Under the pieces are notes generated by a model, which saw nothing but the letters and a program-made list of their open reading frames with translations, was not told where the DNA came from and did no database searches. A DNA stretch of 64,000 nt from assembly GCA_030156945.1 (NCBI GenBank), contig JASGLT010000002.1, forward strand, positions 62,001 through 126,000, written 5' to 3'. This document shows positions 1 through 64,000 of this stretch, in pieces (position 1 is the first letter of the stretch; each line of letters begins with the position of its first letter). This DNA is from Thermococcaceae archaeon. Lineage in GTDB: Archaea > Methanobacteriota_B > Thermococci > Thermococcales > Thermococcaceae. Position numbers and translations under genes: made by a program.

Positions 1-59
1 ACGGTGTATTTTAAAATTTAACGCCACAAGAATGTTTAATAACAAAGCAGAAGAAAAGT

Positions 60-311
60 TCAGAGGTTGCGAACTTCTTCGTCTATTGATTCTTCAAGGG
101 CCTTCTCCCACTCTTCAACGTCGAAGTCTACCAGCTCGCTCTCGAGGTCTTCCTTGAGGCTGGTGACACGCCTCTTAAGTGCCATCTTTGTCTCCTCGTC
201 GTAGACTGCGTAATAGGGGGTGCTTCTGCTTGAGATGTAGAGCATCAGCAAGATAATGTTGAGTACCGCCAGCACGACCACAAGCCCGAGGAGTAAAGGC
301 GCTGCCATCAT
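60..311 (-). CDS. Small single-pass membrane protein, unknown function
   Basis: An 83-residue protein with one hydrophobic segment at about residues 4-26, followed by a charged, acidic C-terminal tail that is probably cytoplasmic and helical. The start codon overlaps the stop of the upstream minD-like gene (ATGATG over TGA), so the two genes are translationally coupled in one minus-strand operon. This links the protein to the MinD-like ATPase, for example as a membrane partner, but that is inference from position only. No family is recognised. The start could be either of two consecutive ATGs. Confidence 0.7.
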   Translation of the reverse strand: MMAAPLLLGLVVVLAVLNIILLMLYISSRSTPYYAVYDEETKMALKRRVTSLKEDLESELVDFDVEEWEKALEESIDEEVRNL

Positions 312-1087
312 CTATTCCCTCCGAATATTGCTTTGAACACCCTCCTTATCGGGCTCTCAGGCTGCGGAGGCTCCCATCTTACTCCTGCAAGTTTTGCAGC
401 GAGCTGTTTTATGGCTATTGCTGCGGGGCTTGTGGGGTTCTTTATTACAAGCGGAACACCGTAGGCAGAGGCCCTCTTGACCTCCGGGTCTTCTGGGATC
501 ATGGCGAGCACGGGCACTTCGAGTATTGCCTCTATTTCCTCCTGGGTAAGTTCGGTCTTTTCGTTAGTGGTCCTGTTGAGTATGGCCCCAAGCGGAAGGG
601 TTCCAAGCTTCTCTGCTATCAATTTGGTCTTCAGGGAGTCTGTTATTGCGGAAATTTCGGGGTTGGTAACTATGATGAGCTCCTTGCCTATAAGAAGGGC
701 GGTAACCGATGTCATCTCCAGGCCAGCGGGGGCGTCTATAAGTATGAAGTCCGCCATCTGCCCTATTTCTCTGATTAGTTCCCTCAGTCTTTCAGGCTTC
801 GCCTTTTTGACTTTCTCCAGGCTCAGACCACCCGGTATCACTTTCACCCCTGCAGGTCCCTCGTATATTGCGTCCTTGAGGTCGGCCTCCCCTGCTAGAA
901 CGTCGTGGAGGGTTATTGGGATGTCCTCCATTCCAAGTACAAGTCCAAGGTTTGCCATGGTTATATCTGCGTCAAGGAGTATGACCTCCTTTCCGAACTG
1001 TGCTAAAGCAACACCCAGGTTGGCTACCGTTGTAGTTTTACCTGTTCCTCCCTTTCCTGAGGCAAAAACAATTGAACGGCCTTCCAA
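308..1087 (-). CDS. minD: MinD/ParA-type P-loop ATPase
   Basis: A deviant Walker A ATPase of the MinD family, which cycles on membranes or positions cargo through ATP-dependent dimerisation. The motif GKGGTGKTT lies near the N-terminus, followed by the DADITMANLG and LIDAPAGLE motifs. The C-terminus (PIRRVFKAIFGG) looks like the short amphipathic membrane-targeting helix of MinD. An upstream ATG at 1102 exists, but GGAGGTG lies inside that extension six bases before a TTG at 1087. Starting at the TTG gives MEGRSIVFASGKGG, which fits the family better. No MinE is visible. The gene is followed without a gap by a small membrane protein. The function in archaea is not well defined. Confidence 0.87.
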   Translation of the reverse strand: MEGRSIVFASGKGGTGKTTTVANLGVALAQFGKEVILLDADITMANLGLVLGMEDIPITLHDVLAGEADLKDAIYEGPAGVKVIPGGLSLEKVKKAKPERLRELIREIGQMADFILIDAPAGLEMTSVTALLIGKELIIVTNPEISAITDSLKTKLIAEKLGTLPLGAILNRTTNEKTELTQEEIEAILEVPVLAMIPEDPEVKRASAYGVPLVIKNPTSPAAIAIKQLAAKLAGVRWEPPQPESPIRRVFKAIFGGNR

Positions 1088-1248
1088 AGTGTGCACCTCC
1101 ATCAGTGTTCAGATGTCTTCAATTGACCCAAACACTCTGGGTAATTTACGTGTTAGGAATATTGTAGCTTATCTTTTATCTTTTGCGGTTTCGAATTTTC
1201 AAAAAACAAGATAAAAAGTAGAGGTTGGTGCACCATAACAAAAAGTGA

Positions 1249-2076
1249 CTACTCTTCCGACACTTCGTCCTGACCATCTTTAGCCTTTCTTGCCACGCTC
1301 TCCTTGAAGGTTTCTGCAGCCTCGCCAAGACTCCTGAAGAGCTTGAGCATCTCCATGGGCAGGGTAAGGACTATCACGTTGCTCTTGTCGCTTGCAACGT
1401 CGCTTATGGTCTGAAGGGTTCTGAGCTGTAGTGCCATCGGATGCTCGCTGATAATCTGCGCGGCCTCCCTGAGCTTTTCAGCCGCCTGTCTCTCGGCTTC
1501 AGCCAGTAGAATCCTCGCCCTCCTCTCACGCTCGGCCTCCGCCTGTTTTGCCATGGCCCTCTGCATTCCACCTGGGAGCTCAACGTCTTTGATTTCGACG
1601 GTTGTGACCTTTATTCCCCAGGGATCCGTTGCTTCATCGATTATCTTCTGTAGCTCCCTGTTGAGCTTCTCCCTTTCGCTCAGGAGCTCGTCAAGGTGCG
1701 CCTGACCGATGACGCTCCTCAGCGTAGTCTGGGCGATCTGGCTCGTGGCCACTATGTAATTCGCGACCTGGGTTACTGCCTTTACCGGATCAACCACGCG
1801 GAAGTAAACGACCGCGTTGACCTTCACAGGGACGTTGTCCTTCGTTATGGTCTCTTGCACCGGAACGTCAAGAACGCGAGTACGGAGGTCAACTATCACT
1901 GCCTTTTCGAATACCGGGATTATGAAGAACAGTCCCGGACCCCTTGCTCCAACGACCCTACCGAGCCTGAATATCACTGCCCTCTCGTACTCCTTCACTA
2001 TCTTTATTGCGCTTGCCAGAAAAATCAAAACAAAGAGCAAAACTATTCCCAAAACAAAAGTTCCCACTCCAACCAT
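1249..2076 (-). CDS. Stomatin-like SPFH-domain membrane protein
   Basis: A prokaryotic stomatin matching the Pyrococcus PH1511 type. It has one N-terminal membrane segment (about residues 5-25), then an SPFH/band-7 domain ([28 protein letters not shown]), then an Ala/Glu/Arg-rich coiled coil (about residues 175-215) that drives oligomerisation. Its start overlaps the stop of the NfeD-type protease gene, and GGTGG lies six bases upstream of the ATG at 2076; a GTG three bases earlier is less likely. In Pyrococcus the partner protease cleaves the C-terminal hydrophobic tail of stomatin. A matching hydrophobic stretch ([16 protein letters not shown]) is present here. Probable role in membrane-domain organisation or quality control. 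Confidence 0.92.
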
Positions 2077-3422
2077 CACTCACCACCTTTTTCTGACTTT
2101 TCTACGATAAGAGTCAGCCCGTCCATACCAACAACCCTAACGGTTTCCCCAACCTTTATGGTGGTTCCATCCTTCGATACGGCCTTCCAGAGTTCACCGC
2201 GAACTTTGACCATGCCCTCGGGGTCAAGATCCTCTGTTACCTTTCCGATGAGGCCGACCATCTCTTCGCGTCCCGTTTTTGGTTTCCTCCTATGGGCCCT
2301 AACCACAGCTGCCATCCCAAATAAGAAGAACAGTGCCAGAACCACGCCTGTGACTATTATGGCAATCCTCAGTAGGCTAAAGGTATCCTCACTGACGAGG
2401 TACACGTTGCCACCTCCCTTTCCAAAAAGTATCAGCCCTCCCATTACGAAACTCACCAAGCCCGCTATCGTGAACATTCCAAAGGTAGGAGTTAGGGCCT
2501 CTGCTATAAAGAAGATCATTCCGAGAACAATGAGGATCAAACCTGCAGCGTTGTATCCAAAGTAGCCCATGCCAACTATTCCCAGAACTAAGAGGATTGC
2601 TCCAAGGGTCTCAGGCACGTGCCATCCTGGCGTTAGGAATCCTATAACCAGCCCGAGCATTCCAACAGTGAGTAGCAGATAGGAAACGGCGGGATTCGAG
2701 AGGAAGGAGACTATTTGGTAGCTTAAAGAGGGGTTAAGTTCCCTTATTTTTGCTCCCTCAAGGTCCAAAGTCACATATCCCTTCCCGGCGACCGGAACTT
2801 TGGTCTTCATTCCATGGGCTTTTTTCAGGAGGTCACCAATATCGTTTGCTACAACCTCGATAACACCCGCTTTAAGGGCCTCTTCGGGAGTTAAGCTGAG
2901 ATCCTCCGTAACGAACTTAACTGCGGCGGTTTCGTTTCTCCCGCTCATTTCTGCGAGAGATTTCATATAAGCGGCGTAGAAGTTCTTTATCTTTGCCGGG
3001 GCGGTTATAATGCTACCGTTTGAGGAATATCCTAGGATCGGTTCGCAGGCCCCTATGCTCGTTCCGGGAGCCATCGCAATGAGATGTGACCCCATGGCTA
3101 TGTAAGTCCCGGCAGAGGCCGCTATGGCACCCTTTGGATAAACGTAGACTATTACTGGAACCGTTGAGTTCTGTATCAGGGAAATGATTTTCATCATTGA
3201 ATCTCCGAGGCCTCCGGGCGTGTTCAGTGTTATTATCAGGGCATTGGCATTGTTTTCCTCCGCAGTCCTTATGTAGCTCTCGAACTGGTCAACGGTGTAT
3301 TCTGTTATAGTTCCCTCTATCTTCCCCACATAAACCACTTTGCTTTCCCCTGCAGCGGCTTGGGGAATCAGGAGGAACGATACTAAGATGATGACAACTA
3401 ACAGGCTGGGTCGCATCTTCAT
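2076..3422 (-). CDS. NfeD-family membrane serine protease (stomatin operon partner protease)
   Basis: Homologue of the Pyrococcus 1510 protease. After a signal peptide comes a ClpP-like serine protease domain with the catalytic Ser in ASAGTYI and a Lys in APAKIK. Counted from the GTG at 3437 these are S107 and K148, matching a Ser-Lys dyad spaced as in PH1510. Several transmembrane segments and a C-terminal OB-fold NfeD domain (about the last 60 residues) follow. The longest reading starts with GTG at 3437, but a TATA element at 3445-3452 puts transcription start near 3423, so a leaderless ATG at 3422 is favoured. It is directly coupled to the stomatin gene. It probably degrades or processes stomatin at the cell membrane. 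Confidence 0.92.
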
Positions 3423-3442
3423 CAATCTGTATACCACAGAAT

Positions 3443-3459
3443 AACGTTTAAATGTTTCG
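3443..3459 (-). promoter_or_regulatory. BRE/TATA promoter of the stomatin-protease operon
   Basis: On the minus strand a purine-rich BRE-like stretch (CCGAAAC) is followed by ATTTAAAC. The element centre is about 26 bases upstream of the ATG at 3422, predicting a leaderless transcript. Confidence 0.55.
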
Positions 3460-3544
3460 GTTTCCGAAGTTGCATCTAAAAATGTCCGCCGATGGGTAAG
3501 TAAGTGAAGTTAGATATTTAAGAAGGAGTGGGATACTAAAAACG

Positions 3545-3862
3545 ATGAAGATTGAATCCGGAACCCTCCAACGAATCGCAACCGAATATAGGGTTGCAAA
3601 GGGAGAGAGGAAGAAAAAACTGGCATGGGAGATAGTGTGGAGACTTTCCAGATACTCGATCATAGAGCCTTTTTGGGACTTCGTACGGAGAGAGCTTAAA
3701 ATCAACCCCGAACACGTTAAAGAAGCCATGAGATTCCTCGAGGAACTTGGAGAGCTTGAGATAAAACGCTCGGTTGATGGAAAGAGACTGTATGTTTCGA
3801 CATTAAAGAGGGTCAGAAAAGCCCCCAGAACCCTCGATGAGTGGGTAGGGAGGATAAATTAG
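3545..3862 (+). CDS. Small basic protein, possible winged-helix, unknown function
   Basis: A 105-residue, Lys/Arg-rich, mainly helical protein without membrane segments. The stretch from about residue 55 to 90 (helix, LEELGELEIKRSVDGKRLYV) reads like a recognition helix followed by a two-stranded wing, so a small DNA- or RNA-binding winged-helix fold is plausible but unproven. A TATA-like element (GATATTTAAG, 3513-3522) sits about 26 bases before the ATG, so the mRNA is probably leaderless. The gene is divergent from the stomatin operon and monocistronic. No family is recognised with certainty. Confidence 0.7.
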   Translation: MKIESGTLQRIATEYRVAKGERKKKLAWEIVWRLSRYSIIEPFWDFVRRELKINPEHVKEAMRFLEELGELEIKRSVDGKRLYVSTLKRVRKAPRTLDEWVGRIN

Positions 3863-3938
3863 GACATCATAGACCGTTATTTATAAAAATTCCACCCGGA
3901 AGTTTTCTGGGAATTCTAAAGCGTTCAGGGTGCTAAAA

Positions 3939-4778
3939 ATGATAGACCTCAAAAAGACCGCCCACGAAATGATAAAGAACGGTACCTGGAAGCTCAAGGG
4001 GAATACTTTCTATCAGGCACTCCGACTGAAAAACGGCGTGGTCGGAATTGTAGCATACAACGGGGACTTCCTCTTTCCAGAGACATGGGGAAGAAAGGAG
4101 AGAAAAGAGGCGAGGGAAAAGCTCTCCTTCATCCTTGGTCTCGATACTGACCTCGACTCCTTCTATTCAGAGATAAGCGATTCACCGTTTTCTTTCCTCG
4201 CGGAGGAGTTCAAAGGCTTGACCGTTCCCGCCGCGCCCTCACCCTACCAAGCCATCGTTGAGGTGATAGCACAGCAACAGGTCAACTTCGAGTTCGCCCA
4301 GAGGACGATAAGGAACCTTGTTGAAATGGCCGGCGAAAGAGTTGGGGACCTCTACGTCTTTCCCACAGCTGACCGGATAGCGCCCCTAACACTTGACGAG
4401 CTTAAGATGGCGAAGCTCGGCTACCGTGCGGGATATACAAAACACGTCACGGAGCTTTACCTGAAGGGCGAGCTGAAGCTTGACCTGTGGGAGATGGATG
4501 AGAAAGAGGCCATAAAGTATCTTACAGCCTTCCGCGGGATAGGAAAGTGGACTGCGGAGCTCTTCCTCGCCTACGGACTGAGGAAAAATACCTATCCCGC
4601 CGGAGACCTTGGGTTGAGGCGGGGAATAGCCAAAATATTCGGGAAGAGTGTGAAAGAAGTCAAGGAAAGGGACGTCAGGGAAGTTCTTGAGCCGTACGGC
4701 AAATGGAAGGGCCTGCTGGCCTTTTACATCACCTGCTACGACAGGAAGACCGAACTGGAGAGGAGAAGGATTAAATAG
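3939..4778 (+). CDS. HhH-GPD DNA glycosylase (AlkA/3-methyladenine type)
   Basis: A base-excision repair glycosylase. The AlkA-like N-terminal part is followed by AQQQVNFEFAQRTIRNLVE, a helix-hairpin-helix FRGIGKWTAELFLAYG, and the catalytic Asp in PAGDLGLRRG, as in alkylated-base glycosylases. There is no Fe-S cysteine cluster. The ATG at 3939 is preferred to an upstream GTG because GGGTG lies at the right distance; a TATA element at 3879-3887 supports a short leader. The length (about 279 residues) is normal for AlkA-like archaeal enzymes. Substrate specificity (3-methyladenine, hypoxanthine or other) cannot be read from sequence alone. Confidence 0.88.
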   Translation: MIDLKKTAHEMIKNGTWKLKGNTFYQALRLKNGVVGIVAYNGDFLFPETWGRKERKEAREKLSFILGLDTDLDSFYSEISDSPFSFLAEEFKGLTVPAAPSPYQAIVEVIAQQQVNFEFAQRTIRNLVEMAGERVGDLYVFPTADRIAPLTLDELKMAKLGYRAGYTKHVTELYLKGELKLDLWEMDEKEAIKYLTAFRGIGKWTAELFLAYGLRKNTYPAGDLGLRRGIAKIFGKSVKEVKERDVREVLEPYGKWKGLLAFYITCYDRKTELERRRIK

Positions 4779-4808
4779 TGTTCAAAGTTACTCGTTGGTG
4801 GTGGGAGA

Positions 4809-4973
4809 ATGCTCGTTGACATGCGAACGTTAAACATCCTAATCGGGATGAAGGGAAGGAGAAAAGCCATTCCTGGAACAGCTGAGAGGATGCTCGGCCG
4901 TCTTGAGGGTCTGTTGAAGGGGGAAGACAGCGTTTCCTTGCTCAAAAGACTGCGGGAGGAGGGTTATGATTAG
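4809..4973 (+). CDS. Small putative antitoxin preceding a PIN toxin
   Basis: A 54-residue basic protein beginning MLVDMRTLNILIGMKGRR and ending LLKRLREEGYD. GGTGGTGGG lies just upstream of its ATG, and its stop overlaps the start of the PIN-domain gene by eight bases, the layout of a VapBC-type pair. It has no recognisable ribbon-helix-helix or AbrB fold. The second half (about residues 24-52) is predicted helical, like the toxin-wrapping part of VapB antitoxins. The assignment rests on position, size and coupling, not on homology. Confidence 0.6.
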   Translation: MLVDMRTLNILIGMKGRRKAIPGTAERMLGRLEGLLKGEDSVSLLKRLREEGYD

Positions 4974-5424
4974 AGCTTTTATAGACACCAACGTTCTCCT
5001 CAATGTGTGGTTTAAGGAAATCGATCCTAGAACATCAAGACCACTCTGGGAGGCCTCACTTCGTGTTCTTAAACTCGTTGAGGGAGGTAAAATTGAGGGT
5101 ATAGTTTCCATCTTTACAATCATGGAGTCGGTGCACGTTTTTAGGAGGAAAGGTGCAGACCCAAAAATAGCCCAGAGCGATATTCAAGATCTTGGTCTTG
5201 AGGTTTACATCCCTGAAATTCCTGCATTGCTAGACGCCCTTACATACCAGCTTGAGCTCGGGATTGACCCTTACGATGCCGTTGCCCTTTCCTCAGCAGT
5301 TAATTCCAACTGTGACGTTCTGATTACCAGAGACGAAGAATTTAAAAAGAGGGGGAAGAGTGTGATCAAAATAGTGAGTCCTGAGGAATTTCTCTCTTAT
5401 CTCGAGGAGCGTGGGCTTCTGTGA
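4966..5424 (+). CDS. PIN-domain ribonuclease toxin (VapC-like)
   Basis: A 152-residue PIN domain. The acidic metal-binding residues are visible as D7 (FIDTN), E54 (IMESVHV), D104 (DPYDAVA) and D123 (ITRDEEF), so the site looks intact. PIN toxins of this class cleave tRNA or rRNA and are held inactive by the protein encoded just upstream. The start overlaps the putative antitoxin gene by eight bases with GGGAGGAGGG as ribosome binding site, and its end overlaps the next gene by four bases (GTGA). The three genes therefore form one coupled unit. A role in RNA processing rather than as a toxin cannot be excluded. Confidence 0.83.
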   Translation: MIRAFIDTNVLLNVWFKEIDPRTSRPLWEASLRVLKLVEGGKIEGIVSIFTIMESVHVFRRKGADPKIAQSDIQDLGLEVYIPEIPALLDALTYQLELGIDPYDAVALSSAVNSNCDVLITRDEEFKKRGKSVIKIVSPEEFLSYLEERGLL

Positions 5425-5741
5425 GTGAAGAAATAGTGATCTCTCTTCCGAAAGGAAAGTTCAAAGCCCTAAAAGGGCGGGATATAGATGAACTTATCAG
5501 AGAAAACCTCCCGAAGGCTGAGGAAACTCTCAAGGCGGAGAGAGAAGAGCATCTGCGTGAGAAGATCAAAAAGCTCGAGGAGAAGCTGTCCGAAATAGAG
5601 GGCCAGCTGGATGAGCTGAGGGAGTTCTACGAAAAGGCAAAGGCCGATAAGGAGAAGTTCCTGACCGTGAGAGACGAGCTGAGAGAGGAGAACGAGAGGC
5701 TGAGAAAAGAGCTGGAGGAAAAGAAAGTTCACAAAACGTGA
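5421..5741 (+). CDS. Coiled-coil protein in toxin-antitoxin island
   Basis: A 106-residue protein. A short N-terminal beta-like stretch (EEIVISLPKGKFKAL) is followed by a heptad-rich coiled coil from about residue 35 to 103, dense in Glu, Lys, Leu and Arg. It starts with GTG overlapping the PIN gene stop. The N-terminus resembles short antitoxin or DNA-binding modules, but no family is identified. Its last codons run into the operator array that precedes the MNT gene. It may be an additional antitoxin or an adaptor; this is inference from context. Confidence 0.68.
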   Translation: MSEEIVISLPKGKFKALKGRDIDELIRENLPKAEETLKAEREEHLREKIKKLEEKLSEIEGQLDELREFYEKAKADKEKFLTVRDELREENERLRKELEEKKVHKT

Positions 5742-5787
5742 ACGAATCGTTCATGGAGCGTGAACGAAAAGTTCATAAACCATGAAC
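5727..5787. promoter_or_regulatory. Six-half-site operator array, 11-bp period
   Basis: Six 6-bp half-sites alternate in orientation and are separated by exactly five bases each: GTTCAC (5727), GTGAAC (5738), GTTCAT (5749), GTGAAC (5760), GTTCAT (5771), ATGAAC (5782). Adjacent half-sites form inverted repeats, and the 11-bp period places all of them on one face of the helix. A TATA-like element (TTCATAAACC, 5772-5781) lies inside the array about 25 bases before the ATG of the MNT gene at 5801. Binding would therefore block that promoter. The winged-helix N-terminus of the MNT protein is the obvious candidate ligand. Confidence 0.8.
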
Positions 5788-5800
5788 GAGAGGTACTACC

Positions 5801-6409
5801 ATGCACGAGCTGCTCTCAACACCCGAACGTGTGAGGATTCTCGAAGAAGTTCTGCCGAAGAGTACAGTGGGGGTAGAAGAAGTCGCGAAAAAACTAGACG
5901 TCAGCAAGGGTCTGGTCTCAAAGACCCTTCATCTTCTCTTAAAGCACGGGATCGCCGTGAAAAAGGGGAGAAAGTTCCACATCCTTGACACTCCCAAAAC
6001 TCGGGAGCTTAAGAGGTTTCTGAACTTCATTGTGCTTTCGGAGAGGCTCAACGGGCTCAAAGAAGACTGGATGCTCGGTCTTGGTGTTTACGGGAGCTTT
6101 GCCTCCGGAGAGAACAGGGAAGACAGCGATATTGACGTTTGGGTGTTCGCTAGGAGAGAGGAACTATTAAAGTCAGCAAGGCTAAAGAGGAAAATCTCCG
6201 AGCTTACGGGCAGAGAAGTTGATCTGATAGTTTTAACGCCGCCGAGGGTTTCAAGGCTCCAAAAAGAGGACCCTGTCTTTTACTATTCCCTCGTCTACGG
6301 CTCGATTGTTATATGGGGTGAGAGACTTGACAGGATTCAGTCTTTGCTTAGAGCGGGGTCTGCTGAGAAGAGTTCCACCTTCCAGAGAGAAAGCGTTGCT
6401 GAGCATTAA
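5801..6409 (+). CDS. Winged-helix minimal nucleotidyltransferase (MntA-like antitoxin)
   Basis: About 202 residues with two domains. Residues 1-65 form a winged helix-turn-helix (VEEVAKKLDVSKGLVSKTLHLLLKHG). Residues about 85-165 form a minimal nucleotidyltransferase with the motif GSFASG (from G98) and the metal ligands D110 and D112 (DSDIDVWV); a further acidic residue lies in VDLIVL. MNT proteins inactivate a partner HEPN ribonuclease, in known cases by adding AMP to a Tyr. The fused DNA-binding domain makes autoregulation through the adjacent operator array likely. GAGAGGT lies six bases before the ATG. It overlaps the HEPN gene downstream. Confidence 0.87.
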   Translation: MHELLSTPERVRILEEVLPKSTVGVEEVAKKLDVSKGLVSKTLHLLLKHGIAVKKGRKFHILDTPKTRELKRFLNFIVLSERLNGLKEDWMLGLGVYGSFASGENREDSDIDVWVFARREELLKSARLKRKISELTGREVDLIVLTPPRVSRLQKEDPVFYYSLVYGSIVIWGERLDRIQSLLRAGSAEKSSTFQRESVAEH

Positions 6410-6764
6410 GAGGGCCGAAGAGTGGCTGGAAGAGGCCAAGAGGAACAGAGAGTTCGGCTCATACAGGACTTCCCTAATGGCCTCCTACCTCGCGATGTTT
6501 CATGCTGCCAGAGCAGTGCTTTTCCGCGACGGGTGGCGGGAGAAAAGCCACTACTGCGTCGCAAGGTACCTTGAGGAGTCCTATGTGAAAACGGGGAAGC
6601 TTGAGGAGTACTGGGTAGAGCTCCTCGACAGGATGAGAGAACTCAGGCACGAAGATCAGTACGACGTCTCGTACACTCCCGAGCCCACTGAAGTTGAAGA
6701 GGCCCTTAAAGTCGCTGAGAAGTTTATTGAAGTCATAAAGTCTTTCATTGGTGAGGAACAATGA
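6327..6764 (+). CDS. HEPN-domain ribonuclease toxin (HepT-like)
   Basis: A HEPN-domain partner of the preceding MNT gene. The core helix EEWLEEAKRNREFGSYRTSLMASYLAMFHAARAVL is followed by the catalytic HEPN motif in RMRELRHEDQYD (R-x5-H, with a nearby Tyr as in AMPylated HepT toxins). The start is uncertain. A long frame opens at 6306, but a TTG at 6327 has GGGGTGA five bases upstream; a later TTG at 6396 would still keep the whole domain. It overlaps the MNT gene 3' end by about 80 bases. The next coiled-coil gene begins four bases inside its stop (ATGA), making a three-gene operon. Confidence 0.85.
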   Translation: MTGFSLCLERGLLRRVPPSREKALLSIKRAEEWLEEAKRNREFGSYRTSLMASYLAMFHAARAVLFRDGWREKSHYCVARYLEESYVKTGKLEEYWVELLDRMRELRHEDQYDVSYTPEPTEVEEALKVAEKFIEVIKSFIGEEQ

Positions 6765-7156
6765 AGCTCATCATTAAACCCGAAAAAGGCCTTGGGAAGA
6801 TAGAGGTCGAGCTTTCTGAAGAAGTTGGGGGAGAGGTAAAGAGGCTGAGTGAGCGTTACGGAGTTCCTCCCGAGAGGGTTATCGAGGTTGCCCTCACTGG
6901 TGAGTTCAGGGAACCTAAGGGAGACCTTGAAGAGCTTGAGAGAAAAGTGAAGGAACTTGAAGAGAAGGTCTGGGAGCTGGAGAAGGAGTATGCACCGCTC
7001 CGCTTCAAGGCCTACGGACTGAGCGAGGACAACAAAATCCTCGCCATTGAACTCACTGGCTTGATAGCCGAGAACAACCAGCTAAGGCGTTTTTTGAAGC
7101 TTCCACTGAGGCGAGATCCGGAACTGAGAAAGCTTATATCCTATTACATGAGATGA
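6761..7156 (+). CDS. Coiled-coil protein, third gene of MNT/HEPN operon
   Basis: A 131-residue protein with an N-terminal region like a compact DNA- or protein-binding domain (VELSEEVGGEVKRLSERYGVPPERVIEVALTG, helix-turn-helix-like), then a coiled coil at about residues 50-75 and a second helical part (LIAENNQLRRFLKLPL). It is translationally coupled to the HEPN toxin gene. MNT/HEPN loci are normally two-gene systems, so a conserved third member would be notable. Function is unknown; an extra antitoxin or targeting subunit is a guess from position. Confidence 0.7.
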   Translation: MKLIIKPEKGLGKIEVELSEEVGGEVKRLSERYGVPPERVIEVALTGEFREPKGDLEELERKVKELEEKVWELEKEYAPLRFKAYGLSEDNKILAIELTGLIAENNQLRRFLKLPLRRDPELRKLISYYMR

Positions 7157-7166
7157 GCCTATGCGG

Positions 7167-7218
7167 ATGATGACAGCGAATTGCACCGAACTTTCGTGAT
7201 GATGAGGACTGGCCCTGA
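7167..7218 (+). ncRNA. Candidate C/D box sRNA
   Basis: Box order fits an archaeal C/D guide RNA: C box ATGATGA (7167-7173), a D'-like CCGA (7186-7189), C' box GTGATGA (7196-7202) and D box CTGA (7215-7218), with about 12-base guide segments before D' and D. The D' box is non-canonical and a clean terminal stem is not evident. It begins ten bases after the stop of the coiled-coil gene. The methylation target was not determined. Confidence 0.5.
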
Positions 7219-7306
7219 CGCCGTCCCGGGCGGGCAGTGAAGAATCCAAGACGGGCTGAGCAGGGGCGATGACGTACCCTATGAGCGCCGAGCCCGTCCG
7301 GGGCGT
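7218..7306 (+). ncRNA. Structured RNA with long terminal stem, C/D-like boxes
   Basis: CCGGGCGGGC (7226-7235) pairs with GCCCGTCCGG (7292-7301), one G-U included. The helix extends through ACGCC (7218-7222) with GGCGT (7302-7306) across a three-base bulge. Just inside the stem lie GTGAAGA (7237-7243, C-like), CTGA (7256-7259, D'), GCGATGA (7266-7272, C') and CCGA (7288-7291, D-like), spaced like a C/D sRNA with a kink-turn at the stem base. It fills the gap between two convergent genes and ends at the radical SAM stop codon. It could instead be another class of structured RNA or a bidirectional terminator. Confidence 0.5.
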
Positions 7307-7309
7307 GAT

Positions 7310-8389
7310 TCAAACCGCACCAACTTTTTCCAGAACCCTCGGCACTTCCACCGGTTCGAGGGCAGTCTCGACGATGTAGCCCTTCTCAGCTATGACCCTT
7401 CCAACGAGCTCGTCCCTCGTGTAGCCGTCCAGAGTTCTGTCGCCGTAGAACATGAGCTCGGGCAGGAGTAGGACTCCGAGATCCACCTCGGGGAGCTTTC
7501 TCACTTCCCTCAGCACGTCCCTGCCAGTTAAGAGGCCCGCAGTCCCGATGTTGCCGCCGAAGAACTCGTTTTTGACGGCCACCACTGGAATCCTCGGGAA
7601 GAGCCTCCTCAGCTCCAGATAGGCCAGCTCGCCCGTGAAGATGTACACTGGAAGCTCTGGTTCGATTTCAAAGGGTTCAACATCAAGCCTGAACTCCCCG
7701 AGGAGTGCCTTGAATATGGGGGGAATGACGACCTTTATCTCAAGCTCATCGTCCTTTTTGAGGGCTGTCTCCTTCACGAAGAGGAGCTCTTCCCTTGTGA
7801 GTGGTCTAACGTTTCGGTTGTATCTTGTGACTCCAATAGGAAAGAGCCTGACCTCGGCAACGCCCATTGAATTAAGGTCTTCGATTATCTCTCCGATGTC
7901 GTCCACGTTGTATCCGGGAGTGAGGATTATGTCCGCGATGACCCTGAAGTGCTCGCTGGCCATCGGCAGAAGGTCTATTAGCCGAGAAGCGAGCGGCGTC
8001 CTCATCAGGGCGATCCTCTTCTCCTTCTTCGTCGTGTGGACGGAGATTTGAATCTCATCCAGGCCAGCGTTGTAGAGGCTCTCTATCCTCTTCTCGTCGA
8101 AGCCGACGTTTCCGGCTGTATCTGTAACGCGCTTCCACAGCTCGGGATAGTGCTCGCTGACGTAGGCTATCCTCTTCTCAAGCTCCGGGTCGTTGAGCGT
8201 GTCGTGGAAAGAAACTCGGTATATCATCTCGGGAGGGTTCTGGCGGAGGTAGCAGAAAAGGCAGTAGCTCCCGCAAGGCCCGGCCTTGCTCGAAGGGGGT
8301 ATAACGACGAGGTCGTCCCTCTCGTCAACTCCGTCAAGTTCGTACTTGGTTATCATCCTAAGCCTGAAGTCTTCCGTAAACTCGAACAT
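7310..8389 (-). CDS. Radical SAM protein with DUF512-type C-terminus
   Basis: A 359-residue Fe-S enzyme. The radical SAM cluster cysteines are C39, C43 and C46 (CGSYCLFC, CxxxCxxC). A TIM-barrel core follows with the segments [10 protein letters not shown] and [17 protein letters not shown]. The C-terminus carries [20 protein letters not shown], the signature of the DUF512 family found in bacterial and archaeal putative Fe-S oxidoreductases. Substrate and product are unknown. It is divergent from the AK6 gene. The start ATG follows a short leader. Confidence 0.85.
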
Positions 8390-8448
8390 GTTCTAAGTGG
8401 TGGAGTCTGGTTTAAAAAGCTTTGAGGAGAAGAACGGATGGTGGTAGC

Positions 8449-8982
8449 ATGATAATCGCCGTAACGGGAACGCCCGGAGTTGGTAAGACGACCGTATCAA
8501 AGCTTCTGGCTGAAAAGCTTGGTTACGAATACGTTAACCTTAGGGAATACGCCCTTGGGAAGGGCATAGGCGAGATGAAGGGTGACGAGCTTGAGGTTGA
8601 GGTCGATGAGCTGGCCTATAACTTTGAGAAGGATTTCAAGGGCAAAAACGTCGTCGTGGATGGCCACCTGAGTCACTTCCTCAACTCGGATCTGGTAATA
8701 GTCCTAAGGGCGAACCCTAAGCTGATAGCCGAGAGGCTGAAGGAGAGGGGCTACAGCAGGGAGAAGCTCGGGGAAAACGTCGAGGCCGAGCTCGTTGATG
8801 TAATCCTCGTCGAGGCGCTTGAGGAGAACGAGAACGTTATCGAGGTGGACACGACGGGGAAAACACCCGAAGAGGTCGTGGAAGAGATACTGAACCTCAT
8901 ACAGAAAGGGGTCAGAAGAAGGGTCGGCATAGTGGACTGGAGCGAGGTCTACGACGAGGTCTTGCCCTATCTGCGCCTTTGA
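8449..8982 (+). CDS. AK6/Fap7-type adenylate kinase, ribosome maturation factor
   Basis: A small P-loop kinase of the AK6 (Fap7/hCINAP) family. The Walker A motif GTPGVGKTT sits at residues 7-15, there is a short NMP-binding and lid region, and [10 protein letters not shown] is characteristic of the family. In eukaryotes and archaea this ATPase binds the ribosomal protein uS11 and helps the final small-subunit rRNA maturation. The ATG at 8449 is chosen over a TTG at 8422 because GGTGGT lies just before it and a TATA element (GTTTAAAAAG, about 8410) lies about 30 bases further up. Its 3' end overlaps the convergent Nob1 gene by 16 bases. Confidence 0.9.
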
Positions 8983-9485
8983 GATCTTCTCTTCCGTTTC
9001 TTCTTCGGTATTAGTCTTACTGGACTCCCGCAGTCGGGACAAATCCCTTCCGACGGCATCTCCTCGAACTTCTTTCCACAGCCTATGCAGATGTAGTTCC
9101 AGCGGATGACCCTTTTTATCCCGCGCTTTAGGGTTCTGAACTCGATTCCCAGCGTTCTAGCAATGTTCTGGAGGTTGTAGTCGTCGGTGAGGAGGACTCC
9201 GTTCACCTCATAGGCCAGCGCTAGGACTTCGATGTCGGCCTCGCTAAGCTCTCCGAGCTCGCCCGTCTTCTTTGCCGCTTCTTTGGCTGCTTCTATGCTC
9301 TCCCTCGACGGAAGAACCACCCTGACCTTGCCCGCGCTGATGAGCCCCTCAAGAAAGAGCCTCGACTCCGGGTCTTTGACTTCTTCAACGACACCTGGAG
9401 TAGTCAGGCCTTCCACATCCGCTCCCTGGATGAAGAAGGCAGAGTCTATGACCGCTTTTTTCGTCCGTTCCTTTTCATCGCCCAT
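8967..9485 (-). CDS. Endonuclease Nob1 (16S rRNA 3'-end maturation)
   Basis: An N-terminal PIN nuclease domain (D14 in VIDSAF, acidic residues near E34, D84 and D101) is followed by a C-terminal zinc ribbon (C133, C136, C149, C152) and a very basic tail. This is the Nob1 layout. The enzyme cleaves pre-16S rRNA at its mature 3' end. It faces the AK6 gene, whose product acts in the same late step of small-subunit assembly, and the two 3' ends overlap. The length (172 residues) is normal for archaeal Nob1. Confidence 0.92.
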
Positions 9486-9544
9486 AATGAAACCTTGAAG
9501 AAAGGCTTTTTTAGATTTGCGTCGAAATGGAGTTGGTGAGGAAT

Positions 9545-10312
9545 GTGAAGGTCGACCTCAACGCCGACCTCGGCGAGAGCTTTGGGAGATACAAGCTCGG
9601 CCTCGACGAGGAAGTTATGAACTACATCACCTCGGCGAACGTCGCTACCGGCTGGCATGCGGGAGACCCTCTCGTCATGAGGAAGACGGTAAAGCTCGCG
9701 AAGGAGAAAGGTGTAGCCGTTGGCGCTCATCCGGGCTACCCAGACCTTCTCGGCTTCGGCAGGAGGTACATGAAGCTCACTCCAGAGGAAGCGAGGAACT
9801 ACGTCCTCTACCAGGTGGGGGCTCTCTACGCCTTTGTAAGAGCCGAAGGCCTGGAGCTCCAGCACGTTAAACCTCACGGCGCCCTCTACAACGCCCTTGT
9901 GAAGGAAGAGGAGCTCACTCGCGGGGTAATCGAGGGAATGGTGGACTTTGACAAAAACCTGATCTTCGTAACGCTCTCTGGCTCACGGGCGGCGGAGATT
10001 GCTGAGGAGATGGGCGTTAAGGTTGCCCACGAGGTTTTCGCAGACAGGGCCTACAACCCGGACGGAACTCTCGTCTCAAGAGCAAAGCCGGGGGCGGTCA
10101 TCCACGACAGGGAGGAAATAGCCGAGCGCGTGATTTCGATGGTCAAGGACGGCGGCGTTAAGGCAATCAACGGTGAGTGGGTCGAGCTGAAAGTAGATAC
10201 CATCTGCCTCCACGGGGACAACCCGAAAGCTGTAGAGATAGCCGCGCACATCAGAAAAGTGCTGGAGGAGGAGGGCGTTAAGATAGTGCCGATGAGGGAG
10301 GTCGTCCGTTAA
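9545..10312 (+). CDS. pxpA: 5-oxoprolinase subunit A (LamB/YcsF family)
   Basis: A LamB/YcsF family protein. The N-terminal [12 protein letters not shown], the [10 protein letters not shown] motif, [15 protein letters not shown] and [10 protein letters not shown] are diagnostic. With PxpB and PxpC it forms the ATP-dependent prokaryotic 5-oxoprolinase that opens pyroglutamate to glutamate, a damaged-metabolite repair reaction. An ATG at 9527 in frame gives six extra residues. The GTG at 9545 gives the family-typical [14 protein letters not shown] and has GGTGAGG upstream, though close. The pxpBC genes follow only after an inserted toxin-antitoxin pair. Confidence 0.92.
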
Positions 10313-10351
10313 GTTTATGGATGCGTAGAGAAAGGTAGGAATGGTGGGAAA

Positions 10352-10555
10352 ATGGGTGTTATTGAGGCAGTTTATGAAAATGGTGTGTTGAAGCCTCTGA
10401 AGAAACTGACACTTCCAGAAAAGAAACGGGTCAAGATAATAATCCTCGACGAATTCATTAGGGACTTAAACGACGTATTTGGGCTTTTCGAAGAAGACAT
10501 AGACCTTGAGAAGCTCCGGAAGGAGTGGGACAGGGATGTATCTAATAGACACTGA
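10352..10555 (+). CDS. DUF104-type VapB antitoxin
   Basis: A 67-residue protein beginning MGVIEAVYENGVLKPLKKLTLPEKKRVKIII, a close match in pattern to DUF104 (AF2212-like) small beta-barrel antitoxins that precede PIN toxins in archaea. A helical C-terminus (about residues 35-64) would wrap the toxin. Its end overlaps the VapC start by 20 bases. GGTGGG lies upstream of the ATG. The gene sits 40 bases after pxpA. Confidence 0.87.
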   Translation: MGVIEAVYENGVLKPLKKLTLPEKKRVKIIILDEFIRDLNDVFGLFEEDIDLEKLRKEWDRDVSNRH

Positions 10556-10925
10556 CGTAATAATCGACGTTCTTCGAAAGGTCGAGGGCTCAAGGGAGTT
10601 CATCCTCGAACTGGTCAAGGAGGGTGCTTTCATTTCAACAGTAACGATTGCGGAGCTGTTTTCTGGTAGAGACACAAGAGATCCCATAAAACGCGAAAAA
10701 CTCCTTCGCTTTTTGTCCCATTTTGAAGCTTTGCCGGCGACGACTGAAATCGCGGTTCTAGCCGGAGAACTTAGGAGGGACTACGGACTTTCCCTTGGGG
10801 ACGCGATGATAGCGGCCACTTCAACAGTGTACGGCCTCACAATCGCCACGGGAAACGTGAAGCACTTTAGCAGAGTTAGGGATCTTCCAATTTTGGTTCC
10901 ACCGTACAGGAATTCCAAAGGGTGA
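10536..10925 (+). CDS. VapC-type PIN-domain toxin
   Basis: A 129-residue PIN ribonuclease with D5 (LIDTD), E40 (TIAELFSG), D89 (LGDAMIAA) and the LTIATGNVKHF motif, where an Asn replaces the fourth acid as in many VapC proteins. The frame extends upstream to 10506, but the ATG at 10536 after CAGGG gives a standard N-terminus. It is coupled to the DUF104 antitoxin. The pair interrupts the 5-oxoprolinase operon, and pxpB begins four bases after its stop. Confidence 0.88.
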   Translation: MYLIDTDVIIDVLRKVEGSREFILELVKEGAFISTVTIAELFSGRDTRDPIKREKLLRFLSHFEALPATTEIAVLAGELRRDYGLSLGDAMIAATSTVYGLTIATGNVKHFSRVRDLPILVPPYRNSKG

Positions 10926-10929
10926 TACT

Positions 10930-11619
10930 GTGAATATAAAACCCTTCGGCGACTCCGCCCTTCTCATTTCCTTCGGCGAGGTCATAGACGACGAAGTGAA
11001 CGCGAGAGTCCACGCCGTTGCGAGGGCAATTGAGAGAAAAGACTTCGAGTGGCTGGTGGAGGTCGTTCCCGCTTACTCTTCTCTGGCGGTCATCTTCGAT
11101 CCGCTAAAGGTGACTTTCGATGAAGTCAAAAAGGCCGTTGAGCCGTTGCTTGAGGTGAGCGCAGAAGCCTTCAGGGGGAGGAGAATCGAGGTACCCGTCA
11201 TCTACGGGGGTGAACACGGGCCTGATATTGAGTTCGTAGCGGAATACAACGGGCTGAGTGTTGACGATGTCATCGAGATACACTCCGGAAAGACCTACCG
11301 CGTTCACTTCCTCGGCTTCCTTCCAGGGTTTGCCTACCTGAGTCCAGTTGATGAGAGAATAACAACCCCAAGGCTGGAGAGACCGCGTCTAAAAGTTCCT
11401 CCAGGCTCAGTTGGGATAGCTGGAAGGCAGACCGGCATTTATCCGCTCGAAAGCCCTGGCGGCTGGCGCTTAATAGGGAGAACTCCGCTGAAGCTCTTCG
11501 ATCCGAAGAGAGAGCCTCCAACGCTCCTCCAGCCGGGCGATGAGGTTAGGTTCGTGCCGATTGATGAGGAAGAGTTCCGGGAAATCCACAAGGCCGAGTG
11601 GGGGTTAGGGAGTGATTGA
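10930..11619 (+). CDS. pxpB: 5-oxoprolinase subunit B (KipI family)
   Basis: A KipI-like protein of 229 residues. Diagnostic stretches are FGDSALLISFGE at the N-terminus, VHFLGFLPGFAYLSPVDERI in the middle and PPGSVGIAGRQTGIYPLESPGGWRLIGRTP toward the C-terminus. It pairs with PxpC as the allophanate-hydrolase-like half of 5-oxoprolinase. The GTG start follows GGTGAT, and the gene overlaps pxpC by eight bases. Confidence 0.93.
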   Translation: MNIKPFGDSALLISFGEVIDDEVNARVHAVARAIERKDFEWLVEVVPAYSSLAVIFDPLKVTFDEVKKAVEPLLEVSAEAFRGRRIEVPVIYGGEHGPDIEFVAEYNGLSVDDVIEIHSGKTYRVHFLGFLPGFAYLSPVDERITTPRLERPRLKVPPGSVGIAGRQTGIYPLESPGGWRLIGRTPLKLFDPKREPPTLLQPGDEVRFVPIDEEEFREIHKAEWGLGSD

Positions 11620-12634
11620 GCTCCTCAGCGTCCCATCGCTCTTAACCGTTCAGGATGCTGGGCGAACTGGCTACCGAAAGCTCGGCGTTCCGGTCTCGGG
11701 CTTCATGGACGACTTCTCAGCCAGGGTAGCCAACTACCTCGTCGGGAACCCCGGTGATGCACCTCTCCTCGAGTTCCTGCTGGCCGGACCAAAGTTGGAG
11801 TTCAACGCCTCGGCAGTCTTTGCGGTGGTTGGAGACGTTGAAGTCAAACTCAACGGAGCCCCCATAGAACCCTGGATGAGCCACTGGGCAAAGAGGGGGG
11901 ACATTCTCGAAGTCGGCACCTTGAGGAGCGGCCTTTACGGCTACATTGCCTTTGCGGGCGGGATAAAGTGCGAGAGACTTTTAGGGAGCTGTTCGACATA
12001 TCCAAGGGCCGGCCTCGGGAGGCCGCTGAAGGCAGGGGAGAGGCTTAGTATTGGCTACGCTCTCTTAACGGGCAGGGAAGGACGCTTTTTGCCGCCAAAG
12101 CTGAGACCGGACTACTCGCGCAATAAGGTGGAAGTCCGCGTCGTTCTCGGGCCAGATTTGGATCACTTCACCGAGGACGGCATCGAGACCTTTCTGGGCT
12201 CGACTTACACTGTAACGCCCGAAAGCGACAGGATGGGCTACCGGCTGGAGGGGCCGGTTATTGAGCACTCCGAAAAGGGGCCCGACATCGTTACCGGCCC
12301 GCTCGTCCCCGGAAGCGTCCAGGTTCCGGGAAACGGAAGGCCGATAGTGATGATGAAGGACGCTCAAACCACGGGCGGCTACGCGAGGATAGCGACCGTT
12401 ATAAGCACCGACATTCACCTACTCGCCCAGAGCAGGCCTGGGACTAAGGTGAGATTCAGGGAAGTAACTCCAGATGAAGCGCGGGAAACTTTAAGGAGGC
12501 GCGAGAAGACTCTTGAAGCCATTCGGAAGTTTCTCGATGGAGAGATGAGGGCCTATTCGATAAGGGCATTGGAAAAGAGCTTCACGGTATTTTCGGGGCT
12601 GGAAAAAAGGGAAAGGGACTTCCGAAAGTGCTAA
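11612..12634 (+). CDS. pxpC: 5-oxoprolinase subunit C (KipA family)
   Basis: A 340-residue KipA-like protein: TVQDAGRTGYRKLGVPVSGFMD at the N-terminus, then LEFLLAGPKLEF, YIAFAGGI, SDRMGYRLEGP and GPLVPGSVQVPGNGRPIVMMKDAQTTGGYARIATV segments, all typical of PxpC. It completes the 5-oxoprolinase complex. It starts with GTG inside the end of pxpB. The C-terminal 40 residues are helical and slightly longer than the minimal family. It ends 20 bases before a convergent gene. Confidence 0.93.
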   Translation: MIELLSVPSLLTVQDAGRTGYRKLGVPVSGFMDDFSARVANYLVGNPGDAPLLEFLLAGPKLEFNASAVFAVVGDVEVKLNGAPIEPWMSHWAKRGDILEVGTLRSGLYGYIAFAGGIKCERLLGSCSTYPRAGLGRPLKAGERLSIGYALLTGREGRFLPPKLRPDYSRNKVEVRVVLGPDLDHFTEDGIETFLGSTYTVTPESDRMGYRLEGPVIEHSEKGPDIVTGPLVPGSVQVPGNGRPIVMMKDAQTTGGYARIATVISTDIHLLAQSRPGTKVRFREVTPDEARETLRRREKTLEAIRKFLDGEMRAYSIRALEKSFTVFSGLEKRERDFRKC

Positions 12635-12654
12635 TAGAGGTATTCGCATCCTTC

Positions 12655-13089
12655 TTAGTCCTTCTTCCTCATGACCTTGACCAGTTTGTAGGTCTTTCCG
12701 TCACACTCCACGTCCCCAAGTATTTCGATTATTTTCACGCTGTCACCTTCGAACAGCCCTTCCGGCCTGAACAGGTCGGCCTTCTCCCTATCGCTGCAGG
12801 GGGCGAAGTGCAACGTAATAACAGAACCAAGTATTGCCATTCTCGGCTCCACCGCCACCTCTATGCTGGGCTCCACGACTTCCACAACGCGAACCTTGCC
12901 CTCGTGAAGTGGACAGGAGTGGGAGGGCATGCTCCTGACGCGAAGTATTTTGTACCTTCTGCCGGGTTCAAGGTTCCCAACGCACACTCCTGCAAGCTTG
13001 CACGTCTTGCAGGGCTCAGCCGGACCGTAGAATATAAATTCGACTCCAGGTCTTGCCAGTTTTTCCCCTACCAGAGTGATTATTGCCAT
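12655..13089 (-). CDS. UPF0179 family protein
   Basis: A conserved archaeal UPF0179 protein of unknown function, about 144 residues. It begins [27 protein letters not shown] and carries the cysteines [10 protein letters not shown] plus further conserved Cys (HSCPLH, APCSD), suggesting a metal site. A longer frame reaches 13098, but GGAGGTG lies six bases before the ATG at 13089, which fixes the start. It follows egsA on the minus strand with a 21-base gap, so the two are probably co-transcribed. No biochemical role is known to me. Confidence 0.87.
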
Positions 13090-13110
13090 TCCAAACACCT
13101 CCAGTGATGA

Positions 13111-14151
13111 TCATATTACCCCAGTTATTTCGGCGGCCCTTTTTGCCGCTTCACGCGTTAAACCATCCTTTCCAAGTATAGTGTACCTTTCCGGTCTTAT
13201 TTTATGTGCTATAGTAAGGGCCTCGATTATAACCTCTGGGTCGATCCCAAGTTCGTACGCATTAGTTGGAGCCCCTACCTTCTTTAAGGTTTCCCTAATC
13301 CTCTCCCATTTCAGGCCGTGTAAGTAGGCCATTATTATCGTGCCCACTCCAACCTGCTCTCCGTGAAGGGCCGGTTTTGGGGCTATGGCGTCAAGAGCAT
13401 GGCTGAAAAGGTGTTCGGCTCCACTTGCGGGCCTGGATGAACCCGCTATGCTCATGGCAACCCCACCGCTGATGAGCCCCTTGACTACCTTCCTCACGGA
13501 CTCTTCGTTTCCCAGGCGTATTATGTCGGCGTTTTTCATGACCATTTTGGCACTCATAAGCGAGAGCGAAGCGGCGTACTCGCTGTAGTACTCTCCCTTT
13601 ATCCTGTGAGCTAACTGCCAGTCCTTAACAGCCGTTAGGTTGCTTATTATGTCCCCAACGCCTGCGGCAAGGTAGCGGTAGGGGGCGGTTTTGATGACTT
13701 TAACATCGGCGATGACGGCCACTGGTGGCACCGCTTTGAGGGATGTCTTCAGACCGAGATCCTTTATGGATGCGTTCGCGCTAGCTATGCCGTCGTGGGA
13801 GGCCGTTGTGGGGAAGCTGATGAAAGGTCTGCCTGTTTTGAAAGAGGAGAACTTCACAACGTCTATTATACTCCCTCCGCCCACGGCCACAAGCCACTCT
13901 ACCGCCTCATCTTCGACTTTCTCGATGACCTTTTTGACTTCAGCCATCGTTGCACCCTTCACAGTGAGCGATACAACATCGAATTCGCTTTTGAGGCTGA
14001 CTTCAACGTCCTTCCCTGCTATCTCCTTTGTCTTGGGACCGTACACAACAAGGGCCTTCTCTCCAAGCATGAGCCTTTTGGCAACGTTTAAAACCTCTCC
14101 CTTTAGATTCTCGCCAAGTAGTACCTCCCTCGGCAGTTGCATTAGGTGCAT
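13111..14151 (-). CDS. egsA: sn-Glycerol-1-phosphate dehydrogenase
   Basis: The NAD(P)-dependent enzyme that reduces dihydroxyacetone phosphate to sn-glycerol-1-phosphate, fixing the stereochemistry of archaeal membrane lipids. A Rossmann-like N-terminal domain with AVGGGSIIDVVK and FPTTASHDGIASANAS is followed by a metal-binding helical domain (SSRPASGAEHLFSHAL, PALHGEQVGVG) with the expected Asp and His ligands. The 346-residue length is normal. The ATG at 14151 follows GGGATGA. It leads a minus-strand unit with UPF0179. Confidence 0.95.
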   Translation of the reverse strand: MHLMQLPREVLLGENLKGEVLNVAKRLMLGEKALVVYGPKTKEIAGKDVEVSLKSEFDVVSLTVKGATMAEVKKVIEKVEDEAVEWLVAVGGGSIIDVVKFSSFKTGRPFISFPTTASHDGIASANASIKDLGLKTSLKAVPPVAVIADVKVIKTAPYRYLAAGVGDIISNLTAVKDWQLAHRIKGEYYSEYAASLSLMSAKMVMKNADIIRLGNEESVRKVVKGLISGGVAMSIAGSSRPASGAEHLFSHALDAIAPKPALHGEQVGVGTIIMAYLHGLKWERIRETLKKVGAPTNAYELGIDPEVIIEALTIAHKIRPERYTILGKDGLTREAAKRAAEITGVI

Positions 14152-14223
14152 CTCTCATCCCCTACTTCTCATAGGGGTGGGAAAAGCTTTAAGGCTATCG
14201 GAAGAATGGCTTATGGTGGTTAA

Positions 14224-15036
14224 ATGGGACTAACCGAGTTCTTTTACGAATACTTTGTAGCCCCCATAAAGGAGAACACAGGCTACAATCCGGTGAACAC
14301 CTTTGTTTACGGTGTAATCCTTGCGGTGGCTGTTTTTCTCCTTTACAGGCTTCTCAAGCGCATGGGGATTAGTGTGAACGAGCGTTTCTTCCGGGCTCTG
14401 ATGCCCTATATAATCCTCGGTCCTCTCCTGAGGAGCATGACCGACGTCGGAATACTCCCAAGAACTTACCTCACTGTGAGTCCCGGAGCTTACTTTGTGA
14501 TAGCCGGTTTTGCAATAGCCTCGCTCTACGTAGTTTGGAAAAACGTTGGGGTCGGGGAAAAACTCTACTCGCTCTATTTTGAGTTCGGACTCATCCTGCT
14601 CGCTGGGCTTGTCTTTATCCTCCTGATAAACGCGGAAAAAGTTAGCGTGAACTTAAAAGTCCTGGCATATTTTATTCCGGCCCTAATCGGTGCTGAAGCT
14701 GTTGTGTGGCTGCTCTCAAAGAAAATTCAGCTTATAAGGGGCAACTCCATCCTGTTTTACACTCACTTCTACGACGCCACAACGACCTTCATCGGGATTG
14801 ACTTCTTTGGGTTCTGGGAACAGCACGTTCTCGCTAGGTGGCTCATAGACCTCACGGGAACCGCTGCAACGATGTATCTTGAGAAATTTATAGTGCTTCT
14901 TCCGGTCGTGTGGGCACTGGATAGGGTTCTTAAAGATGAGGATCCAGACCTGATAAATTTCGTAAAATTGGCAGTATTCATCCTTGGCTTTGGGCCGGGG
15001 ACGAGAAACCTTCTTATTATGCTGATGGGGGGATGA
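14224..15036 (+). CDS. DUF63 family integral membrane protein (copy 1)
   Basis: A 270-residue protein with about seven to eight transmembrane helices. DUF63 landmarks are GYNPVNTFVYGVILA near the N-terminus, RALMPYIILGPLLRSMTDVG, THFYDATTTFIGIDFFGFWEQHVLARW and the C-terminal ILGFGPGTRNLLIMLMGG. It is a paralogue of the protein at 34894-35688. Function is unknown. It overlaps the start of the IMPase gene (ATGA), and the rhomboid gene follows, giving a three-gene operon. Confidence 0.9.
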   Translation: MGLTEFFYEYFVAPIKENTGYNPVNTFVYGVILAVAVFLLYRLLKRMGISVNERFFRALMPYIILGPLLRSMTDVGILPRTYLTVSPGAYFVIAGFAIASLYVVWKNVGVGEKLYSLYFEFGLILLAGLVFILLINAEKVSVNLKVLAYFIPALIGAEAVVWLLSKKIQLIRGNSILFYTHFYDATTTFIGIDFFGFWEQHVLARWLIDLTGTAATMYLEKFIVLLPVVWALDRVLKDEDPDLINFVKLAVFILGFGPGTRNLLIMLMGG

Positions 15037-15809
15037 AAATGGAGACGTCATGGAGCGAACTCTCGTTTGATATAGCGAAAGAGATAGAGAAGCAGATAAT
15101 GCCCCTTTTTGGCAAAGAAGAGGCTGGAAAGGTTGTTGGAACCAACGTAAGTGGTGACGTTACAGATTATGTGGACAGGGTATCTGAGAACGTTGTAATA
15201 TCCCGGCTTTCTCCTCTTGGCATCAACATCATCAGCGAGGAGAAGGGATTCATCGACAATGGTGGGGAGTATACAGCTATAGTAGACCCAGTGGATGGAT
15301 CCTACAATTTTGTCTCTGGGATACCGGTTTTTGGATTTAGTTTTGCCATTTTCAAGGGGAATAGGCCGATTTACGGCTCAATATACGAGTTCATCACTGG
15401 GAACTTCTACGAAGGCATTCCGGACAACGGGGCTTTCATGAACGGAGAAAGAATCCGGGTGAGGAAACCAGAAAAGGGGAAGGAGGCCCTGAGCTTTTAC
15501 AGCAGGGGCGAGTTTCCGGAGCTGGTTAATAAAGTTAAAAGGATTCGGGTTCTTGGGGCTATAGCAGTTGAGCTCGCTTACCTGGCCAGGGGGGCCCTCG
15601 ACGGCGTTGTGGATGTGAGAAACTACGTGAGGTACACCGACATAGCGGCCGGGGTGATAATAGCGAGGGAGGCTGGAGCCATAATAACCGACGATAGTGG
15701 AAAAGAAATCAAGCTGCGGCTAAACGCAACCGAAAAGACAAACATAGTGGCCGTTAACGATCAAGAGCTCCTCAAAATGGTGTTAGAGGTGATTGAACGT
15801 GGAAATTGA
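15033..15809 (+). CDS. Inositol monophosphatase / fructose-1,6-bisphosphatase
   Basis: A Mg-dependent sugar phosphatase of the archaeal bifunctional IMPase/FBPase family (258 residues). Metal-binding motifs are ISEEKG (Glu pair), DPVDGSYNFVSGIP and the C-terminal YTDIAAGVIIAREAGAI. The family hydrolyses inositol-1-phosphate and fructose-1,6-bisphosphate, linking it to di-myo-inositol phosphate osmolyte synthesis and gluconeogenesis. A second ATG at 15039 has GGGGGG six bases before it and is an alternative start. Translation is coupled to the DUF63 gene. Confidence 0.9.
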   Translation: MKMETSWSELSFDIAKEIEKQIMPLFGKEEAGKVVGTNVSGDVTDYVDRVSENVVISRLSPLGINIISEEKGFIDNGGEYTAIVDPVDGSYNFVSGIPVFGFSFAIFKGNRPIYGSIYEFITGNFYEGIPDNGAFMNGERIRVRKPEKGKEALSFYSRGEFPELVNKVKRIRVLGAIAVELAYLARGALDGVVDVRNYVRYTDIAAGVIIAREAGAIITDDSGKEIKLRLNATEKTNIVAVNDQELLKMVLEVIERGN

Positions 15810-16413
15810 CAGGTTCGTAGCCCGGAATGGAAGGATGACCTCGGCACTCTTTTTTGTGAACATAGGGGTGTACGTTCTTGAAGCGGTCCTCAGCCGCAAT
15901 CCCCTCTTCATAAGCACGGCCGTTCTCCTTCGGTGGGGCCAGTGGAACTACGCAGTTATCCACTACGGCTGGTGGTGGCAGTTATTCACTGCAATGTTTG
16001 TGCACGTTAACCTGATTCACCTGGCCTTCAATACCTACTTCCTCCTGATAATCGGCAGGCAAGTTGAGGCCGCTCTCGGATCCAGGAGACTGCTCGGGAT
16101 ATACCTGATTTCCGGCCTAACTGGAAACCTGCTTACACTCCTATTCCTGCCCCCGAATTCAGTTAGCGCTGGGGCCAGTGGTGCCCTCTTTGGAATGGTT
16201 GGGACCCTCATAGTAATGATGGGCGTTATAGGAGGGGACGTTCAGAGGGCGATCCTGAACGCTTTAATTCTCTTCCTGATAAACAGCATATTCCCAGGGG
16301 TTAACGCGGTGGCTCACTTCGGGGGGCTTGCAGTTGGTGCTGCTCTGGGATACTATTACGGCAAGAAGGCCAGGAGGAGAATCCTCGCCATGTATTATGG
16401 ATACCTGCCATGA
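15799..16413 (+). CDS. Rhomboid family intramembrane serine protease
   Basis: A compact six-helix rhomboid. HVNLIHLAFNTYFLL corresponds to the conserved HxxxHxxxN stretch of helix 2, the catalytic serine is in GASGALFGMVG, and the catalytic histidine in VAHFGGLAVGAALG. It cleaves membrane helices of unknown client proteins. The frame extends to a TTG at 15793, but GAGGTGA six bases before the GTG at 15799 fixes that start. The gene overlaps the end of the IMPase gene. Confidence 0.93.
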   Translation: MEIDRFVARNGRMTSALFFVNIGVYVLEAVLSRNPLFISTAVLLRWGQWNYAVIHYGWWWQLFTAMFVHVNLIHLAFNTYFLLIIGRQVEAALGSRRLLGIYLISGLTGNLLTLLFLPPNSVSAGASGALFGMVGTLIVMMGVIGGDVQRAILNALILFLINSIFPGVNAVAHFGGLAVGAALGYYYGKKARRRILAMYYGYLP

Positions 16414-16428
16414 GGAATTCAAAAAAGC

Positions 16429-16516
16429 TGGTGCGGGGGCGGGGATTTGAACCCCGGAACCCCTACGGGACGGGACCCTCAATCCCGCGCCTTTGACCAG
16501 GCTCGGCAACCCCCGC
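16429..16516 (-). tRNA. tRNA-Leu(GAG)
   Basis: On the minus strand the acceptor GCGGGGG pairs with CCCCCGC, followed by discriminator A and an encoded CCA. The anticodon stem CGGGA/TCCCG closes the loop TTGAGGG, anticodon GAG. The long variable arm fits the class II tRNA-Leu fold. The T loop GGTTCAAATCC is canonical. A TATA-like ATTTATAAAT lies about 35 bases upstream. Confidence 0.95.
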
Positions 16517-16553
16517 GTTGCCAAAGTATAACGCTCTGGTGCATTTATAAATT

Positions 16554-17321
16554 TTATGGTGACTTTTCTCCTTCGGTAAGCCACTGGAACTCCTTCTCCA
16601 GCATTGCAACTTCCCTTCTTTCCATGGTCTCAGGGTCCAGAACGAGGACAATTCCTGCATCCCTGCTCGATAAGTTATCTTTCAGTGCCAGCAGGAACTT
16701 CATAACGGCATCAAATCCGTTGTATAGCTTTAGGTAGTCCACTCCATCAATTATGAGGAACGTGTCTGGGCCCGAGTTCTCGAGAATGGCATGAAGGAGT
16801 GGGGGCAGTCTTGTGGGATGGATCACGTTCTCGGTCTTATCAACTGTTGCCGCTGTTATCCATAAGTGGGGAATGTTGCGTTTTCTGTAAGGCTCTGGAT
16901 TCCGGGTTACTGCGAAAACTCTCCCTCCTTCCAGAAGCCCGAGCAGTTCTTGAAGAGGCAGGGGTTTTATCATGTAACTTCCTACCTTAAGCTTGGGGTT
17001 TCCGCTTCCAACCCGCTTTGGAGTTAGTTTTACCGCTATGTTTTCCTTTATCACGAAGGCTGAGAGGGTTATAATCAGCATTCCTATTGCAACAAGAACG
17101 TCGTCAAAGACCTTCATGAACTCTATTGGAAAAACATCATTCAGGACGTTTGTGAGGTATCCAAGCCAGAATATTGCCGCCCCAGTGAATAGAAAGGCAG
17201 ATACCTTTGCTCCTCCCAACCTGCTCATTAAGCTTCTGAGAGAAAAAGCTGTGTAAACTGCCCCGGTGAGAAACACGAAGGCCACAACCTCGGCACCCAG
17301 CTTGACAGCTTCGTAATTCAT
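16554..17321 (-). CDS. DUF835 family membrane protein
   Basis: A 255-residue protein. Residues 1-95 contain three transmembrane helices. A cytoplasmic DUF835 domain follows (about residues 110-250), recognised by GRVFAVTRNPEPYRKR, LIIDGVDYLKLYNGFDAVMKFLLALKDNLSSRDAGIVLVLDPETM. DUF835 resembles a RecA/KaiC-like fold without a clear P-loop and is common in Thermococcales as an output or sensor module. Function is unknown. It is transcribed in the same direction as, and just upstream of, tRNA-Leu. Confidence 0.82.
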   Translation of the reverse strand: MNYEAVKLGAEVVAFVFLTGAVYTAFSLRSLMSRLGGAKVSAFLFTGAAIFWLGYLTNVLNDVFPIEFMKVFDDVLVAIGMLIITLSAFVIKENIAVKLTPKRVGSGNPKLKVGSYMIKPLPLQELLGLLEGGRVFAVTRNPEPYRKRNIPHLWITAATVDKTENVIHPTRLPPLLHAILENSGPDTFLIIDGVDYLKLYNGFDAVMKFLLALKDNLSSRDAGIVLVLDPETMERREVAMLEKEFQWLTEGEKSP

Positions 17322-17470
17322 GACCCCGCCCCCGGGGTGGAGTGAGTTCCATCCTTAAAAAGAGACCAAAGTCCTAAATAAACCTTTCCCGCCAAAAGGG
17401 TAGTGGGCCGTGAAATGTAGCGAAACCAAAAAATTTATAAACGGACTTCCCGTCTATGAGTTCGGGTTGA

Positions 17471-17548
17471 GGGCCGGTAGCTCAGCCTGGTTAGAGCGCG
17501 GGACTCTTAATCCCGTGGTCGGGGGTTCGAATCCCCCCCGGCCCGCCA
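17471..17548 (+). tRNA. tRNA-Lys(CTT)
   Basis: Acceptor GGGCCGG pairs with CCGGCCC, discriminator G, encoded CCA. The anticodon loop CTCTTAA gives CTT. D arm and T arm (GGGTTCGAATCCC) are canonical. The upstream AATTTATAAAC near 17430-17440 is a strong TATA element. Confidence 0.97.
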
Positions 17549-17621
17549 GAAGACGTTTCTTCTCGAAGCGTTCCCTTTGAGAAGGGACGTGATTAAGAAA
17601 TCTGTTAAAGAGGTAGAAAAA

Positions 17622-18809
17622 ATGAGTTTTGAAAGTTTAGGACTATCCGAGGCCACAATAGCGGCCGTAAGACAGAAGGGTTTTGATGTGCCAACTGACA
17701 TCCAGAGGGAAGTGATACCCGTTCTTCTTTCCGGTGAAAAAGATGTCATAGGGCAGTCACAAACTGGGACCGGAAAAACGGCCGCCTTCGCACTGCCAAT
17801 AATAGAGGCCATAGATCCCGCTGAAAGGAGCGTTCAGGCCATAATCCTGACCCCAACGCGGGAACTGGCCCTTCAGGTTGCCGATGAAATAAAGAGCCTT
17901 AGGGGGAGAAAAAGAATCTACGTCTATGCCGTCTACGGAGGCCAGCCTATAGGGCCCCAGATACGCGCCCTTGAGAGGGGCACTCACATCGTGGTCGGAA
18001 CGCCAGGAAGAGTTCTTGACCACATAAGGCGCGGCACCATCAACCTCAGCTCCGTTAAGTTCTTCATTCTTGACGAAGCCGACAGGATGCTCGACATGGG
18101 GTTTATAGACGACATTGAGGCCATATTCCGTGCGACGCCGAAGGAAAAGAGAACCCTGATGTTCTCCGCCACGATGCCACGGGAGGTTCTCCTCCTTGCC
18201 AAGAAGTACATGAGGGACCCAGAGGTCATAATAGTCAGCAGGGACGAGATAGTTCCCGAGATGGTGGATCAGGAGTATTTGGAGGTCGTGCCCGCGAGGA
18301 AGTTGAGAACCCTCAAAAAGATAATTGACGAGAGCGATGATTTCTACGGAATTGTCTTCTGCGCCACAAAGAGGGAAACTCGGGAACTCAGCGAGAGGCT
18401 CAAGCTTGAAGGATATCGGGCGGAGGCCCTTAACGGGGACATGAGTCAGAAGGCCAGGGAGAGAACTTTCTGGCGCTTCAAGAACAGAAAGGTAACGGTC
18501 CTCGTGGCTACTGATGTTGCGGCCAGGGGGCTCGACGTACAGGACATAACCCACATAGTGAACTACTCCCTCCCAATGACCGCAGAGGACTACATCCACA
18601 GAATTGGGAGGACGGGCAGAATGGGCAAGAAAGGCCGGGCCGTTACTTTCATAATGCCCGGGGAGTTCAGGCGCCTCCGCTACATAGCAAGGACTGCCGG
18701 AGTGGAGATCAGAAAGTCAGAACTCAGCGAGGACATTCAAGTAGAGTATGGGGAAAGCTACCAAAAGACTTGGAGTGGGAAGAGGAGAAGATACTCAAGG
18801 CGCTATTAA
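17622..18809 (+). CDS. DEAD-box ATP-dependent RNA helicase
   Basis: A 395-residue DEAD-box helicase with all core motifs: Q motif (GFDVPTDIQ), motif I SQTGTGKT, Ia PTRELALQ, Ib TPGR, II DEAD (FILDEADRMLD), III SAT, V ATDVAARGLD and VI HRIGRTGR. The basic C-terminal tail (SGKRRRYSRRY) probably aids RNA binding. Archaeal members unwind structured RNA and are often cold-responsive. The frame reaches 17577, but GAGGTAG seven bases before the ATG at 17622 fixes the start. The gene follows tRNA-Lys by about 70 bases, and its 3' end overlaps the convergent lipoprotein gene by four bases. Confidence 0.95.
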   Translation: MSFESLGLSEATIAAVRQKGFDVPTDIQREVIPVLLSGEKDVIGQSQTGTGKTAAFALPIIEAIDPAERSVQAIILTPTRELALQVADEIKSLRGRKRIYVYAVYGGQPIGPQIRALERGTHIVVGTPGRVLDHIRRGTINLSSVKFFILDEADRMLDMGFIDDIEAIFRATPKEKRTLMFSATMPREVLLLAKKYMRDPEVIIVSRDEIVPEMVDQEYLEVVPARKLRTLKKIIDESDDFYGIVFCATKRETRELSERLKLEGYRAEALNGDMSQKARERTFWRFKNRKVTVLVATDVAARGLDVQDITHIVNYSLPMTAEDYIHRIGRTGRMGKKGRAVTFIMPGEFRRLRYIARTAGVEIRKSELSEDIQVEYGESYQKTWSGKRRRYSRRY

Positions 18810-19933
18810 GCGTCCCCGAGGTAGAAGGTTATCAGCAAATCTTTCCCTTCTACTTCAACTTCTATCCACAGGGCATCGCTCTTATTGAGACTCTCCCTAA
18901 ATTCAACATTTTTCATGCTCTTATCCAGAAGCCAATCTGCATACTGCTCTGCAAAGAACGGGTGGTAGTAGTCGCCCAGCATGGGATACTCTATCCTCCA
19001 GTAGCTTCCGCTTCTGTAGCCTTGTGGGAGTTCTCCATCCCCCAGAGACTTAAGATCCGGGTCAAACTTCGCCCCCAAATCCTCTTCAAGGGACTTCATC
19101 ATAAGGGCGGCGAGAAGGTCTTCATCAGAAGGTTTCATAGTGTAATCCTGTTTTAGAAATTCAACTCCGCTGAATATCCCCACGAGCCTAACCCGGGCTT
19201 GGCTCTCACCGAGGGACACTTCGTAAAATTTCGCACTTGCTATTGTGGAGTTCCTCCTCTTCCAATGGCGGTAGTAGGTGGCTAGATCCATTGGGGGTAG
19301 TTTTTGGTCTAGTACGATGTACCAACCCTCCACGTTTACAAGGGCTGCGGCATGGCCCGAACCTTCGGTAAAGTTGATCTCCATGGCATAAACTGGGGTA
19401 TAGTTCATTGCAAGGAGGAGCGCGACGGTGAAGACGGCGTAGTCTGTACATATTCCCTTTCCGGCCTTCAAGGTCTCTGAAGGTCGCTGAATGTATCGAT
19501 TTTCTCCTTTTTTGACTTCAACGGTGCCGTTTGGATGCACCACAATCTCGGGCGATGGCTCTTTTGCCTTTTCCCAGTCATAAGTTAGCCAAACCTCTTC
19601 CCAGGCAAGAACGTTCCATACGCTCCACAGAAAGTCCTCCCTCTTCAGCTCTGCGGCAAGAGGCTGGAGGGAATCTATTTCGTCTCTCGAGATGGCACAG
19701 GATAGAGCATCTTCGAAGGCATACCTCCAAAGTATGCCCTCACAGGAGGCCTCAGTGCCTTCGGAAGAGACTATGCTGCTCTCCTGGTTGGAAGAGCCAA
19801 TAATGGTGGTTGAAGGTTGTGACGAAGAGCTGAGAATCTGCGTAGTAGTCTCTGGAGCAGGTTTTGAGACAAGACATCCGGATAAAACGAGCGAAAGGCT
19901 AAGGATGAGCACGGTGAGTGTGTGTCTCCACAT
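18806..19933 (-). CDS. Transglutaminase-like lipoprotein
   Basis: A 375-residue secreted lipoprotein. A signal peptide with lipobox VLSGC ends at about residue 20, then a Ser/Thr-rich linker (about residues 25-60). A transglutaminase-like domain follows with the Cys in GKGICTDYAVF, His in GSGHAAALV and Asp in YIVLDQ, forming an apparent intact Cys-His-Asp triad. Such surface proteins may act as proteases or crosslinking enzymes; the substrate is unknown. It is monocistronic with a TATA element (CTTTATAAATTC rev.) about 40 bases upstream. Confidence 0.85.
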   Translation of the reverse strand: MWRHTLTVLILSLSLVLSGCLVSKPAPETTTQILSSSSQPSTTIIGSSNQESSIVSSEGTEASCEGILWRYAFEDALSCAISRDEIDSLQPLAAELKREDFLWSVWNVLAWEEVWLTYDWEKAKEPSPEIVVHPNGTVEVKKGENRYIQRPSETLKAGKGICTDYAVFTVALLLAMNYTPVYAMEINFTEGSGHAAALVNVEGWYIVLDQKLPPMDLATYYRHWKRRNSTIASAKFYEVSLGESQARVRLVGIFSGVEFLKQDYTMKPSDEDLLAALMMKSLEEDLGAKFDPDLKSLGDGELPQGYRSGSYWRIEYPMLGDYYHPFFAEQYADWLLDKSMKNVEFRESLNKSDALWIEVEVEGKDLLITFYLGDA

Positions 19934-20029
19934 GAAATTGGGTTTGATTCAAACCTTTATAAATTCATTCCAAGTATCGAAAGGTTTAAAAATGCCCTCC
20001 TTGAGGTATAGGACGAGCGCTCGGGCAGT

Positions 20030-20137
20030 GCCGGGGTAGCTTAGCCTGGTCAGAGCGCTCGGCTCATAGGGCCGCTCCCCCTCGGGGGAGCCTGAGAAAC
20101 CGAGAGGTCCGGGGTTCAAAGCCCCGCCCCGGCACCA
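20030..20137 (+). tRNA. Elongator tRNA-Met(CAT) with 30-nt intron
   Basis: Acceptor GCCGGGG pairs with CCCCGGC, discriminator A, encoded CCA. The mature anticodon stem CTCGG/CCGAG closes loop CTCATAA. A 30-base intron (20069-20098) interrupts the loop between positions 37 and 38, the canonical archaeal site; its GCTCCCC/GGGGGAGC arms form the hairpin of a bulge-helix-bulge substrate. The G1-C72 acceptor and intron fit elongator Met rather than the initiator or tRNA-Ile2. Confidence 0.93.
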
Positions 20138-20540
20138 CAACAGCCCTTTCTCACGAAAGCGCTGGCGGAAAGTTAGCATGCGTTTTTAAGCAGGCTAATT
20201 TTATGAGGGTTGACTTACCGAGTTGCTAAATTTACAGGATTTTCTCACCGTATAGTGCCCAAAGGGCACTAAAAAGAAAGTCAAAATCACAATTGGCTAG
20301 AAGATTTCGGAGTTAAACCCACCTGAACTTGCCTTCTTGGAGCATGCACTCCCTAACAGGCTAGCTCGAGGAGAAGGGCGCAATTTGGTCAAGCTTTTTC
20401 CAAAAGCCTGTGGGCAAAGTTTCATCAAAGATTGAATGCCCTCTTAAGCTGTCGGGTTTTCAGTACTCCTTTGTGTTTAATGAACTGTTTTCAATTGGTT
20501 TCTGAGGTATAGTGCCCGAAGGGCATTAAAAAGAAGAAAC
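20138..20540 (+). repeat. Non-coding repeat, copy A, downstream of tRNA-Met
   Basis: The gap between tRNA-Met and the glycine decarboxylase genes has no credible gene. It aligns by eye, over about 300 bases, with 59020-59345, which follows tRNA-Ile(CAT). Shared blocks start directly after the tRNA CCA: CAGCCCTTTCT, ACGAAAGCGCTGGCGGAA, then AAATCACAATT and TTTGGTCAAG. Two hairpins of the same type, TAGTGCCC-AAA-GGGCACTA (20253-20271) and TAGTGCCC-GAA-GGGCATTA (20510-20528), each followed by AAAAGAA, bracket about 240 bases. It reads as a decayed dispersed element or conserved untranslated RNA. Several in-frame stops argue against coding. Confidence 0.7.
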
Positions 20541-20605
20541 GCTAAAATTTGGTTTTGCTCAAGAAAAGCCTCAAATGAGGGAAAAGACAAAGTAGGAAAA
20601 GAGGC

Positions 20606-22114
20606 TCAGTAGTCGATTTCTCCCCTCTCCTTCAGCTCCATGTACATCCTCCAGGTGATTACAGGCTTCTTTGCTGCCAAGACGTCATCGACCCTCTTCA
20701 CAGCGGTATTGTATGGTGCGCCCTTGACGGTTTCCGGGTTGCTGTAGGCCTCTTCGCTGATCCTCTTGAGGGCTTCAACGTAAGCATCGAGCTCCTCCTT
20801 GCTAACCGTCTCCGTAGGCTCGATCATGAGAGCCTCGTGAACAATAAGCGGGAAGTATACCGTCGGCGCGTGCAGTCCAAAGTCGAGGAGCCTCTTCGCA
20901 ACGTCCATTGCCGTAACACCGGTCTCCTTCTTCATTGGCTCTGCTGAAAAGACTGTCTCGTGCTTCCTCAGCTCCTTGCCCGGAAGCTCGTAGCCCCTCG
21001 TACCCTTGAGCTTCTGGGTGAGGTAGTTGGCGTTGAGAACTGCCACCTCGCTGACCTCTTTAAGACCATCCCTTCCCATTATCTTGAGGTAGGTCAGGGC
21101 CCTGACAATAACCGCAAAGTTGCCGTAGAGCTCCTTTACCTTGCCTATGCTCTTCGGAACGTTGTAGTCGAGGTAGTAGCGGTCGTTTTCCTCGTCATAG
21201 TTTACGAGCGGAACCGGAAGGTAGTCCTTAAGGAAGTCCTTAACTCCAACGGGCCCGCTTCCTGGACCACCGCCGCCGTGAGGAGTCGAGAAGGTCTTGT
21301 GGAGGTTGAGGTGAACTATGTCGAAGCCCATGTCTCCGGGCCTTATCTTTCCGAGGACTGCGTTTAGATTAGCTCCATCGTAGTAGAGCAGACCCCCGGC
21401 TTTGTGAACTATCTTCGCTATCTCAAGTATTTCGTCCTCGAAGATGCCCAGAGTGTTCGGGTTTGTGAGCATTAACCCTGCCGTCCTCTCGCTCACCGCG
21501 TTTTCAAGGGCCTCGAGGTCAACCGTGCCGTTCTCGTTGGAGGGTATCTCTATCACCTTGAAGCCTGCCATTGCGGCGCTTGCAGGGTTCGTTCCATGTG
21601 CCGAATCCGGAACGAGCATCTCAGTCCTCTGGGTGTCTCCGCGGTCGAGATGGTAGGCGCGGATTATGGAAACGCCCGTGAATTCGCCGTTCGCTCCCGC
21701 CGCCGGCTGGAGTGTGAAGCGGTCCATTCCGGTAATTTCCTTCAGCCACTGCTCAAGTTCCCACATTATCTTGAGCGCTCCCTGGACGGTTCTCTCGTCC
21801 TGGTACGGGTGGACGTAGGCAACACCAGGGTGTGAGGCAATCTCCTCATTGATCTTGGGGTTGTACTTCATGGTGCATGAACCCAGCGGATAGATGCCGG
21901 AATCAACGCCATAGTTCATCTCGCTCAGCCTGGTGTAGTGCTTGACAACTTCAGGTTCGCTCAGCTCGGGGAGGTTGAGCGGGCTCTTCCTCCTCAGCTT
22001 CTCGGGAATCTCAACATCAACGTCCTCGATGGGCTTGGGTAGGGTGTAGCCTACCCTTCCTGGGCGTGAGAGCTCAAATATTGTGGGTTCGTCCCATTTA
22101 GCCTGACGGAACAT
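20606..22114 (-). CDS. gcvPB: Glycine dehydrogenase (decarboxylating) subunit 2
   Basis: The PLP-binding half of the split P-protein of the glycine cleavage system. The PLP lysine lies in [24 protein letters not shown]. Other hallmarks are [26 protein letters not shown] and [13 protein letters not shown]. Together with subunit 1 it decarboxylates glycine and passes the aminomethyl group to the H protein. The ATG at 22114 lies five bases after GAGGTGA and is preferred to the ATG and GTG just upstream. It follows gcvPA with an 11-base gap. The T- and H-protein genes are not in this window. Confidence 0.96.
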
Positions 22115-22124
22115 CTTCATCACC

Positions 22125-23480
22125 TCACAGCTCCGCCTCTCCTATTATATCCCTGAGGGCATCTACGAGGCCATCGACCCACTCCTTCCTCGTGGTCTCA
22201 GTTGCAGCGAAGAGAGCAGTCTCTCCAAGCTCTGGGAAGTGCTTTCCGATGTAGTAACCGCCGTGGATGTTCCTCTCAAGGAGCCTTTCGTGGATCACGC
22301 TGTACGGAACCTCAAACCTTACCGGCACGTCCTTGAAGTTGATTCCCTCGAAGGGAACCTCCGCGACCTCGTCGAGACGCTTCTTCAGGTAGGCCGTGTT
22401 TTTGAGTATGACTTCACCGAGCTCCCTAACGCCTTTCGGGCCGAGGGTGGCGAGGTGTATGGCCGCTGCGACGGCAACGAGGGCCTCGTTGGAACAGATA
22501 TTGGAGGTGGCCTTGGCGCGCCTTATGTGCTGCTCCCTCGTCTGGAGCGTCATCACGAAGGCCCTCTTTCCGTCGGCATCCTTCGTCATGCCTATTATCC
22601 TTCCCGGCATCTGCCTTATCAGCTTCCTGTCGTTCTTAGTTGCGAAAATTCCGGCTCTCGGACCGCCGAAGTTCATCGGGCTGCCAAAATAAGCAGCTTC
22701 ACCGACGACGATGTCAGCCCCAAGCTCTCCGGGTGCCTCCACGATACCGAGAATTGTTGGATCAACTCCGACAACGAAGAGTGCACCAGCATCGTGGGCT
22801 ATCTCTCCGATTTCCCTGATGTTCTCCTCAAGGAGGCCGAAGAAGTTCGGTATCTCGACGTAAACGCCGGCGGCGCCCTTGACTGCCTCCTTGAGCTTCT
22901 CGATATCCGTCTGCCCCCTTTCGTCCCAGGGAACCTCAACCGTCTCAAGGCCCGGGCCAGCGGTGTAGGTCTTGAGAGCGAGCTTCTTCTCGGGGCTGAG
23001 GTGCTTTGGAACGACGAATTTGTTCCTCTTCGTTACGCGGGCAGACATCAGGGCGGCTTCTGCCATCGCCGTTCCCCAGTCGTACATCGAGGAGTTGACT
23101 ATCGGAAGGCCGACCAGCTCGGCTATGAGGCTCTGGTACTCGAAGAGGGCCTGGAGCATGCCCTGGCTTATCTCGGGCTGATAGGGGGTGTAAGCGGTGA
23201 GGAACTCGCTCCTCTCGATGAGGTACTTGACGTGGGCCGGGACGTAGTGGAAGTAGGTTCCAGCGCCAAGGAAGCTCGGCATCTCGAGGACGGTCCTGTT
23301 TTTGCTCAGCGTTTCGTTGAGTTCTGTGAAGACATCATACTCACTCTTTCCCTCAGGAAGGTTGAACTCCTTCACCATTCCCCTAGGCACGTCGGAGAAC
23401 AGGTCTTCAACCGAGGAAAAGCCGATCTCCTTCAGCATCTCCCCTTTATGGGCCGAGTTTGGGATGTAATGCTTGCCCAT
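22125..23480 (-). CDS. gcvPA: Glycine dehydrogenase (decarboxylating) subunit 1
   Basis: The N-terminal half of the split P-protein, about 451 residues. Hallmarks are [64 protein letters not shown] and [11 protein letters not shown]. It has the aspartate aminotransferase fold but no PLP lysine, consistent with subunit 1. The frame starts at 23489, but the ATG at 23480 follows GGTGAT and gives the family N-terminus. An inverted repeat at 23544-23567 precedes the promoter. Confidence 0.96.
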
Positions 23481-23543
23481 ACCTATCACCTTCTGAGCTT
23501 TAAGATGCTCGAAGGTATTTCGGGATGAACAATATATGCTTTG

Positions 23544-23567
23544 TGATCATAAACATGCTAATGATCA
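23544..23567. promoter_or_regulatory. Inverted repeat upstream of gcvPA
   Basis: TGATCAT (23544-23550) and ATGATCA (23561-23567) form perfect 7-bp arms around ten bases. On the minus strand a TATA-like GCATATATTG follows directly, so a regulator bound here would lie at or just upstream of the BRE of the glycine decarboxylase operon. The protein is unknown; an Lrp-type regulator would be reasonable. Confidence 0.45.
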
Positions 23568-23675
23568 GACATGAACATTTGCTGGGAGCTGAGAAATGTC
23601 CCAAAACACAATCAAACTGACATCGAAACGCTAAGCTTTTATACGAAAAGGCCCTACTTTGTTCGGTGATTCTAA

Positions 23676-25574
23676 ATGGCGAAAGGTCTGACAGAGAAGG
23701 ACCTCGGAAAGTTCAAACTCCTGGGCAACATAGACGCCTTGGGGAGAAAGCTCGTTTTTCAGGTGACGGAGATAAGCGTCGAGAAGGACGACTACTTCTC
23801 AAGGCTCTACCTCTACGACGGCAGAAGGGTTAAACCCTTCACCTCTGGAAAGAAGGACGTCAACCCGCGCTTTTCTCCAAATGGAAAGCTCGTAGCTTTC
23901 ACCTCGAGGCGCGATAAGGAGAGCAAGGAAGCCGAGCTCTACCTCATCCCAACCGACGGCGGCGAGGCGAGGCTTTTAGCTAAGTTCAAGTACGGAATTA
24001 AAAACCTCCGCTTCACAGAGGACGGAAAGGGCATAGCGGTCGTTACTCCTGTAGACGTCGAGAAGAAGCCCAAGGACGACGTCCACATCATCAAGGAGCT
24101 CCCCTTCTGGTTCAACGGAACTGGTTGGGTCTACGGGAAGAGGAGCTTGGTTTACCTAGTTGACGTCGAGAGCGGGAAGAAGAAGCGTATAACGCCTAAA
24201 AACCTCGATGTTGGCCAGATCCGCTTCCACAAAGGAAAGCTCTACTTCACCGCCCAGGAAGACCGCGAGAGGAAGCCGATGGTGAGCGACCTCTACGTTC
24301 TTGAAGGCAGGAAGGCAAAGAGGCTGACGCCGGGCAAGTGGAGCATCTCCGACTTCATCCCGCTCGACGATGGCACTTTCATCCTCAAGGCCAACACGCG
24401 CGAGCGCGGGATTCCAACGAACACCCACATCTACCACTACAACCCTGAGACTGGCGAGATGAGAAAACTGACGAGAGACCTCGACAGATCAGCTTATAAC
24501 TCCCTCAACAGCGACGTTAGGGGTGCTCAGAGGGCCGAGCTCGTCTTTAAAAACGGCTGGGTTTACTACGTTGCCACCGACGGCCCGAGGGCGAACCTCT
24601 TCCGCGTCAACCTCGACGGCAAGATCGAGCGCGTCATCGGTGGGGACAGGAGCGTCGAGAGCTTTGCAATAGGCGATTACATAGCCTTCACGGCCCAGGA
24701 CGCGGTTACGCCGCTTGAGCTCTACCTCCTCCGCGACGGAAAGGAGAAGAAGGTTACCGACTTCAACGGCTGGATTAGAGATTACAGCCTTTCAAAGCCG
24801 GAGCACTTCACGGTTAAAGCCAGCGACGGCGTTGAGATTGATGCATGGGTTATGAAGCCCACCAACTTCGAACCGGGCAAGAAGTATCCGGCCGTTTTGG
24901 AGATCCACGGCGGGCCGAAGACTGCCTACGGCTACGCCTTCATGCACGAGTTCCACGTTTTGACCGCCAAAGGCTTCGTCGTCATCTTCTCCAATCCGAG
25001 GGGAAGCGACGGCTACGGCGAGGAGTTCGCCGACATAAGGGGACACTACGGCGAGCGCGATTACCAGGACATAATGGAGGTCGTGGACGAGGCTTTGAGG
25101 AGGTTCGACTTCATAGACCCCGAGAGGATAGGCGTTACCGGCGGCTCCTACGGCGGCTTCATGACAAACTGGATAGTTGGGCATACAAACCGCTTTAAAG
25201 CGGCGGTAACCCAGCGCTCGATATCGAACTGGACGAGCTTCTTCGGCACTACCGACATCGGCTACTTCTTCGCGCCCGACCAGATAGGTGGCGACCCGTG
25301 GAGCAACACCGAGGGCTACTGGGAGAAAAGCCCCTTAAAGTACGCGCCCAACGTGGAAACGCCGCTCCTCATAATCCACAGCATGGAGGACTACCGCTGC
25401 TGGCTTCCTGAGGCACTGCAGTTCTTCACATCACTCAAATACCTCGGCAAAACCGTCGAGCTCGCCCTCTTCCCCGGCGAGAACCACGACCTCAGCAGGG
25501 GCGGAAAGCCGAAACACAGGGTTAGGAGACTTGAGCTGATAGTAGGATGGATGGAGAAGTGGCTGAAGGGCTAA
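23676..25574 (+). CDS. Acylaminoacyl-peptidase / S9 family oligopeptidase
   Basis: A 632-residue prolyl-oligopeptidase family enzyme. An N-terminal beta-propeller (about residues 15-370, repeated blades such as NPRFSPNGKLVAFTSRRD) is followed by an alpha/beta-hydrolase domain (about 380-632). The nucleophile is in GVTGGSYGGFMTNW, the Asp in SMEDYRCWLPEA and the His in GENHDLSRGGKP. It removes acylated or short N-terminal residues from peptides in the cytoplasm; no signal peptide is present. GGTGAT lies before the ATG, and a TATA element (CTTTTATACG) near 23636-23645. Its end overlaps the next convergent gene by four bases. Confidence 0.93.
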   Translation: MAKGLTEKDLGKFKLLGNIDALGRKLVFQVTEISVEKDDYFSRLYLYDGRRVKPFTSGKKDVNPRFSPNGKLVAFTSRRDKESKEAELYLIPTDGGEARLLAKFKYGIKNLRFTEDGKGIAVVTPVDVEKKPKDDVHIIKELPFWFNGTGWVYGKRSLVYLVDVESGKKKRITPKNLDVGQIRFHKGKLYFTAQEDRERKPMVSDLYVLEGRKAKRLTPGKWSISDFIPLDDGTFILKANTRERGIPTNTHIYHYNPETGEMRKLTRDLDRSAYNSLNSDVRGAQRAELVFKNGWVYYVATDGPRANLFRVNLDGKIERVIGGDRSVESFAIGDYIAFTAQDAVTPLELYLLRDGKEKKVTDFNGWIRDYSLSKPEHFTVKASDGVEIDAWVMKPTNFEPGKKYPAVLEIHGGPKTAYGYAFMHEFHVLTAKGFVVIFSNPRGSDGYGEEFADIRGHYGERDYQDIMEVVDEALRRFDFIDPERIGVTGGSYGGFMTNWIVGHTNRFKAAVTQRSISNWTSFFGTTDIGYFFAPDQIGGDPWSNTEGYWEKSPLKYAPNVETPLLIIHSMEDYRCWLPEALQFFTSLKYLGKTVELALFPGENHDLSRGGKPKHRVRRLELIVGWMEKWLKG

Positions 25575-26053
25575 GTTCCCTCTAACATTTTGAGCCTTCT
25601 CTCAAGCTCTCCAATCCACTTCTCCTTTTCCGTGTTGAACTTCCGTATGCATCTCCGCTGAGCGAGGTATATCCCTACCAATCCTAGCCAGAGGACTGCG
25701 AGGAAGCCGACATCGGGACGTACCAACCAATAGAGAATCAGCGAAAGGACGAAGTTAATTCCGAGGATCTCAGCAGGCCTAAGAACTCTTAAAATTCTGT
25801 CTGTAAAGATGCCAAGCAAGAGAACAAGACCCCAGGTAAGCCATATCCAGTAGTCCACGTTTATCCCGAGGGGATTCACAGGCAGGAGAGTCCATGGGAA
25901 CCAGCTCAGCCCGGAGCAGAAGGGTGGATTTGTGCGTTTAAGCTCTCTCAATGTTATCTTCCACCAGTTATTCTCTAACACCCATGAATGCACCCCTGAG
26001 GAGTAAAAAAGAATCATTGCGAGAATAAAGGTCAATCCCCAGCCCACAACCAT
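25571..26053 (-). CDS. Hypothetical membrane protein with coiled-coil tail
   Basis: About 160 residues with four predicted membrane helices (GLTFILAMILFYSSG, WIWLTWGLVLLLGIF, AEILGINFVLSLILYWL, LAVLWLGLVGIYLA), ending in a basic, helical tail. It is the last gene of a minus-strand cluster of membrane proteins. The frame opens at 26083 but overlaps the upstream gene by 52 bases; an ATG at 26053 or a GTG at 26047 is more likely, the start being unresolved. No family is recognised. Confidence 0.65.
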   Translation of the reverse strand: MVVGWGLTFILAMILFYSSGVHSWVLENNWWKITLRELKRTNPPFCSGLSWFPWTLLPVNPLGINVDYWIWLTWGLVLLLGIFTDRILRVLRPAEILGINFVLSLILYWLVRPDVGFLAVLWLGLVGIYLAQRRCIRKFNTEKEKWIGELERRLKMLEGT

Positions 26054-26730
26054 ATCCCCATAGGCGTGTTCGGCTGTCCCCACAAAGTAAAAGATAACCG
26101 CCGAGAGAAAGTCGCTGGAAAGACCAAAATGAACAGCAACACAGCACCAGCACTCAAGTATAAACTCTTCCTGACGGGCAAGGGGGATGCCCCAAAGGTT
26201 CGGGCAATGAGAGACACAGCCATCACGAACAAAAAGGCCAAGAAAGACAGCACAATGAACAAAAAGGCCGAAGGATACAGGTAATCGCTTAGGATTTCCT
26301 TCAAGTCCGGCTTTCCGGCAAAAACGAATTTTGCCGTGAATTTTTCACTCCTACCGTCCGGATATACTACAGTGAGGGTAAACGTGCTTTCCTTCCCCAA
26401 GAACATCCATCTGATGTCGCCTGAAAAAGGCCCCTTAAATTCGCGAACTATTCTGTAGAGGGCATCTTCAGGCTCAAATTTAACCTGAGCAGGTGGATAA
26501 AACCATTTGAGACCTTCCTTCCAGTACCATGCGAACTCCACATCCCCACTTGAATTAACCCGAAGGAGGACTTCGCTGGGTTCGAGAGCAAAACCATTAA
26601 CAGAGCTCAGGTATATCCCAAACTTCTCATTTGAATCTCCTGTCACGTTGCAGGTCATCTCTCCCGGGTGAGCCACTGAGGGACAGCTAACTTCAACAGA
26701 TGAAACAAAGCTTGACGTCAGGAGGAGCAC
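26032..26730 (-). CDS. Hypothetical secreted/membrane protein, start probably frameshifted
   Basis: A protein of about 230 residues with an extracytoplasmic domain (about residues 10-145, several Cys and N-glycosylation sequons) and two or three C-terminal membrane helices. The open frame begins at GTG 26730 inside a hydrophobic leader with no ribosome binding site. An ATG at 26758 overlaps the upstream stop codon and has GGAGGGAG before it, but is in another frame. Reading the A run in GAGAAAGG as one base shorter would fuse it to give MRRLLFTLFVLLLTSSFVSS, a perfect signal peptide. See findings. Paired with the upstream gene, which has a similar layout. Confidence 0.6.
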   Translation of the reverse strand: MLLLTSSFVSSVEVSCPSVAHPGEMTCNVTGDSNEKFGIYLSSVNGFALEPSEVLLRVNSSGDVEFAWYWKEGLKWFYPPAQVKFEPEDALYRIVREFKGPFSGDIRWMFLGKESTFTLTVVYPDGRSEKFTAKFVFAGKPDLKEILSDYLYPSAFLFIVLSFLAFLFVMAVSLIARTFGASPLPVRKSLYLSAGAVLLFILVFPATFSRRLSFTLWGQPNTPMGIWLWAGD

Positions 26731-26754
26731 GAACAGGGTAAAGAGAAGCCTTTC

Positions 26755-27975
26755 TCATAGTTCTCCCTCCATCTTTCTCTCCCTCAAAACTCTATCGAAG
26801 GTCTCCAAAAGCTCCCTCACCTCGGGGCTTCTTTGGGTTACTGGAATCTCCTCGATGCTGGGTGCGCTTTTGATCTTCGAAGCTATGAGGTAAGGATGGA
26901 TGAAAGCAAGCACCAAAAAGCCCGCAATAAAAGCCGCATCGCCGCCAACCAGCAACACCAATGCAGATGCCGCAAAGACTGATGCTGGGAGTGCGGTTTT
27001 CCTCATCAGCCTGTTCACCTCATAATCCTGGTTAACCAGAAACAGAAAAAAGAACGCGAGAAAACCAATGAGCATCGGCCAAACCCCAAAGGGGAACATG
27101 GCCAGAGGTACCCACTCGAGGCCTGTAATGGGTGCCTCTCGAATCAAGTAAGAGTAACCGCTCTTCTTCGCATTCCTGACGAAGAAGAGCCATTCAAGGG
27201 TTAAGCCCAGGAGAACCGAGCCAAGAAGCAGGAGCTTCACATCGCTTGCTATCCTGAACGGTGTTGCCAGGAAGTAAACCACCCACGGGGACGCTAAGTG
27301 TCCTAGGTAAAAGAACAGAAGGGCAGAAAATATGAGGAAAGACCTTGAGGGTTTCGACGGCTTGAGCCTGCTTTCGTTTTTGTTGTTTTCATCAAACGTT
27401 TCTTCCGCGCGCGTGACCCTCAACGCTTCGATAAGCTTAGCCAAAAGTATGATGCTCCCTAATATGGCAAAAACAAAGCCGAACTCAAGCAGAAGGCCGA
27501 GTACTTCTCTGTCTTCCCAGGGATACGGAACCCTTCCCGAAATGTACACAGTAACGTTCTTCTCCTCAATCCTTCCGTCTTTGTGGATTATAACAAACCT
27601 CAGGATGTTCTCCTTGTTGTAGAACACCCAATAGTGCTCGAACTCAAGCCACACGCTATCGGCTGCTTCCCTCATGGAGTTTTCGAGATTCATCGAGAAG
27701 TTGAATGGGGCAAAGACGTACTCCCTTCGGGGATTAACAACTATTTCTCTGTCCCAATCCTCGATATATTTCATAGCCCATATCCAAGAGTCCACAGTGA
27801 TTCCGTTGAAGGACTTCAGATAGAGCTTAACGCTCTCGTTTGCGTTATCAGTGAGCTCACATTCCAGCTTAAGGTCTGGAGCAGCTACATGATTGTTACA
27901 CACTATATCCGAGCCCGCAACGCCCGGAATAAACATCAGTAAGATAATGCTTATTGCTATTAACCTTGCCCTCAT
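26755..27975 (-). CDS. Hypothetical membrane protein with extracytoplasmic N-terminal domain
   Basis: A 406-residue protein. A signal peptide (IAISIILLMFIPGVAG) precedes an extracytoplasmic domain (about residues 22-155, two Cys, several NxS/T sequons), then about eight membrane helices between residues 160 and 365, and a charged cytoplasmic tail. It leads a three-gene minus-strand operon with shorter relatives of similar layout and is divergent from another secreted-domain plus multi-helix protein at 28036. No family is recognised. It may be lineage-specific to Thermococcales. Confidence 0.72.
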   Translation of the reverse strand: MRARLIAISIILLMFIPGVAGSDIVCNNHVAAPDLKLECELTDNANESVKLYLKSFNGITVDSWIWAMKYIEDWDREIVVNPRREYVFAPFNFSMNLENSMREAADSVWLEFEHYWVFYNKENILRFVIIHKDGRIEEKNVTVYISGRVPYPWEDREVLGLLLEFGFVFAILGSIILLAKLIEALRVTRAEETFDENNKNESRLKPSKPSRSFLIFSALLFFYLGHLASPWVVYFLATPFRIASDVKLLLLGSVLLGLTLEWLFFVRNAKKSGYSYLIREAPITGLEWVPLAMFPFGVWPMLIGFLAFFFLFLVNQDYEVNRLMRKTALPASVFAASALVLLVGGDAAFIAGFLVLAFIHPYLIASKIKSAPSIEEIPVTQRSPEVRELLETFDRVLRERKMEGEL

Positions 27976-28035
27976 TTAAGCCCCCAAATAGTCATACCAT
28001 AAAACTTTTTAAAATTATCTTCACTTCATAAAACC

Positions 28036-29199
28036 ATGACAAAACGCTGGATATTTGGGGTAGTGATTCTTGCCATCCTACTCCTTGGCCCGGTAAAGGT
28101 TAGCGGACAGAGTTTTTCAAGTGAGAATGAAGTATCCCTTCATTGCGGCTCGTTTAACCTGACAGGAAGTTGGGACGAAATCCGGGGACTCGGATGGAAC
28201 CTTAGAGGAGAATGCGTAATCCTCCTTCCCAATCCCACCAACGAAAGCATCGAGTATTATGATGCCTACTGGTATAACTTGAGCCTCAGACCAGAGAACG
28301 TTCGCTTTAACTACTATTTCTCTACCCTCCCAGAGGTCTGGATAACCCCCGGAGGAACTATCAATCACAGCATGGTAATCGAGGGCCGGGTTGATAGTTT
28401 AAGTGCTCTGATAAGGTTAATTCGAGAGGAGAAGGTTTTAATAAGGGGTAGGGGAAATCTCATAGCTCGGACTAAGGAAAACACCCAACAAATCCATGTT
28501 CCAATCAGGGCAAACGTAAGTGCTCCCGTGGAGTTTGATTGGGTCAGTGTTGTCCTTGTCCTTACTGCGCGCATACTCCCGTTTCTCTGGCTAATCCTCC
28601 CGATGTCGGTAACTATAGCTGCCAGTAAGAGCGAAGGAAAGTCACTTGGATGGGGGATTTTGGCTACATACGGAATCGTTGTGGTTCCTTTCCTTGGACT
28701 TCTATCCAACGTCTCCCTAAAAACCCAGCTGATAGCTGTAATTGCTATTGAGCTCCTCCTTCTGGCAGTGTGGATTTCCATCCTGAACCGAACAACCCCC
28801 AATAAGCCAGAGAAGGTGACGAAGTTCCTGGGAAACGCTGTTATCCTCTTCCTGGGTTTTTCGATATTCACCGCAATAGCTGGAGCCTACGTTGAGGGAA
28901 GCTCCGTCGTTGCAGGAGGGGTTCTCTTTTTAATCCTCATTCTCCTGGGGGCATCATATTACTTCATCGGAAATTTTGTTGGAGAGGAAGAAAAGAAGGG
29001 CAGAACTCCAAAAATATATACGCCCCCGTTTGGGATGGGGCTCTTCCTCTTCGCTTATCCGACCATCGTAGCGCTCCTGGTAGCGGGGTGGATTTCCGCA
29101 TCAATCACTGTGGTCTCAACGGCTGTGTTGCTCTTCCTGATTGGGCTGAAGCTTGAAAAAGCCGCAAGAAAAGCCGAAAGTGCCGATCAGAGCGTGTAA
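28036..29199 (+). CDS. Hypothetical membrane protein with extracytoplasmic N-terminal domain
   Basis: A 387-residue protein with signal peptide ([20 protein letters not shown]), an extracytoplasmic domain to about residue 170 with two Cys and NxS/T sequons, then about eight membrane helices and a short Ala/Lys-rich tail. The architecture mirrors the divergent protein at 26755-27975, suggesting related functions, for example assembly of a surface complex, though sequence similarity is not obvious by eye. A short AT-rich intergenic region (27976-28035) should hold both promoters. Its 3' end overlaps the DUF1931 gene by 13 bases. Confidence 0.72.
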
Positions 29200-29648
29200 T
29201 CAAGCACCTTCCCAGCCTCTTCGATGTGCTCTGGATAGACGTTCTTTATCCCCGGGTGCAGGGCCTTGATGACCCTTCCGATGAGCACGAAGAGAGTTCC
29301 GGCTATGATGGGGAGCTCGTTCACGACGTCCTCTTCAAGCGGCCTGTCGCCGGGTATCTTCTTGAGGACGTACTTTCTTATCGGCTCTATTTCAACGCCC
29401 TCGTCCTCAATGACTGCCCTGAAGAGGTTCATGCTGTTCCTGAAGCCCTTGGTGAGAGGCAGGTGCCTGAGCTTTATTGTATCGCTTCCCTCGGCTATCG
29501 CGTTCTCGTAGGCGACCTCGAAGAGATCCGCGAGCTTCTTCTCGACGATGTCCATCATCTCCTCAGCGCGAGGCTTGATAACCGCGAGTTCACAGGTTCT
29601 CTCGAGGATCTTCTGGAGCTGTGGGTAGGGTATTATCATCTCCGCCAT
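29187..29648 (-). CDS. DUF1931 histone-fold protein
   Basis: A protein of about 153 residues, all helical, matching the DUF1931 family, whose bacterial members fold as fused histone-like pairs. Key stretches are [32 protein letters not shown] and the second half [21 protein letters not shown]. Whether it binds DNA is unknown. GGAGGTG lies five bases before the ATG at 29648, so the longer frame to 29681 is rejected. It is probably monocistronic. Confidence 0.8.
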
Positions 29649-29818
29649 GCTCTCACCTCCTTCTCCTCTTCTCTCCGGCAATATTTTAGTAACATAAGGT
29701 ATTTAAATTTTTCGTTTGGGTGGCATCTGACGGGAGACCGTATTGGGGAGAAACGGCAAGATAGCATGATCTAGGGGAAGAAAAAAGTATCCGGGAACTT
29801 TGGAATAGAACCTCCGAA

Positions 29819-31243
29819 CTATCCCAGGAATCCCCTGATCTCAGCTGCCTCGACGATGAGGGTTGGATCGACCTCTCCCTTGAGGATCCTCGTGGTTATT
29901 TCCACATGCCTCTCGTCCCTCTCGTATTCCCCCGCCATCTCGGCTATTCTCTTCAGGAACGGGAACTTTTCAGCCGCTTTTGGGTTAAAGTACCTGAAAG
30001 CGAACTCAAGGTCAGTATAGAGGCCGCGGTAGTAGTTTGAGAGCTCGTCGAGCTCCTTCTCGCTCAGGACACTCAGGCCGAGGAGCTCAGGGGGTATGCC
30101 GAGGGAGTAGAGTGAAGCGGTGAATTTTATGGCCCTTGGGAGTGCAGCCCCGTTAACCTCCCTCGAGTAGCCGAAAAGGCCGATGTGGAGCTTTCTCTTC
30201 CTCCTCGATGGTACGTATCTGGCGACCTCCCTTATTAGGGGTGCCAGGGCCTGGAGCTCCGAGGAATACCTCTGGGTGTATGGCTCGAGAATTCCAAAAA
30301 CCTCCTCCGGAACGGGCTCGGCCTCCTTCCTCCCGCTGCCCTTTATTGCCTCGATGGCCTTTATCACCTCCCCCGGCGGGTTGTCGTACTTGAAGGAGCT
30401 CTGCACCGTGTAGGTCTGGGCGCTCGGGTATTCTCTGAGAACGGAGCGGAAGTTTCCGGGCGTGAAGTGTCCTCTGAAGGGAGCTCCCCCAACCCCTATT
30501 ATCGGATATATCTCAACGCTCGTCCTTTCCTCAAGCTCCTGGAGCTGGTACAGGGCGATCTTGTCATAAATCACGGCGCTTATAAGCCCGTAGTTCATCG
30601 CCGGGTCGCTTCTGGCCAAAAATACCCTCTGGTACTCGAGGTTTTTGTCGCTTAAATACTCCTCAACGATCTCCGCCGCCGACAATATGGCCTCCCTCGT
30701 CTCGAAGAGGGGAATAACGTTGATCTCCTCCGGATAAAAGCGCCCTATCCACTCGTAGAGCTTGATGTCGTACACGCGCTTGTACTGCTTCCAGACGATG
30801 TAGCGCTTGTAGAGGTGGTAAACCCTGTTTATCTCGGCCGAGGACGTTGTCATGGGGAGTATGACCTCGAATATCGGCGCAATCTCCTCGCCGTAGAACA
30901 GCTTTGCATAGTCGGCGCTCCTCGGTATGGCTTCAAGAGTCTCGAGGAGGAGCTTTGCCTCGGCCCTTTCAACGCTCGGGTTCGGGACGCGCGGGGTTAG
31001 CCTGAGGTCTTCACCGAGCTTCCTCTTTCTAAAGAAGTGGCCGTAGCGCTCGAAGAGCTTTTTGACGACGAACTCGTCAACTTCCTTCCCCTCGAAGTCC
31101 CACATCTGCTCGTCCGCGCCCAGAACGCTGAAGGCGTAGAAAGCCTCCGTGATCTCGTCCTCACCGCCCATCTCCGGATCCCTTGCGAAGAAGGGTATGA
31201 AAACGTTGTCAGGATGCTGGGTGCTCATTACCCTCGGTACCAC
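29819..31243 (-). CDS. ppcA: Archaeal-type phosphoenolpyruvate carboxylase
   Basis: The short (474-residue) archaeal PEP carboxylase, which makes oxaloacetate from PEP and bicarbonate for anaplerosis. Typical stretches are RVMSTQHPDNVFIPFFARDPEMGGEDEI, ILPMTTSSAEINRVYHLYKRY, FLARSDPAMNYGLISAV and IGVGGAPFRGHFTPGNFR. The size is half that of bacterial PEPC, as expected for this family. It starts with GTG four bases after GGAGGGT; an ATG five codons later is possible. It is divergent from the MobA-like gene. Confidence 0.95.
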   Translation of the reverse strand: MVPRVMSTQHPDNVFIPFFARDPEMGGEDEITEAFYAFSVLGADEQMWDFEGKEVDEFVVKKLFERYGHFFRKRKLGEDLRLTPRVPNPSVERAEAKLLLETLEAIPRSADYAKLFYGEEIAPIFEVILPMTTSSAEINRVYHLYKRYIVWKQYKRVYDIKLYEWIGRFYPEEINVIPLFETREAILSAAEIVEEYLSDKNLEYQRVFLARSDPAMNYGLISAVIYDKIALYQLQELEERTSVEIYPIIGVGGAPFRGHFTPGNFRSVLREYPSAQTYTVQSSFKYDNPPGEVIKAIEAIKGSGRKEAEPVPEEVFGILEPYTQRYSSELQALAPLIREVARYVPSRRKRKLHIGLFGYSREVNGAALPRAIKFTASLYSLGIPPELLGLSVLSEKELDELSNYYRGLYTDLEFAFRYFNPKAAEKFPFLKRIAEMAGEYERDERHVEITTRILKGEVDPTLIVEAAEIRGFLG

Positions 31244-31355
31244 CTTGACCCTCCCGCCCCTTGAGATGCCTGCTACTTAAGAATTTCTGCAAAAAAACTG
31301 GAGAACATACAAATCCCGCCAAAAGCCTTTTTAAGCGGGTTGACTTTCTGTCACC

Positions 31356-31940
31356 ATGCTCGGGGTAATCCTCGCATTTCCAGAGAAGCGGTGGGAGAAC
31401 TACACGATGCCTGTAAAGGACGAGCCGGTTGTAAAGCTCACCGAGATGAAGCTTAAGATGAGCAAGAGGATTGAAGAGGTTCTGACTATAGTTCGGAAGG
31501 ACAAGCTCAGGATTTATTCCCTCCACGTCTCCACTCCAATTCCGATCGTTGCCAGAAACAAGATGGAGGCCCTCCTCAAAGCGATGCCGGATGAGCCCTT
31601 CTTTCTCGCCGAGGGCAACATGCCGCTCATCCAGCCCTTCCTCGTGAACTACCTTATCGGCCTCTACCTTGAAGACGAGCCCGAGGCGGTCATCCCAGTC
31701 TGGAGGGATGGAAGCGCCGAGGTTACCCACGCCGTCTATGAGCCAGACGCACTTAGCGAGGCCATAGAAGCCGCGCTCAGCGAGGGACACAAGTCTCTTA
31801 GCTCTATCACCGAGTTCCTTGATTTCGAGCCGGTTTCCGTCGAGGAGCTGATAAAGAGAAACCCGAAGGTTTCTCTGAGCTTCTTTAAGGTTAAGAGCTC
31901 GCTCGACAGGGCTTTCGCGGAGGAGAATCTGGAAAAATAA
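31356..31940 (+). CDS. Degenerate MobA-like nucleotidyltransferase
   Basis: A 194-residue protein that begins MLGVILA like MobA-type molybdenum-cofactor guanylyltransferases and keeps the overall Rossmann-like order (FFLAEGNMPLIQP where MobA has the GDMP motif, EAVIPVWRDGSAEVTHAVYEP). The nucleotide-binding GGxSxRxG loop is replaced by FPEKRWENY, and the metal-binding GD pair is lost. It is therefore probably not a standard guanylyltransferase. TATA-like CTTTTTAAG at 31327-31335 lies about 25 bases upstream, so the mRNA is leaderless or nearly so. Confidence 0.65.
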   Translation: MLGVILAFPEKRWENYTMPVKDEPVVKLTEMKLKMSKRIEEVLTIVRKDKLRIYSLHVSTPIPIVARNKMEALLKAMPDEPFFLAEGNMPLIQPFLVNYLIGLYLEDEPEAVIPVWRDGSAEVTHAVYEPDALSEAIEAALSEGHKSLSSITEFLDFEPVSVEELIKRNPKVSLSFFKVKSSLDRAFAEENLEK

Positions 31941-31948
31941 AGGAGACA

Positions 31949-32458
31949 TTAGAGCCCAAGCCTTCTCTCTACGGCCTCCGAAATCTCCACTGCCACAAGA
32001 ATCTTGAGCAGATCCGGAACTATGAACGGGGCCACACCGACTTCAAACGCCTTTCCAAAGTTGCCCCCAAGGTAAAATCCCAGACGGAGCCAGCCGAACA
32101 GGTATATCAGTCCCAGTGCAACTATGGAGGCGAGGAGTTTGGCTTTTCTCCCCTTGCCTTTTGCGAGACCTGCAATAAACGCTGCAAGTGGAAAGGCAAC
32201 TATATATCCACCCGTGGGGCCGTAAATGCGGGCTATTCCCCCAGTGAAGTTGGCGAAGACTGGAAGTCCCACTGCTCCGGCCATGTCGTAGGCAAGGACG
32301 CTGAGAAGGCCGAGCCGGCCACCGAGGATAAGTCCCGCCAGTATAACCGAAAAGACCTGGAAGGTGAGCGGAACCGGGCCTATGTTCACGCTTATCTGGG
32401 CGCTAACAGCTATGAGTGCAACGAAAATTCCCGCGTAGGCCACTTCCCTGCTCTCCAT
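31949..32458 (-). CDS. bioY: Biotin ECF transporter S component
   Basis: A 169-residue integral membrane protein with about six helices. BioY landmarks are QISVNIGPVPLTFQVFSVILAGLILG, ARIYGPTGGYIVAFPLAAFIAG and GVAPFIVPDLLKILVAVEI. It is the biotin-binding subunit of an energy-coupling-factor importer. The ATPase and T components are encoded divergently at 33268-34814, and a biotin-type operator lies between. GGTGG precedes the ATG. Confidence 0.94.
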   Translation of the reverse strand: MESREVAYAGIFVALIAVSAQISVNIGPVPLTFQVFSVILAGLILGGRLGLLSVLAYDMAGAVGLPVFANFTGGIARIYGPTGGYIVAFPLAAFIAGLAKGKGRKAKLLASIVALGLIYLFGWLRLGFYLGGNFGKAFEVGVAPFIVPDLLKILVAVEISEAVERRLGL

Positions 32459-32480
32459 GCAACCACCGAAGGGGGAATCC

Positions 32481-32507
32481 GTTAACTTTTAAAAGAGTTT
32501 GGTTAAC
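32481..32507. promoter_or_regulatory. Biotin operator GTTAAC-N15-GTTAAC
   Basis: GTTAAC at 32481-32486 and 32502-32507, separated by 15 bases, match the half-site and spacing known for BirA-type biotin operators (TTGTTAAC-N14/15-GTTAACAA type). The spacer contains the AT-rich TTTTAAAA that can serve as TATA element for both bioY (minus) and the birA-like gene (plus), each start lying about 25 bases away. Occupancy by the HTH-BirA-like protein would shut both directions. Confidence 0.85.
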
Positions 32508-32515
32508 CGACCAAC

Positions 32516-33271
32516 ATGAGGGGGATGCTATCCGACAGTCACATCAAGAGGACCATCCTGGAAAGGCTCAGAGAGTCCCCTGCCTCTGGAGAGGAGCTTG
32601 CTAAAATCCTTGGAGTGTCGAGGGTCGCTGTTTGGAAGCATATAAGGGAGCTTAACGAACTGGGGTACGAAATAAAGCCCTCAAACAAGGGCTACGTCTT
32701 TGTTTCTGAGCCCCACATCCCGTATCCATGGGAGCTTCCCGTTAGGGCTTATTACCTCCCTAAAACTACCTCAACGATGGACGTTGCCCATAAAATCGCC
32801 GATAAAGTTCCCCCGGACACTTTTGTAATAGCAGGGGAGCAAACTGGGGGGAGGGGGAGACGGGGCAGGAGGTGGGTCTCTAAGCCGGGAGGCCTGTACT
32901 TCTCCATGATATGCAGGCCAAAAATTCCCCTGGCGAAAGTTGAGAAGCTCATGAACCCGAGCGTTCGGGCTATAGGAGGCGTCCTTAAAGGCCTCGGGCT
33001 GGAGGTTGAGGCTTCGGAGGAGGGGATTTTCTCTGAAGGACGGAAGCTCGGGGGCGTGCTCGTCGAGGCCACCGGAGAGCTCGACCTGGTAAGATACGCG
33101 GTAGTTGGAGTTGGACTGAACGTCTTCAATCAGGTGCCCGATGGCGCGGTTTCCCTGTCCCAGCTTTTACCGGCCCCTCCGAACCTTCTTGAGCTCTCCA
33201 GGCTCCTCCTCCCGAGACTCCTTGAGGAGTGCAAATCTTTTTTAGGGGGGAGTGTGAGGGAGGGGCGATGA
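32516..33271 (+). CDS. BirA-like biotin repressor, ligase motif degenerate
   Basis: A 251-residue protein. Residues 5-63 form a winged helix (GEELAKILGVSRVAVWKHIRELNELGYEI) like BirA. The ligase-like domain keeps GRGRRGRRW (112-120), GLYFS, RKLGGVLVEA and VGVGLNVF, but the KWPNDV motif expected near residue 166 reads EASEEGI, and the C-terminal SH3-like domain is missing. It may bind biotin or biotinyl-AMP and DNA without biotinylating proteins, that is, act as a dedicated repressor. Thermococcales have a separate ligase without HTH (established for Pyrococcus). It leads the ecfA-ecfT operon and sits next to the operator. Confidence 0.85.
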   Translation: MRGMLSDSHIKRTILERLRESPASGEELAKILGVSRVAVWKHIRELNELGYEIKPSNKGYVFVSEPHIPYPWELPVRAYYLPKTTSTMDVAHKIADKVPPDTFVIAGEQTGGRGRRGRRWVSKPGGLYFSMICRPKIPLAKVEKLMNPSVRAIGGVLKGLGLEVEASEEGIFSEGRKLGGVLVEATGELDLVRYAVVGVGLNVFNQVPDGAVSLSQLLPAPPNLLELSRLLLPRLLEECKSFLGGSVREGR

Positions 33272-34056
33272 TAGAAGTAAGAAACCTCCACTTTGCATAC
33301 GACGGCAGGGAAGTGTTGAAGGGGATAGACTTCGCAATGGGGAGGGAACTCGTTGCCCTCGTGGGGCCGAACGGGAGCGGCAAGACGACGTTTGCAAAGC
33401 ATCTGAACGGACTCCTCAAGCCAGTGAAGGGGAAGGTTCTCGTTGACGGCATGGACACGAAGGAACACACGGTTGCCGAGCTGAGCAGGGTAGTTGGCTA
33501 CGTGTTTCAGAACCCGGAGCACATGTTCTTTGAGGAAACCGTTTTTGATGAAGTTGCCTTCGGGCCCCGAAACCTCGGGATTGAGGGGGAAGAGCTGAGG
33601 AAGAGGGTGGAGTGGGCTCTTAAAGCCGTTAATATGAAGGGGTACGAGAGCAGGAGCCCCTACTCCCTGAGCGGAGGGGAAAAGCAGAGGCTGGCGATAG
33701 CGTGCATTCTGGCGATGAAGCCTAAGTACCTCATACTCGATGAACCCACCACCGGACTCGATGCCCGCTCTGAGAGAAGCGTCGTGAACGTGCTGAAGTC
33801 CCTGAGGGAGATGGGCCACGGGATACTGCTAATAACTCACGATATGGGGCTCGTTCTTGAGCTGGCTGAGAGGGTTGTTTTAATCCACGGAGGCGAGAAA
33901 GTCTTTGATGGTCCCGTTACGGACTTCTTTTCACTTCCACTGACTAACTATGGTCTATCCAAGCCGGAACTCCTCAACCTGGCGGAAGAAACTGGGGTCG
34001 GATTCGTGAGGACCGTCGAGGAGCTGGTTGGAGCCCTGGAGGTGAAGCTGCGATGA
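33268..34056 (+). CDS. ECF transporter ATPase (biotin uptake)
   Basis: An ABC ATPase of 262 residues: Walker A GPNGSGKTT, signature LSGGEKQR, Walker B LILDEPTTGLD, H-loop LLITHDM. Sequence and context match the BioM/EcfA class. The ATG overlaps the stop of the BirA-like gene (ATGA), so a longer frame from 33229 is rejected. The stop in turn overlaps the EcfT start. It should form the energising module with EcfT and BioY. Confidence 0.93.
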   Translation: MIEVRNLHFAYDGREVLKGIDFAMGRELVALVGPNGSGKTTFAKHLNGLLKPVKGKVLVDGMDTKEHTVAELSRVVGYVFQNPEHMFFEETVFDEVAFGPRNLGIEGEELRKRVEWALKAVNMKGYESRSPYSLSGGEKQRLAIACILAMKPKYLILDEPTTGLDARSERSVVNVLKSLREMGHGILLITHDMGLVLELAERVVLIHGGEKVFDGPVTDFFSLPLTNYGLSKPELLNLAEETGVGFVRTVEELVGALEVKLR

Positions 34057-34814
34057 TGTACACCTTTTACCTGGAAAAAGATTCCTTCCTCCACTCTCTC
34101 GACCCCAGGACGAAGATAATAGGCTCGCTTTCTGCAATGGTTGCAGTTTTGCTTTTCAACCATCCCGCCGTAATGACGGCTCTTTTTCTCCTGATCCTTA
34201 TTGCCGGCAGGGTGCTGGGAAAGGTCGAAATCGGGGAACAGCTGAAGTTCTTGAAGCCCCTGCTCCCCCTTGTCATACTGACCATTGCCCTCTGGCCGCT
34301 AATCTACAGACCCCGTACCCTCGGACTTCTATTTGGGGCTTCCTTCGCCCTGCGATTGCTAACCCTCGGCCTCATCACAATCCTCCTACTCGCCACCACG
34401 AGACAGCGGGAGCTTATAAGGGGCTTTGTAAAGCTCGGCCTTCCCTACGAGCTCGGCCTTACGGTCTCGATAGGCCTCAGGTACATCCCGACCCTCTACA
34501 TTTTGGCCAACAACATAATGGACGCCCAGAAGAGCAGGGGGTGGGAGGTTGAGAAGGGCAACATCCTCGTCAGGTTGAGAAAGATGAGCGCAGTGCTGAT
34601 TCCCCTCATTGTAGCGTCCCTCAGAACGGCTCACGAGCTAAGCATAGCACTTGAGACAAGGGCTTTCGGAGCGAGCAAAAAGAGAACCTTTTTGAGGGAC
34701 ATAAAAATGAGGAGAAGGGACTACGTGGCTCTAATTCTCATACTCCTGCTTCTTGGAACCGCGGTTTATCTCAGGTACTCTCTTGGAGTTGGCTACGTCA
34801 GGATTTACGGGTAA
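34053..34814 (+). CDS. ECF transporter transmembrane T component
   Basis: A 253-residue EcfT/BioN-type protein with an N-terminal LDPRTKIIGSL motif, about five membrane helices, and the coupling-helix signatures MDAQKSRGWEV and SIALETRAFGA (the Ala-Arg-Gly-type motifs that contact the ATPase). It couples ATP hydrolysis to BioY. It is the last gene of the birA-like-ecfA-ecfT operon. Confidence 0.92.
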   Translation: MMYTFYLEKDSFLHSLDPRTKIIGSLSAMVAVLLFNHPAVMTALFLLILIAGRVLGKVEIGEQLKFLKPLLPLVILTIALWPLIYRPRTLGLLFGASFALRLLTLGLITILLLATTRQRELIRGFVKLGLPYELGLTVSIGLRYIPTLYILANNIMDAQKSRGWEVEKGNILVRLRKMSAVLIPLIVASLRTAHELSIALETRAFGASKKRTFLRDIKMRRRDYVALILILLLLGTAVYLRYSLGVGYVRIYG

Positions 34815-34893
34815 CTTCGCTTTCCCCACACCCCCGTAGGATCACTCCAAAACACATTTAAGCGCTGCCTCCCATTTCCCGGAGGTGGTTAGA

Positions 34894-35688
34894 ATGCTTG
34901 AATCCTTGGTTCATTTCCTCCACGAGTACTTCATAGACCCCATGTACACGAGGGAAGGCTACAATGCAGTAAACACCTTTGTCTACGCCCTCCTCTTCGG
35001 GCTGGGCGTTATTTACAGCTACAAGTACATAATCAAGCCCCTGAAAATAAAGGTAGATGAGAGGCTTTTCTGGGCCGTGACGCCAATGGTGATCTTCGGC
35101 TCAACTGTGAGGGCCCTGGTTGATGGGGACGTTCTGGAGCCCCACCCGCTGATTCTTACTCCCGGAATCTTCTTCACGGCATTCCTCCTAATACTTCCGG
35201 CCCTCTATGCTGACTCCCGTCTGGGGAGCTATCCCAAGGTGACCGTTGGGTGGGGCACCCTCTTATCCCTCTGGGCGAACTACCTCCTCGTGACTCATGC
35301 AAAGAGCTGGGAGCCCTATGGGTGGACCCTCCTCCACACAGCGGTCAGCTGGGCGGTGGTTCTCCTGTTCTACAGGTTCAAACCCTTCGAGAAGCTCTAC
35401 CTCTATTCTGTGCTGGCCCACTATTTTGACATGGGCTCCACAGTGGTTGCCATCCACTTCTACGGTTACAGGGAGGTGCACTGGATAGAGAACCACCTCG
35501 TCCAGTGGTTCGGTGCCTACTTCTACTACCCCTGGATAACCCTGATCCTCATCGCGGTCTACTACGGCCTCAAATACCTCGTTCCGGATGAGGAAGAGAG
35601 ACACTACTGGTATCTGGCCATCTACATCCTTGGCCTCGGTCCGGCAATAAGGGATCCAGCACAGATGGTTCTGGAGATAGGGGGGTAA
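34894..35688 (+). CDS. DUF63 family integral membrane protein (copy 2)
   Basis: A 264-residue paralogue of the protein at 14224-15036. Shared features include EGYNAVNTFVYALLFG near the N-terminus, AVTPMVIFGSTVRALVDGD, LAHYFDMGSTVVAIHFYGYREVHWIENHLVQW and the ending ILGLGPAIRDPAQMVLEIGG. There are seven to eight membrane helices. GGAGGTG lies six bases before the ATG at 34894. It is monocistronic here and converges on the helicase gene. Function is unknown. Confidence 0.9.
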   Translation: MLESLVHFLHEYFIDPMYTREGYNAVNTFVYALLFGLGVIYSYKYIIKPLKIKVDERLFWAVTPMVIFGSTVRALVDGDVLEPHPLILTPGIFFTAFLLILPALYADSRLGSYPKVTVGWGTLLSLWANYLLVTHAKSWEPYGWTLLHTAVSWAVVLLFYRFKPFEKLYLYSVLAHYFDMGSTVVAIHFYGYREVHWIENHLVQWFGAYFYYPWITLILIAVYYGLKYLVPDEEERHYWYLAIYILGLGPAIRDPAQMVLEIGG

Positions 35689-35689
35689 A

Positions 35690-38251
35690 CTACCTCCCCC
35701 TTTTGTCCCTACCTTTCTGTCTGTCTTTCTCCCCGAACCTCTTTTCAGAACGGGCAGCTATTTGCCTACCTTCTTCTATCTCCCTCTTCAGTATCTTCGC
35801 CTCTTCCTCGGTCTTTCTCACGCGGAAGACCCTCGCTATCCTCTCGATGGCTTCGAGCTTCCTAACGATGCCGTCGAGCCACGTGAAGACGTCGCCCGGA
35901 TACACTATCAGCCCATAGACCTTCCTGAAGTGCTCCGCTATCTGGGTCGGGTGCTTTCCGCTCCTCCTGAGCTCGATTATCAGGTTGCTCACCCTCTCCA
36001 TGGCGTACTCGGTGCAGTCCTCCTCGGGGCACATGAAGAACTCCTGGTAGATGGTGAACAGCCTCTCAGCGGCGTTGGGGCTCAGCTCGGGGACGACCTT
36101 ATCGAGTTCTTCAAGTATTGAGGCGAAGCTCGGCGAGAAGACGTTGGCGCTCAGCCTTCCCCTAACTGCTCCCTCAAGCTCCCTCTGGAGAGTCCCGCTG
36201 AGGTAGATGTTCTCGAACGGAAGGAGCTTGACCGCTATCCACCTGACTTCCTTCTTCCCCAGGTTTTCCCTGATGAAGGTTGCCTCCTTCGGCAGGAGGA
36301 AGCTCATACTGACTGCCCTTCCGTAGGGCGTGACCTCAACGATTGGTCTCTTTATCCTCACAAAGTCGAACTCCTCAAGCTTTTCAAGGACTTTTTCGGC
36401 GCTCTGGTTCGCTCCTAGGCACATAGATTGGACTTCCTCGATGACGTCCAGTCTATTGAAGACGCAGGAATGAGCCAAGACGTTGTCCTGCTCAAGCTCG
36501 TCGCTCCACTCCACCTGGACTGGCTCGATGGGTGCCGTCAGGAGTTTAAATGCAACTTCATCTTCAGTTCCTTCCATCTGGGCAGAATACTTCCTTCCAG
36601 GTTCGACGAGGAGGTAAACCTTCCCCTTCTCGTGATAGAGCGGCCTTCCGGCCCTCCCCAGCATCTGGTGGAACTCCCTAACGCTGAGCCACTTGTTGCC
36701 CATGGCAAGGCTCTCAAAAATTACCTGGGAAGCGGGAAAGTCCACTCCAGCTCCGAGCGCCGCCGTCGTAACCACGACGTCGAGCCTTTGAGCCAAAAAC
36801 TCCATCTCCGTGAGCTTCCGCTGCTTGTAGGGAAGGCCGGAATGGTAGGGCTTGGCCTTGAGTCCTTTGCTCGTCAGGTAAGCGGCCAGCTCGTGCGTCC
36901 TCTTCCTGGAGAACGTGAAGACTATGCTCTGCCCCTTGTAGCCCTGCTTAGACTTTCTCATGGCCTCGGCCCTGCACAGGTTCGCTATGTGCCTCCACTT
37001 CTCGCTCTCGTTCCTCACTATGATTATGTGCCTCTCCAGGTCAACGGGCCTTTCGTCGTAGAGCACCAGTTTTAACCCGAGTTCTTTCGCCAGCTCGTCA
37101 GGGTTGCCAACGGTTGCAGAGAGCCCTATGAACTGGGCCTTTGGATAGAGCTTCCTCAGCCTCGCTATAAGGCCGTCGAGTCTCGGTCCGCGCTCCTCGT
37201 CGTCGAGCGTGTGTATCTCGTCTATCACTATGGTTCCGACGTTTCCTATCTTTCTCCCGGCGCGGAGGAGGTAGTCTATGCCTTCGTATGTTCCGATGAT
37301 GATGTCAGCATCTATGCCCGTATCAACGACCACGAGCTCGTCCTTGGTCTTTATCCTGCTCATGCCAACTCTTATCGCCACCCTCAGGCCGAGCTTGGAG
37401 TAGCGCCTTTTGAAGTCCTCGTACTTCTGGTTGGCCAAAGCTACCAGCGGGACGAGGAAGAGGAGCTTTTTACCGTGCATTGCCTTTGGCACCCCAGCCA
37501 GCTCGCCTATTAGGGTCTTCCCGCTGGCCGTTGCGGAAACAACCAGGAGGTCCTCGCCTTCGAGGAGGCCGTTCTTGACGGCCAGGCTCTGGACTGGGAG
37601 GAGCTCGTTCACTCCCTCAGACTTCAGGACTTCCTTGAACTTCTCGGGGACTGGAAGCTCGTCCACCTTGATCTTCTCGACTTTAACGTGCTTGGCCTTG
37701 AGCTCGTCCCACTTGGTTATCTCCGGGTGTTTGGTCGGGTCGAAGCGCGGGTCGAAGGCGTAGAGGACTTTATCAAGGTCGCGGAAACGTTCAAGAAGCT
37801 TCTTAGCCTGGTCAAACATGGCTATGCTCTTGAAGCGGAAGCGGAGCTCCCTCTTCAGCTCGTCCTCGGCACAGCGCTCGCAGATGTACTCGTTGTGGTA
37901 CTTTATGCGGTTGCCCTCAGTCAGGACGGTTATCCTGCCCCCCAGCAAACAGAGGCGGCACAGCTCGGCCTTCTCGACCCGCTTGTTCTGGAGCCTCCTC
38001 TTGAAGTAGTCCTCCCACTCGTCGGCGTTGACGATGACGATTCTGGATTGGCGGAGAAGCTTCTCTATCTCCTTCGGGTTCCGGTACTGACTTCCCTCAA
38101 GGACTTTGAAGAGCCTCCCCTCTCTCATTATGAAGCGGTAAATCCGGTCAGCTTTAAGGTTCTGCATTTGGGATAGCTTTTCGGGCTCGTTCTCGATGAA
38201 AAACGCCTCAAGCTCGTTCTTCTTCCTTCCTGGCCTCACGACGAAGAGCAT
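35690..38251 (-). CDS. Ski2-like DEAD/DEAH helicase with zinc finger (ASH-Ski2 type)
   Basis: An 853-residue superfamily 2 helicase. An N-terminal extension carries a four-Cys finger (CRLC and CERC, about residues 98-136). The core has motif I SATASGKT, II DEIH, III LSATVGN, V TTAALGAGVDFP and VI QMLGRAGRP. A helical C-terminal region has a second Cys pair (CPEEDC) and a very basic tail. This matches the archaeal Ski2-like family described with RNase J and the exosome in Pyrococcus abyssi, so a role in RNA turnover is likely. The paralogous Hel308 DNA helicase lacks the N-terminal finger. It abuts the DUF63 gene convergently. Confidence 0.87.
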   Translation of the reverse strand: MLFVVRPGRKKNELEAFFIENEPEKLSQMQNLKADRIYRFIMREGRLFKVLEGSQYRNPKEIEKLLRQSRIVIVNADEWEDYFKRRLQNKRVEKAELCRLCLLGGRITVLTEGNRIKYHNEYICERCAEDELKRELRFRFKSIAMFDQAKKLLERFRDLDKVLYAFDPRFDPTKHPEITKWDELKAKHVKVEKIKVDELPVPEKFKEVLKSEGVNELLPVQSLAVKNGLLEGEDLLVVSATASGKTLIGELAGVPKAMHGKKLLFLVPLVALANQKYEDFKRRYSKLGLRVAIRVGMSRIKTKDELVVVDTGIDADIIIGTYEGIDYLLRAGRKIGNVGTIVIDEIHTLDDEERGPRLDGLIARLRKLYPKAQFIGLSATVGNPDELAKELGLKLVLYDERPVDLERHIIIVRNESEKWRHIANLCRAEAMRKSKQGYKGQSIVFTFSRKRTHELAAYLTSKGLKAKPYHSGLPYKQRKLTEMEFLAQRLDVVVTTAALGAGVDFPASQVIFESLAMGNKWLSVREFHQMLGRAGRPLYHEKGKVYLLVEPGRKYSAQMEGTEDEVAFKLLTAPIEPVQVEWSDELEQDNVLAHSCVFNRLDVIEEVQSMCLGANQSAEKVLEKLEEFDFVRIKRPIVEVTPYGRAVSMSFLLPKEATFIRENLGKKEVRWIAVKLLPFENIYLSGTLQRELEGAVRGRLSANVFSPSFASILEELDKVVPELSPNAAERLFTIYQEFFMCPEEDCTEYAMERVSNLIIELRRSGKHPTQIAEHFRKVYGLIVYPGDVFTWLDGIVRKLEAIERIARVFRVRKTEEEAKILKREIEEGRQIAARSEKRFGEKDRQKGRDKRGR

Positions 38252-38275
38252 CGTTTTTTCCTCCGGGACCCTCAG

Positions 38276-38746
38276 CTAGAAGCCGTCATCGTATGAATGC
38301 CAGCACTCCTTGAAAGTGTCCATGATAATGCTCACTTCAACCTTTTGGAGGTTTCTCCCGAAATACTCCTTGAGCTTTCCTGTGAACCTTTTTACTTCGT
38401 CGTTGTCACGGAAGTTTGCCTTTATGATAACTTGAGAAGGTCCGCTCCTCCGGTAGAGGGCCTGGACGTTCTTCAGCCTGGCTATTCTCTTTAGAATCGG
38501 GTCTACCGTGTGGTCGTCTATGGAGAGGTAAAGCTCAAAGAAGGCCTCTATAAACTCATCCAGGAACCCAGGGTTTACAACTGCTGAATAGCCCTTAACC
38601 GCCCCAAGCCTCTCCAGCTTGTCCAGTCTGTTCTTTACGCTGGCCGGAGAAAGACCCACTCTCTTACCGAGGTCAGTGAGGGTAATCCTCCCATCTTTCC
38701 TCAGGATTTCAAGTATCTCCCTGTCCTTTTCGTCTATGCCCGGCAT
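38276..38746 (-). CDS. Lrp/AsnC family transcription regulator
   Basis: About 156 residues: N-terminal helix-turn-helix (DREILEILRKDGRITLTDLGKRVGLSPASVKNRLDKLERLGAVKGYSAVVNP) and a C-terminal RAM/ligand domain. GGTGA lies five bases before the ATG at 38746, so the longer frame is not used. It lies between TyrRS and the helicase on the same strand, possibly in one operon. The ligand and targets are unknown. Confidence 0.92.
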   Translation of the reverse strand: MPGIDEKDREILEILRKDGRITLTDLGKRVGLSPASVKNRLDKLERLGAVKGYSAVVNPGFLDEFIEAFFELYLSIDDHTVDPILKRIARLKNVQALYRRSGPSQVIIKANFRDNDEVKRFTGKLKEYFGRNLQKVEVSIIMDTFKECWHSYDDGF

Positions 38747-38769
38747 CAGCTTCACCAAAAATTTGGAAA

Positions 38770-39897
38770 TCAGCGGGTTATCTTTATCTCCCTCATGAGC
38801 TCGAGCGGCTCTGGATTTTTCTCGAAGTAGTCCCTGACGGGCTTGAGGAGCTCGATGAGATAGTCGGCGACGCCGTTCTTGAGGTCGAGCGGGTGGAGCT
38901 TTCCTTCCGCGAAGTCCCTCTTGAGCTCCTCGAAGGTGGTGTAGGTTACGTCCCCTCCGAACTTCGCCGGCCTGTGGATGGTGAACTCCGCGGGCTCTTC
39001 CCTGAATATGATGTACTCGGCCCAGTCCAAAACGGGGTTGTAGTTGACCTCCTTAGCGGGGCAGAAGGCCTTCCTGAGCTTTTCCTTTATCTCCTTGGGA
39101 CTGTCGTGGATGAAGACAGCGGAGTAGGGCTTGCTCTTGCTCATCTTCATCTGAGTCTTGAGCTCTTTGAACTGCTCCTCGCTCTCTATCGGCCAGACCG
39201 GCGGTTCCTGAAGGCCGAGGAGTAAATGGTGGTGGAGAGCGACCGGCTTGAGCTTCTCGCCATTCCATTCGAGCGGGTGGTACTTGAGCTTCTGGGCGAC
39301 CTCTATGGCAATGACGTGGGCCTTCCTCTGGTCCATTCCTGCGTGTGCAATCGTAACGCCCTGATAGAATATGTCCGCCACCTGCATTGCCGGATAGATC
39401 AGCTTGGCGAAGTCTATGGCCTCGCCCATCTGGCGGCCCATTATCGTTATCGAGCGCATAACCCTGCTGAGTGTGACGTTCTTGGAGATGTCTATGACGG
39501 TCTGCCAGTAGTCGCCCTTCTCAAGTATCTCGCTCGCCAGAACGAACTCCACCTTCTCCGGGTCTCCGCCCATGACCTTTATGCTCTGCTTCATTCCCTC
39601 CTTGAAGTAGGTTAGCGCGACCTTCTGGATGACCTCAAGGTCTCCCCCGAGCTTGTCGTTTATCCAGCTGTGCCAGTCGGCTAAAAAGACCCTCGTTTTG
39701 ACTCCGGCCTTCTGGAGGTCGGCTATCTTTGCTCCGGCCATCAGTCCAGTCCCGAGGTGAATGTAACCGCTTATCTCGAAGCCTATGTAGTGCTGGAGTG
39801 GAGCACCTACTTCAAGCAGATGCCTCAGGTTTTCCTCGGTAAGAAGCTCCTCCGTCGGCTTCCTTTTGATGAGCTCGATCTTCTTCTCTATATCCAT
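38770..39897 (-). CDS. tyrS: Tyrosyl-tRNA synthetase
   Basis: Archaeal class I TyrRS, about 375 residues. The HIGH-like motif is in GFEISGYIHLGTGL, the KMSKS loop in MKMSKSKPYSAVFIHDSPKE, and tyrosine-pocket stretches such as DWHSWINDKLGG and MQVADIFYQGVTIAHAGMDQRKAH are present. The frame runs upstream to 39993, but that part has no family similarity; GGGTGG precedes the ATG at 39897, giving MDIEKKIELIKRKPTEELL. There is no bacterial-type C-terminal S4 domain, as expected in archaea. Confidence 0.96.
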   Translation of the reverse strand: MDIEKKIELIKRKPTEELLTEENLRHLLEVGAPLQHYIGFEISGYIHLGTGLMAGAKIADLQKAGVKTRVFLADWHSWINDKLGGDLEVIQKVALTYFKEGMKQSIKVMGGDPEKVEFVLASEILEKGDYWQTVIDISKNVTLSRVMRSITIMGRQMGEAIDFAKLIYPAMQVADIFYQGVTIAHAGMDQRKAHVIAIEVAQKLKYHPLEWNGEKLKPVALHHHLLLGLQEPPVWPIESEEQFKELKTQMKMSKSKPYSAVFIHDSPKEIKEKLRKAFCPAKEVNYNPVLDWAEYIIFREEPAEFTIHRPAKFGGDVTYTTFEELKRDFAEGKLHPLDLKNGVADYLIELLKPVRDYFEKNPEPLELMREIKITR

Positions 39898-40063
39898 TAT
39901 AACCACCCACATTCTGGAGGGTAAAATCCCTTTTAAGAGCTTTGTCTCTGGAGGGAAGCATATCCATGTAAACTTCCTCTGAAATCTTTCCATATTTTGC
40001 TATGGCTGTTTTTGAAAAAGGTTTATAATAAACCTCGTGTATAAAAGGGACGGTGATGACCCG

Positions 40064-41143
40064 ATGAATAAGAGTGCATTAGTATTGGCAGCCCTTGTGC
40101 TGTTCTCCATTTTTGGAGTCTTTGGAATGCCGAAGGCCAGCGCTGCCGGAGAAGTTGTCATAGCAGTTGACCTCGCCCACGGCGAGAACCCCAAGGGATT
40201 GACAGACTTGACATACAAGAACGAGACACTGACCGAGGGAATGCTTAAGGTTCTGACTGACTACACTTTCGTCTACTTCGGTGACGCCAAGTACGAGGCA
40301 GACCTCGGAATCAAGAACATAGGCGACAAGATAACCTACGAGGCCCTCAAAGAGAACAACGTCAAAATACTCGTCCTTGGCCAGCCCACGAGCCCGCTTT
40401 ACCCCGAGGAGGTTGAGGCCATCAAGAAGTGGCTTGAGGAGGGCGACCACGTCCTCTGGATTGCCGGCGATTCTGACTATGGAAACGGTCCCAAGACCAT
40501 CAACTTTGTTAACAGCGTCCTCGACCAGCTCGGACTCACCAACCTCCGGCTTGACCAGGCTTCAGTTGAAGACCCCGTCAGCAACGCCGGAGCTCCCTAC
40601 CGTGTTGTTGCCTATGCCAACCCCTGGGACGACACCCCCAAGAGGGACATCATCGTTCAGGGCTTCGAACACGATGGAGCAGTTCTCGCCCACGGTCCGG
40701 GTGTTGTTGCCTGGGTTGATGGTGTCGATGGTAGTGGGGACTGGCACAAGCTTACTCCCGAGGAGAAGCCCGAGAACACTTACGTGCTGATTCGCAGTAC
40801 CGGTAACTCCGTCATAAAAGAGAACGAGGATCCCGCTGCGAACGCTTACACTGCCGGTGAGCAGGGTGAGTTCCCCATTGCGGCTGCCCAGATTATCAAG
40901 CTTGAGGGCAAGAACCCAAGCGTGATCATCGTCAGCGGCGAGACCCCAATCGGCGGCTACGAGCCCATGTGGGCCAGCGTTTACTACCAGAAGCCGCTCG
41001 ACGGGCCAAAGGTCGTTCCAAACATCTTCAAGTGGAGCATCGAGATGACAAAACCCGAGGAGAAGGCAGGTTCCAGTACCTGCGGTCCCGCGGCTCTCAT
41101 AGGGCTTGCAGTGCTTCCGCTCCTCCTCAGGAGGAGAAAGTGA
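40064..41143 (+). CDS. Secreted CGP-CTERM protein with Rossmann-like domain
   Basis: About 359 residues: signal peptide (LVLAALVLFSIFGVFGMPKASA), then a domain resembling DUF4350/class I amidotransferase-like folds (VVIAVDLAHGENPKGL, VKILVLGQPTSPLYPEEVEAIKKWLEEGDHVLWIAGDSDYG), and a C-terminal STCGPAALIGLAVLPLLLRRRK, the CGP-CTERM sorting tail of Thermococcaceae surface proteins. GGTGATG precedes the ATG at 40064 and GGTTTATAATAAACC at 40019-40033 holds the TATA box. It heads the ABC transporter cluster and may help capture or process its substrate outside the cell. Confidence 0.87.
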   Translation: MNKSALVLAALVLFSIFGVFGMPKASAAGEVVIAVDLAHGENPKGLTDLTYKNETLTEGMLKVLTDYTFVYFGDAKYEADLGIKNIGDKITYEALKENNVKILVLGQPTSPLYPEEVEAIKKWLEEGDHVLWIAGDSDYGNGPKTINFVNSVLDQLGLTNLRLDQASVEDPVSNAGAPYRVVAYANPWDDTPKRDIIVQGFEHDGAVLAHGPGVVAWVDGVDGSGDWHKLTPEEKPENTYVLIRSTGNSVIKENEDPAANAYTAGEQGEFPIAAAQIIKLEGKNPSVIIVSGETPIGGYEPMWASVYYQKPLDGPKVVPNIFKWSIEMTKPEEKAGSSTCGPAALIGLAVLPLLLRRRK

Positions 41144-41154
41144 GCTTCCAATCC

Positions 41155-41166
41155 CTCTTTCTTTTT
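41155..41166 (+). terminator. T-rich terminator
   Basis: A pyrimidine run (CTCTTTCTTTTT) begins 11 bases after the stop of the CGP-CTERM gene. Thermococcales terminate at such runs without a needed hairpin. Similar runs follow the ATPase and phosphoesterase genes. Confidence 0.5.
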
Positions 41167-41222
41167 AATCTTGCACAAAGCTTTTTACGCACTTCACCGA
41201 AACTTTGTGGGGGGATGCTGTC

Positions 41223-42683
41223 ATGAAGCGCTTTACTGGAGTCCTGCTGATACTCGTTCTGGTTTTGAGCATAGTTGCCAGCGGCTGCATTGGCGGAGGG
41301 GGAAGCAGTGGAGGCAGCACTGAGACCTCTGGAGAAGGGGTAACCCTGACAATTGTCACAAGGCACGACGCAACAATCCAGTACAAGGTAAAGCAGCTCT
41401 TCCTTCAGAGCGAGATAGCTAAGCAGTACAACATCAAGGACATCAAGTTCATAGGTGTCTATGAGTCCCTATGGCCGAGCTACATAAAGAAAGGCGCGGA
41501 CGTCGGCTGGGGCGGAGGGCCAACGCTCTTCGACAACATGTACAGGCTGGGTTATCTCGCCCCGATAACCGACCAGAAGATACTCAACCTCATAGGCAAT
41601 CAGATTCCGGAGGAGCTTGCGGGAATGCCGATGGTTAGAAGGAATGGAACCGATGTCTACTGGATAGCTGCGGCACTTTCTTCATTCGGTTTCACTGTGA
41701 ACAAGGACGTTCTCAACAAGCAGGGACTTCCCTTCCCAGAGAAGTGGGAGGACATAGCCTCACCTGAGTGGGCAAGAGACCCTCAGATGTACGGCATAGC
41801 TGACCCCACGGGGAGCACATCCAACACGAGGATATACCAGATAATCCTCCAGGCATTTGGTTGGGATGAGGGTTGGAGGATAATGAGGCTCATAGCGGCC
41901 AACTCCAAGGTCTATGAGGCAAGCGATGCCGTCAGGGATGCTGTCATCAACGGTGAGATAGCCGCAGGAAACACCGTAGACTTCTACGGCTACACTGCCA
42001 TGAAGCAGAACCCGAACTGTGTCTATGTCATCCCAGCCGGAGAGAGCATAATCAACGGCGACCCGATAGCCCTGCTCAAGTACAGCAAGCATCCGGAAGC
42101 TGCTCAGGCGTTCATCTACTGGGTTCTCACCGAGGGACAAGCCGTCTGGATGAGCCCCGAGATAAACAGGCTCCCGATAAACGCAGAGGTGTTCAACAAG
42201 ACCATAACTGAGGACGAAGCTAAGATCCTCTTCAAGGGCGAAAACGCGGGGAAGACCTACGCTGAGGCGGTGCCGGCGCTGGTAAAGGCGTACGAGCTCA
42301 CGATATCCAGTGAGGGTATTCCCTTCGACGATGCCAGAGCCCTCAAAACAGTCAACGCTCTCCAGTACTACTTCAAAGCAACCCTCGTCGATGTAAACGG
42401 CCCGCTACACCAGGCCTGGATGGCCATAGTAAACGCTTACAAGGAGGGGAAGATCACTCAGGAGCAGTTCGAGGAGCTCAAGAACAAGCTTACCGCGCCC
42501 ATTGAATTCAAAGATCCGGAGACCGGGCAGATGGTAACCTTCACAGAGGATTACGCGGCCAAGATCAACGACAGGATTGCAACCGACGCGGGCTTCCAGA
42601 GCCAGCTCATGGATGAGTGGCGCAACGCCGCCCAGAAGAAGTACAACGAGGTTCTTAATGAACTGAAAGGCATGACCGGGTGA
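41223..42683 (+). CDS. ABC transporter solute-binding lipoprotein
   Basis: About 486 residues. Signal peptide with lipobox IVASGC, a Gly/Ser linker, then a type II periplasmic-binding fold of the iron(III)/aminoethylphosphonate class (VTLTIVTRHDATIQYKV, DVGWGGGPTLFDNMYRLGYLAPI, WAALSSFGFTVNKD-like region, GIADPTGSTSNTRIY). It delivers substrate to the permease encoded next. GGGGGATG lies before the ATG at 41223. The C-terminal 100 residues form extra helices. The substrate is undetermined; iron, phosphonate, phosphoester or sugar phosphate are all possible. Confidence 0.88.
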   Translation: MKRFTGVLLILVLVLSIVASGCIGGGGSSGGSTETSGEGVTLTIVTRHDATIQYKVKQLFLQSEIAKQYNIKDIKFIGVYESLWPSYIKKGADVGWGGGPTLFDNMYRLGYLAPITDQKILNLIGNQIPEELAGMPMVRRNGTDVYWIAAALSSFGFTVNKDVLNKQGLPFPEKWEDIASPEWARDPQMYGIADPTGSTSNTRIYQIILQAFGWDEGWRIMRLIAANSKVYEASDAVRDAVINGEIAAGNTVDFYGYTAMKQNPNCVYVIPAGESIINGDPIALLKYSKHPEAAQAFIYWVLTEGQAVWMSPEINRLPINAEVFNKTITEDEAKILFKGENAGKTYAEAVPALVKAYELTISSEGIPFDDARALKTVNALQYYFKATLVDVNGPLHQAWMAIVNAYKEGKITQEQFEELKNKLTAPIEFKDPETGQMVTFTEDYAAKINDRIATDAGFQSQLMDEWRNAAQKKYNEVLNELKGMTG

Positions 42684-42728
42684 AACTTCCACCCTTTCAT
42701 CTTTTCAACACTTATTGACACAAACTTG

Positions 42729-42762
42729 TTTAATTCTTCAAACCAAACTTTTAATCCTTCAA
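42729..42762 (+). promoter_or_regulatory. Direct repeat upstream of ABC permease
   Basis: TTTAATTCTTCAA (42729-42741) and TTTAATCCTTCAA (42750-42762) differ at one base and lie 21 bases apart, two helical turns. They precede an AT-rich CCCTTTTAAGAAACATTTAAAAC that could hold the TATA box of the permease-ATPase unit. A regulator binding site is plausible; the first copy could also act in termination of the upstream gene. Confidence 0.4.
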
Positions 42763-42847
42763 GGGAACCCTTTTAAGAAACATTTAAAACGAGCATCTAG
42801 ACCTCATGTTGTTGGGTTGATGGTAATTCGAGCGAGGTGAGTATCCA

Positions 42848-44695
42848 ATGAAGGTCAGCAGATGGAGTGAGAGGCTGTTTGGGACACCTTTACCAGACGG
42901 GGTTGTGATGACCTCCTTCCTGTTTCCCCTGCTGTATCTGGTGGGCTTCCTGGTGATCCCCGTCTTTGTGATGCTTGCGACTGCCTTTGAGTACAACGGG
43001 CAACTCTCGGCCCACTGGTTCAGCAGCATATTCAGATCGCCTTACTACTTCAATCCACTCCACCCGGACGGATACCTGGTAAAAACGCTAATTTACGGAG
43101 GGGAAGAGGTCTACCACTTCTATGGATGGGACTTTGGAGTCGTCATAAACTCCATACTCGTTTCGATCTCGGTAATGATACTAACTACGATTCTCGGAAC
43201 AGTCTTCGCATTCATAATGGCCCGCTACGACTTTCCAGGCAAGAACATAATGAGGGTTCTCCTCTTTATCCCGCTTCTCGTCACGCCCTTCGTCAACGTC
43301 ATCGTTGTTAAGAAGATGTTCCTCCCGGACGGAATCATAAACTGGATATTCTACGAGCACCTTCACCTCTTCCCGAAGCCAATCTGGATAGATGGACTTG
43401 TAGGTGTCATCATCGCCCAGACTATAACCTACTACCCAATAGTATACCTCAACGCCTACGCGAGCTTCATCAACATCGACCCCTCCCTGGAGGAACAGGC
43501 AGAGAACCTCGGCAGCAGGGGCTTTCACCTCTTCAGAACTGTAACATTCCCTCTCGCACTTCCGGGCATCATGAGTGGTGCAATACTCGTTGGAATCTTC
43601 AGCCTTGAAGACCTCGCGGCTCCAATAGTCTTCCAGGGGAGCCCAATAGCCAAGAAGCTCATGTCCTATCAGATTTACAGCTCATTCGTTTCGGGATTTG
43701 CGATAGGAAACCCCCAGATGGCAGCCCTTTCCCTGGTCATGCTGTTCCTGGCGGTGGTGATGTTTCTCGCAGTGAGGTGGTACGTCGGCCTGAGGCAGTA
43801 CGCCATGCTCAGCAAGGGCGGAAGGTGGAACCCGAGAGTTGCAAAGCCCAAATGGTGGCAGGCTCTCCTGATAGCCTTTGTAGCAGTTCCAGTTCTTCTA
43901 ATCACGGTTTTCCCACAGATAGGAGTCCTTTTGCTGGCCTTCTCCAAGAGCTGGTACGGAACCTGGCCGACCGGGTTCACGCTCGACAACATAAAGGCCA
44001 TAGTTACCCAACCGGACATCGAGAGGGTTATCATAAACAGCCTCATGTATTCGACCGCAGCGGTGGTTATCATCATCCTCCTGTCACTGGCATCATCCTA
44101 CGCATCGAACAGGTTCAAGAATGCCAAGCTCGCTCCGGTGATAGACAGCCTCGCCACGATACCGATAGCCGTTCCGGGAATCGTTATAGCAATGAGCTAT
44201 TTCTTCTTCTTTTCAACGGTGCCGCCGTTCAAGGGAAGTAGCCTCGACCCCACCAACCTGCTGGAGTTCTTCCCGGGGGCGGCGCTCATTCTGGCCTACT
44301 CTATAAGGCGTCTGCCCTTCGCGGCGCGTTCCATCTCGGCCGGGCTTCAGCAGGTTCACGTCTCCCTTGAGGAAGCTGCCATGAACCTTGGAGCCGGAAG
44401 GTGGAAGGCCCTCATGAGTGTCATAATCCCCATGATATACCTAAACCTGTTCGGTGGAGCAATGCTGAGCTTCGTCTACTGCATGAGCGAGACCAGCGTT
44501 GGCATTACCCTCGGTTCGATAAACTCTACCTGGTATCCGATAACGGCGAAGATGAAAGAGCTCATCATCGGAGCGGTTGGGAGCGCCAACCTTGCCGCCG
44601 CTCTCGGTGTCTTCCTGATGGCAGTGCAGATTACGGCCATAGTCATAGCGAACGTGATAACCAAACAGAGGTACTCCTTCATAGGCCTTACATGA
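42848..44695 (+). CDS. ABC transporter permease, fused double module
   Basis: A 615-residue protein with about twelve membrane helices made of two permease modules in tandem, as in FbpB/ThiP. Each half carries an EAA-type coupling loop: EEQAENLGSRGFHLFRTVTFPLALPGI (about residue 217) and LEEAAMNLGAGRWKALMSVIIPMI (about 507). GAGGTGA lies seven bases before the ATG. A 164-base gap with its own candidate promoter separates it from the binding-protein gene. The ATPase gene follows directly. Confidence 0.93.
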   Translation: MKVSRWSERLFGTPLPDGVVMTSFLFPLLYLVGFLVIPVFVMLATAFEYNGQLSAHWFSSIFRSPYYFNPLHPDGYLVKTLIYGGEEVYHFYGWDFGVVINSILVSISVMILTTILGTVFAFIMARYDFPGKNIMRVLLFIPLLVTPFVNVIVVKKMFLPDGIINWIFYEHLHLFPKPIWIDGLVGVIIAQTITYYPIVYLNAYASFINIDPSLEEQAENLGSRGFHLFRTVTFPLALPGIMSGAILVGIFSLEDLAAPIVFQGSPIAKKLMSYQIYSSFVSGFAIGNPQMAALSLVMLFLAVVMFLAVRWYVGLRQYAMLSKGGRWNPRVAKPKWWQALLIAFVAVPVLLITVFPQIGVLLLAFSKSWYGTWPTGFTLDNIKAIVTQPDIERVIINSLMYSTAAVVIIILLSLASSYASNRFKNAKLAPVIDSLATIPIAVPGIVIAMSYFFFFSTVPPFKGSSLDPTNLLEFFPGAALILAYSIRRLPFAARSISAGLQQVHVSLEEAAMNLGAGRWKALMSVIIPMIYLNLFGGAMLSFVYCMSETSVGITLGSINSTWYPITAKMKELIIGAVGSANLAAALGVFLMAVQITAIVIANVITKQRYSFIGLT

Positions 44696-44705
44696 GGTGA
44701 GAATG

Positions 44706-45767
44706 ATGGTGGACGTAAGACTTGAAAACGTTGTTAAGGAGTTTGATGGCGTTCAGGCAGTTAAAGGTATCGACCTCCACATAAAGCACGGCGAGCTCTT
44801 CACACTCCTCGGTCCGAGCGGCTGTGGAAAGACGACAACCCTGAGAATGATAGCAGGCCTGGACTACCCCACAAGCGGAAAGATATACTTCGATGACCAG
44901 GAGGTAACCTATCTTCCCTCCTACGAGCGCGGTGCAGTCCTCGTCTTCCAGAACTACGCACTCTGGCCGCACATGACCGTCTTTGACAACGTAGCCTACG
45001 GCCTCAAGCTCAAGAAGCTTCCCAAAGAGGAAATAAGAAAAAAAGTTGAGTGGGCACTTGAACTTGTCAAACTAAAGGGCTTTAAGGATCGCTACCCCAC
45101 ACAGCTCTCCGGAGGTCAGCAACAGCGTGTGGCTATAGCCAGAGCCCTTGTGGTTGAACCGAAGGTTCTCCTCCTCGATGAGCCTCTCAGCAACCTCGAC
45201 GCCAAGCTCAGACTTGAGATGCGTTCGGAGATAAGGAGAATCCAGCGCGAGCTCGGAATCACGGTTATTTACGTGACCCACGATCAGGAGGAGGCCATGG
45301 CGATAAGCGATAGGATAGCAGTCATGAACATGGGGACGGTTGAGCAGGTGGGAACGCCGAGGGACATCTACGAGAGGCCGAACAGCGAGTTTGTGGCAAG
45401 CTTTATGGGTAAGACCAACGTTGTTCCGGCAAAAGTCGTTGAGAGAAATGGAAACACCGTGACCGTGGAATTCGAGAGCTTCCGCCTTGAGGGGCTCCAC
45501 TACGAGGGAGATAAAGATGACGTTGTTCTCGTCATAAGGCCCGAGAGGATAAAGCTCCACCCGGTTGAAAACGCGGTCTCAATTCAGGGCATAGTTGACC
45601 TCGTTGAGTACTACGGCTTCTTCACGGAGGTAGTCGGCCTTTTTGGGGAGACCAGGATCATAGCAAGAACTATAAGCGACAGAGAGGTTCAGGAACTCAA
45701 ACCAACACAGCCGGTAACCTTCTACATGGAGCGGGAGGACATAATAGTTCTTCCAAAACAGCTTTGA
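44706..45767 (+). CDS. ABC transporter ATPase (Fe/polyamine/phosphonate class)
   Basis: About 353 residues: Walker A GPSGCGKTT, Q-loop VFQNYALWPHMTVFDNV, signature LSGGQQQR, Walker B LLLDEPLSNLDAKLR, H-loop VTHDQEEAM, then an OB-fold regulatory domain (about residues 240-353). GAGGTGA lies five bases before the ATG at 44706. It powers import of the substrate bound by the lipoprotein at 41223. A T-rich run at 45771-45779 follows its stop. Confidence 0.93.
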   Translation: MVDVRLENVVKEFDGVQAVKGIDLHIKHGELFTLLGPSGCGKTTTLRMIAGLDYPTSGKIYFDDQEVTYLPSYERGAVLVFQNYALWPHMTVFDNVAYGLKLKKLPKEEIRKKVEWALELVKLKGFKDRYPTQLSGGQQQRVAIARALVVEPKVLLLDEPLSNLDAKLRLEMRSEIRRIQRELGITVIYVTHDQEEAMAISDRIAVMNMGTVEQVGTPRDIYERPNSEFVASFMGKTNVVPAKVVERNGNTVTVEFESFRLEGLHYEGDKDDVVLVIRPERIKLHPVENAVSIQGIVDLVEYYGFFTEVVGLFGETRIIARTISDREVQELKPTQPVTFYMEREDIIVLPKQL

Positions 45768-45770
45768 GCC

Positions 45771-45779
45771 TTTCTTTTT
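45771..45779 (+). terminator. T-rich terminator after ABC ATPase
   Basis: TTTCTTTTT follows the ATPase stop by three bases and precedes the next gene by 19 bases, so partial read-through is possible. Confidence 0.45.
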
Positions 45780-45798
45780 AATCTCCTTGGTGATTCCA

Positions 45799-46371
45799 AT
45801 GCTCAACCTGCTGAGAGAGGGCCAAGTCTATGAGCTTCTCCTGGTCTCAAAGTCAAACTTAACTCCAGTGGGCGTTGTTAGGAGGGGAAGGAGGCTTCAC
45901 TTCAGGTTATTCCCTGGAAAAAGCTTCAGAGACCTGCTTGAGAGCAGTTATGCCGCCATCCAGATAACGAACGATCCAGAGCTTCTCGTCAGGTCCGCAT
46001 TGAACCTTGAGCTAAATCTCAAATTTGAGTCAGAAGGTGAATACCGGTGGGTATCCAACATGCCCGGATGGCTTGGGGAGGTTCAGTGCAGTAGAAAGAT
46101 TTGGGAGGACGAGATAGGAACGACCGAAGTTCTGGAGTGTGAGTTCGTTCCTAAAAGAGAACTCCCCGGAGAAATACCGCTTAGGCCCTTCAGCAGGGCA
46201 GACTGCATCATCATCGAGATGGCAGTCCTTTTCACGCGCTACCTGGTGAAACCCGGGGATAAAACTAGGGCAAAGATTCTGGAGCTTTACAAGCTTTACC
46301 GGCATCTTGGAGGAACATCGGAGACTGCCGAATATATCCTTGCACACTTGACAAAGGGGAGTCAAAAGTAA
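45799..46371 (+). CDS. DUF447 family protein (flavin-reductase-like split barrel)
   Basis: About 190 residues. The pattern MLNLLREGQVYELLLVSKSNLTPVGVVRRGRRLHFRLFPGKSF, AAIQITNDPELLVRSAL and the C-terminal FSRADCIIIEMAVLFTRYL fits the archaeal DUF447 family, thought to share the FMN-binding split-barrel fold. The ATG at 45799 follows TTGGTGAT. The function in this transporter cluster is unknown; it may be an unrelated neighbour. Confidence 0.72.
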   Translation: MLNLLREGQVYELLLVSKSNLTPVGVVRRGRRLHFRLFPGKSFRDLLESSYAAIQITNDPELLVRSALNLELNLKFESEGEYRWVSNMPGWLGEVQCSRKIWEDEIGTTEVLECEFVPKRELPGEIPLRPFSRADCIIIEMAVLFTRYLVKPGDKTRAKILELYKLYRHLGGTSETAEYILAHLTKGSQK

Positions 46372-46452
46372 AGTTTAGAGAAAGTCTTTTTAAACAGATT
46401 TCCAGCGGGAAATGTTTTAAGGAGGTCTTCTCCCCTTTTTAAAGGTGATAAC

Positions 46453-48462
46453 ATGGCCAGAAGGCTGCTTGCCCTGCTGTTGATTTTCGTGGGAGTTTTG
46501 GGGGTAATCAATACAACACCAGCCCTTGCGGCAGGCGAGTATTCGTACACCTACAGCGAGTACCTTCACCAGCCGGCGCCCGTTGTTCCAGCGTTTGCGC
46601 TTCCAGGAGGGAGTTTCGAACTGTACGTTAAGGAGGGAGTTTCAGTCAGTTCAATAGAGGCCGTTTCAGTGCTCCACGGACCGTATCAGCTTGAGATCCA
46701 GGGGAGCTCACCGGGAGAGGATGGAATGACAGTTTTGACCGTAAAAACGCCTGAGGACATAGCGCCGGACACGTACTTCCTGCTAATAGAAACCAATGAG
46801 GGCACCCTCGTCCTACCGGACGGCCTGAAGGTCTTCAATGAGTGGCCAAAAGAGCTCAAGCTCGCATGGACGAGTGATACCCATGTTACCACTGGCGCTA
46901 AAGTTGGCTACGTCTGCGGCGACTACTTCCAGAGCAACATCTACAAGCTCGAGGAAATGTGTTCTGACCCGATCCCGCTCCACAGCGTAGTCGCTACATA
47001 CAGCGCCTACCTCTACTGGGCAATGAAAGGGGCGACCCTAATGATAAACACTGGGGATGAAGTCGATACCAGCGGTGACATGGTGGGGTACAAGATTCTC
47101 TTCGACATAGTTAAGGACACCTCCGCCGCTGACATGCCAGTCGTCGGCATAAAAGGTAACCACGATGATCCCCCCACGGTTTACACTCAGTTAATCGGTC
47201 CAAAGTACTTCTACGTGACGGTGGGCAACTTCATCATAATAGGCCTTGACACCGGTGGCGACCAAGGATATGTAACCATGGACCAGCTCGAATGGATGGA
47301 GAAGGTGCTCGACGAGCACAAAGGCTACACTCCGATAGTCTTATACCACCACCCGTACTTCTTCGATCCGGGCTGGAATTACCTCGGTGGCATCCTTGAG
47401 GGCCTTGATCCGGATTCTGACTGGGACCAGATTAAGGGACACCTCCGCAGGAGCTGGTCATCACAGGAAGAGATTTCAAAGCGCTTCCTTGAGGACATAG
47501 TCAAGTACAACGTACCGGTCACCATGAGCGGTCACATACACCACGACATGTACTGGCTATACATCGACAAGAACGGCAACGAGCACTATTTCCTCACCCT
47601 GACCTCTACAGGTGCCCCCGACAAGGAGACCAACCCGGCCACGCACCCGGGCTACAGCCCCACCTGGTACGGAAGCAACCTCGTGGTTGTACGGGAAGAC
47701 GGAAGTGTTGAGATGCCATACGTGACCGTTGAAATAGAGGACGGCAAGGTTCAGAGCGACTTCATGAGCGTCCCTGTCCCCCAGAGGTTCTTGGCCTTCC
47801 GGTATGTATCGGAGGATGGCACAGCCGTCAAATTCATAAACAGGCTCGACGAGACAGTCAGCGGGCCGATCGTTCTCCCAATACCGGCAGGAGCAAAAGT
47901 TGACCCTCAGGCTACGAACATAACCTACAAGGTTCTCGGGGAGAAGCAGATAGCGGATCAGTATTACATTATGCTGAACATTACAGTTCCGCAGGGCGTT
48001 TCCCAGCTCGTAATCAGCACCGGCGCCGATACCGAGAAACCCGCCCTTCAGATAGCATACCTCCAGCCGAACAAGCCCAAGCCCAATGCGAACTTCATGG
48101 TTTACTTCACGGCCCAGGACAACCTCGGAATAAGGGACCTATACGCGGTCATATATGACGAAAACGGAAACCCCGTCAAGTACGGCAAGGTGGACAAATT
48201 CCCGGGAGAGCCCTCAAGCGGAAAGCCAGGTGACACCTTCTACCTCGTTCAGCTTCCGGGACTCGAAGAGGGCAATTATAAGGTGGAGATAATTGCAGAG
48301 GACTTCTACGGCAACAAAGCAACTACCACGAAGGAGATAACAATATCCGCTACCAAAAAGACCACCACGACCGGGCAGTCCGAAGGGGAGAAGAGCACCT
48401 GCGGACCTGCTGCCCTCGTTGGCCTTGCCATTGCCCCTGCTATCATGAGGAGGAGAAAGTGA
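46453..48462 (+). CDS. Secreted CGP-CTERM metallophosphoesterase
   Basis: A 669-residue surface enzyme. A signal peptide (cleaved near ALAAG) and an Ig-like domain (about residues 40-130) precede a calcineurin-type phosphoesterase with all metal motifs: SDTH (D142, H144), NTGDEVD, KGNHDDPP, YHHPYF and SGHIHHDMY. Beta-sandwich domains follow (about 440-640), with a Thr-rich linker and the sorting tail STCGPAALVGLAIAPAIMRRRK. It probably releases phosphate from an extracellular organophosphate at the cell surface. AGGTGATAAC precedes the ATG. A nearby ABC importer suggests uptake of the product. Confidence 0.9.
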   Translation: MARRLLALLLIFVGVLGVINTTPALAAGEYSYTYSEYLHQPAPVVPAFALPGGSFELYVKEGVSVSSIEAVSVLHGPYQLEIQGSSPGEDGMTVLTVKTPEDIAPDTYFLLIETNEGTLVLPDGLKVFNEWPKELKLAWTSDTHVTTGAKVGYVCGDYFQSNIYKLEEMCSDPIPLHSVVATYSAYLYWAMKGATLMINTGDEVDTSGDMVGYKILFDIVKDTSAADMPVVGIKGNHDDPPTVYTQLIGPKYFYVTVGNFIIIGLDTGGDQGYVTMDQLEWMEKVLDEHKGYTPIVLYHHPYFFDPGWNYLGGILEGLDPDSDWDQIKGHLRRSWSSQEEISKRFLEDIVKYNVPVTMSGHIHHDMYWLYIDKNGNEHYFLTLTSTGAPDKETNPATHPGYSPTWYGSNLVVVREDGSVEMPYVTVEIEDGKVQSDFMSVPVPQRFLAFRYVSEDGTAVKFINRLDETVSGPIVLPIPAGAKVDPQATNITYKVLGEKQIADQYYIMLNITVPQGVSQLVISTGADTEKPALQIAYLQPNKPKPNANFMVYFTAQDNLGIRDLYAVIYDENGNPVKYGKVDKFPGEPSSGKPGDTFYLVQLPGLEEGNYKVEIIAEDFYGNKATTTKEITISATKKTTTTGQSEGEKSTCGPAALVGLAIAPAIMRRRK

Positions 48463-48463
48463 G

Positions 48464-48479
48464 TCTTTCTTTCTTTTTT
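48464..48479 (+). terminator. T-rich terminator after metallophosphoesterase
   Basis: TCTTTCTTTCTTTTTT directly follows the stop codon of the phosphoesterase gene, the third of the same type in this cluster. Confidence 0.5.
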
Positions 48480-48546
48480 ATCCCCTTTCTGTCCGTTGAG
48501 ATAAGGGAATAGTTTTTAAACCCTTTCTTTGGAGGGTGATGTGGTG

Positions 48547-49164
48547 ATGACGGTGAAATTTAAAGGCAGGGTCTTTGGCAACATAGTGAGAATTGAATTT
48601 GACATACTCACTCTTAGCGAGCTTAAAATTGATGATCTGAGAGATTTTGATGTTGACTCAATCAAGCTTGAGCTCAAACCAACGTCATCTGGTGTAAAAA
48701 TAACCGGAGTGTGGGAAGGCAGGGTGGATGATGTTGAGAACGGCATCAAGGCTGCAATAAGGGAGACTCAAAAGCTGCGTGAGCGGGTTTTGAACCGCAT
48801 AAAGAGCAGAGCCGAGGCTATTAGGAGCGCAATGAAGCTTCTGGGATTCGAAGAGAACGTTGAGGGCTACGGAAGCTTCCTCAGGTTCAGCAAAAAGGTT
48901 GGTACGTATGAGATAGTCGTGATGGCCTCCACCACGGAGGACGTAGTCAGGGTGGAGGTCTACGGGAACGACAAGAAGATAATATCCCCGGAAATGGAGA
49001 ACGTATTCGAGGACGTTGAGGTTGAGGAGCTCGAGATATACGACCTCGACAACGAGAAGGAAGAGAGGCTCGTGATAAACCTTGAAATTCCCAGAAACGA
49101 GGAGAAGCCCGAGCGCAAGATAGTGGAAGCAATAAAAATGATAGAGAACATGCTTATGAGCTGA
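48547..49164 (+). CDS. Hypothetical cytoplasmic protein
   Basis: About 205 residues without signal peptide or membrane helices. The N-terminal half is beta-rich (MTVKFKGRVFGNIVRIEFDIL, LELKPTSSGVKITGVWEGRV), the centre a long helix (NGIKAAIRETQKLRERVLNRIKSRAEAIRSAMKLLGF), and the C-terminus acidic. GGAGGGTGAT lies before the ATG at 48547, and a TATA-like GTTTTTAAACCC is about 30 bases upstream. It ends exactly where the convergent Mrr-like gene ends, with no gap between the two stops. No family is recognised. Confidence 0.72.
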   Translation: MTVKFKGRVFGNIVRIEFDILTLSELKIDDLRDFDVDSIKLELKPTSSGVKITGVWEGRVDDVENGIKAAIRETQKLRERVLNRIKSRAEAIRSAMKLLGFEENVEGYGSFLRFSKKVGTYEIVVMASTTEDVVRVEVYGNDKKIISPEMENVFEDVEVEELEIYDLDNEKEERLVINLEIPRNEEKPERKIVEAIKMIENMLMS

Positions 49165-51288
49165 TCACTTGTATCTGCCGTCAAGCTGGAGCTGCTTCAG
49201 CTTCGCCGTTATCCCTTTCAGGGGCGCTTTGTCTTCGCTTATTATTTCTCCAGTCTTTGTGTCAATCTTGGCGTAGTACAGTGCCTTCTCACCCGCCACT
49301 TTAATGGTTATGTAGCCCTCTTCCTTGTAATGGGTGAGTCTCTCTGTTCTGAGGTTCTCTTCGCCATACCGACTCTTCACATACTCCCGGAATTCCTCTT
49401 CAAGCCTGAGTTCCGTAAACCTTACATCCTCCGTTTTGACCTCTCCCGTTTTCCTGTCAAGAACCAGCTTTCCTACTCTATGGCTACCCTGGAACTCTGC
49501 AACCCAGTCCCCTTCGAGTTCCAAACTCTTGAGTTCTGCAGTTTCATCCACCTCCTTGAGCTTTTCGATGGCTATCCTCTCTGCAACGTCCCTCTTTAGA
49601 ACCCTATCAGACTCCTCGACAATCCTGCCGTCCTTGCTAACCTTAACAGTTATCCTGTGAGTATCGTTTTCCGCTGAGACCGTGTAGGAGGCCTCATCAT
49701 CACTAACGCTCACCACCCGGAACTCGGGATACTTGGCAGAAACAAGATCACTGGCACTCTCCGGAGTTATCTCGACAAAGTAATCGAGAACGTCATGGGT
49801 GGACCCATCTATTTTGACCCTTGCCGTCCCTCCTTTGCCCCTCAGAGTGAGCTCAAGAAATTTGTGCTCAACCACCCTACTATCCACTAGTTTCAGGCCT
49901 TTGAGCGGGAAATTATCCTCAATAAGTGGCTTCGCCTTTTTGAAGGCCTCTTTGGGCGACGGCAGAGTCGCTATCTCCCTAAGCTCCCCGTTTTCAAGAT
50001 TAACCTCCAAAATAACCACTCCATCTTTAACTGCAACGTCTGCGATGGCCACTTTCTTCCCCCTTTCAATGCTCAGAATATTGCCCTTGGGATGCCTGGA
50101 CTCTATGAGCTCTCTGAGGGCCTCTTCGCTAATTAATGTCTCCTCGTAAGTCGTTTTTCCGGTGTAGCCGTTGAACCTGAACTCAAAATTAAAGCGTGGG
50201 GTTTTTCCATGAACCTTAACCTTCCAGCCATCTTTTTCTGTGGATATCTCCACGGGCTCCTCCCCAACCCTTTCAACGAGGAGCTCCTTAACCCTCTCTA
50301 TGAAGTACTCCTCAGGCAAAGGCTCTATGATGAAGTCGACGTTGTCGTTTTTTACGTCGATTACTGCAGTGGCACGGTTATCGCCGACTTTCAGTTCAAC
50401 TTCGGCCTTTTCAGGTACGTAGACCTTTTTCCTTTCCTGTATTTTGATGCTGTTTTCGGGAACTCCAAGTTCTTTGGATAGAACATCCTTAAGCATTAAA
50501 ACGGCCTCACTCGGACTCAAGGGAGTTTCTATTTCCCTCTCGGTTGCATATATGGTCGATGAATCGTTTAGGAGGGCCTTTTTTAAGGGGGTGCTCAGAT
50601 TGGGGTCGGAGGATGCACGGGTAAAGATTTCATCCCTCCTAAGGACGAGGGCTTTATCCTTATCATCCCCTTCCTCCACAGTCCACGATACTATGTAGCC
50701 CGCGGACAGGCGTACCTTCATAGAAGAAGGCCTTATTTCCTCGGGCTTTATCGGATATCTGCTTCCGGCGGCTTCAGCTATCTTACCCATGACCTCTTCG
50801 GGGGAGAAGTCAAAGAGAAGAGGAGCGTCAAGGTCGAACTTAACAAAGGGATTCTCTTCAGGCTCTTCCTGTGTTTCTTCTTCAATCTCGGGCACTTCGA
50901 TGCCGTAGTTTGAAAGGGTATTTGCAATCTTTTCTGCATCCCATAGAATAACCCTACCCCGATACTCCCTCGCAACAACGCTCCTCGCATCCTTTGTGAA
51001 TCCGAGCGGAGAAACTATTATGCCCCTGTCTGCCCTATGCTTTTCCAGAAGGTCACCAAAAACGTTGATGTCCTTTGAGGAAGCTATAGAACCAGTGTGG
51101 ATTTTTATGAGGAGCTTTTCAGTTCCGGCAAGTGGATCGTCCCTTAAGGCGACTATGTCTATGCCCCACCTTTCGCTGTCCTGAACCCGCTCGTAGTTCT
51201 TAAATCCCATGAGCTCCAGTACCTCACTGATGTACTCGATTAGTTCATCACGCGAAAGCTTCCTCACCAGGCTTGGAGTCCACCCCAT
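49165..51288 (-). CDS. Mrr-like nuclease domain fused to PepSY-like repeats
   Basis: About 707 residues. Residues 1-130 resemble a type IV restriction endonuclease (Mrr_cat) domain: helix RDELIEYISEVLELMGFKN, then WGIDIVALRDDP, LLIKIH (where Mrr has QxK) and RADRGIIVSPLGFTKDA. An acidic linker leads to a long beta-rich region with four or more repeats that look like PepSY-type units (VKDGVVILEVNLENGELREIATLPSPKEA, VLDRKTGEVKTE, KIDTKTGEIISEDKA). The catalytic Gln of the motif is Ile here, so activity is doubtful. GGTGG lies five bases before the ATG at 51288. The protein has no signal peptide. Confidence 0.72.
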   Translation of the reverse strand: MGWTPSLVRKLSRDELIEYISEVLELMGFKNYERVQDSERWGIDIVALRDDPLAGTEKLLIKIHTGSIASSKDINVFGDLLEKHRADRGIIVSPLGFTKDARSVVAREYRGRVILWDAEKIANTLSNYGIEVPEIEEETQEEPEENPFVKFDLDAPLLFDFSPEEVMGKIAEAAGSRYPIKPEEIRPSSMKVRLSAGYIVSWTVEEGDDKDKALVLRRDEIFTRASSDPNLSTPLKKALLNDSSTIYATEREIETPLSPSEAVLMLKDVLSKELGVPENSIKIQERKKVYVPEKAEVELKVGDNRATAVIDVKNDNVDFIIEPLPEEYFIERVKELLVERVGEEPVEISTEKDGWKVKVHGKTPRFNFEFRFNGYTGKTTYEETLISEEALRELIESRHPKGNILSIERGKKVAIADVAVKDGVVILEVNLENGELREIATLPSPKEAFKKAKPLIEDNFPLKGLKLVDSRVVEHKFLELTLRGKGGTARVKIDGSTHDVLDYFVEITPESASDLVSAKYPEFRVVSVSDDEASYTVSAENDTHRITVKVSKDGRIVEESDRVLKRDVAERIAIEKLKEVDETAELKSLELEGDWVAEFQGSHRVGKLVLDRKTGEVKTEDVRFTELRLEEEFREYVKSRYGEENLRTERLTHYKEEGYITIKVAGEKALYYAKIDTKTGEIISEDKAPLKGITAKLKQLQLDGRYK

Positions 51289-51398
51289 TACGCCCACCAT
51301 CCGCATAATATTGGTGACTTTAGCACTGACTGTTATTCACCGCAGGTGTCCAAATAAAGTTTATTAAAGGGCATATTTAACACTTTCCCGGTGATGGA

Positions 51399-52634
51399 AT
51401 GTTCAGGCTCACCGATTTCACCTACGATGGAAAGACTGTTTTTCTGAGGGCTGATCTTAACTCTCCTGTGGAGAACGGGAGAATAACGAGCGATGCCCGA
51501 TTTAGAGCGGTTTTGCCGACGATTCAACACCTCCTCGACGACGGCGCAAAGCTTGTCATAGCGACCCACCAGAGCAGACCCTACAAGGGAGACTACATAA
51601 CCACCGAGGAGCACGCCCAAATCCTGAGTAAACTTCTCGGTCAGGAAGTTGAATACGTGGAGGACATCTTCGGGAAGTACGCCAGGGAGAGAATAAGCTC
51701 CCTGAAACCGGGAGAGGCTATAATACTCGAAAACCTCCGCTTTTCGGCCGAAGAAGTGTTCTACAAGCCGATAGAGGAGTGCGAGAGGACGTTTTTCGTT
51801 AGGAAACTTGCGCCGTTGATAGACTACGTTGTGAACGATGCCTTTGCAGCAGCTCACAGGAGCCAGCCCTCCCTCGTTGGCTTCGCTCGATTAAAGCCGA
51901 TGATAATGGGGAAGCTGATGGAAGCTGAAGTTGATGCATTGAGCAAAGCCTACGAGAGCGACGAGAGGCCGAGAGTTTACGTCCTGGGCGGCGCAAAGGT
52001 GGACGACTCTCTCCGCGTTGCCGAGAACGTTCTGAGGAAGAGAAAAGCCGACCTTATCCTTACGGGTGGCCTCGTCGGACAGATATTCACCCTCGCTAAG
52101 GGCTTTGACCTCGGGGATGCCAACATAGAGTTCCTTCACAGGAAAGGCCTCCTTGGGCTCGTAGACTGGGCGGAGAAGATACTCGACGAGTTTTATCCCT
52201 ATGTCAGAACGCCAGTGGACTTTGCCATCGACTATAAAGGCGAGCGCTTAGAGGTCGACCTTCTGAGCGAGGACAAGAGGCTGTTTGACCAGCATCCCAT
52301 CCTCGACATAGGCTCAAGGACCGTTGAGAAGTACCGCGAGATACTGATGGATGCAAAAATAATAGTCGCAAACGGTCCGATGGGCGTCTTTGAGATTGAA
52401 GAGTTCGCAGTCGGCACCGTCGGTGTCTTCAGGGCCATTGGCGAGAGCCCCGCCTTCTCAGTGGTGGGCGGGGGACACTCTATCGCGAGCATCTACAGGT
52501 ACAACATCACCGGGATAAGCCACATCTCAACGGGTGGCGGGGCCATGCTGAGCTTCTTCGCAGGAGAGGAGCTTCCAGTCCTCAAGGCGCTGAAGATAAG
52601 CTATGAAAAGTTCAAAGACAGGGTAAAAGAATGA
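51399..52634 (+). CDS. pgk: Phosphoglycerate kinase
   Basis: A 411-residue glycolytic/gluconeogenic kinase. VFLRADLNSPVENGRITSDARFRAVLPTI, THQSRPYKGDYITTEEHA, LENLRF, VNDAFAAAHRSQPSLVGF, VLGGAKVDDSLRV and the C-terminal GGGHSIASIYRYNITGISHISTGGGAMLSFFAGEELPVLKAL are all typical. It interconverts 1,3-bisphosphoglycerate and 3-phosphoglycerate. An AT-rich TTTATTAAAG and CATATTTAAC upstream can hold the TATA box. No TGM-type glycolytic operator was seen. Confidence 0.97.
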   Translation: MFRLTDFTYDGKTVFLRADLNSPVENGRITSDARFRAVLPTIQHLLDDGAKLVIATHQSRPYKGDYITTEEHAQILSKLLGQEVEYVEDIFGKYARERISSLKPGEAIILENLRFSAEEVFYKPIEECERTFFVRKLAPLIDYVVNDAFAAAHRSQPSLVGFARLKPMIMGKLMEAEVDALSKAYESDERPRVYVLGGAKVDDSLRVAENVLRKRKADLILTGGLVGQIFTLAKGFDLGDANIEFLHRKGLLGLVDWAEKILDEFYPYVRTPVDFAIDYKGERLEVDLLSEDKRLFDQHPILDIGSRTVEKYREILMDAKIIVANGPMGVFEIEEFAVGTVGVFRAIGESPAFSVVGGGHSIASIYRYNITGISHISTGGGAMLSFFAGEELPVLKALKISYEKFKDRVKE

Positions 52635-52648
52635 GAGAGCCCTCCCTT

Positions 52649-53419
52649 TCAACCTATGGTTGCTCTCTCGAACTCGGTCATAGCCAGACCCACCAGGAGG
52701 GCCGCCAGGACGGTTAGAACACCCAAATCAACACCGAGGGAGAACTTCGCCACACTCGCCCCCACGAGGAAGTGCCTTGCACCGTCAACGGCGTAGGTTA
52801 GGGGATTGATGTAAGCTAATGCCTTCATCCAGCCCGGCATTGTGTCTATGGGGTATATCGCGCCGCTCAGGAAGGTCAGCGGGAGCATGAGGACCATCAT
52901 CACCATCTGGAAGCCCTCCATGCTCTCCATCTTCAAAGCCAAGCTAACGCCAAAGCCCGAGAAGGCCATCGAGAGCAGGAAGCCGACGCCGAGGGCCGGG
53001 AGGAAGCCGCTCAGCTTGAGGCTCTCCGCGAGCGGGTAGGTGAGGACGAGTATTATCGCTCCCTGAGCCAGCGTCACGAGCGAGTCGCCGATTATCCTCC
53101 CCAGGATGCTCCCCTTCCTCGATGCGGGAGCAACAAGGACTTCCTTGAGAAAGCCGAACTGCTTGTCCCAGATGACGCTTACCCCCGCTATGAAGCTCAT
53201 GTTGAAGACCGTCATGGCAAAGATACCCGGCGCGAGGAAGGTGAGGTAGTCAACTCCTCCGAAGATCATCTTCGCCATGGGGTTGTCGAAGACCCTGCTC
53301 CACCCGAGGCCGAAGAAGACGAGCCAGATGAGCGGGTTGATTACCATCCCGAGTACCCTCGACCTTGCTCGGATAAACCTCTTGAGCTGCCTGTAGGCCA
53401 TCGTGGTTAATGCCTCCAT
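52649..53419 (-). CDS. ABC-2 type transporter permease
   Basis: About 256 residues, six membrane helices, of the ABC-2 exporter family (LAPGIFAMTVFNMSFIAGVSVIWDKQFGFLKEVLVAPASRKGSILGRI, LPLTFLSGAIYPIDTMPGWMKALAYINPLTYAVDGARHFL). GGAGGTG lies five bases before the ATG at 53419. It is the third gene of the PadR-ATPase-permease operon and probably exports a drug or lipid. Confidence 0.93.
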   Translation of the reverse strand: MEALTTMAYRQLKRFIRARSRVLGMVINPLIWLVFFGLGWSRVFDNPMAKMIFGGVDYLTFLAPGIFAMTVFNMSFIAGVSVIWDKQFGFLKEVLVAPASRKGSILGRIIGDSLVTLAQGAIILVLTYPLAESLKLSGFLPALGVGFLLSMAFSGFGVSLALKMESMEGFQMVMMVLMLPLTFLSGAIYPIDTMPGWMKALAYINPLTYAVDGARHFLVGASVAKFSLGVDLGVLTVLAALLVGLAMTEFERATIG

Positions 53420-53423
53420 CATC

Positions 53424-54410
53424 TCACCTCCTCCTCATCCTCATTCTCACGAAGGAAGCCATCGGGTTTTCAGGGCTTTCATCCCTTATCTCCCTGCCCG
53501 TCAAGTGGAGGAAGACGTCGTTGAGCGTGGGCCTGTGGTAGGTAACCTCGAGGATTCTTATTCCCCTCTCATTTGCGAGCTCGAAGAGCCCCGGGAGCGC
53601 TTCCGCTGCATTTTCCACCTCAAGCGCCACCCTGCCGTCGGGAAGAACCTTGCATCCCCTGATGAACTCCCCCTGGAGACACTTGAGCTCCTCGGGAGCT
53701 TCAAGTTTAAGATAGATCACGTCGTTTCCAACGAGCTTTTTGAGCTCCTCGGCAGTTCCTTCTGCAATTATCTTCCCGTGGTCTATGATGGCTATCCTGT
53801 CCGCCAACATCTCCGCCTCGTCCATGTAGTGGGTCGTGAGGAAAATCGTCATGTTGTGCTCCTCCTTCATCGCCCTTATGTAGTCCCAGATGTGCGCCCT
53901 CGTCTGGGGGTCGAGGCCTATCGTCGGCTCATCAAGGAAGAGAACCTCCGGCTCGTGGAGTAGGGAGCGCGCTATCTCAAGCCTGCGCTGCATTCCGCCG
54001 CTGAAGGTCTTGACTGGTTTGTCTTTGAACTCCCAGAGCTCGACGAACTTGAGGAGGCGCTCCATCTTCTCCCTCAGCTCGTTCCCCTTCAGCCCGTATA
54101 TTCTCCCGTGGATGTACATGTTCTCCCACGCTGTCAGCTCCCTGTCGAGACTTGGATCTTGAAAGACTATGCCTATCCTCTTCCTCACTTCCATCGGCTC
54201 CTCAACCACGTCGTGGCCAGCGACGACCGCCCTTCCAGCGGTCGGCCTTAAAAGCGTCGTGAGGACGTGCACCGTTGTCGTCTTTCCTGCCCCGTTCGGC
54301 CCGAGGAAGGCGAATATCTCTCCCTGCTTGACCTTAAAGGAGACCCCTTTAACGGCCTCAAAGTCCCCGTACTTCTTGACGAGGTTCTCAACAACTATTG
54401 CTTCGCTCAT
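53424..54410 (-). CDS. ABC transporter ATPase (DrrA-like)
   Basis: A 328-residue ATPase: Walker A GPNGAGKTTT, signature FSGGMQRRLEIA, Walker B LFLDEPTIGLDPQTR, H-loop LTTHYMDEAE, followed by the DUF4162-type C-terminal domain. It matches the DrrA/NodI daunorubicin-resistance class. It overlaps the PadR stop by four bases, and the permease start lies just after its stop. Confidence 0.94.
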   Translation of the reverse strand: MSEAIVVENLVKKYGDFEAVKGVSFKVKQGEIFAFLGPNGAGKTTTVHVLTTLLRPTAGRAVVAGHDVVEEPMEVRKRIGIVFQDPSLDRELTAWENMYIHGRIYGLKGNELREKMERLLKFVELWEFKDKPVKTFSGGMQRRLEIARSLLHEPEVLFLDEPTIGLDPQTRAHIWDYIRAMKEEHNMTIFLTTHYMDEAEMLADRIAIIDHGKIIAEGTAEELKKLVGNDVIYLKLEAPEELKCLQGEFIRGCKVLPDGRVALEVENAAEALPGLFELANERGIRILEVTYHRPTLNDVFLHLTGREIRDESPENPMASFVRMRMRRR

Positions 54411-54877
54411 TCCGTTCCCTCCTTTATCTCGCCCAATAGAATCAATCTAACCCTCTTCGTGAACTCTGCAAATTCCTTCGCGAGGGCCCTCTTCTGCTCC
54501 TCGCTCATCTCGCTGATCGAGCTGAAGGCCTCCTTGAGAACCTCCGCCAGCTCTCTGCCGCCGAGCCTCGCGAATTCCCTAAAGCGCTCGGCCATCTCAA
54601 GGACTTCCTTTACCTCGTACTCGTGCTCTCTGAGGTACTCTTTCCCCTTCCCGGTTATGTGGTAGAGCTTCTTCTCCCTTTTTCCCTCGCCGGCGACCTC
54701 AATGAGGCCAGCTCTCCTCAGAGAGGCGAGGATAGGGTAGATTGTCCCCGGGCTCGGCTGGGGCATGCCGTACCTCCTCTCAAGCTCCGCCATTATACCG
54801 TAACCGTGAAGCGGGCCTTCCTCAAGGATCTTCAGGACGAGGAGTTTGAGGTGCCCTCTAAACTTCGGCTTCTCCAT
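54407..54877 (-). CDS. PadR family transcription regulator
   Basis: About 156 residues. A winged helix (LKLLVLKILEEGPLHGYGIMAELERRYGMPQPSPGTIYPILASLRRAGLIE) is characteristic of PadR, followed by a helical dimerisation tail. GGTGA lies five bases before the ATG at 54877; a GTG three codons upstream is an alternative. It heads the exporter operon and probably represses it through the palindrome at 54888-54909, which lies between its TATA box and its start codon. Confidence 0.93.
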   Translation of the reverse strand: MEKPKFRGHLKLLVLKILEEGPLHGYGIMAELERRYGMPQPSPGTIYPILASLRRAGLIEVAGEGKREKKLYHITGKGKEYLREHEYEVKEVLEMAERFREFARLGGRELAEVLKEAFSSISEMSEEQKRALAKEFAEFTKRVRLILLGEIKEGTE

Positions 54878-54887
54878 TTCGTTCACC

Positions 54888-54909
54888 GATATATCAGTTG
54901 ATATGTCGA
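54888..54909. promoter_or_regulatory. PadR autoregulatory operator
   Basis: A 22-bp palindrome: CGA-n-ATATCA, two central bases, TGATAT-n-TCG, with only the fourth pair and the centre unmatched. On the minus strand CTTTATAAAC (TATA) lies immediately upstream, so the operator covers the transcription start of the padR-exporter operon, as expected for a repressor released by its ligand. Confidence 0.8.
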
Positions 54910-54969
54910 GTTTATAAAGCTTTTGCGCTGCAGAATTGGAATATCTTATGCAATTACAAAGTTTTTAGT

Positions 54970-54990
54970 TATGACAAAATTTGACATAAT
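54970..54990. promoter_or_regulatory. Near-perfect palindrome upstream of chitinase gene
   Basis: TTATG-a-CAAA-a-TTTG-a-CATAA is a 21-bp palindrome, mismatched only at the centre and one symmetric position. It is flanked by TATGCAATTA (54948) and TAATTGCAATA (54988-54998), a second inverted pair that encloses it. The TATA box of the chitinase gene (ACTTTTATAAAC, about 55005-55016) follows 15 bases later. This is the position expected for an activator or repressor of the chitinase promoter. Confidence 0.65.
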
Positions 54991-55052
54991 TGCAATATCG
55001 GATACTTTTATAAACAAAGCGGTGCATTAATCAGCTTGAAAGGTGGTCCCCA

Positions 55053-56849
55053 ATGGAAAGGCCGCTAAGTTTTTTGCTCGTTGCACTGTTTGTAAGTGCC
55101 CTTATTTTGCAGATTCCACAGGCATTTCCAGCCTCTTCCGGAGGCTCGCTTCAGTTAACCGGCGAAGTTCTCGGATGGGATGCCGTGAACATAACCTGGA
55201 CGCAAGTAAATGGTACAAGGGCCTACTTAGTGTACAGAAGTGAGAGTTTTGAGAATCTTCTCGCCGACGAGAACTTAATCGCGGTCGTAAACTGGAGCAA
55301 ATACCCCGAGTACCACAGAGGATGGAGCTATCTCCCCAATGAAACTGTTGAGTATAATGGGAGCATATGGGTTGCACTGAAGCTGACCAATTCTCCGCCT
55401 GGAGGAGAAGGATGGAAGAGAGTTGGTCCGGTTATTCCGGTGAACTACTATTCCGACTCCTCTCTGGAAGGAAACAAAACATACTATTATGCCGTTATTC
55501 CGCTGTTTGAAAACAACAAGAAAGGAAAGCCCTCCAACAGCCTTAAGGTCAGAACTCCTCCCGAGCCCTACAGGATAGTCGTCTATTACATCTCCTGGGG
55601 GGTTTATGCAAGAAAGTTCTACGTGTCGGACATCCCTTACGAGAACGTCACCCACGTCCTCTATGCCTTCCTGAGGCCCCTGGAAAACGGAACAGTCACC
55701 TGGGCCGACCCGTGGGCAGACCCCAGCAATCTTGAGGCTTTGGGAGAGTTTAAAAAGCACTACCCAGCGGTTAAAGTACTCGTCTCGGTGGGGGGTTGGA
55801 CCCTCAGCAAGTACTTCTCCGACATAGCGGCAGACCCTGCAAAGAGAGAGGAGTTTGCAAACAGCGTCCTGAGGATAATCAGAAGGTACGGGTTCGATGG
55901 AGTGGACGTTGATTGGGAATATCCAGGTGGAGGGGGGATGAAGAGCAACCACGTAAGGCCCGACGACGGTAAGAACTTTGTTCTGCTCATGAAAAAACTC
56001 AGGGAAGTCCTCGATAATGCGGGAAAGGAAGATCACAAGCACTACCTTATAACCGCAGCCGTTTCTCCGAACCCTGAGATAGCAGGGAGGGTTAACTGGA
56101 GCGATGCCATGAAGTACATTGACTTCATCAACGTAATGGCCTATGATTTCATTGGACTCTGGAGCAACTGTACGGGTCATAACGCTCCCCTATACAAGAA
56201 CCCTACGTCTCCGGTTCCGGGAAGCGTTGATGAGGCCGTTAGGTGGTATACATCTCGCATCCCTCCTGAGAAGGTAGTTCTCGGGTTACCCTTTTACGGG
56301 AGGAGCTTTGCCAACGTCCCTCTGGTGAATCACGGGCTTTTCCAGCCCTACAATGGGACCCCGGATGGAACATGGGGATCAGCGGCTGAAACTCATGGTG
56401 TGATGGACTACTGGGATATTGCGGATAGGGTAGATAGCGGGACGTATCAGGAATTCTGGGATAATTATTCACTCGTTCCCTGGGCGTACTCGGAGAAGCT
56501 TGGGATTTTCATAACGTACGATGATCCAAGAAGCGTGAGGATAAAGACGGAATACGCGATAAACAATACCCTGGGAGGAGTTATGGTGTGGGAAATCACA
56601 GCCGACAGGAAGCCAGGAACAGCGCAGCATCCTCTGCTTGAAGCAATTCTCGATGCACTTGAGGAGAAGCCCCCGGCCTGGATTCCAGATGAATACTCGC
56701 TGGGTTCCAAAGCCCCTCAGCAATTTACGGTGGAAGAGCCGAAAATTGGTCCCGTTCCAGCCTCCACCTCGCCGCCCCAGAGATCCACATGTGGGCCGTC
56801 TGTTCTGGTCTTAATCACAATTTTGGCGGCTGCTTTCAGGAAGAGGTAG
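55053..56849 (+). CDS. Surface-anchored GH18 chitinase
   Basis: 598 residues. Signal peptide (about 1-27), then an Fn3-like domain (about 33-172) that carries an inserted CBM5/12-like segment (GWSYLPNETVEYNGSIWVAL, about 90-128). A GH18 catalytic barrel (about 175-545) follows, with DGVDVDWEYPGG, catalytic Glu E289. The ending STCGPSVLVLITILAAAFRKR is a CGP-CTERM tail. It hydrolyses chitin or chito-oligosaccharides at the cell surface. GGTGG lies before the ATG. This single-barrel enzyme differs from the large double-barrel chitinase known from T. kodakarensis. Confidence 0.92.
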   Translation: MERPLSFLLVALFVSALILQIPQAFPASSGGSLQLTGEVLGWDAVNITWTQVNGTRAYLVYRSESFENLLADENLIAVVNWSKYPEYHRGWSYLPNETVEYNGSIWVALKLTNSPPGGEGWKRVGPVIPVNYYSDSSLEGNKTYYYAVIPLFENNKKGKPSNSLKVRTPPEPYRIVVYYISWGVYARKFYVSDIPYENVTHVLYAFLRPLENGTVTWADPWADPSNLEALGEFKKHYPAVKVLVSVGGWTLSKYFSDIAADPAKREEFANSVLRIIRRYGFDGVDVDWEYPGGGGMKSNHVRPDDGKNFVLLMKKLREVLDNAGKEDHKHYLITAAVSPNPEIAGRVNWSDAMKYIDFINVMAYDFIGLWSNCTGHNAPLYKNPTSPVPGSVDEAVRWYTSRIPPEKVVLGLPFYGRSFANVPLVNHGLFQPYNGTPDGTWGSAAETHGVMDYWDIADRVDSGTYQEFWDNYSLVPWAYSEKLGIFITYDDPRSVRIKTEYAINNTLGGVMVWEITADRKPGTAQHPLLEAILDALEEKPPAWIPDEYSLGSKAPQQFTVEEPKIGPVPASTSPPQRSTCGPSVLVLITILAAAFRKR

Positions 56850-56890
56850 TGTTTTTATTTCTCTCCCTCCTATTTTTGTTGGTGGTGTTC

Positions 56891-57319
56891 ATGAGGCTCA
56901 TCATTAAACCTCTCTTCGACGTGGAGCTTCCAGGTGGCTTTGAAGAAATTATTCGCTCAAAACTGACTGGGAAGGAAGTAAAAACGGGTGAGACCATCGA
57001 GATAGACCTCCTTGGAAAGCCCCTTGCCTTCAGGGTTGTCCTCGCCGATCCAAGCCCGATGAAGGTCTCGAAAAATACAAGAATCGAGATAACGAGAAGC
57101 GAAGTGGAGGAGTTAACCCTCGAATTCGATTATGAAGTCAGAGAAGTGCTTCCTTTCTCGAAAGGCCTCGTCGTTGTCCTTGAAAACGAAGTTCGAATAT
57201 ACAACTGGACCGGGCAAAAGCTTTATAGCAGGGAGTTCGAGGAACTGAAAGAAGTTAGGGTGGCAGAAGGAAGGGTGGTGGTAGTCCATGGAAGCAAAGT
57301 CACGCTCATTGAGCCTTAA
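56891..57319 (+). CDS. Hypothetical beta-rich protein
   Basis: A 142-residue cytoplasmic protein. The first 70 residues (RLIIKPLFDVELPGGFEEIIRSKLTGKEVKTGETIEIDLLGKPLAFRVVLADPSP) resemble a double-psi barrel or CDC48-N-like module; the rest forms short beta repeats (GLVVVLENEVRIYNW, EGRVVVVHGSKVTLIEP). GGTGGTG lies just before the ATG at 56891, so the upstream extension inside the chitinase gene is rejected. It overlaps the nth gene by 32 bases, suggesting co-translation. The function is unknown. Confidence 0.77.
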   Translation: MRLIIKPLFDVELPGGFEEIIRSKLTGKEVKTGETIEIDLLGKPLAFRVVLADPSPMKVSKNTRIEITRSEVEELTLEFDYEVREVLPFSKGLVVVLENEVRIYNWTGQKLYSREFEELKEVRVAEGRVVVVHGSKVTLIEP

Positions 57320-58004
57320 GGGCTTCACTTTCGAGGAGGGCTGGGAGGAGAAGAAAAAGAGAGCTGAGAAGATAGTCGAAATCCTTATGGAGACCCACCC
57401 GAGGGAGAAGCTCCTCATCGGCGACCCCTACCGAACGCTCGTCCACTGCATAATATCCCAGAGGATGAGGGACAAGGTTACATACCGCGTCTGGGAGGAG
57501 CTGTTTAGGAGGTACGGGAACATCGAGAAGATAGCCAACACTCCAGTAGAGGAGATGCAGGAGTTCCTGAGAAAGCAGGGTGTCGGCCTCTGGAAGACGA
57601 AGGGCGAGTGGATAGTTAAAGCCTCCAAGATAATCCTTGAGAAGTACGGGGGAAAGGTGCCAGATAATATCCACGAACTCATGAAGCTCCCAGGAATAGG
57701 GAGGAAATGTGCGAACATAGTGCTCGCTTACGGCTTCGGAAAGCAGGCGATTCCCGTTGACACCCACGTAAACAGAATAAGCAAGCGCCTTGGCCTGGCT
57801 CCCCCGAGGGTCGCTCCTGAGAAGGTCGAAGAATACCTGAGGGCTTTAATCCCGAGGGATAAGTGGATATACGTCAACCACGCGATGGTCGACCACGGGA
57901 GGAGCATCTGCCGGCCGATAAACCCGAAGTGTGGGGAATGTCCGTTGAGGGAGCTCTGCCCCTACGCGAAGGGCCTTGTAACGGAGGAGCACCTGAGGGG
58001 ATGA
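57288..58004 (+). CDS. nth: Endonuclease III (DNA glycosylase/AP lyase)
   Basis: A 238-residue Nth-type enzyme that removes oxidised pyrimidines. The helix-hairpin-helix is in LPGIGRKCANIVLAYGFGKQAIPVDTHVNRISKRLG with the catalytic Lys after the hairpin and Asp in VDTHV. The Fe-S loop is CRPINPKCGECPLRELC (C-x6-C-x2-C-x5-C). GGTGG lies six bases before the ATG. It precedes a TIM-barrel pseudogene by four bases. Confidence 0.94.
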   Translation: MEAKSRSLSLKGFTFEEGWEEKKKRAEKIVEILMETHPREKLLIGDPYRTLVHCIISQRMRDKVTYRVWEELFRRYGNIEKIANTPVEEMQEFLRKQGVGLWKTKGEWIVKASKIILEKYGGKVPDNIHELMKLPGIGRKCANIVLAYGFGKQAIPVDTHVNRISKRLGLAPPRVAPEKVEEYLRALIPRDKWIYVNHAMVDHGRSICRPINPKCGECPLRELCPYAKGLVTEEHLRG

Positions 58005-58008
58005 TAGG

Positions 58009-58789
58009 ATGAAGGTCGGCCTCTCGACCACGGCATTTAACGGTTCAACCCCAAGGGAGTTTGAAAAGTGGCTCGACACTGTCAGCGAACTTGGTTTTGA
58101 GTTCGTGGAGCTGGTTAGTGAGTGGCCCCATCAAATAACTCCAGAAAACGTTCGGGAATGGATAGAGGTTCTGGAGACCTTTAGTATGGCAAATACCCTC
58201 CATGCTCCCTTTATAGACCTCAACATCGGCTCCTTTAATGATAAGATAAGGAGGGTTTCTCTTGAGATTTTGGAAGAAGCTTTCGAGGTAGCTGCGACCC
58301 TCGGCTCAGAAGTCTTAACTGTTCCCCCTGGCTACTGTTCTCCCCTAAGCAGGAAACACCGGGGAGTATCTCAAAATTCATAGAGCCTCCCTACGGGAAC
58401 TCTCGAGGCTCGGAGAGGAATACTCTATAGCCTTCGGCGTAGAGAGCATGCCGAACTTCCCGATTTTGGATGCTCAGACTCCCGAGAGCCTTGATGAACT
58501 TATTGAGGGAATCGATTTTAGAGTAACTTTCGATGTGGGACACTTAAACACGACCACTCGTGATTTTGATAGTTTTATTGAGACTTTCAGAGAAAGGATA
58601 GTTCACATTCATCTTCACGACAACTTTGGCAAAAGGAATGAACACCTTGCCCTTGGGGAGGGTAACATACCCTGGGAGCGCGTGCTTCAGAGGTTGTCGC
58701 CCAAGACTTGGGCCCTGGAAGTCGAAGGGTTAAAAGAGGCTGAGCTCAGCTTGAAATTTATTAAAGAAAAAGCGGGGGAGCTATTGTGA
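58009..58789 (+). pseudogene. Frameshifted sugar-phosphate isomerase/AP endonuclease 2-type TIM barrel
   Basis: Two frames make one TIM-barrel protein. The first (58009-58383) starts MKVGLSTTAFNGSTPREFEKWLDTVSELGFEFVELV and stops soon after LTVPPGYCSP. The second, shifted by one base, continues AGNTGEYLKIHRASLRELSRLGEEYSIAFGVESMPNFPIL and ends KFIKEKAGELL, with VTFDVGHLN and IVHIHLHDNFGKRNEHLALGEGNI as family motifs. The extra base lies in the CCCCTAAGCAGG region near 58350. The rest of the gene is undamaged, so a recent mutation, a sequencing error or recoding are all possible. Confidence 0.8.
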
Positions 58790-58861
58790 AATAATCCCTT
58801 AGAATTTCCGAGAGCACCGTAAGATTTATAAATTCCCCCCGTGTCCCATACATTGGGTCGT

Positions 58862-58937
58862 GCCGCCGTAGCTTAGATGGTAGAGCGCCGGACTGTTAAT
58901 CCGGCGGTCCCCGGTTCGAGCCCGGGCGGCGGCGCCA
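58862..58937 (+). tRNA. tRNA-Asn(GTT)
   Basis: Acceptor GCCGCCG pairs with CGGCGGC, discriminator G, encoded CCA. Anticodon loop CTGTTAA gives GTT. T loop GGTTCGAGCCC is canonical. The TATA element ATTTATAAAT (58824-58833) is shared with the following tRNA. Confidence 0.97.
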
Positions 58938-58941
58938 TTGT

Positions 58942-59019
58942 GGGCCCGTAGCTCAGCCTGGTCAGAGCGCGCGGCTCATAACCGCGTGGTCGGGGGTTCA
59001 AAGCCCCCCGGGCCCACCA
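58942..59019 (+). tRNA. tRNA-Ile(CAT)
   Basis: Acceptor GGGCCCG pairs with CGGGCCC, discriminator A, encoded CCA. The anticodon loop CTCATAA gives CAT without an intron. The acceptor matches archaeal tRNA-Ile, not the initiator (AGC start) or the intron-bearing elongator Met at 20030, so this is probably the isoleucine tRNA whose C34 is modified to agmatidine to read AUA. It lies four bases after tRNA-Asn. Confidence 0.87.
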
Positions 59020-59345
59020 CAGCAGCCCTTTCTTACGAAAGCGCTGGCGGAAGAAAAAGTATGCGATTCTAACAAGCTAGCTTTTGAGTGGGTTTACCCT
59101 CGAGTTGCCAGATATACTGGATTTCCTTGCACAGTATAGCGCTCGAAGAGCGCTAAAAAGAAAGCTGAAATCACAATTAACGAGAAATTTTGAGAGCAAA
59201 CCCGCGCGAGGTTGTCTTTTTAAGGGCATACTCTCATCAACGGGCAAGTTCAAAAGGAAGGGAAACCTTTTTGGTCAAGTTTTTTTTCTAAAAGCTTGCT
59301 GGAGAAAAGTTTCCTCGAACTTGCTCTCATGGTGGTGCAAGCAAG
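59020..59345 (+). repeat. Non-coding repeat, copy B, downstream of tRNA-Ile(CAT)
   Basis: Aligns with the region after tRNA-Met (20138 onward), beginning right after the CCA: CAGCAGCCCTTTCTT, ACGAAAGCGCTGGCGGAA. The hairpin TAGCGCTC-GAA-GAGCGCTA (59137-59155), followed by AAAAAGAAAG, matches the hairpins of copy A but with compensated base changes. Further shared blocks are AAATCACAATT and TTTGGTCAAG. A 162-residue open frame covers this region but runs through the hairpin and into the antisense of the next gene; it is not considered real. The remaining bases to 59371 hold nothing recognised. Confidence 0.7.
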
Positions 59346-59371
59346 TAGAATTAATAAAAAACCTCTCCTCA

Positions 59372-59635
59372 CTACATCTTCCCAAGGAGCATAAGTATCC
59401 CGAAAACTATAAACAGAACTCCTGCCCCTTTGTGGATAATCTCAAGGGGAAGTACTTCTTTAAGCCGGTCTCCGATTACAGCACCGATAAGGTTTACGGC
59501 AGCGAGGCCCAGAGCTGCGCCGAGAAAGGCAGTTTTCCAGCCGTATTTCGATGCAAACGCGATCGTGGCTAATTGAGTCTTGTCACCAAGTTCTGCAAGG
59601 AAAATAGCGATAAAAACGGAAAAAATGCCGTCCAA
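59372..59635 (-). CDS. UPF0016/GDT1-type membrane protein, single-repeat
   Basis: About 87 residues with three membrane helices. The ELGDKTQLA motif (ExGDKT) is the signature of the UPF0016 (GDT1/TMEM165/MneA) family of cation exchangers for Mn or Ca. Full-length members carry two such motifs; this has one, so it should dimerise. GAGGTG lies six bases before the TTG at 59635, a better start than the GTG at 59644. It follows the aminotransferase gene closely, so the two are probably one operon. Confidence 0.82.
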   Translation of the reverse strand: MDGIFSVFIAIFLAELGDKTQLATIAFASKYGWKTAFLGAALGLAAVNLIGAVIGDRLKEVLPLEIIHKGAGVLFIVFGILMLLGKM

Positions 59636-59648
59636 CGCTATCACCTCT

Positions 59649-60827
59649 TTAGAGCTTTGAAAGAGCTTCTTCCATGCGGTTAAGGGCTTCTATGAGCTTC
59701 TCCTTCTCTGTGGCGTAGCTTATTCTTATCCACCCCTCCCCCTGTTTACCGAAAGCTGTGCCCGGGATAACCACAACCCCTGCGTTGTCAAGGAGCCAGT
59801 TTGCGAAGTCTTCACTCGTCATGTCCAGTTCCGGGTCTATCTTTGCCCAAATGTAGAAAGCTCCCTTGGGTTTAAATGGAGTTATATGCGGCATGTTGTT
59901 GAGGCGTTTGAGAACGAGCTTCCTCCTTTCGGCGTACACCTTTCTCATGTTCTCAACGGCTTCCCAGCTTCTTTTGTCCCGAAGCGCTGTTATGCCCGCT
60001 ATCTGTATGAAGGAAGTGACGTTACCAATTATGTACGCGTGGAGCTTTATCATGTCTTTTATGACCTGTTTTGGGGCTATTGCAAAGCCCAACCGCCACC
60101 CCGTCATGGCAAAAGTCTTGGAGAAGCTGTTCGCGAGGATAGTGTTGTCAGGAGCGAACTTTATCATTGGATAGTGCTTGGCTCCCTCGTAGAGGAAGTG
60201 CTCGTAGGGTTCATCGCTGAGGATGTATATGTTGTAATCCTCCGCCATGTCAGCTATGGCCTTTACGGTCTTCTTTGTAAGCACCGCACCGGTGGGATTG
60301 TTTGGGTAATTTATTACAAGCACTCTTGTGCGTTTTGTGATAAGCTCGACAAGTTCATCGGGGTCAACTTGAAACTTATTCTCCTCTCGGAGGGGGATTC
60401 TCAATATTCCCGCTTCGGCTATTTTCGCATCCTCAACATAGCAAACGAAGGCAGGGTCTGGGATTATGACGTCATCATCTTTTTCGAGCAGGCTTTCGAA
60501 TGCAAGGTAAGTTGCCTCGTAAGCACCGGCCGTTACGATAATGTTGTCTGGGGAGACATCAGCTTTGTAATGGGTCTTGTAGTACTCTGCTATGGCCTCC
60601 CTGAACTCCGGGATGCCGGCGTTGGGGGTATAGTGAGTATAACCTTCGTCTATTGCCCTTTTTGCCGCTTCCTTTATGACTTCGGGAGTGTCAAAATCCG
60701 GCTCCCCTATTCCGAGGGATATAACGTTTTCCATGTTTCGAGCTTTTTCAAACAGCTCTCTGATCTTGGAGCGTTGGAGGAGGTTAATCCGGCCGGCCAG
60801 GAAATATTTGCGTTTTTTGTATTTCAT
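59649..60827 (-). CDS. Class I aminotransferase (aspartate/aromatic type)
   Basis: About 392 residues, fold-type I PLP enzyme. GEPDFDTP, YPNNPTGAVLT, LSDEPYEHF and the PLP lysine in NSFSKTFAMTGWRLGF are intact. The start MKYKKRKYFLAGRINLLQRSKIRELFEKA resembles the Pyrococcus aspartate aminotransferase family. GAGGTGA lies five bases before the ATG at 60827; earlier starts are rejected. The physiological amino donor cannot be read from sequence. Confidence 0.92.
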   Translation of the reverse strand: MKYKKRKYFLAGRINLLQRSKIRELFEKARNMENVISLGIGEPDFDTPEVIKEAAKRAIDEGYTHYTPNAGIPEFREAIAEYYKTHYKADVSPDNIIVTAGAYEATYLAFESLLEKDDDVIIPDPAFVCYVEDAKIAEAGILRIPLREENKFQVDPDELVELITKRTRVLVINYPNNPTGAVLTKKTVKAIADMAEDYNIYILSDEPYEHFLYEGAKHYPMIKFAPDNTILANSFSKTFAMTGWRLGFAIAPKQVIKDMIKLHAYIIGNVTSFIQIAGITALRDKRSWEAVENMRKVYAERRKLVLKRLNNMPHITPFKPKGAFYIWAKIDPELDMTSEDFANWLLDNAGVVVIPGTAFGKQGEGWIRISYATEKEKLIEALNRMEEALSKL

Positions 60828-60881
60828 GAACATCACCTCAGACATCGACAACTAAAGAAGTGGTTTTATAAATGTATCGGG

Positions 60882-61289
60882 TTAAAGGGTTTCGACTAGG
60901 GCGGATTTTTCCATCAGGGCCTTCAGATTTTCTTTGTTGCATTTGGGGGGAGTTACTTCAACCAGGCCAGTTTTCAGAAGGAATTTGGAACACTGCTCGG
61001 GGGTTTCGAAACATATTAGGTAGTTTAAGCCCCTCTTTACTCCGTTCTTTTCAATTGCAACCTTAATCTGATTAGTGCCCGCCAGCCTCAGAAGTAGCTC
61101 ACCTCCATAGGTTTTTGCATGATTGGTTCCGCGTTTGAAAGCTCTGATCGCTAAAAGGGCAGCGAAAATGACTTCTTCTATGCATTCTGCCGTTACCAGT
61201 TGTACGTTTCCCCCTATTAGGGGAATCAATTTTTTTGGATCATCAACTAGGACGCTTTTAACTGTGAATTTCATGGATTCACTCTTCAT
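60882..61289 (-). CDS. cgi121: KEOPS complex subunit Cgi121
   Basis: A 135-residue protein. LIPLIGGNVQLVTAECIEEVIFAALLAIRAFKRGTNHAKTYGGELLLRLAGTNQIKVAIEKNG matches Cgi121: the QL-x-A motif, the R-x-x-N segment and the GTNQI stretch. In KEOPS, Cgi121 binds the Bud32 kinase and the tRNA 3' CCA end, aiding t6A modification by Kae1. The start can be the ATG at 61289 or five codons later. A strong dyad (61324-61368) lies in its promoter. Confidence 0.88.
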   Translation of the reverse strand: MKSESMKFTVKSVLVDDPKKLIPLIGGNVQLVTAECIEEVIFAALLAIRAFKRGTNHAKTYGGELLLRLAGTNQIKVAIEKNGVKRGLNYLICFETPEQCSKFLLKTGLVEVTPPKCNKENLKALMEKSALVETL

Positions 61290-61323
61290 ATTATCCCCTT
61301 TAACCTGTGATGCAGGAGTTGTT

Positions 61324-61368
61324 AAAAATACTTCCGGTGCACACTGGTGTGCATCGTAGTGTATTTTT
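61324..61368. promoter_or_regulatory. Nested dyad in cgi121 promoter region
   Basis: The inner palindrome TGCACAC-TG-GTGTGCA (61338-61353) is enclosed by AAAAATAC (61324-61331) and GTATTTTT (61361-61368). All 15 arm pairs match and share one centre. On the minus strand GTATTTTTAAC can be the TATA element for cgi121, so the dyad would lie over BRE/TATA. As RNA it would also form a hairpin followed by T5, so a terminator for an unannotated transcript is an alternative. Confidence 0.6.
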
Positions 61369-61495
61369 GTTTTAAAGAGGACTTTTTTAAAAAATTTTTG
61401 TGTTTGATATTATCTTGGTATTAATTCAGAGCCATAAAGTATTTAACTAATTAAATTAACCATACATTCAGCTACTCCAACTTGGGTGGCAGGCG

Positions 61496-61687
61496 ATGAG
61501 CAAAATGAAAATCATCAGCGTTCAGCTTCCGCAGGGGCTCATAAATGCGATGGATCAGCTTGTTAAAAAGGGTATCTACCCCAACAGGAGCGAAGTCATC
61601 AGGGCAGCTATTCGAGAACTGCTCAGGAAAGAACTTTATCGGATTGAAACTGAAGAAAGCTCAACTCCTGATTATATACTCAAATAA
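61496..61687 (+). CDS. Ribbon-helix-helix regulator
   Basis: A 63-residue RHH (CopG/Arc) protein: KIISVQLPQGLINAMDQLVKKGIYPNRSEVIRAAIRELLRKEL shows the N-terminal strand that enters the major groove and the two helices. GGTGG lies six bases before the ATG. It is placed directly before ftsZ in the same direction (63-base gap), and could control the division cluster. Its AT-rich upstream region has TTAACTAATTAAATTAACC-type sequence as candidate TATA/operator. Confidence 0.88.
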   Translation: MSKMKIISVQLPQGLINAMDQLVKKGIYPNRSEVIRAAIRELLRKELYRIETEESSTPDYILK

Positions 61688-61750
61688 TCAACTCCGCTAA
61701 AATAAGCCGGTTAAACCAGGATAATCCCTTAACTGGTGGGGGTTGGGACA

Positions 61751-62995
61751 ATGGTGTTTAAGTTGTTTGAACAGGCAGGTATAAACATCGATTGGGACGA
61801 TGAGAAACCAAGAAAGGGCAAGTTTGACATTCCGGAGGGAGAGGACCTTGAGGATTTGATAAAGATAGCAATTGTGGGTGTCGGCGGTTCTGGAAACAAC
61901 ACAATAACAAGGCTTTATGAGCTCGGTGTTCAGGGGGCCGACCTAATAGCTATGAACACCGATGCGCAGCATCTCGCTCGTACTAAAGCACACAAAAAGC
62001 TTCTTCTGGGCAAAGAAATTACACACGGCAAGGGGTCCGGAGGTGACCCAGAGATCGGATATAAAGCTGCAGAGGCGAGTGCTCACGAAATAGCTGAGAC
62101 CATAGGGGATGCTGACCTCGTCTTTATTACGGCCGGCATGGGAAACGGTACAGGAACCGGGGCGGCACCCGTTGTTGCAAAGACAGTGAAAGAAAGGGCC
62201 AGACATAACGGGAGGTTCAGGGAGCCACTCGTTGTAAGTGTGGTCACTTTTCCATTCCGCAACGAGGGAAAGATCAGGATAGAGAAAGCAAAGGCAGGGA
62301 TACAGGCCCTTCTCTACTACTCGGACACCGTGATAATAATTGAGAACGATAAACTACTTAAATTGGTGCCTAAACTCCCGATAAACGCCGCTTTCAGATT
62401 CGCCGATGAAATAATCGCCAGAATGGTCAAGGGGCTCACGGAGACTATAAAGCTTCCGTCCATGGTCAACATAGACTTTGCTGATGTCTACAGCGTGATG
62501 CACAACGGAGGGGCGGCTTTGATCGGTATCGGCGAGAGCGACTCAAGCAACAGGGCAGTGGATGCCATTCAGAACGCCCTTGAGAACAAGATGCTTGACG
62601 TCGAGTACGCAAGTGGTGACAAGGCCCTCGTTCACTTCACGGTCGGACCTGACGTCAGTCTTGGGGAGATAAGTGCGGCCATGGACATAATCTACGATAG
62701 GCTTGGTGAAAAGAGCGAAATCAAATGGGGTGCAAGGATTGACGAGGATATGGGCAAGGTTGTTAGGGCAATGGTGATAATGACGGGAGTTAAATCACCA
62801 AACATTCTGGGAGGCAGTGAGGCTCTCCGCGTTGAGGGGGACTTTAAGTCCAACATAATAGTGCCGGGCGCTTACAACTTCAGCAGGGAGCCGGTAAGGG
62901 ATGACAAGATATACTCTTTGATCTCGAGAAACAAGGAGAGGAAGCTATCGGCCAGAGAACTCAGGGCACTGGAAGACTTTCTTGATCTCTGCTGA
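61751..62995 (+). CDS. ftsZ: Cell division protein FtsZ
   Basis: 414 residues, tubulin-like GTPase that forms the division ring. [17 protein letters not shown] binds GTP phosphates; the signature loop is [15 protein letters not shown]; the T7 synergy loop is [12 protein letters not shown] long N-terminal extension (about 40 residues, with [16 protein letters not shown]) precedes the GTPase core, and the C-terminal tail is short ([16 protein letters not shown]). The ATG at 61751 follows a G-rich stretch (GGTGGGGGTTGGG); a GTG/ATG further up is less likely. The archaeal paralogue FtsZ1/2 assignment was not resolved. Confidence 0.95.
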
Positions 62996-63035
62996 TTTCC
63001 TCTTCCTTTACTGATTTTCTTACCGGGTGGTTCTC

Positions 63036-63806
63036 ATGGCTGTAGTTATTAGCATAGCAAATCAAAAAGGGGGCGTCGGGAAAACTACACTTACGATGAA
63101 CCTCGGGTTTGCCCTTGCATCCATGGGGAGGAAAGTTCTCTTGGTTGACATAGATCCTCAGTTCAACCTGACATTCAGTCTTATAGGCATGAAGGTGCTT
63201 GAATGCGGGGAGAACAACGTGGGAACTCTAATGATGAGGGAGAGCGATATCAGGGACACCCTGATCTCTGTCAGGGAGAACCTTGACCTGATTCCCAGTC
63301 ACTTAAACCTCTCGGCAAAGGAGATAGAGATAATCAACGCATACAACAGAGAGAGGCGGCTTGAGAAGGCTTTAATGCCGGTTCTACCCGACTACGACTA
63401 TGTCTTAATAGATAATCCACCGAGCATGGGCGTTTTTCTTGTGAACTCTCTGACGGTTTCGGATTACGTCTTAATCCCCCTTGAGCTCAGTTATTTTGGC
63501 GTGATCGGCATGCAGCTCATGTTCAGCCTAATGAGGATGATAAGGGAAGAGACCAATGAAAATCTCAAGCTCCTTGGCCTCGTCCCGAACAAGTTCACCA
63601 GGCAGACAAAAGTTCCGAAGATGCGCCTCAAGGAGCTTAAAGAGGCATATCCAGACGCTCCTATACTGACAACGATTCCTAAAGCAATAGCGATTGAAAA
63701 GGCTCAGAGTGAGGGGAAGAGCATTTTTGAATTCGAGCCCAACGGTAGGGCTTCTCGCGCCTTCTTAAAGCTTGCCAGAGAGGTGGTTGAGATTGTCGAA
63801 GGATAA
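63036..63806 (+). CDS. ParA-family chromosome partitioning ATPase
   Basis: 257 residues. ISIANQKGGVGKTTLTMNLG is the deviant Walker A, DIDPQFNLTFSL and VLIDNPPSMGVFLVNSL are switch motifs. ParA-type ATPases move DNA or protein cargo by cycling between dimer and monomer on nucleoid DNA. GGGTGG lies five bases before the ATG. The next gene overlaps its end and has the layout of a ParB-like partner. It is distinct from the MinD-like ATPase at 308-1087. Confidence 0.94.
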   Translation: MAVVISIANQKGGVGKTTLTMNLGFALASMGRKVLLVDIDPQFNLTFSLIGMKVLECGENNVGTLMMRESDIRDTLISVRENLDLIPSHLNLSAKEIEIINAYNRERRLEKALMPVLPDYDYVLIDNPPSMGVFLVNSLTVSDYVLIPLELSYFGVIGMQLMFSLMRMIREETNENLKLLGLVPNKFTRQTKVPKMRLKELKEAYPDAPILTTIPKAIAIEKAQSEGKSIFEFEPNGRASRAFLKLAREVVEIVEG

Positions 63807-64000
63807 ACTCCCGAAGCTTTTTGATGGCTCGGTTGATGAGCTAACCCGCCCAACCAGGCAAAAGGTTCAGAAAAATAGGGCCCTCAAAGAGGAGAAGATG
63901 CAGAAGACCCTCTACATAACGAGGGACATGAATCGCAAGCTCATTGAGCTCTACGCTGAAGAGGGGAGGAGGCAGAGCATCATCGTGGAGGATGCCGTAA
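63793..64000 (+). CDS. ParA partner protein with RHH-like domain, partial
   Basis: An open frame begins with TTG six bases after GAGGTGG, overlapping the parA end by 14 bases, and runs to the window edge. The visible 69 residues read MSKDKLPKLFDGSVDELTRP, a basic linker (TRQKVQKNRALKEEKMQK), then TLYITRDMNRKLIELYAEEG and RRQSIIVEDAV, which fits a C-terminal ribbon-helix-helix. A disordered basic N-terminus plus RHH is typical of non-canonical ParB proteins that stimulate ParA through an N-terminal Arg/Lys region. The gene continues outside the window. Confidence 0.7.
   Translation, partial: MSKDKLPKLFDGSVDELTRPTRQKVQKNRALKEEKMQKTLYITRDMNRKLIELYAEEGRRQSIIVEDAV

Follow-up and report, generated by a model that had tools for sequence, protein, structure and literature searches.

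Gene content and half-site array of the locus

The window, a stretch of 64,000 nucleotides from a Thermococcaceae archaeon, contains a gene for a nucleotidyltransferase of the MNT type with an N-terminal winged helix (wHTH-MNT), a HEPN gene that overlaps its end and, upstream of both, an array of short alternating half-sites (Table 1).

Table 1. Features of the locus, with positions counted from the first letter of the window.
Feature	Position	Strand	Description
Optional VapBC-like pair	4809..5424	+	54-aa ORF and PIN protein, same locus
coil1	5421..5741	+	coiled-coil protein
Putative operator array	5727..5787	.	half-sites at 5727, 5738, 5749, 5760, 5771 and 5782, 6 bp each, 5-bp spacers
TATA-like TTCATAAA	5772..5779	+	within half-site 5; candidate promoter element
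wHTH-MNT antitoxin	5801..6409	+	winged helix aa 2-61, linker helix 65-86, nucleotidyltransferase aa 91-172
HEPN toxin ORF	6306..6764	+	Pfam HEPN PF05168, E=8.6e-25; PADLOC PDC-M05B; overlaps MNT end
coil2	6761..7156	+	ribbon-helix-helix-like N-terminus (by eye) and coiled coil

The nucleotidyltransferase domain of MNT is recognised by Pfam (NTP_transf_2, E=2.3e-10) and carries the active-site motif GS(x10)DxD, with G98, S99, D110 and D112 invariant in A1. The winged helix is weak in Pfam (HTH_20, 2.6e-4, under the cut-off). AlphaFold models it with a mean pLDDT of 91, with helices at residues 8-17, 25-32 and 36-48, the last being the recognition helix, and wing strands at 52-55 and 58-61, which bears out the sequence-only reading that MNT has a winged-helix domain of its own. 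The top PDB matches in Foldseek are MntA/MNT antitoxins (7bxo, 7aer, 6m6u and 8xeo), the MntA chains 7bxo, 6m6u and 8xeo of HepT/MntA systems being the nearest solved folds.

The MNT gene lies directly upstream of a HEPN-domain gene and encodes the GS...DxD motif, as in HEPN-MNT (type VII) toxin-antitoxin systems, where MNT neutralises the toxicity of HEPN by AMPylation. The two adjacent genes also match PDC-M05 in PADLOC, as M05A (E=4.6e-10) and M05B (5.4e-9). Against the NCBIfam MntA equivalog NF047752, MNT scores 40.6 bits with a cut-off of 60; it is a relative of that equivalog and not a named member. The true start of HEPN probably lies within its ORF, and its stop overlaps the start of coil2, a core gene of Thermococcaceae (93 of 94 genomes) of which most genomes have a second, more distant copy. 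The VapBC-like pair (4809-5424) and the HEPN-MNT module (5801-6764) are independently optional on the two sides of coil1 at this Thermococcus locus.

Six alternating GTTCAY/RTGAAC half-sites with invariant 5-base spacers, spanning 61 bp, had been described upstream of MNT, and this was confirmed letter by letter: the half-sites read GTTCAC, GTGAAC, GTTCAT, GTGAAC, GTTCAT and ATGAAC, and the spacers aaaac, gaatc, ggagc, gaaaa and aaacc. The period is exactly 11 bp (5/5 spacers of 5 bp), comparison of each half-site with the reverse complement of the next gives 6, 5, 5, 5 and 6 matches out of 6, and their variation is confined to position 6 (C/T). The array begins, as was also claimed, in the 3' end of the preceding gene, the TGA stop of the coil1 ORF falling within half-site 2, and it overlaps a candidate TATA box, given that half-site 5 contains TTCATAAA. 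As read from the letters, this element lies approximately 26 bp upstream of the MNT start codon at 5801 and is preceded by GAAAA, a possible BRE. Between half-site 6 and the start codon there are 13 bp, a distance kept in nearly all Thermococcaceae copies of MNT-A, the family of the window gene, and of its paralogue MNT-B.

A strict three-half-site pattern (GTTCAYN5RTGAACN5GTTCAY) was found in 43 of the 101 genomes searched, every one in the genus of the window, while its reversed control had no matches in these genomes. When approximately 2000 stretches of 200 bp were taken at random from the window, none reached an 11-bp array score of at least 15/18, and 0.8% reached at least 14. From these two results it is clear that the array is not a product of chance.

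Conservation of the array beside winged-helix MNT genes

When the same array was sought beside orthologous genes in Thermococcaceae, all 21 MNT-A copies, including the degraded pseudogene L041, had six half-sites, with no more than two core substitutions per array. A lack of conserved spacing upstream of homologous genes had been set beforehand as the outcome contrary to the proposal, and it did not occur. Across the MNT-A-positive genomes the arrays carry 1 core change versus 47 spacer changes. In the g28 genomes G105, G107 and G111 the module is found at an unrelated locus, apart from coil2, and the array is present beside it there.

The paralogous family MNT-B (~47-51% identical) is located between the SAM-hydrolase and NadM genes, and all eight copies have a four-half-site array of the GTTCAA/TTGAAC type with the 11-bp period of MNT-A. 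At this locus PIN-type and HEPN-MNT modules are likewise optional, and in several genomes (L170, L176, L160 and similar) a PIN-type gene upstream of NadM shares its 3' coding end with the B-type array.

Homologues drawn from genome contigs and other archaeal genomes were divided into close (HMM score >100 bits) and distant (<100 bits), and four alternating half-sites were scored at periods 7-16 against dinucleotide shuffles. For close homologues outside Thermococcaceae, period 11 was the best of ten in 18 of the 19 testable cases and reached p<=0.01 in 17. These values are indicative, since relatedness among the sequences makes the p-values count more independent cases than there are. Two homologues deviate: L219 gave p 0.15, and L398 was best at 14 with p 0.052 at 11, although six 11-bp sites can still be laid out in the latter. 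These homologues, from Bathyarchaeota, Methanomicrobia, other archaea and one Dictyoglomota bacterium, have 4-6 half-sites at the 11-bp period in different letters (GTTTCT, GTTCCC, GTTTAT, ATTCAT, GTCCGA, GTTTAA), and in Bathyarchaeota the start codon lies in the last half-site. In a held-out set, all five close homologues were best at 11, three of them significantly, and about half of the distant ones were best at 10.

Indeed, the arrays of distant homologues are often at 10 bp (e.g., L408, L412, L413 and L429), and L426 has a perfect 11-bp array. For roughly half of the distant wHTH-MNT homologues, three in Thermococcaceae (G115, G118 and G133) among them, no significant array was found. The apparent 11-bp array of L423 contains the tRNA-like GGTTCGAATCCCAC and was discounted. 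A HEPN partner was confirmed by Pfam at seven of ten distant loci, with two borderline and one unseen. Of 20 standalone MNT genes without a winged helix, 19 were testable, and none of these had an array of 10-bp or 11-bp period that reached p 0.01; the nearest of them, L450, which may have an N-terminal extension, gave p 0.015 at 10 bp.

The letters of the half-sites vary together with the recognition helix. Among 22 arrays, the more two recognition helices differ, the more their half-sites tend to differ (Mantel r 0.57, p 2e-4), and the correlation is kept when the rest of the domain is taken into account (partial Mantel r 0.49, p 4e-4). By eye, Arg41 accompanies C at position 5 in L215-L218, Lys41 a pyrimidine at position 6, and Leu, Thr or Ser41 an A or G at position 6, the latter in MNT-B and in the only distantly related L403/L404. 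This residue-41 rule was derived from the same data, so that only held-out cases count as tests; in the held-out L461, which has Arg41, C is at position 5 in three of four sites.

Arrays in genomes lacking MNT and alternative readings

In approximately 26 Thermococcus genomes that lack MNT-HEPN, half-sites 1-4 are still present at the end of coil1 and before coil2, in a few of them with one substitution or indel. Half-sites 5-6 and the TATA-like element are missing from these alleles, and the junction of the four half-sites to coil2 is near-identical among the loci L001-L020 and L355-L358. A similar series is seen at the NadM locus, where B-type arrays persist in several MNT-B-less genomes. 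MNT-B was considered as the keeper of the A arrays in MNT-A-less genomes and rejected, given that it is absent in most of them.

In the outgroup genera g27, g29, g30 and g31, coil1 overlaps or abuts coil2, the module is absent and no array was found at coil1-coil2, which indicates that the array arrived with the module and that the four-site arrays are post-loss alleles. Contraction (G022, G028, G057), decay (G045, G047, G050, G055) or absence of the array occurs only in MNT-less genomes, as is expected if MNT is its reader. Four MNT-less clades combined show 0 core versus 13 spacer changes. A plain neutral relic does not account for such strictness; recurrent recent loss, recombination or the presence of a second reader would.

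It is fairly probable that the MNT-less arrays are purely relics of lost MNT-HEPN modules, their good preservation being due to frequent recent losses or to allele swapping by recombination, an account that is compatible with autorepression by MNT. Tips with and without MNT are interspersed in the locus tree, and the locus is a mosaic, coil1 and the four shared half-sites being identical in G012 (with MNT) and G014 (without) and the flanking genes 85-95% so. A deep MNT-less clade has decayed arrays (6 core versus 2 spacer changes), which, together with the absence of the array in the outgroups, also favors relics. Nonetheless, the near-identical deletion junction across all MNT-less alleles and the strictness in several MNT-less clades argue against this account.

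The same persistence of A and B arrays where MNT is missing, and the clades with no core change, would also fit a site for a different, core regulator of coil1-coil2 (and of SAM hydrolase-NadM), beside which MNT-HEPN was inserted. This is, however, improbable. The outgroups carry coil1-coil2 with no array, in g28 genomes the array is found with MNT at an unrelated locus, homologues elsewhere bear their own arrays, and the arrays decay, contract or disappear only where MNT is missing, half-sites 5-6 and the TATA-like element being lost from those alleles. Furthermore, among core wHTH proteins only a 150-aa ArsR-type protein resembles the winged helix of MNT, and it was rejected as the binder because it has GTACAG-type palindromes of its own, which are conserved upstream of its gene (L081 (G000:C52), L082-L086).

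That the repeats act in RNA, as GUUCAY-N5-RUGAAC hairpins that control translation or serve as a HEPN target, or that in MNT-less genomes present the coil2 Shine-Dalgarno GGAG in a loop, is highly improbable: any adjacent pair can make a 6-bp stem with a 5-nt loop, and most MNT-less genomes have GGAGY as loop 3, but hairpins do not need an exact 10/11-bp period between all half-sites, C-A mismatches occur at position 6 in the RNA sense (GTTCAC...ATGAAC in G021, G040 and G105), the arrays have a promoter position, with 13 bp left between them and the start, and the letters covary with a DNA-recognition helix.

A plasmid origin was rejected, tblastn of three queries against 72,556 plasmids giving no match. 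In viral contigs, matches to a 15-base pattern were mostly chance-like. The one multi-site case is a 94-kb contig with two GTTCA/TGAAC half-site clusters at 11-bp period (L228:4389-4469), beside which no MNT or HEPN gene is evident.

Predicted autorepression and relation to known systems

Given that the array moves with the gene, that the array of the paralogue is respelled, that the spacing is conserved, that the letters follow the helix and that wingless MNT genes have no array, there is strong support for the array belonging to the MNT winged helix. Judged by sequence comparison, it is very probably the operator of the wHTH-MNT/HEPN operon, cooperatively bound and autorepressed by MNT. Every winged-helix dimer of the antitoxin would occupy one 17-bp inverted repeat, GTTCAY-N5-RTGAAC. 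The next dimer would lie 22 bp, about two helical turns, further on and therefore on the same face of the DNA, where cooperative binding is possible. The bound dimers would cover BRE/TATA and repress antitoxin and toxin together. The recognition helix would read the half-site letters, with residue 41 as the specificity switch, and HEPN may also play a part. The earlier suggestion that antitoxin and repressor are combined in one chain is thus strongly supported by the comparison, with binding, repression, cooperativity and any filament themselves standing as predictions.

In HEPN-MNT (HepT/MntA) type VII systems, such as SO_3166/SO_3165, MNT likewise comes first and HEPN second, and the GS(x10)DxD motif is shared. 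The promoter of SO_3165 contains two dissimilar palindromes and is bound and repressed by SO_3165 itself (PMC4621449). Published accounts of known MntA proteins give them no DNA-binding domain (PMC7641770), whereas the MNTs compared here have a fused winged helix and, as predicted operator, 4-6 half-sites in helical phase. The window MNT matches M05A of PDC-M05 (M05A nucleotidyltransferase and M05B HEPN) over residues 4-165, winged helix included. In the available part of its source, PDC-M05 is a candidate defense system, archaea-enriched and of unconfirmed antiviral role, for which that part describes no operator (PMC12988326).

There is also a likeness to the type IV system AbiE, in which the antitoxin of a nucleotidyltransferase-containing system binds DNA and is autoregulated at inverted repeats, as predicted here. 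AbiEi autoregulates with positive cooperativity, and AbiEi-type antitoxins also with negative (PMC7319586). AbiE has, however, one or two pairs of 23-bp inverted repeats, AbiEi and the AbiEii nucleotidyltransferase are separate chains, the nucleotidyltransferase is the toxin and there is no HEPN RNase partner; in the window, winged helix and nucleotidyltransferase form one chain and the partner is HEPN. The literature searched, outside which most subscription journals lie, contained no account of phased arrays in HEPN-MNT systems.

More speculatively, winged-helix MNTs might share an operator grammar, with alternating half-sites locked in register at 11 bp in one branch and 10 bp in another, with a simple residue-41 code and with the antitoxin polymerizing on the array, possibly bridged by HEPN, in which case occupancy could report the modification state of the toxin; we consider this broader picture possible but rather unlikely. 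The comparison brings together a large fused wHTH-MNT subfamily whose candidate operator can be recognized in several lineages of archaea and in one bacterium. Its helix-to-half-site code is readable and directly testable, and the array provides a sequence signature for locating such modules and their relics.
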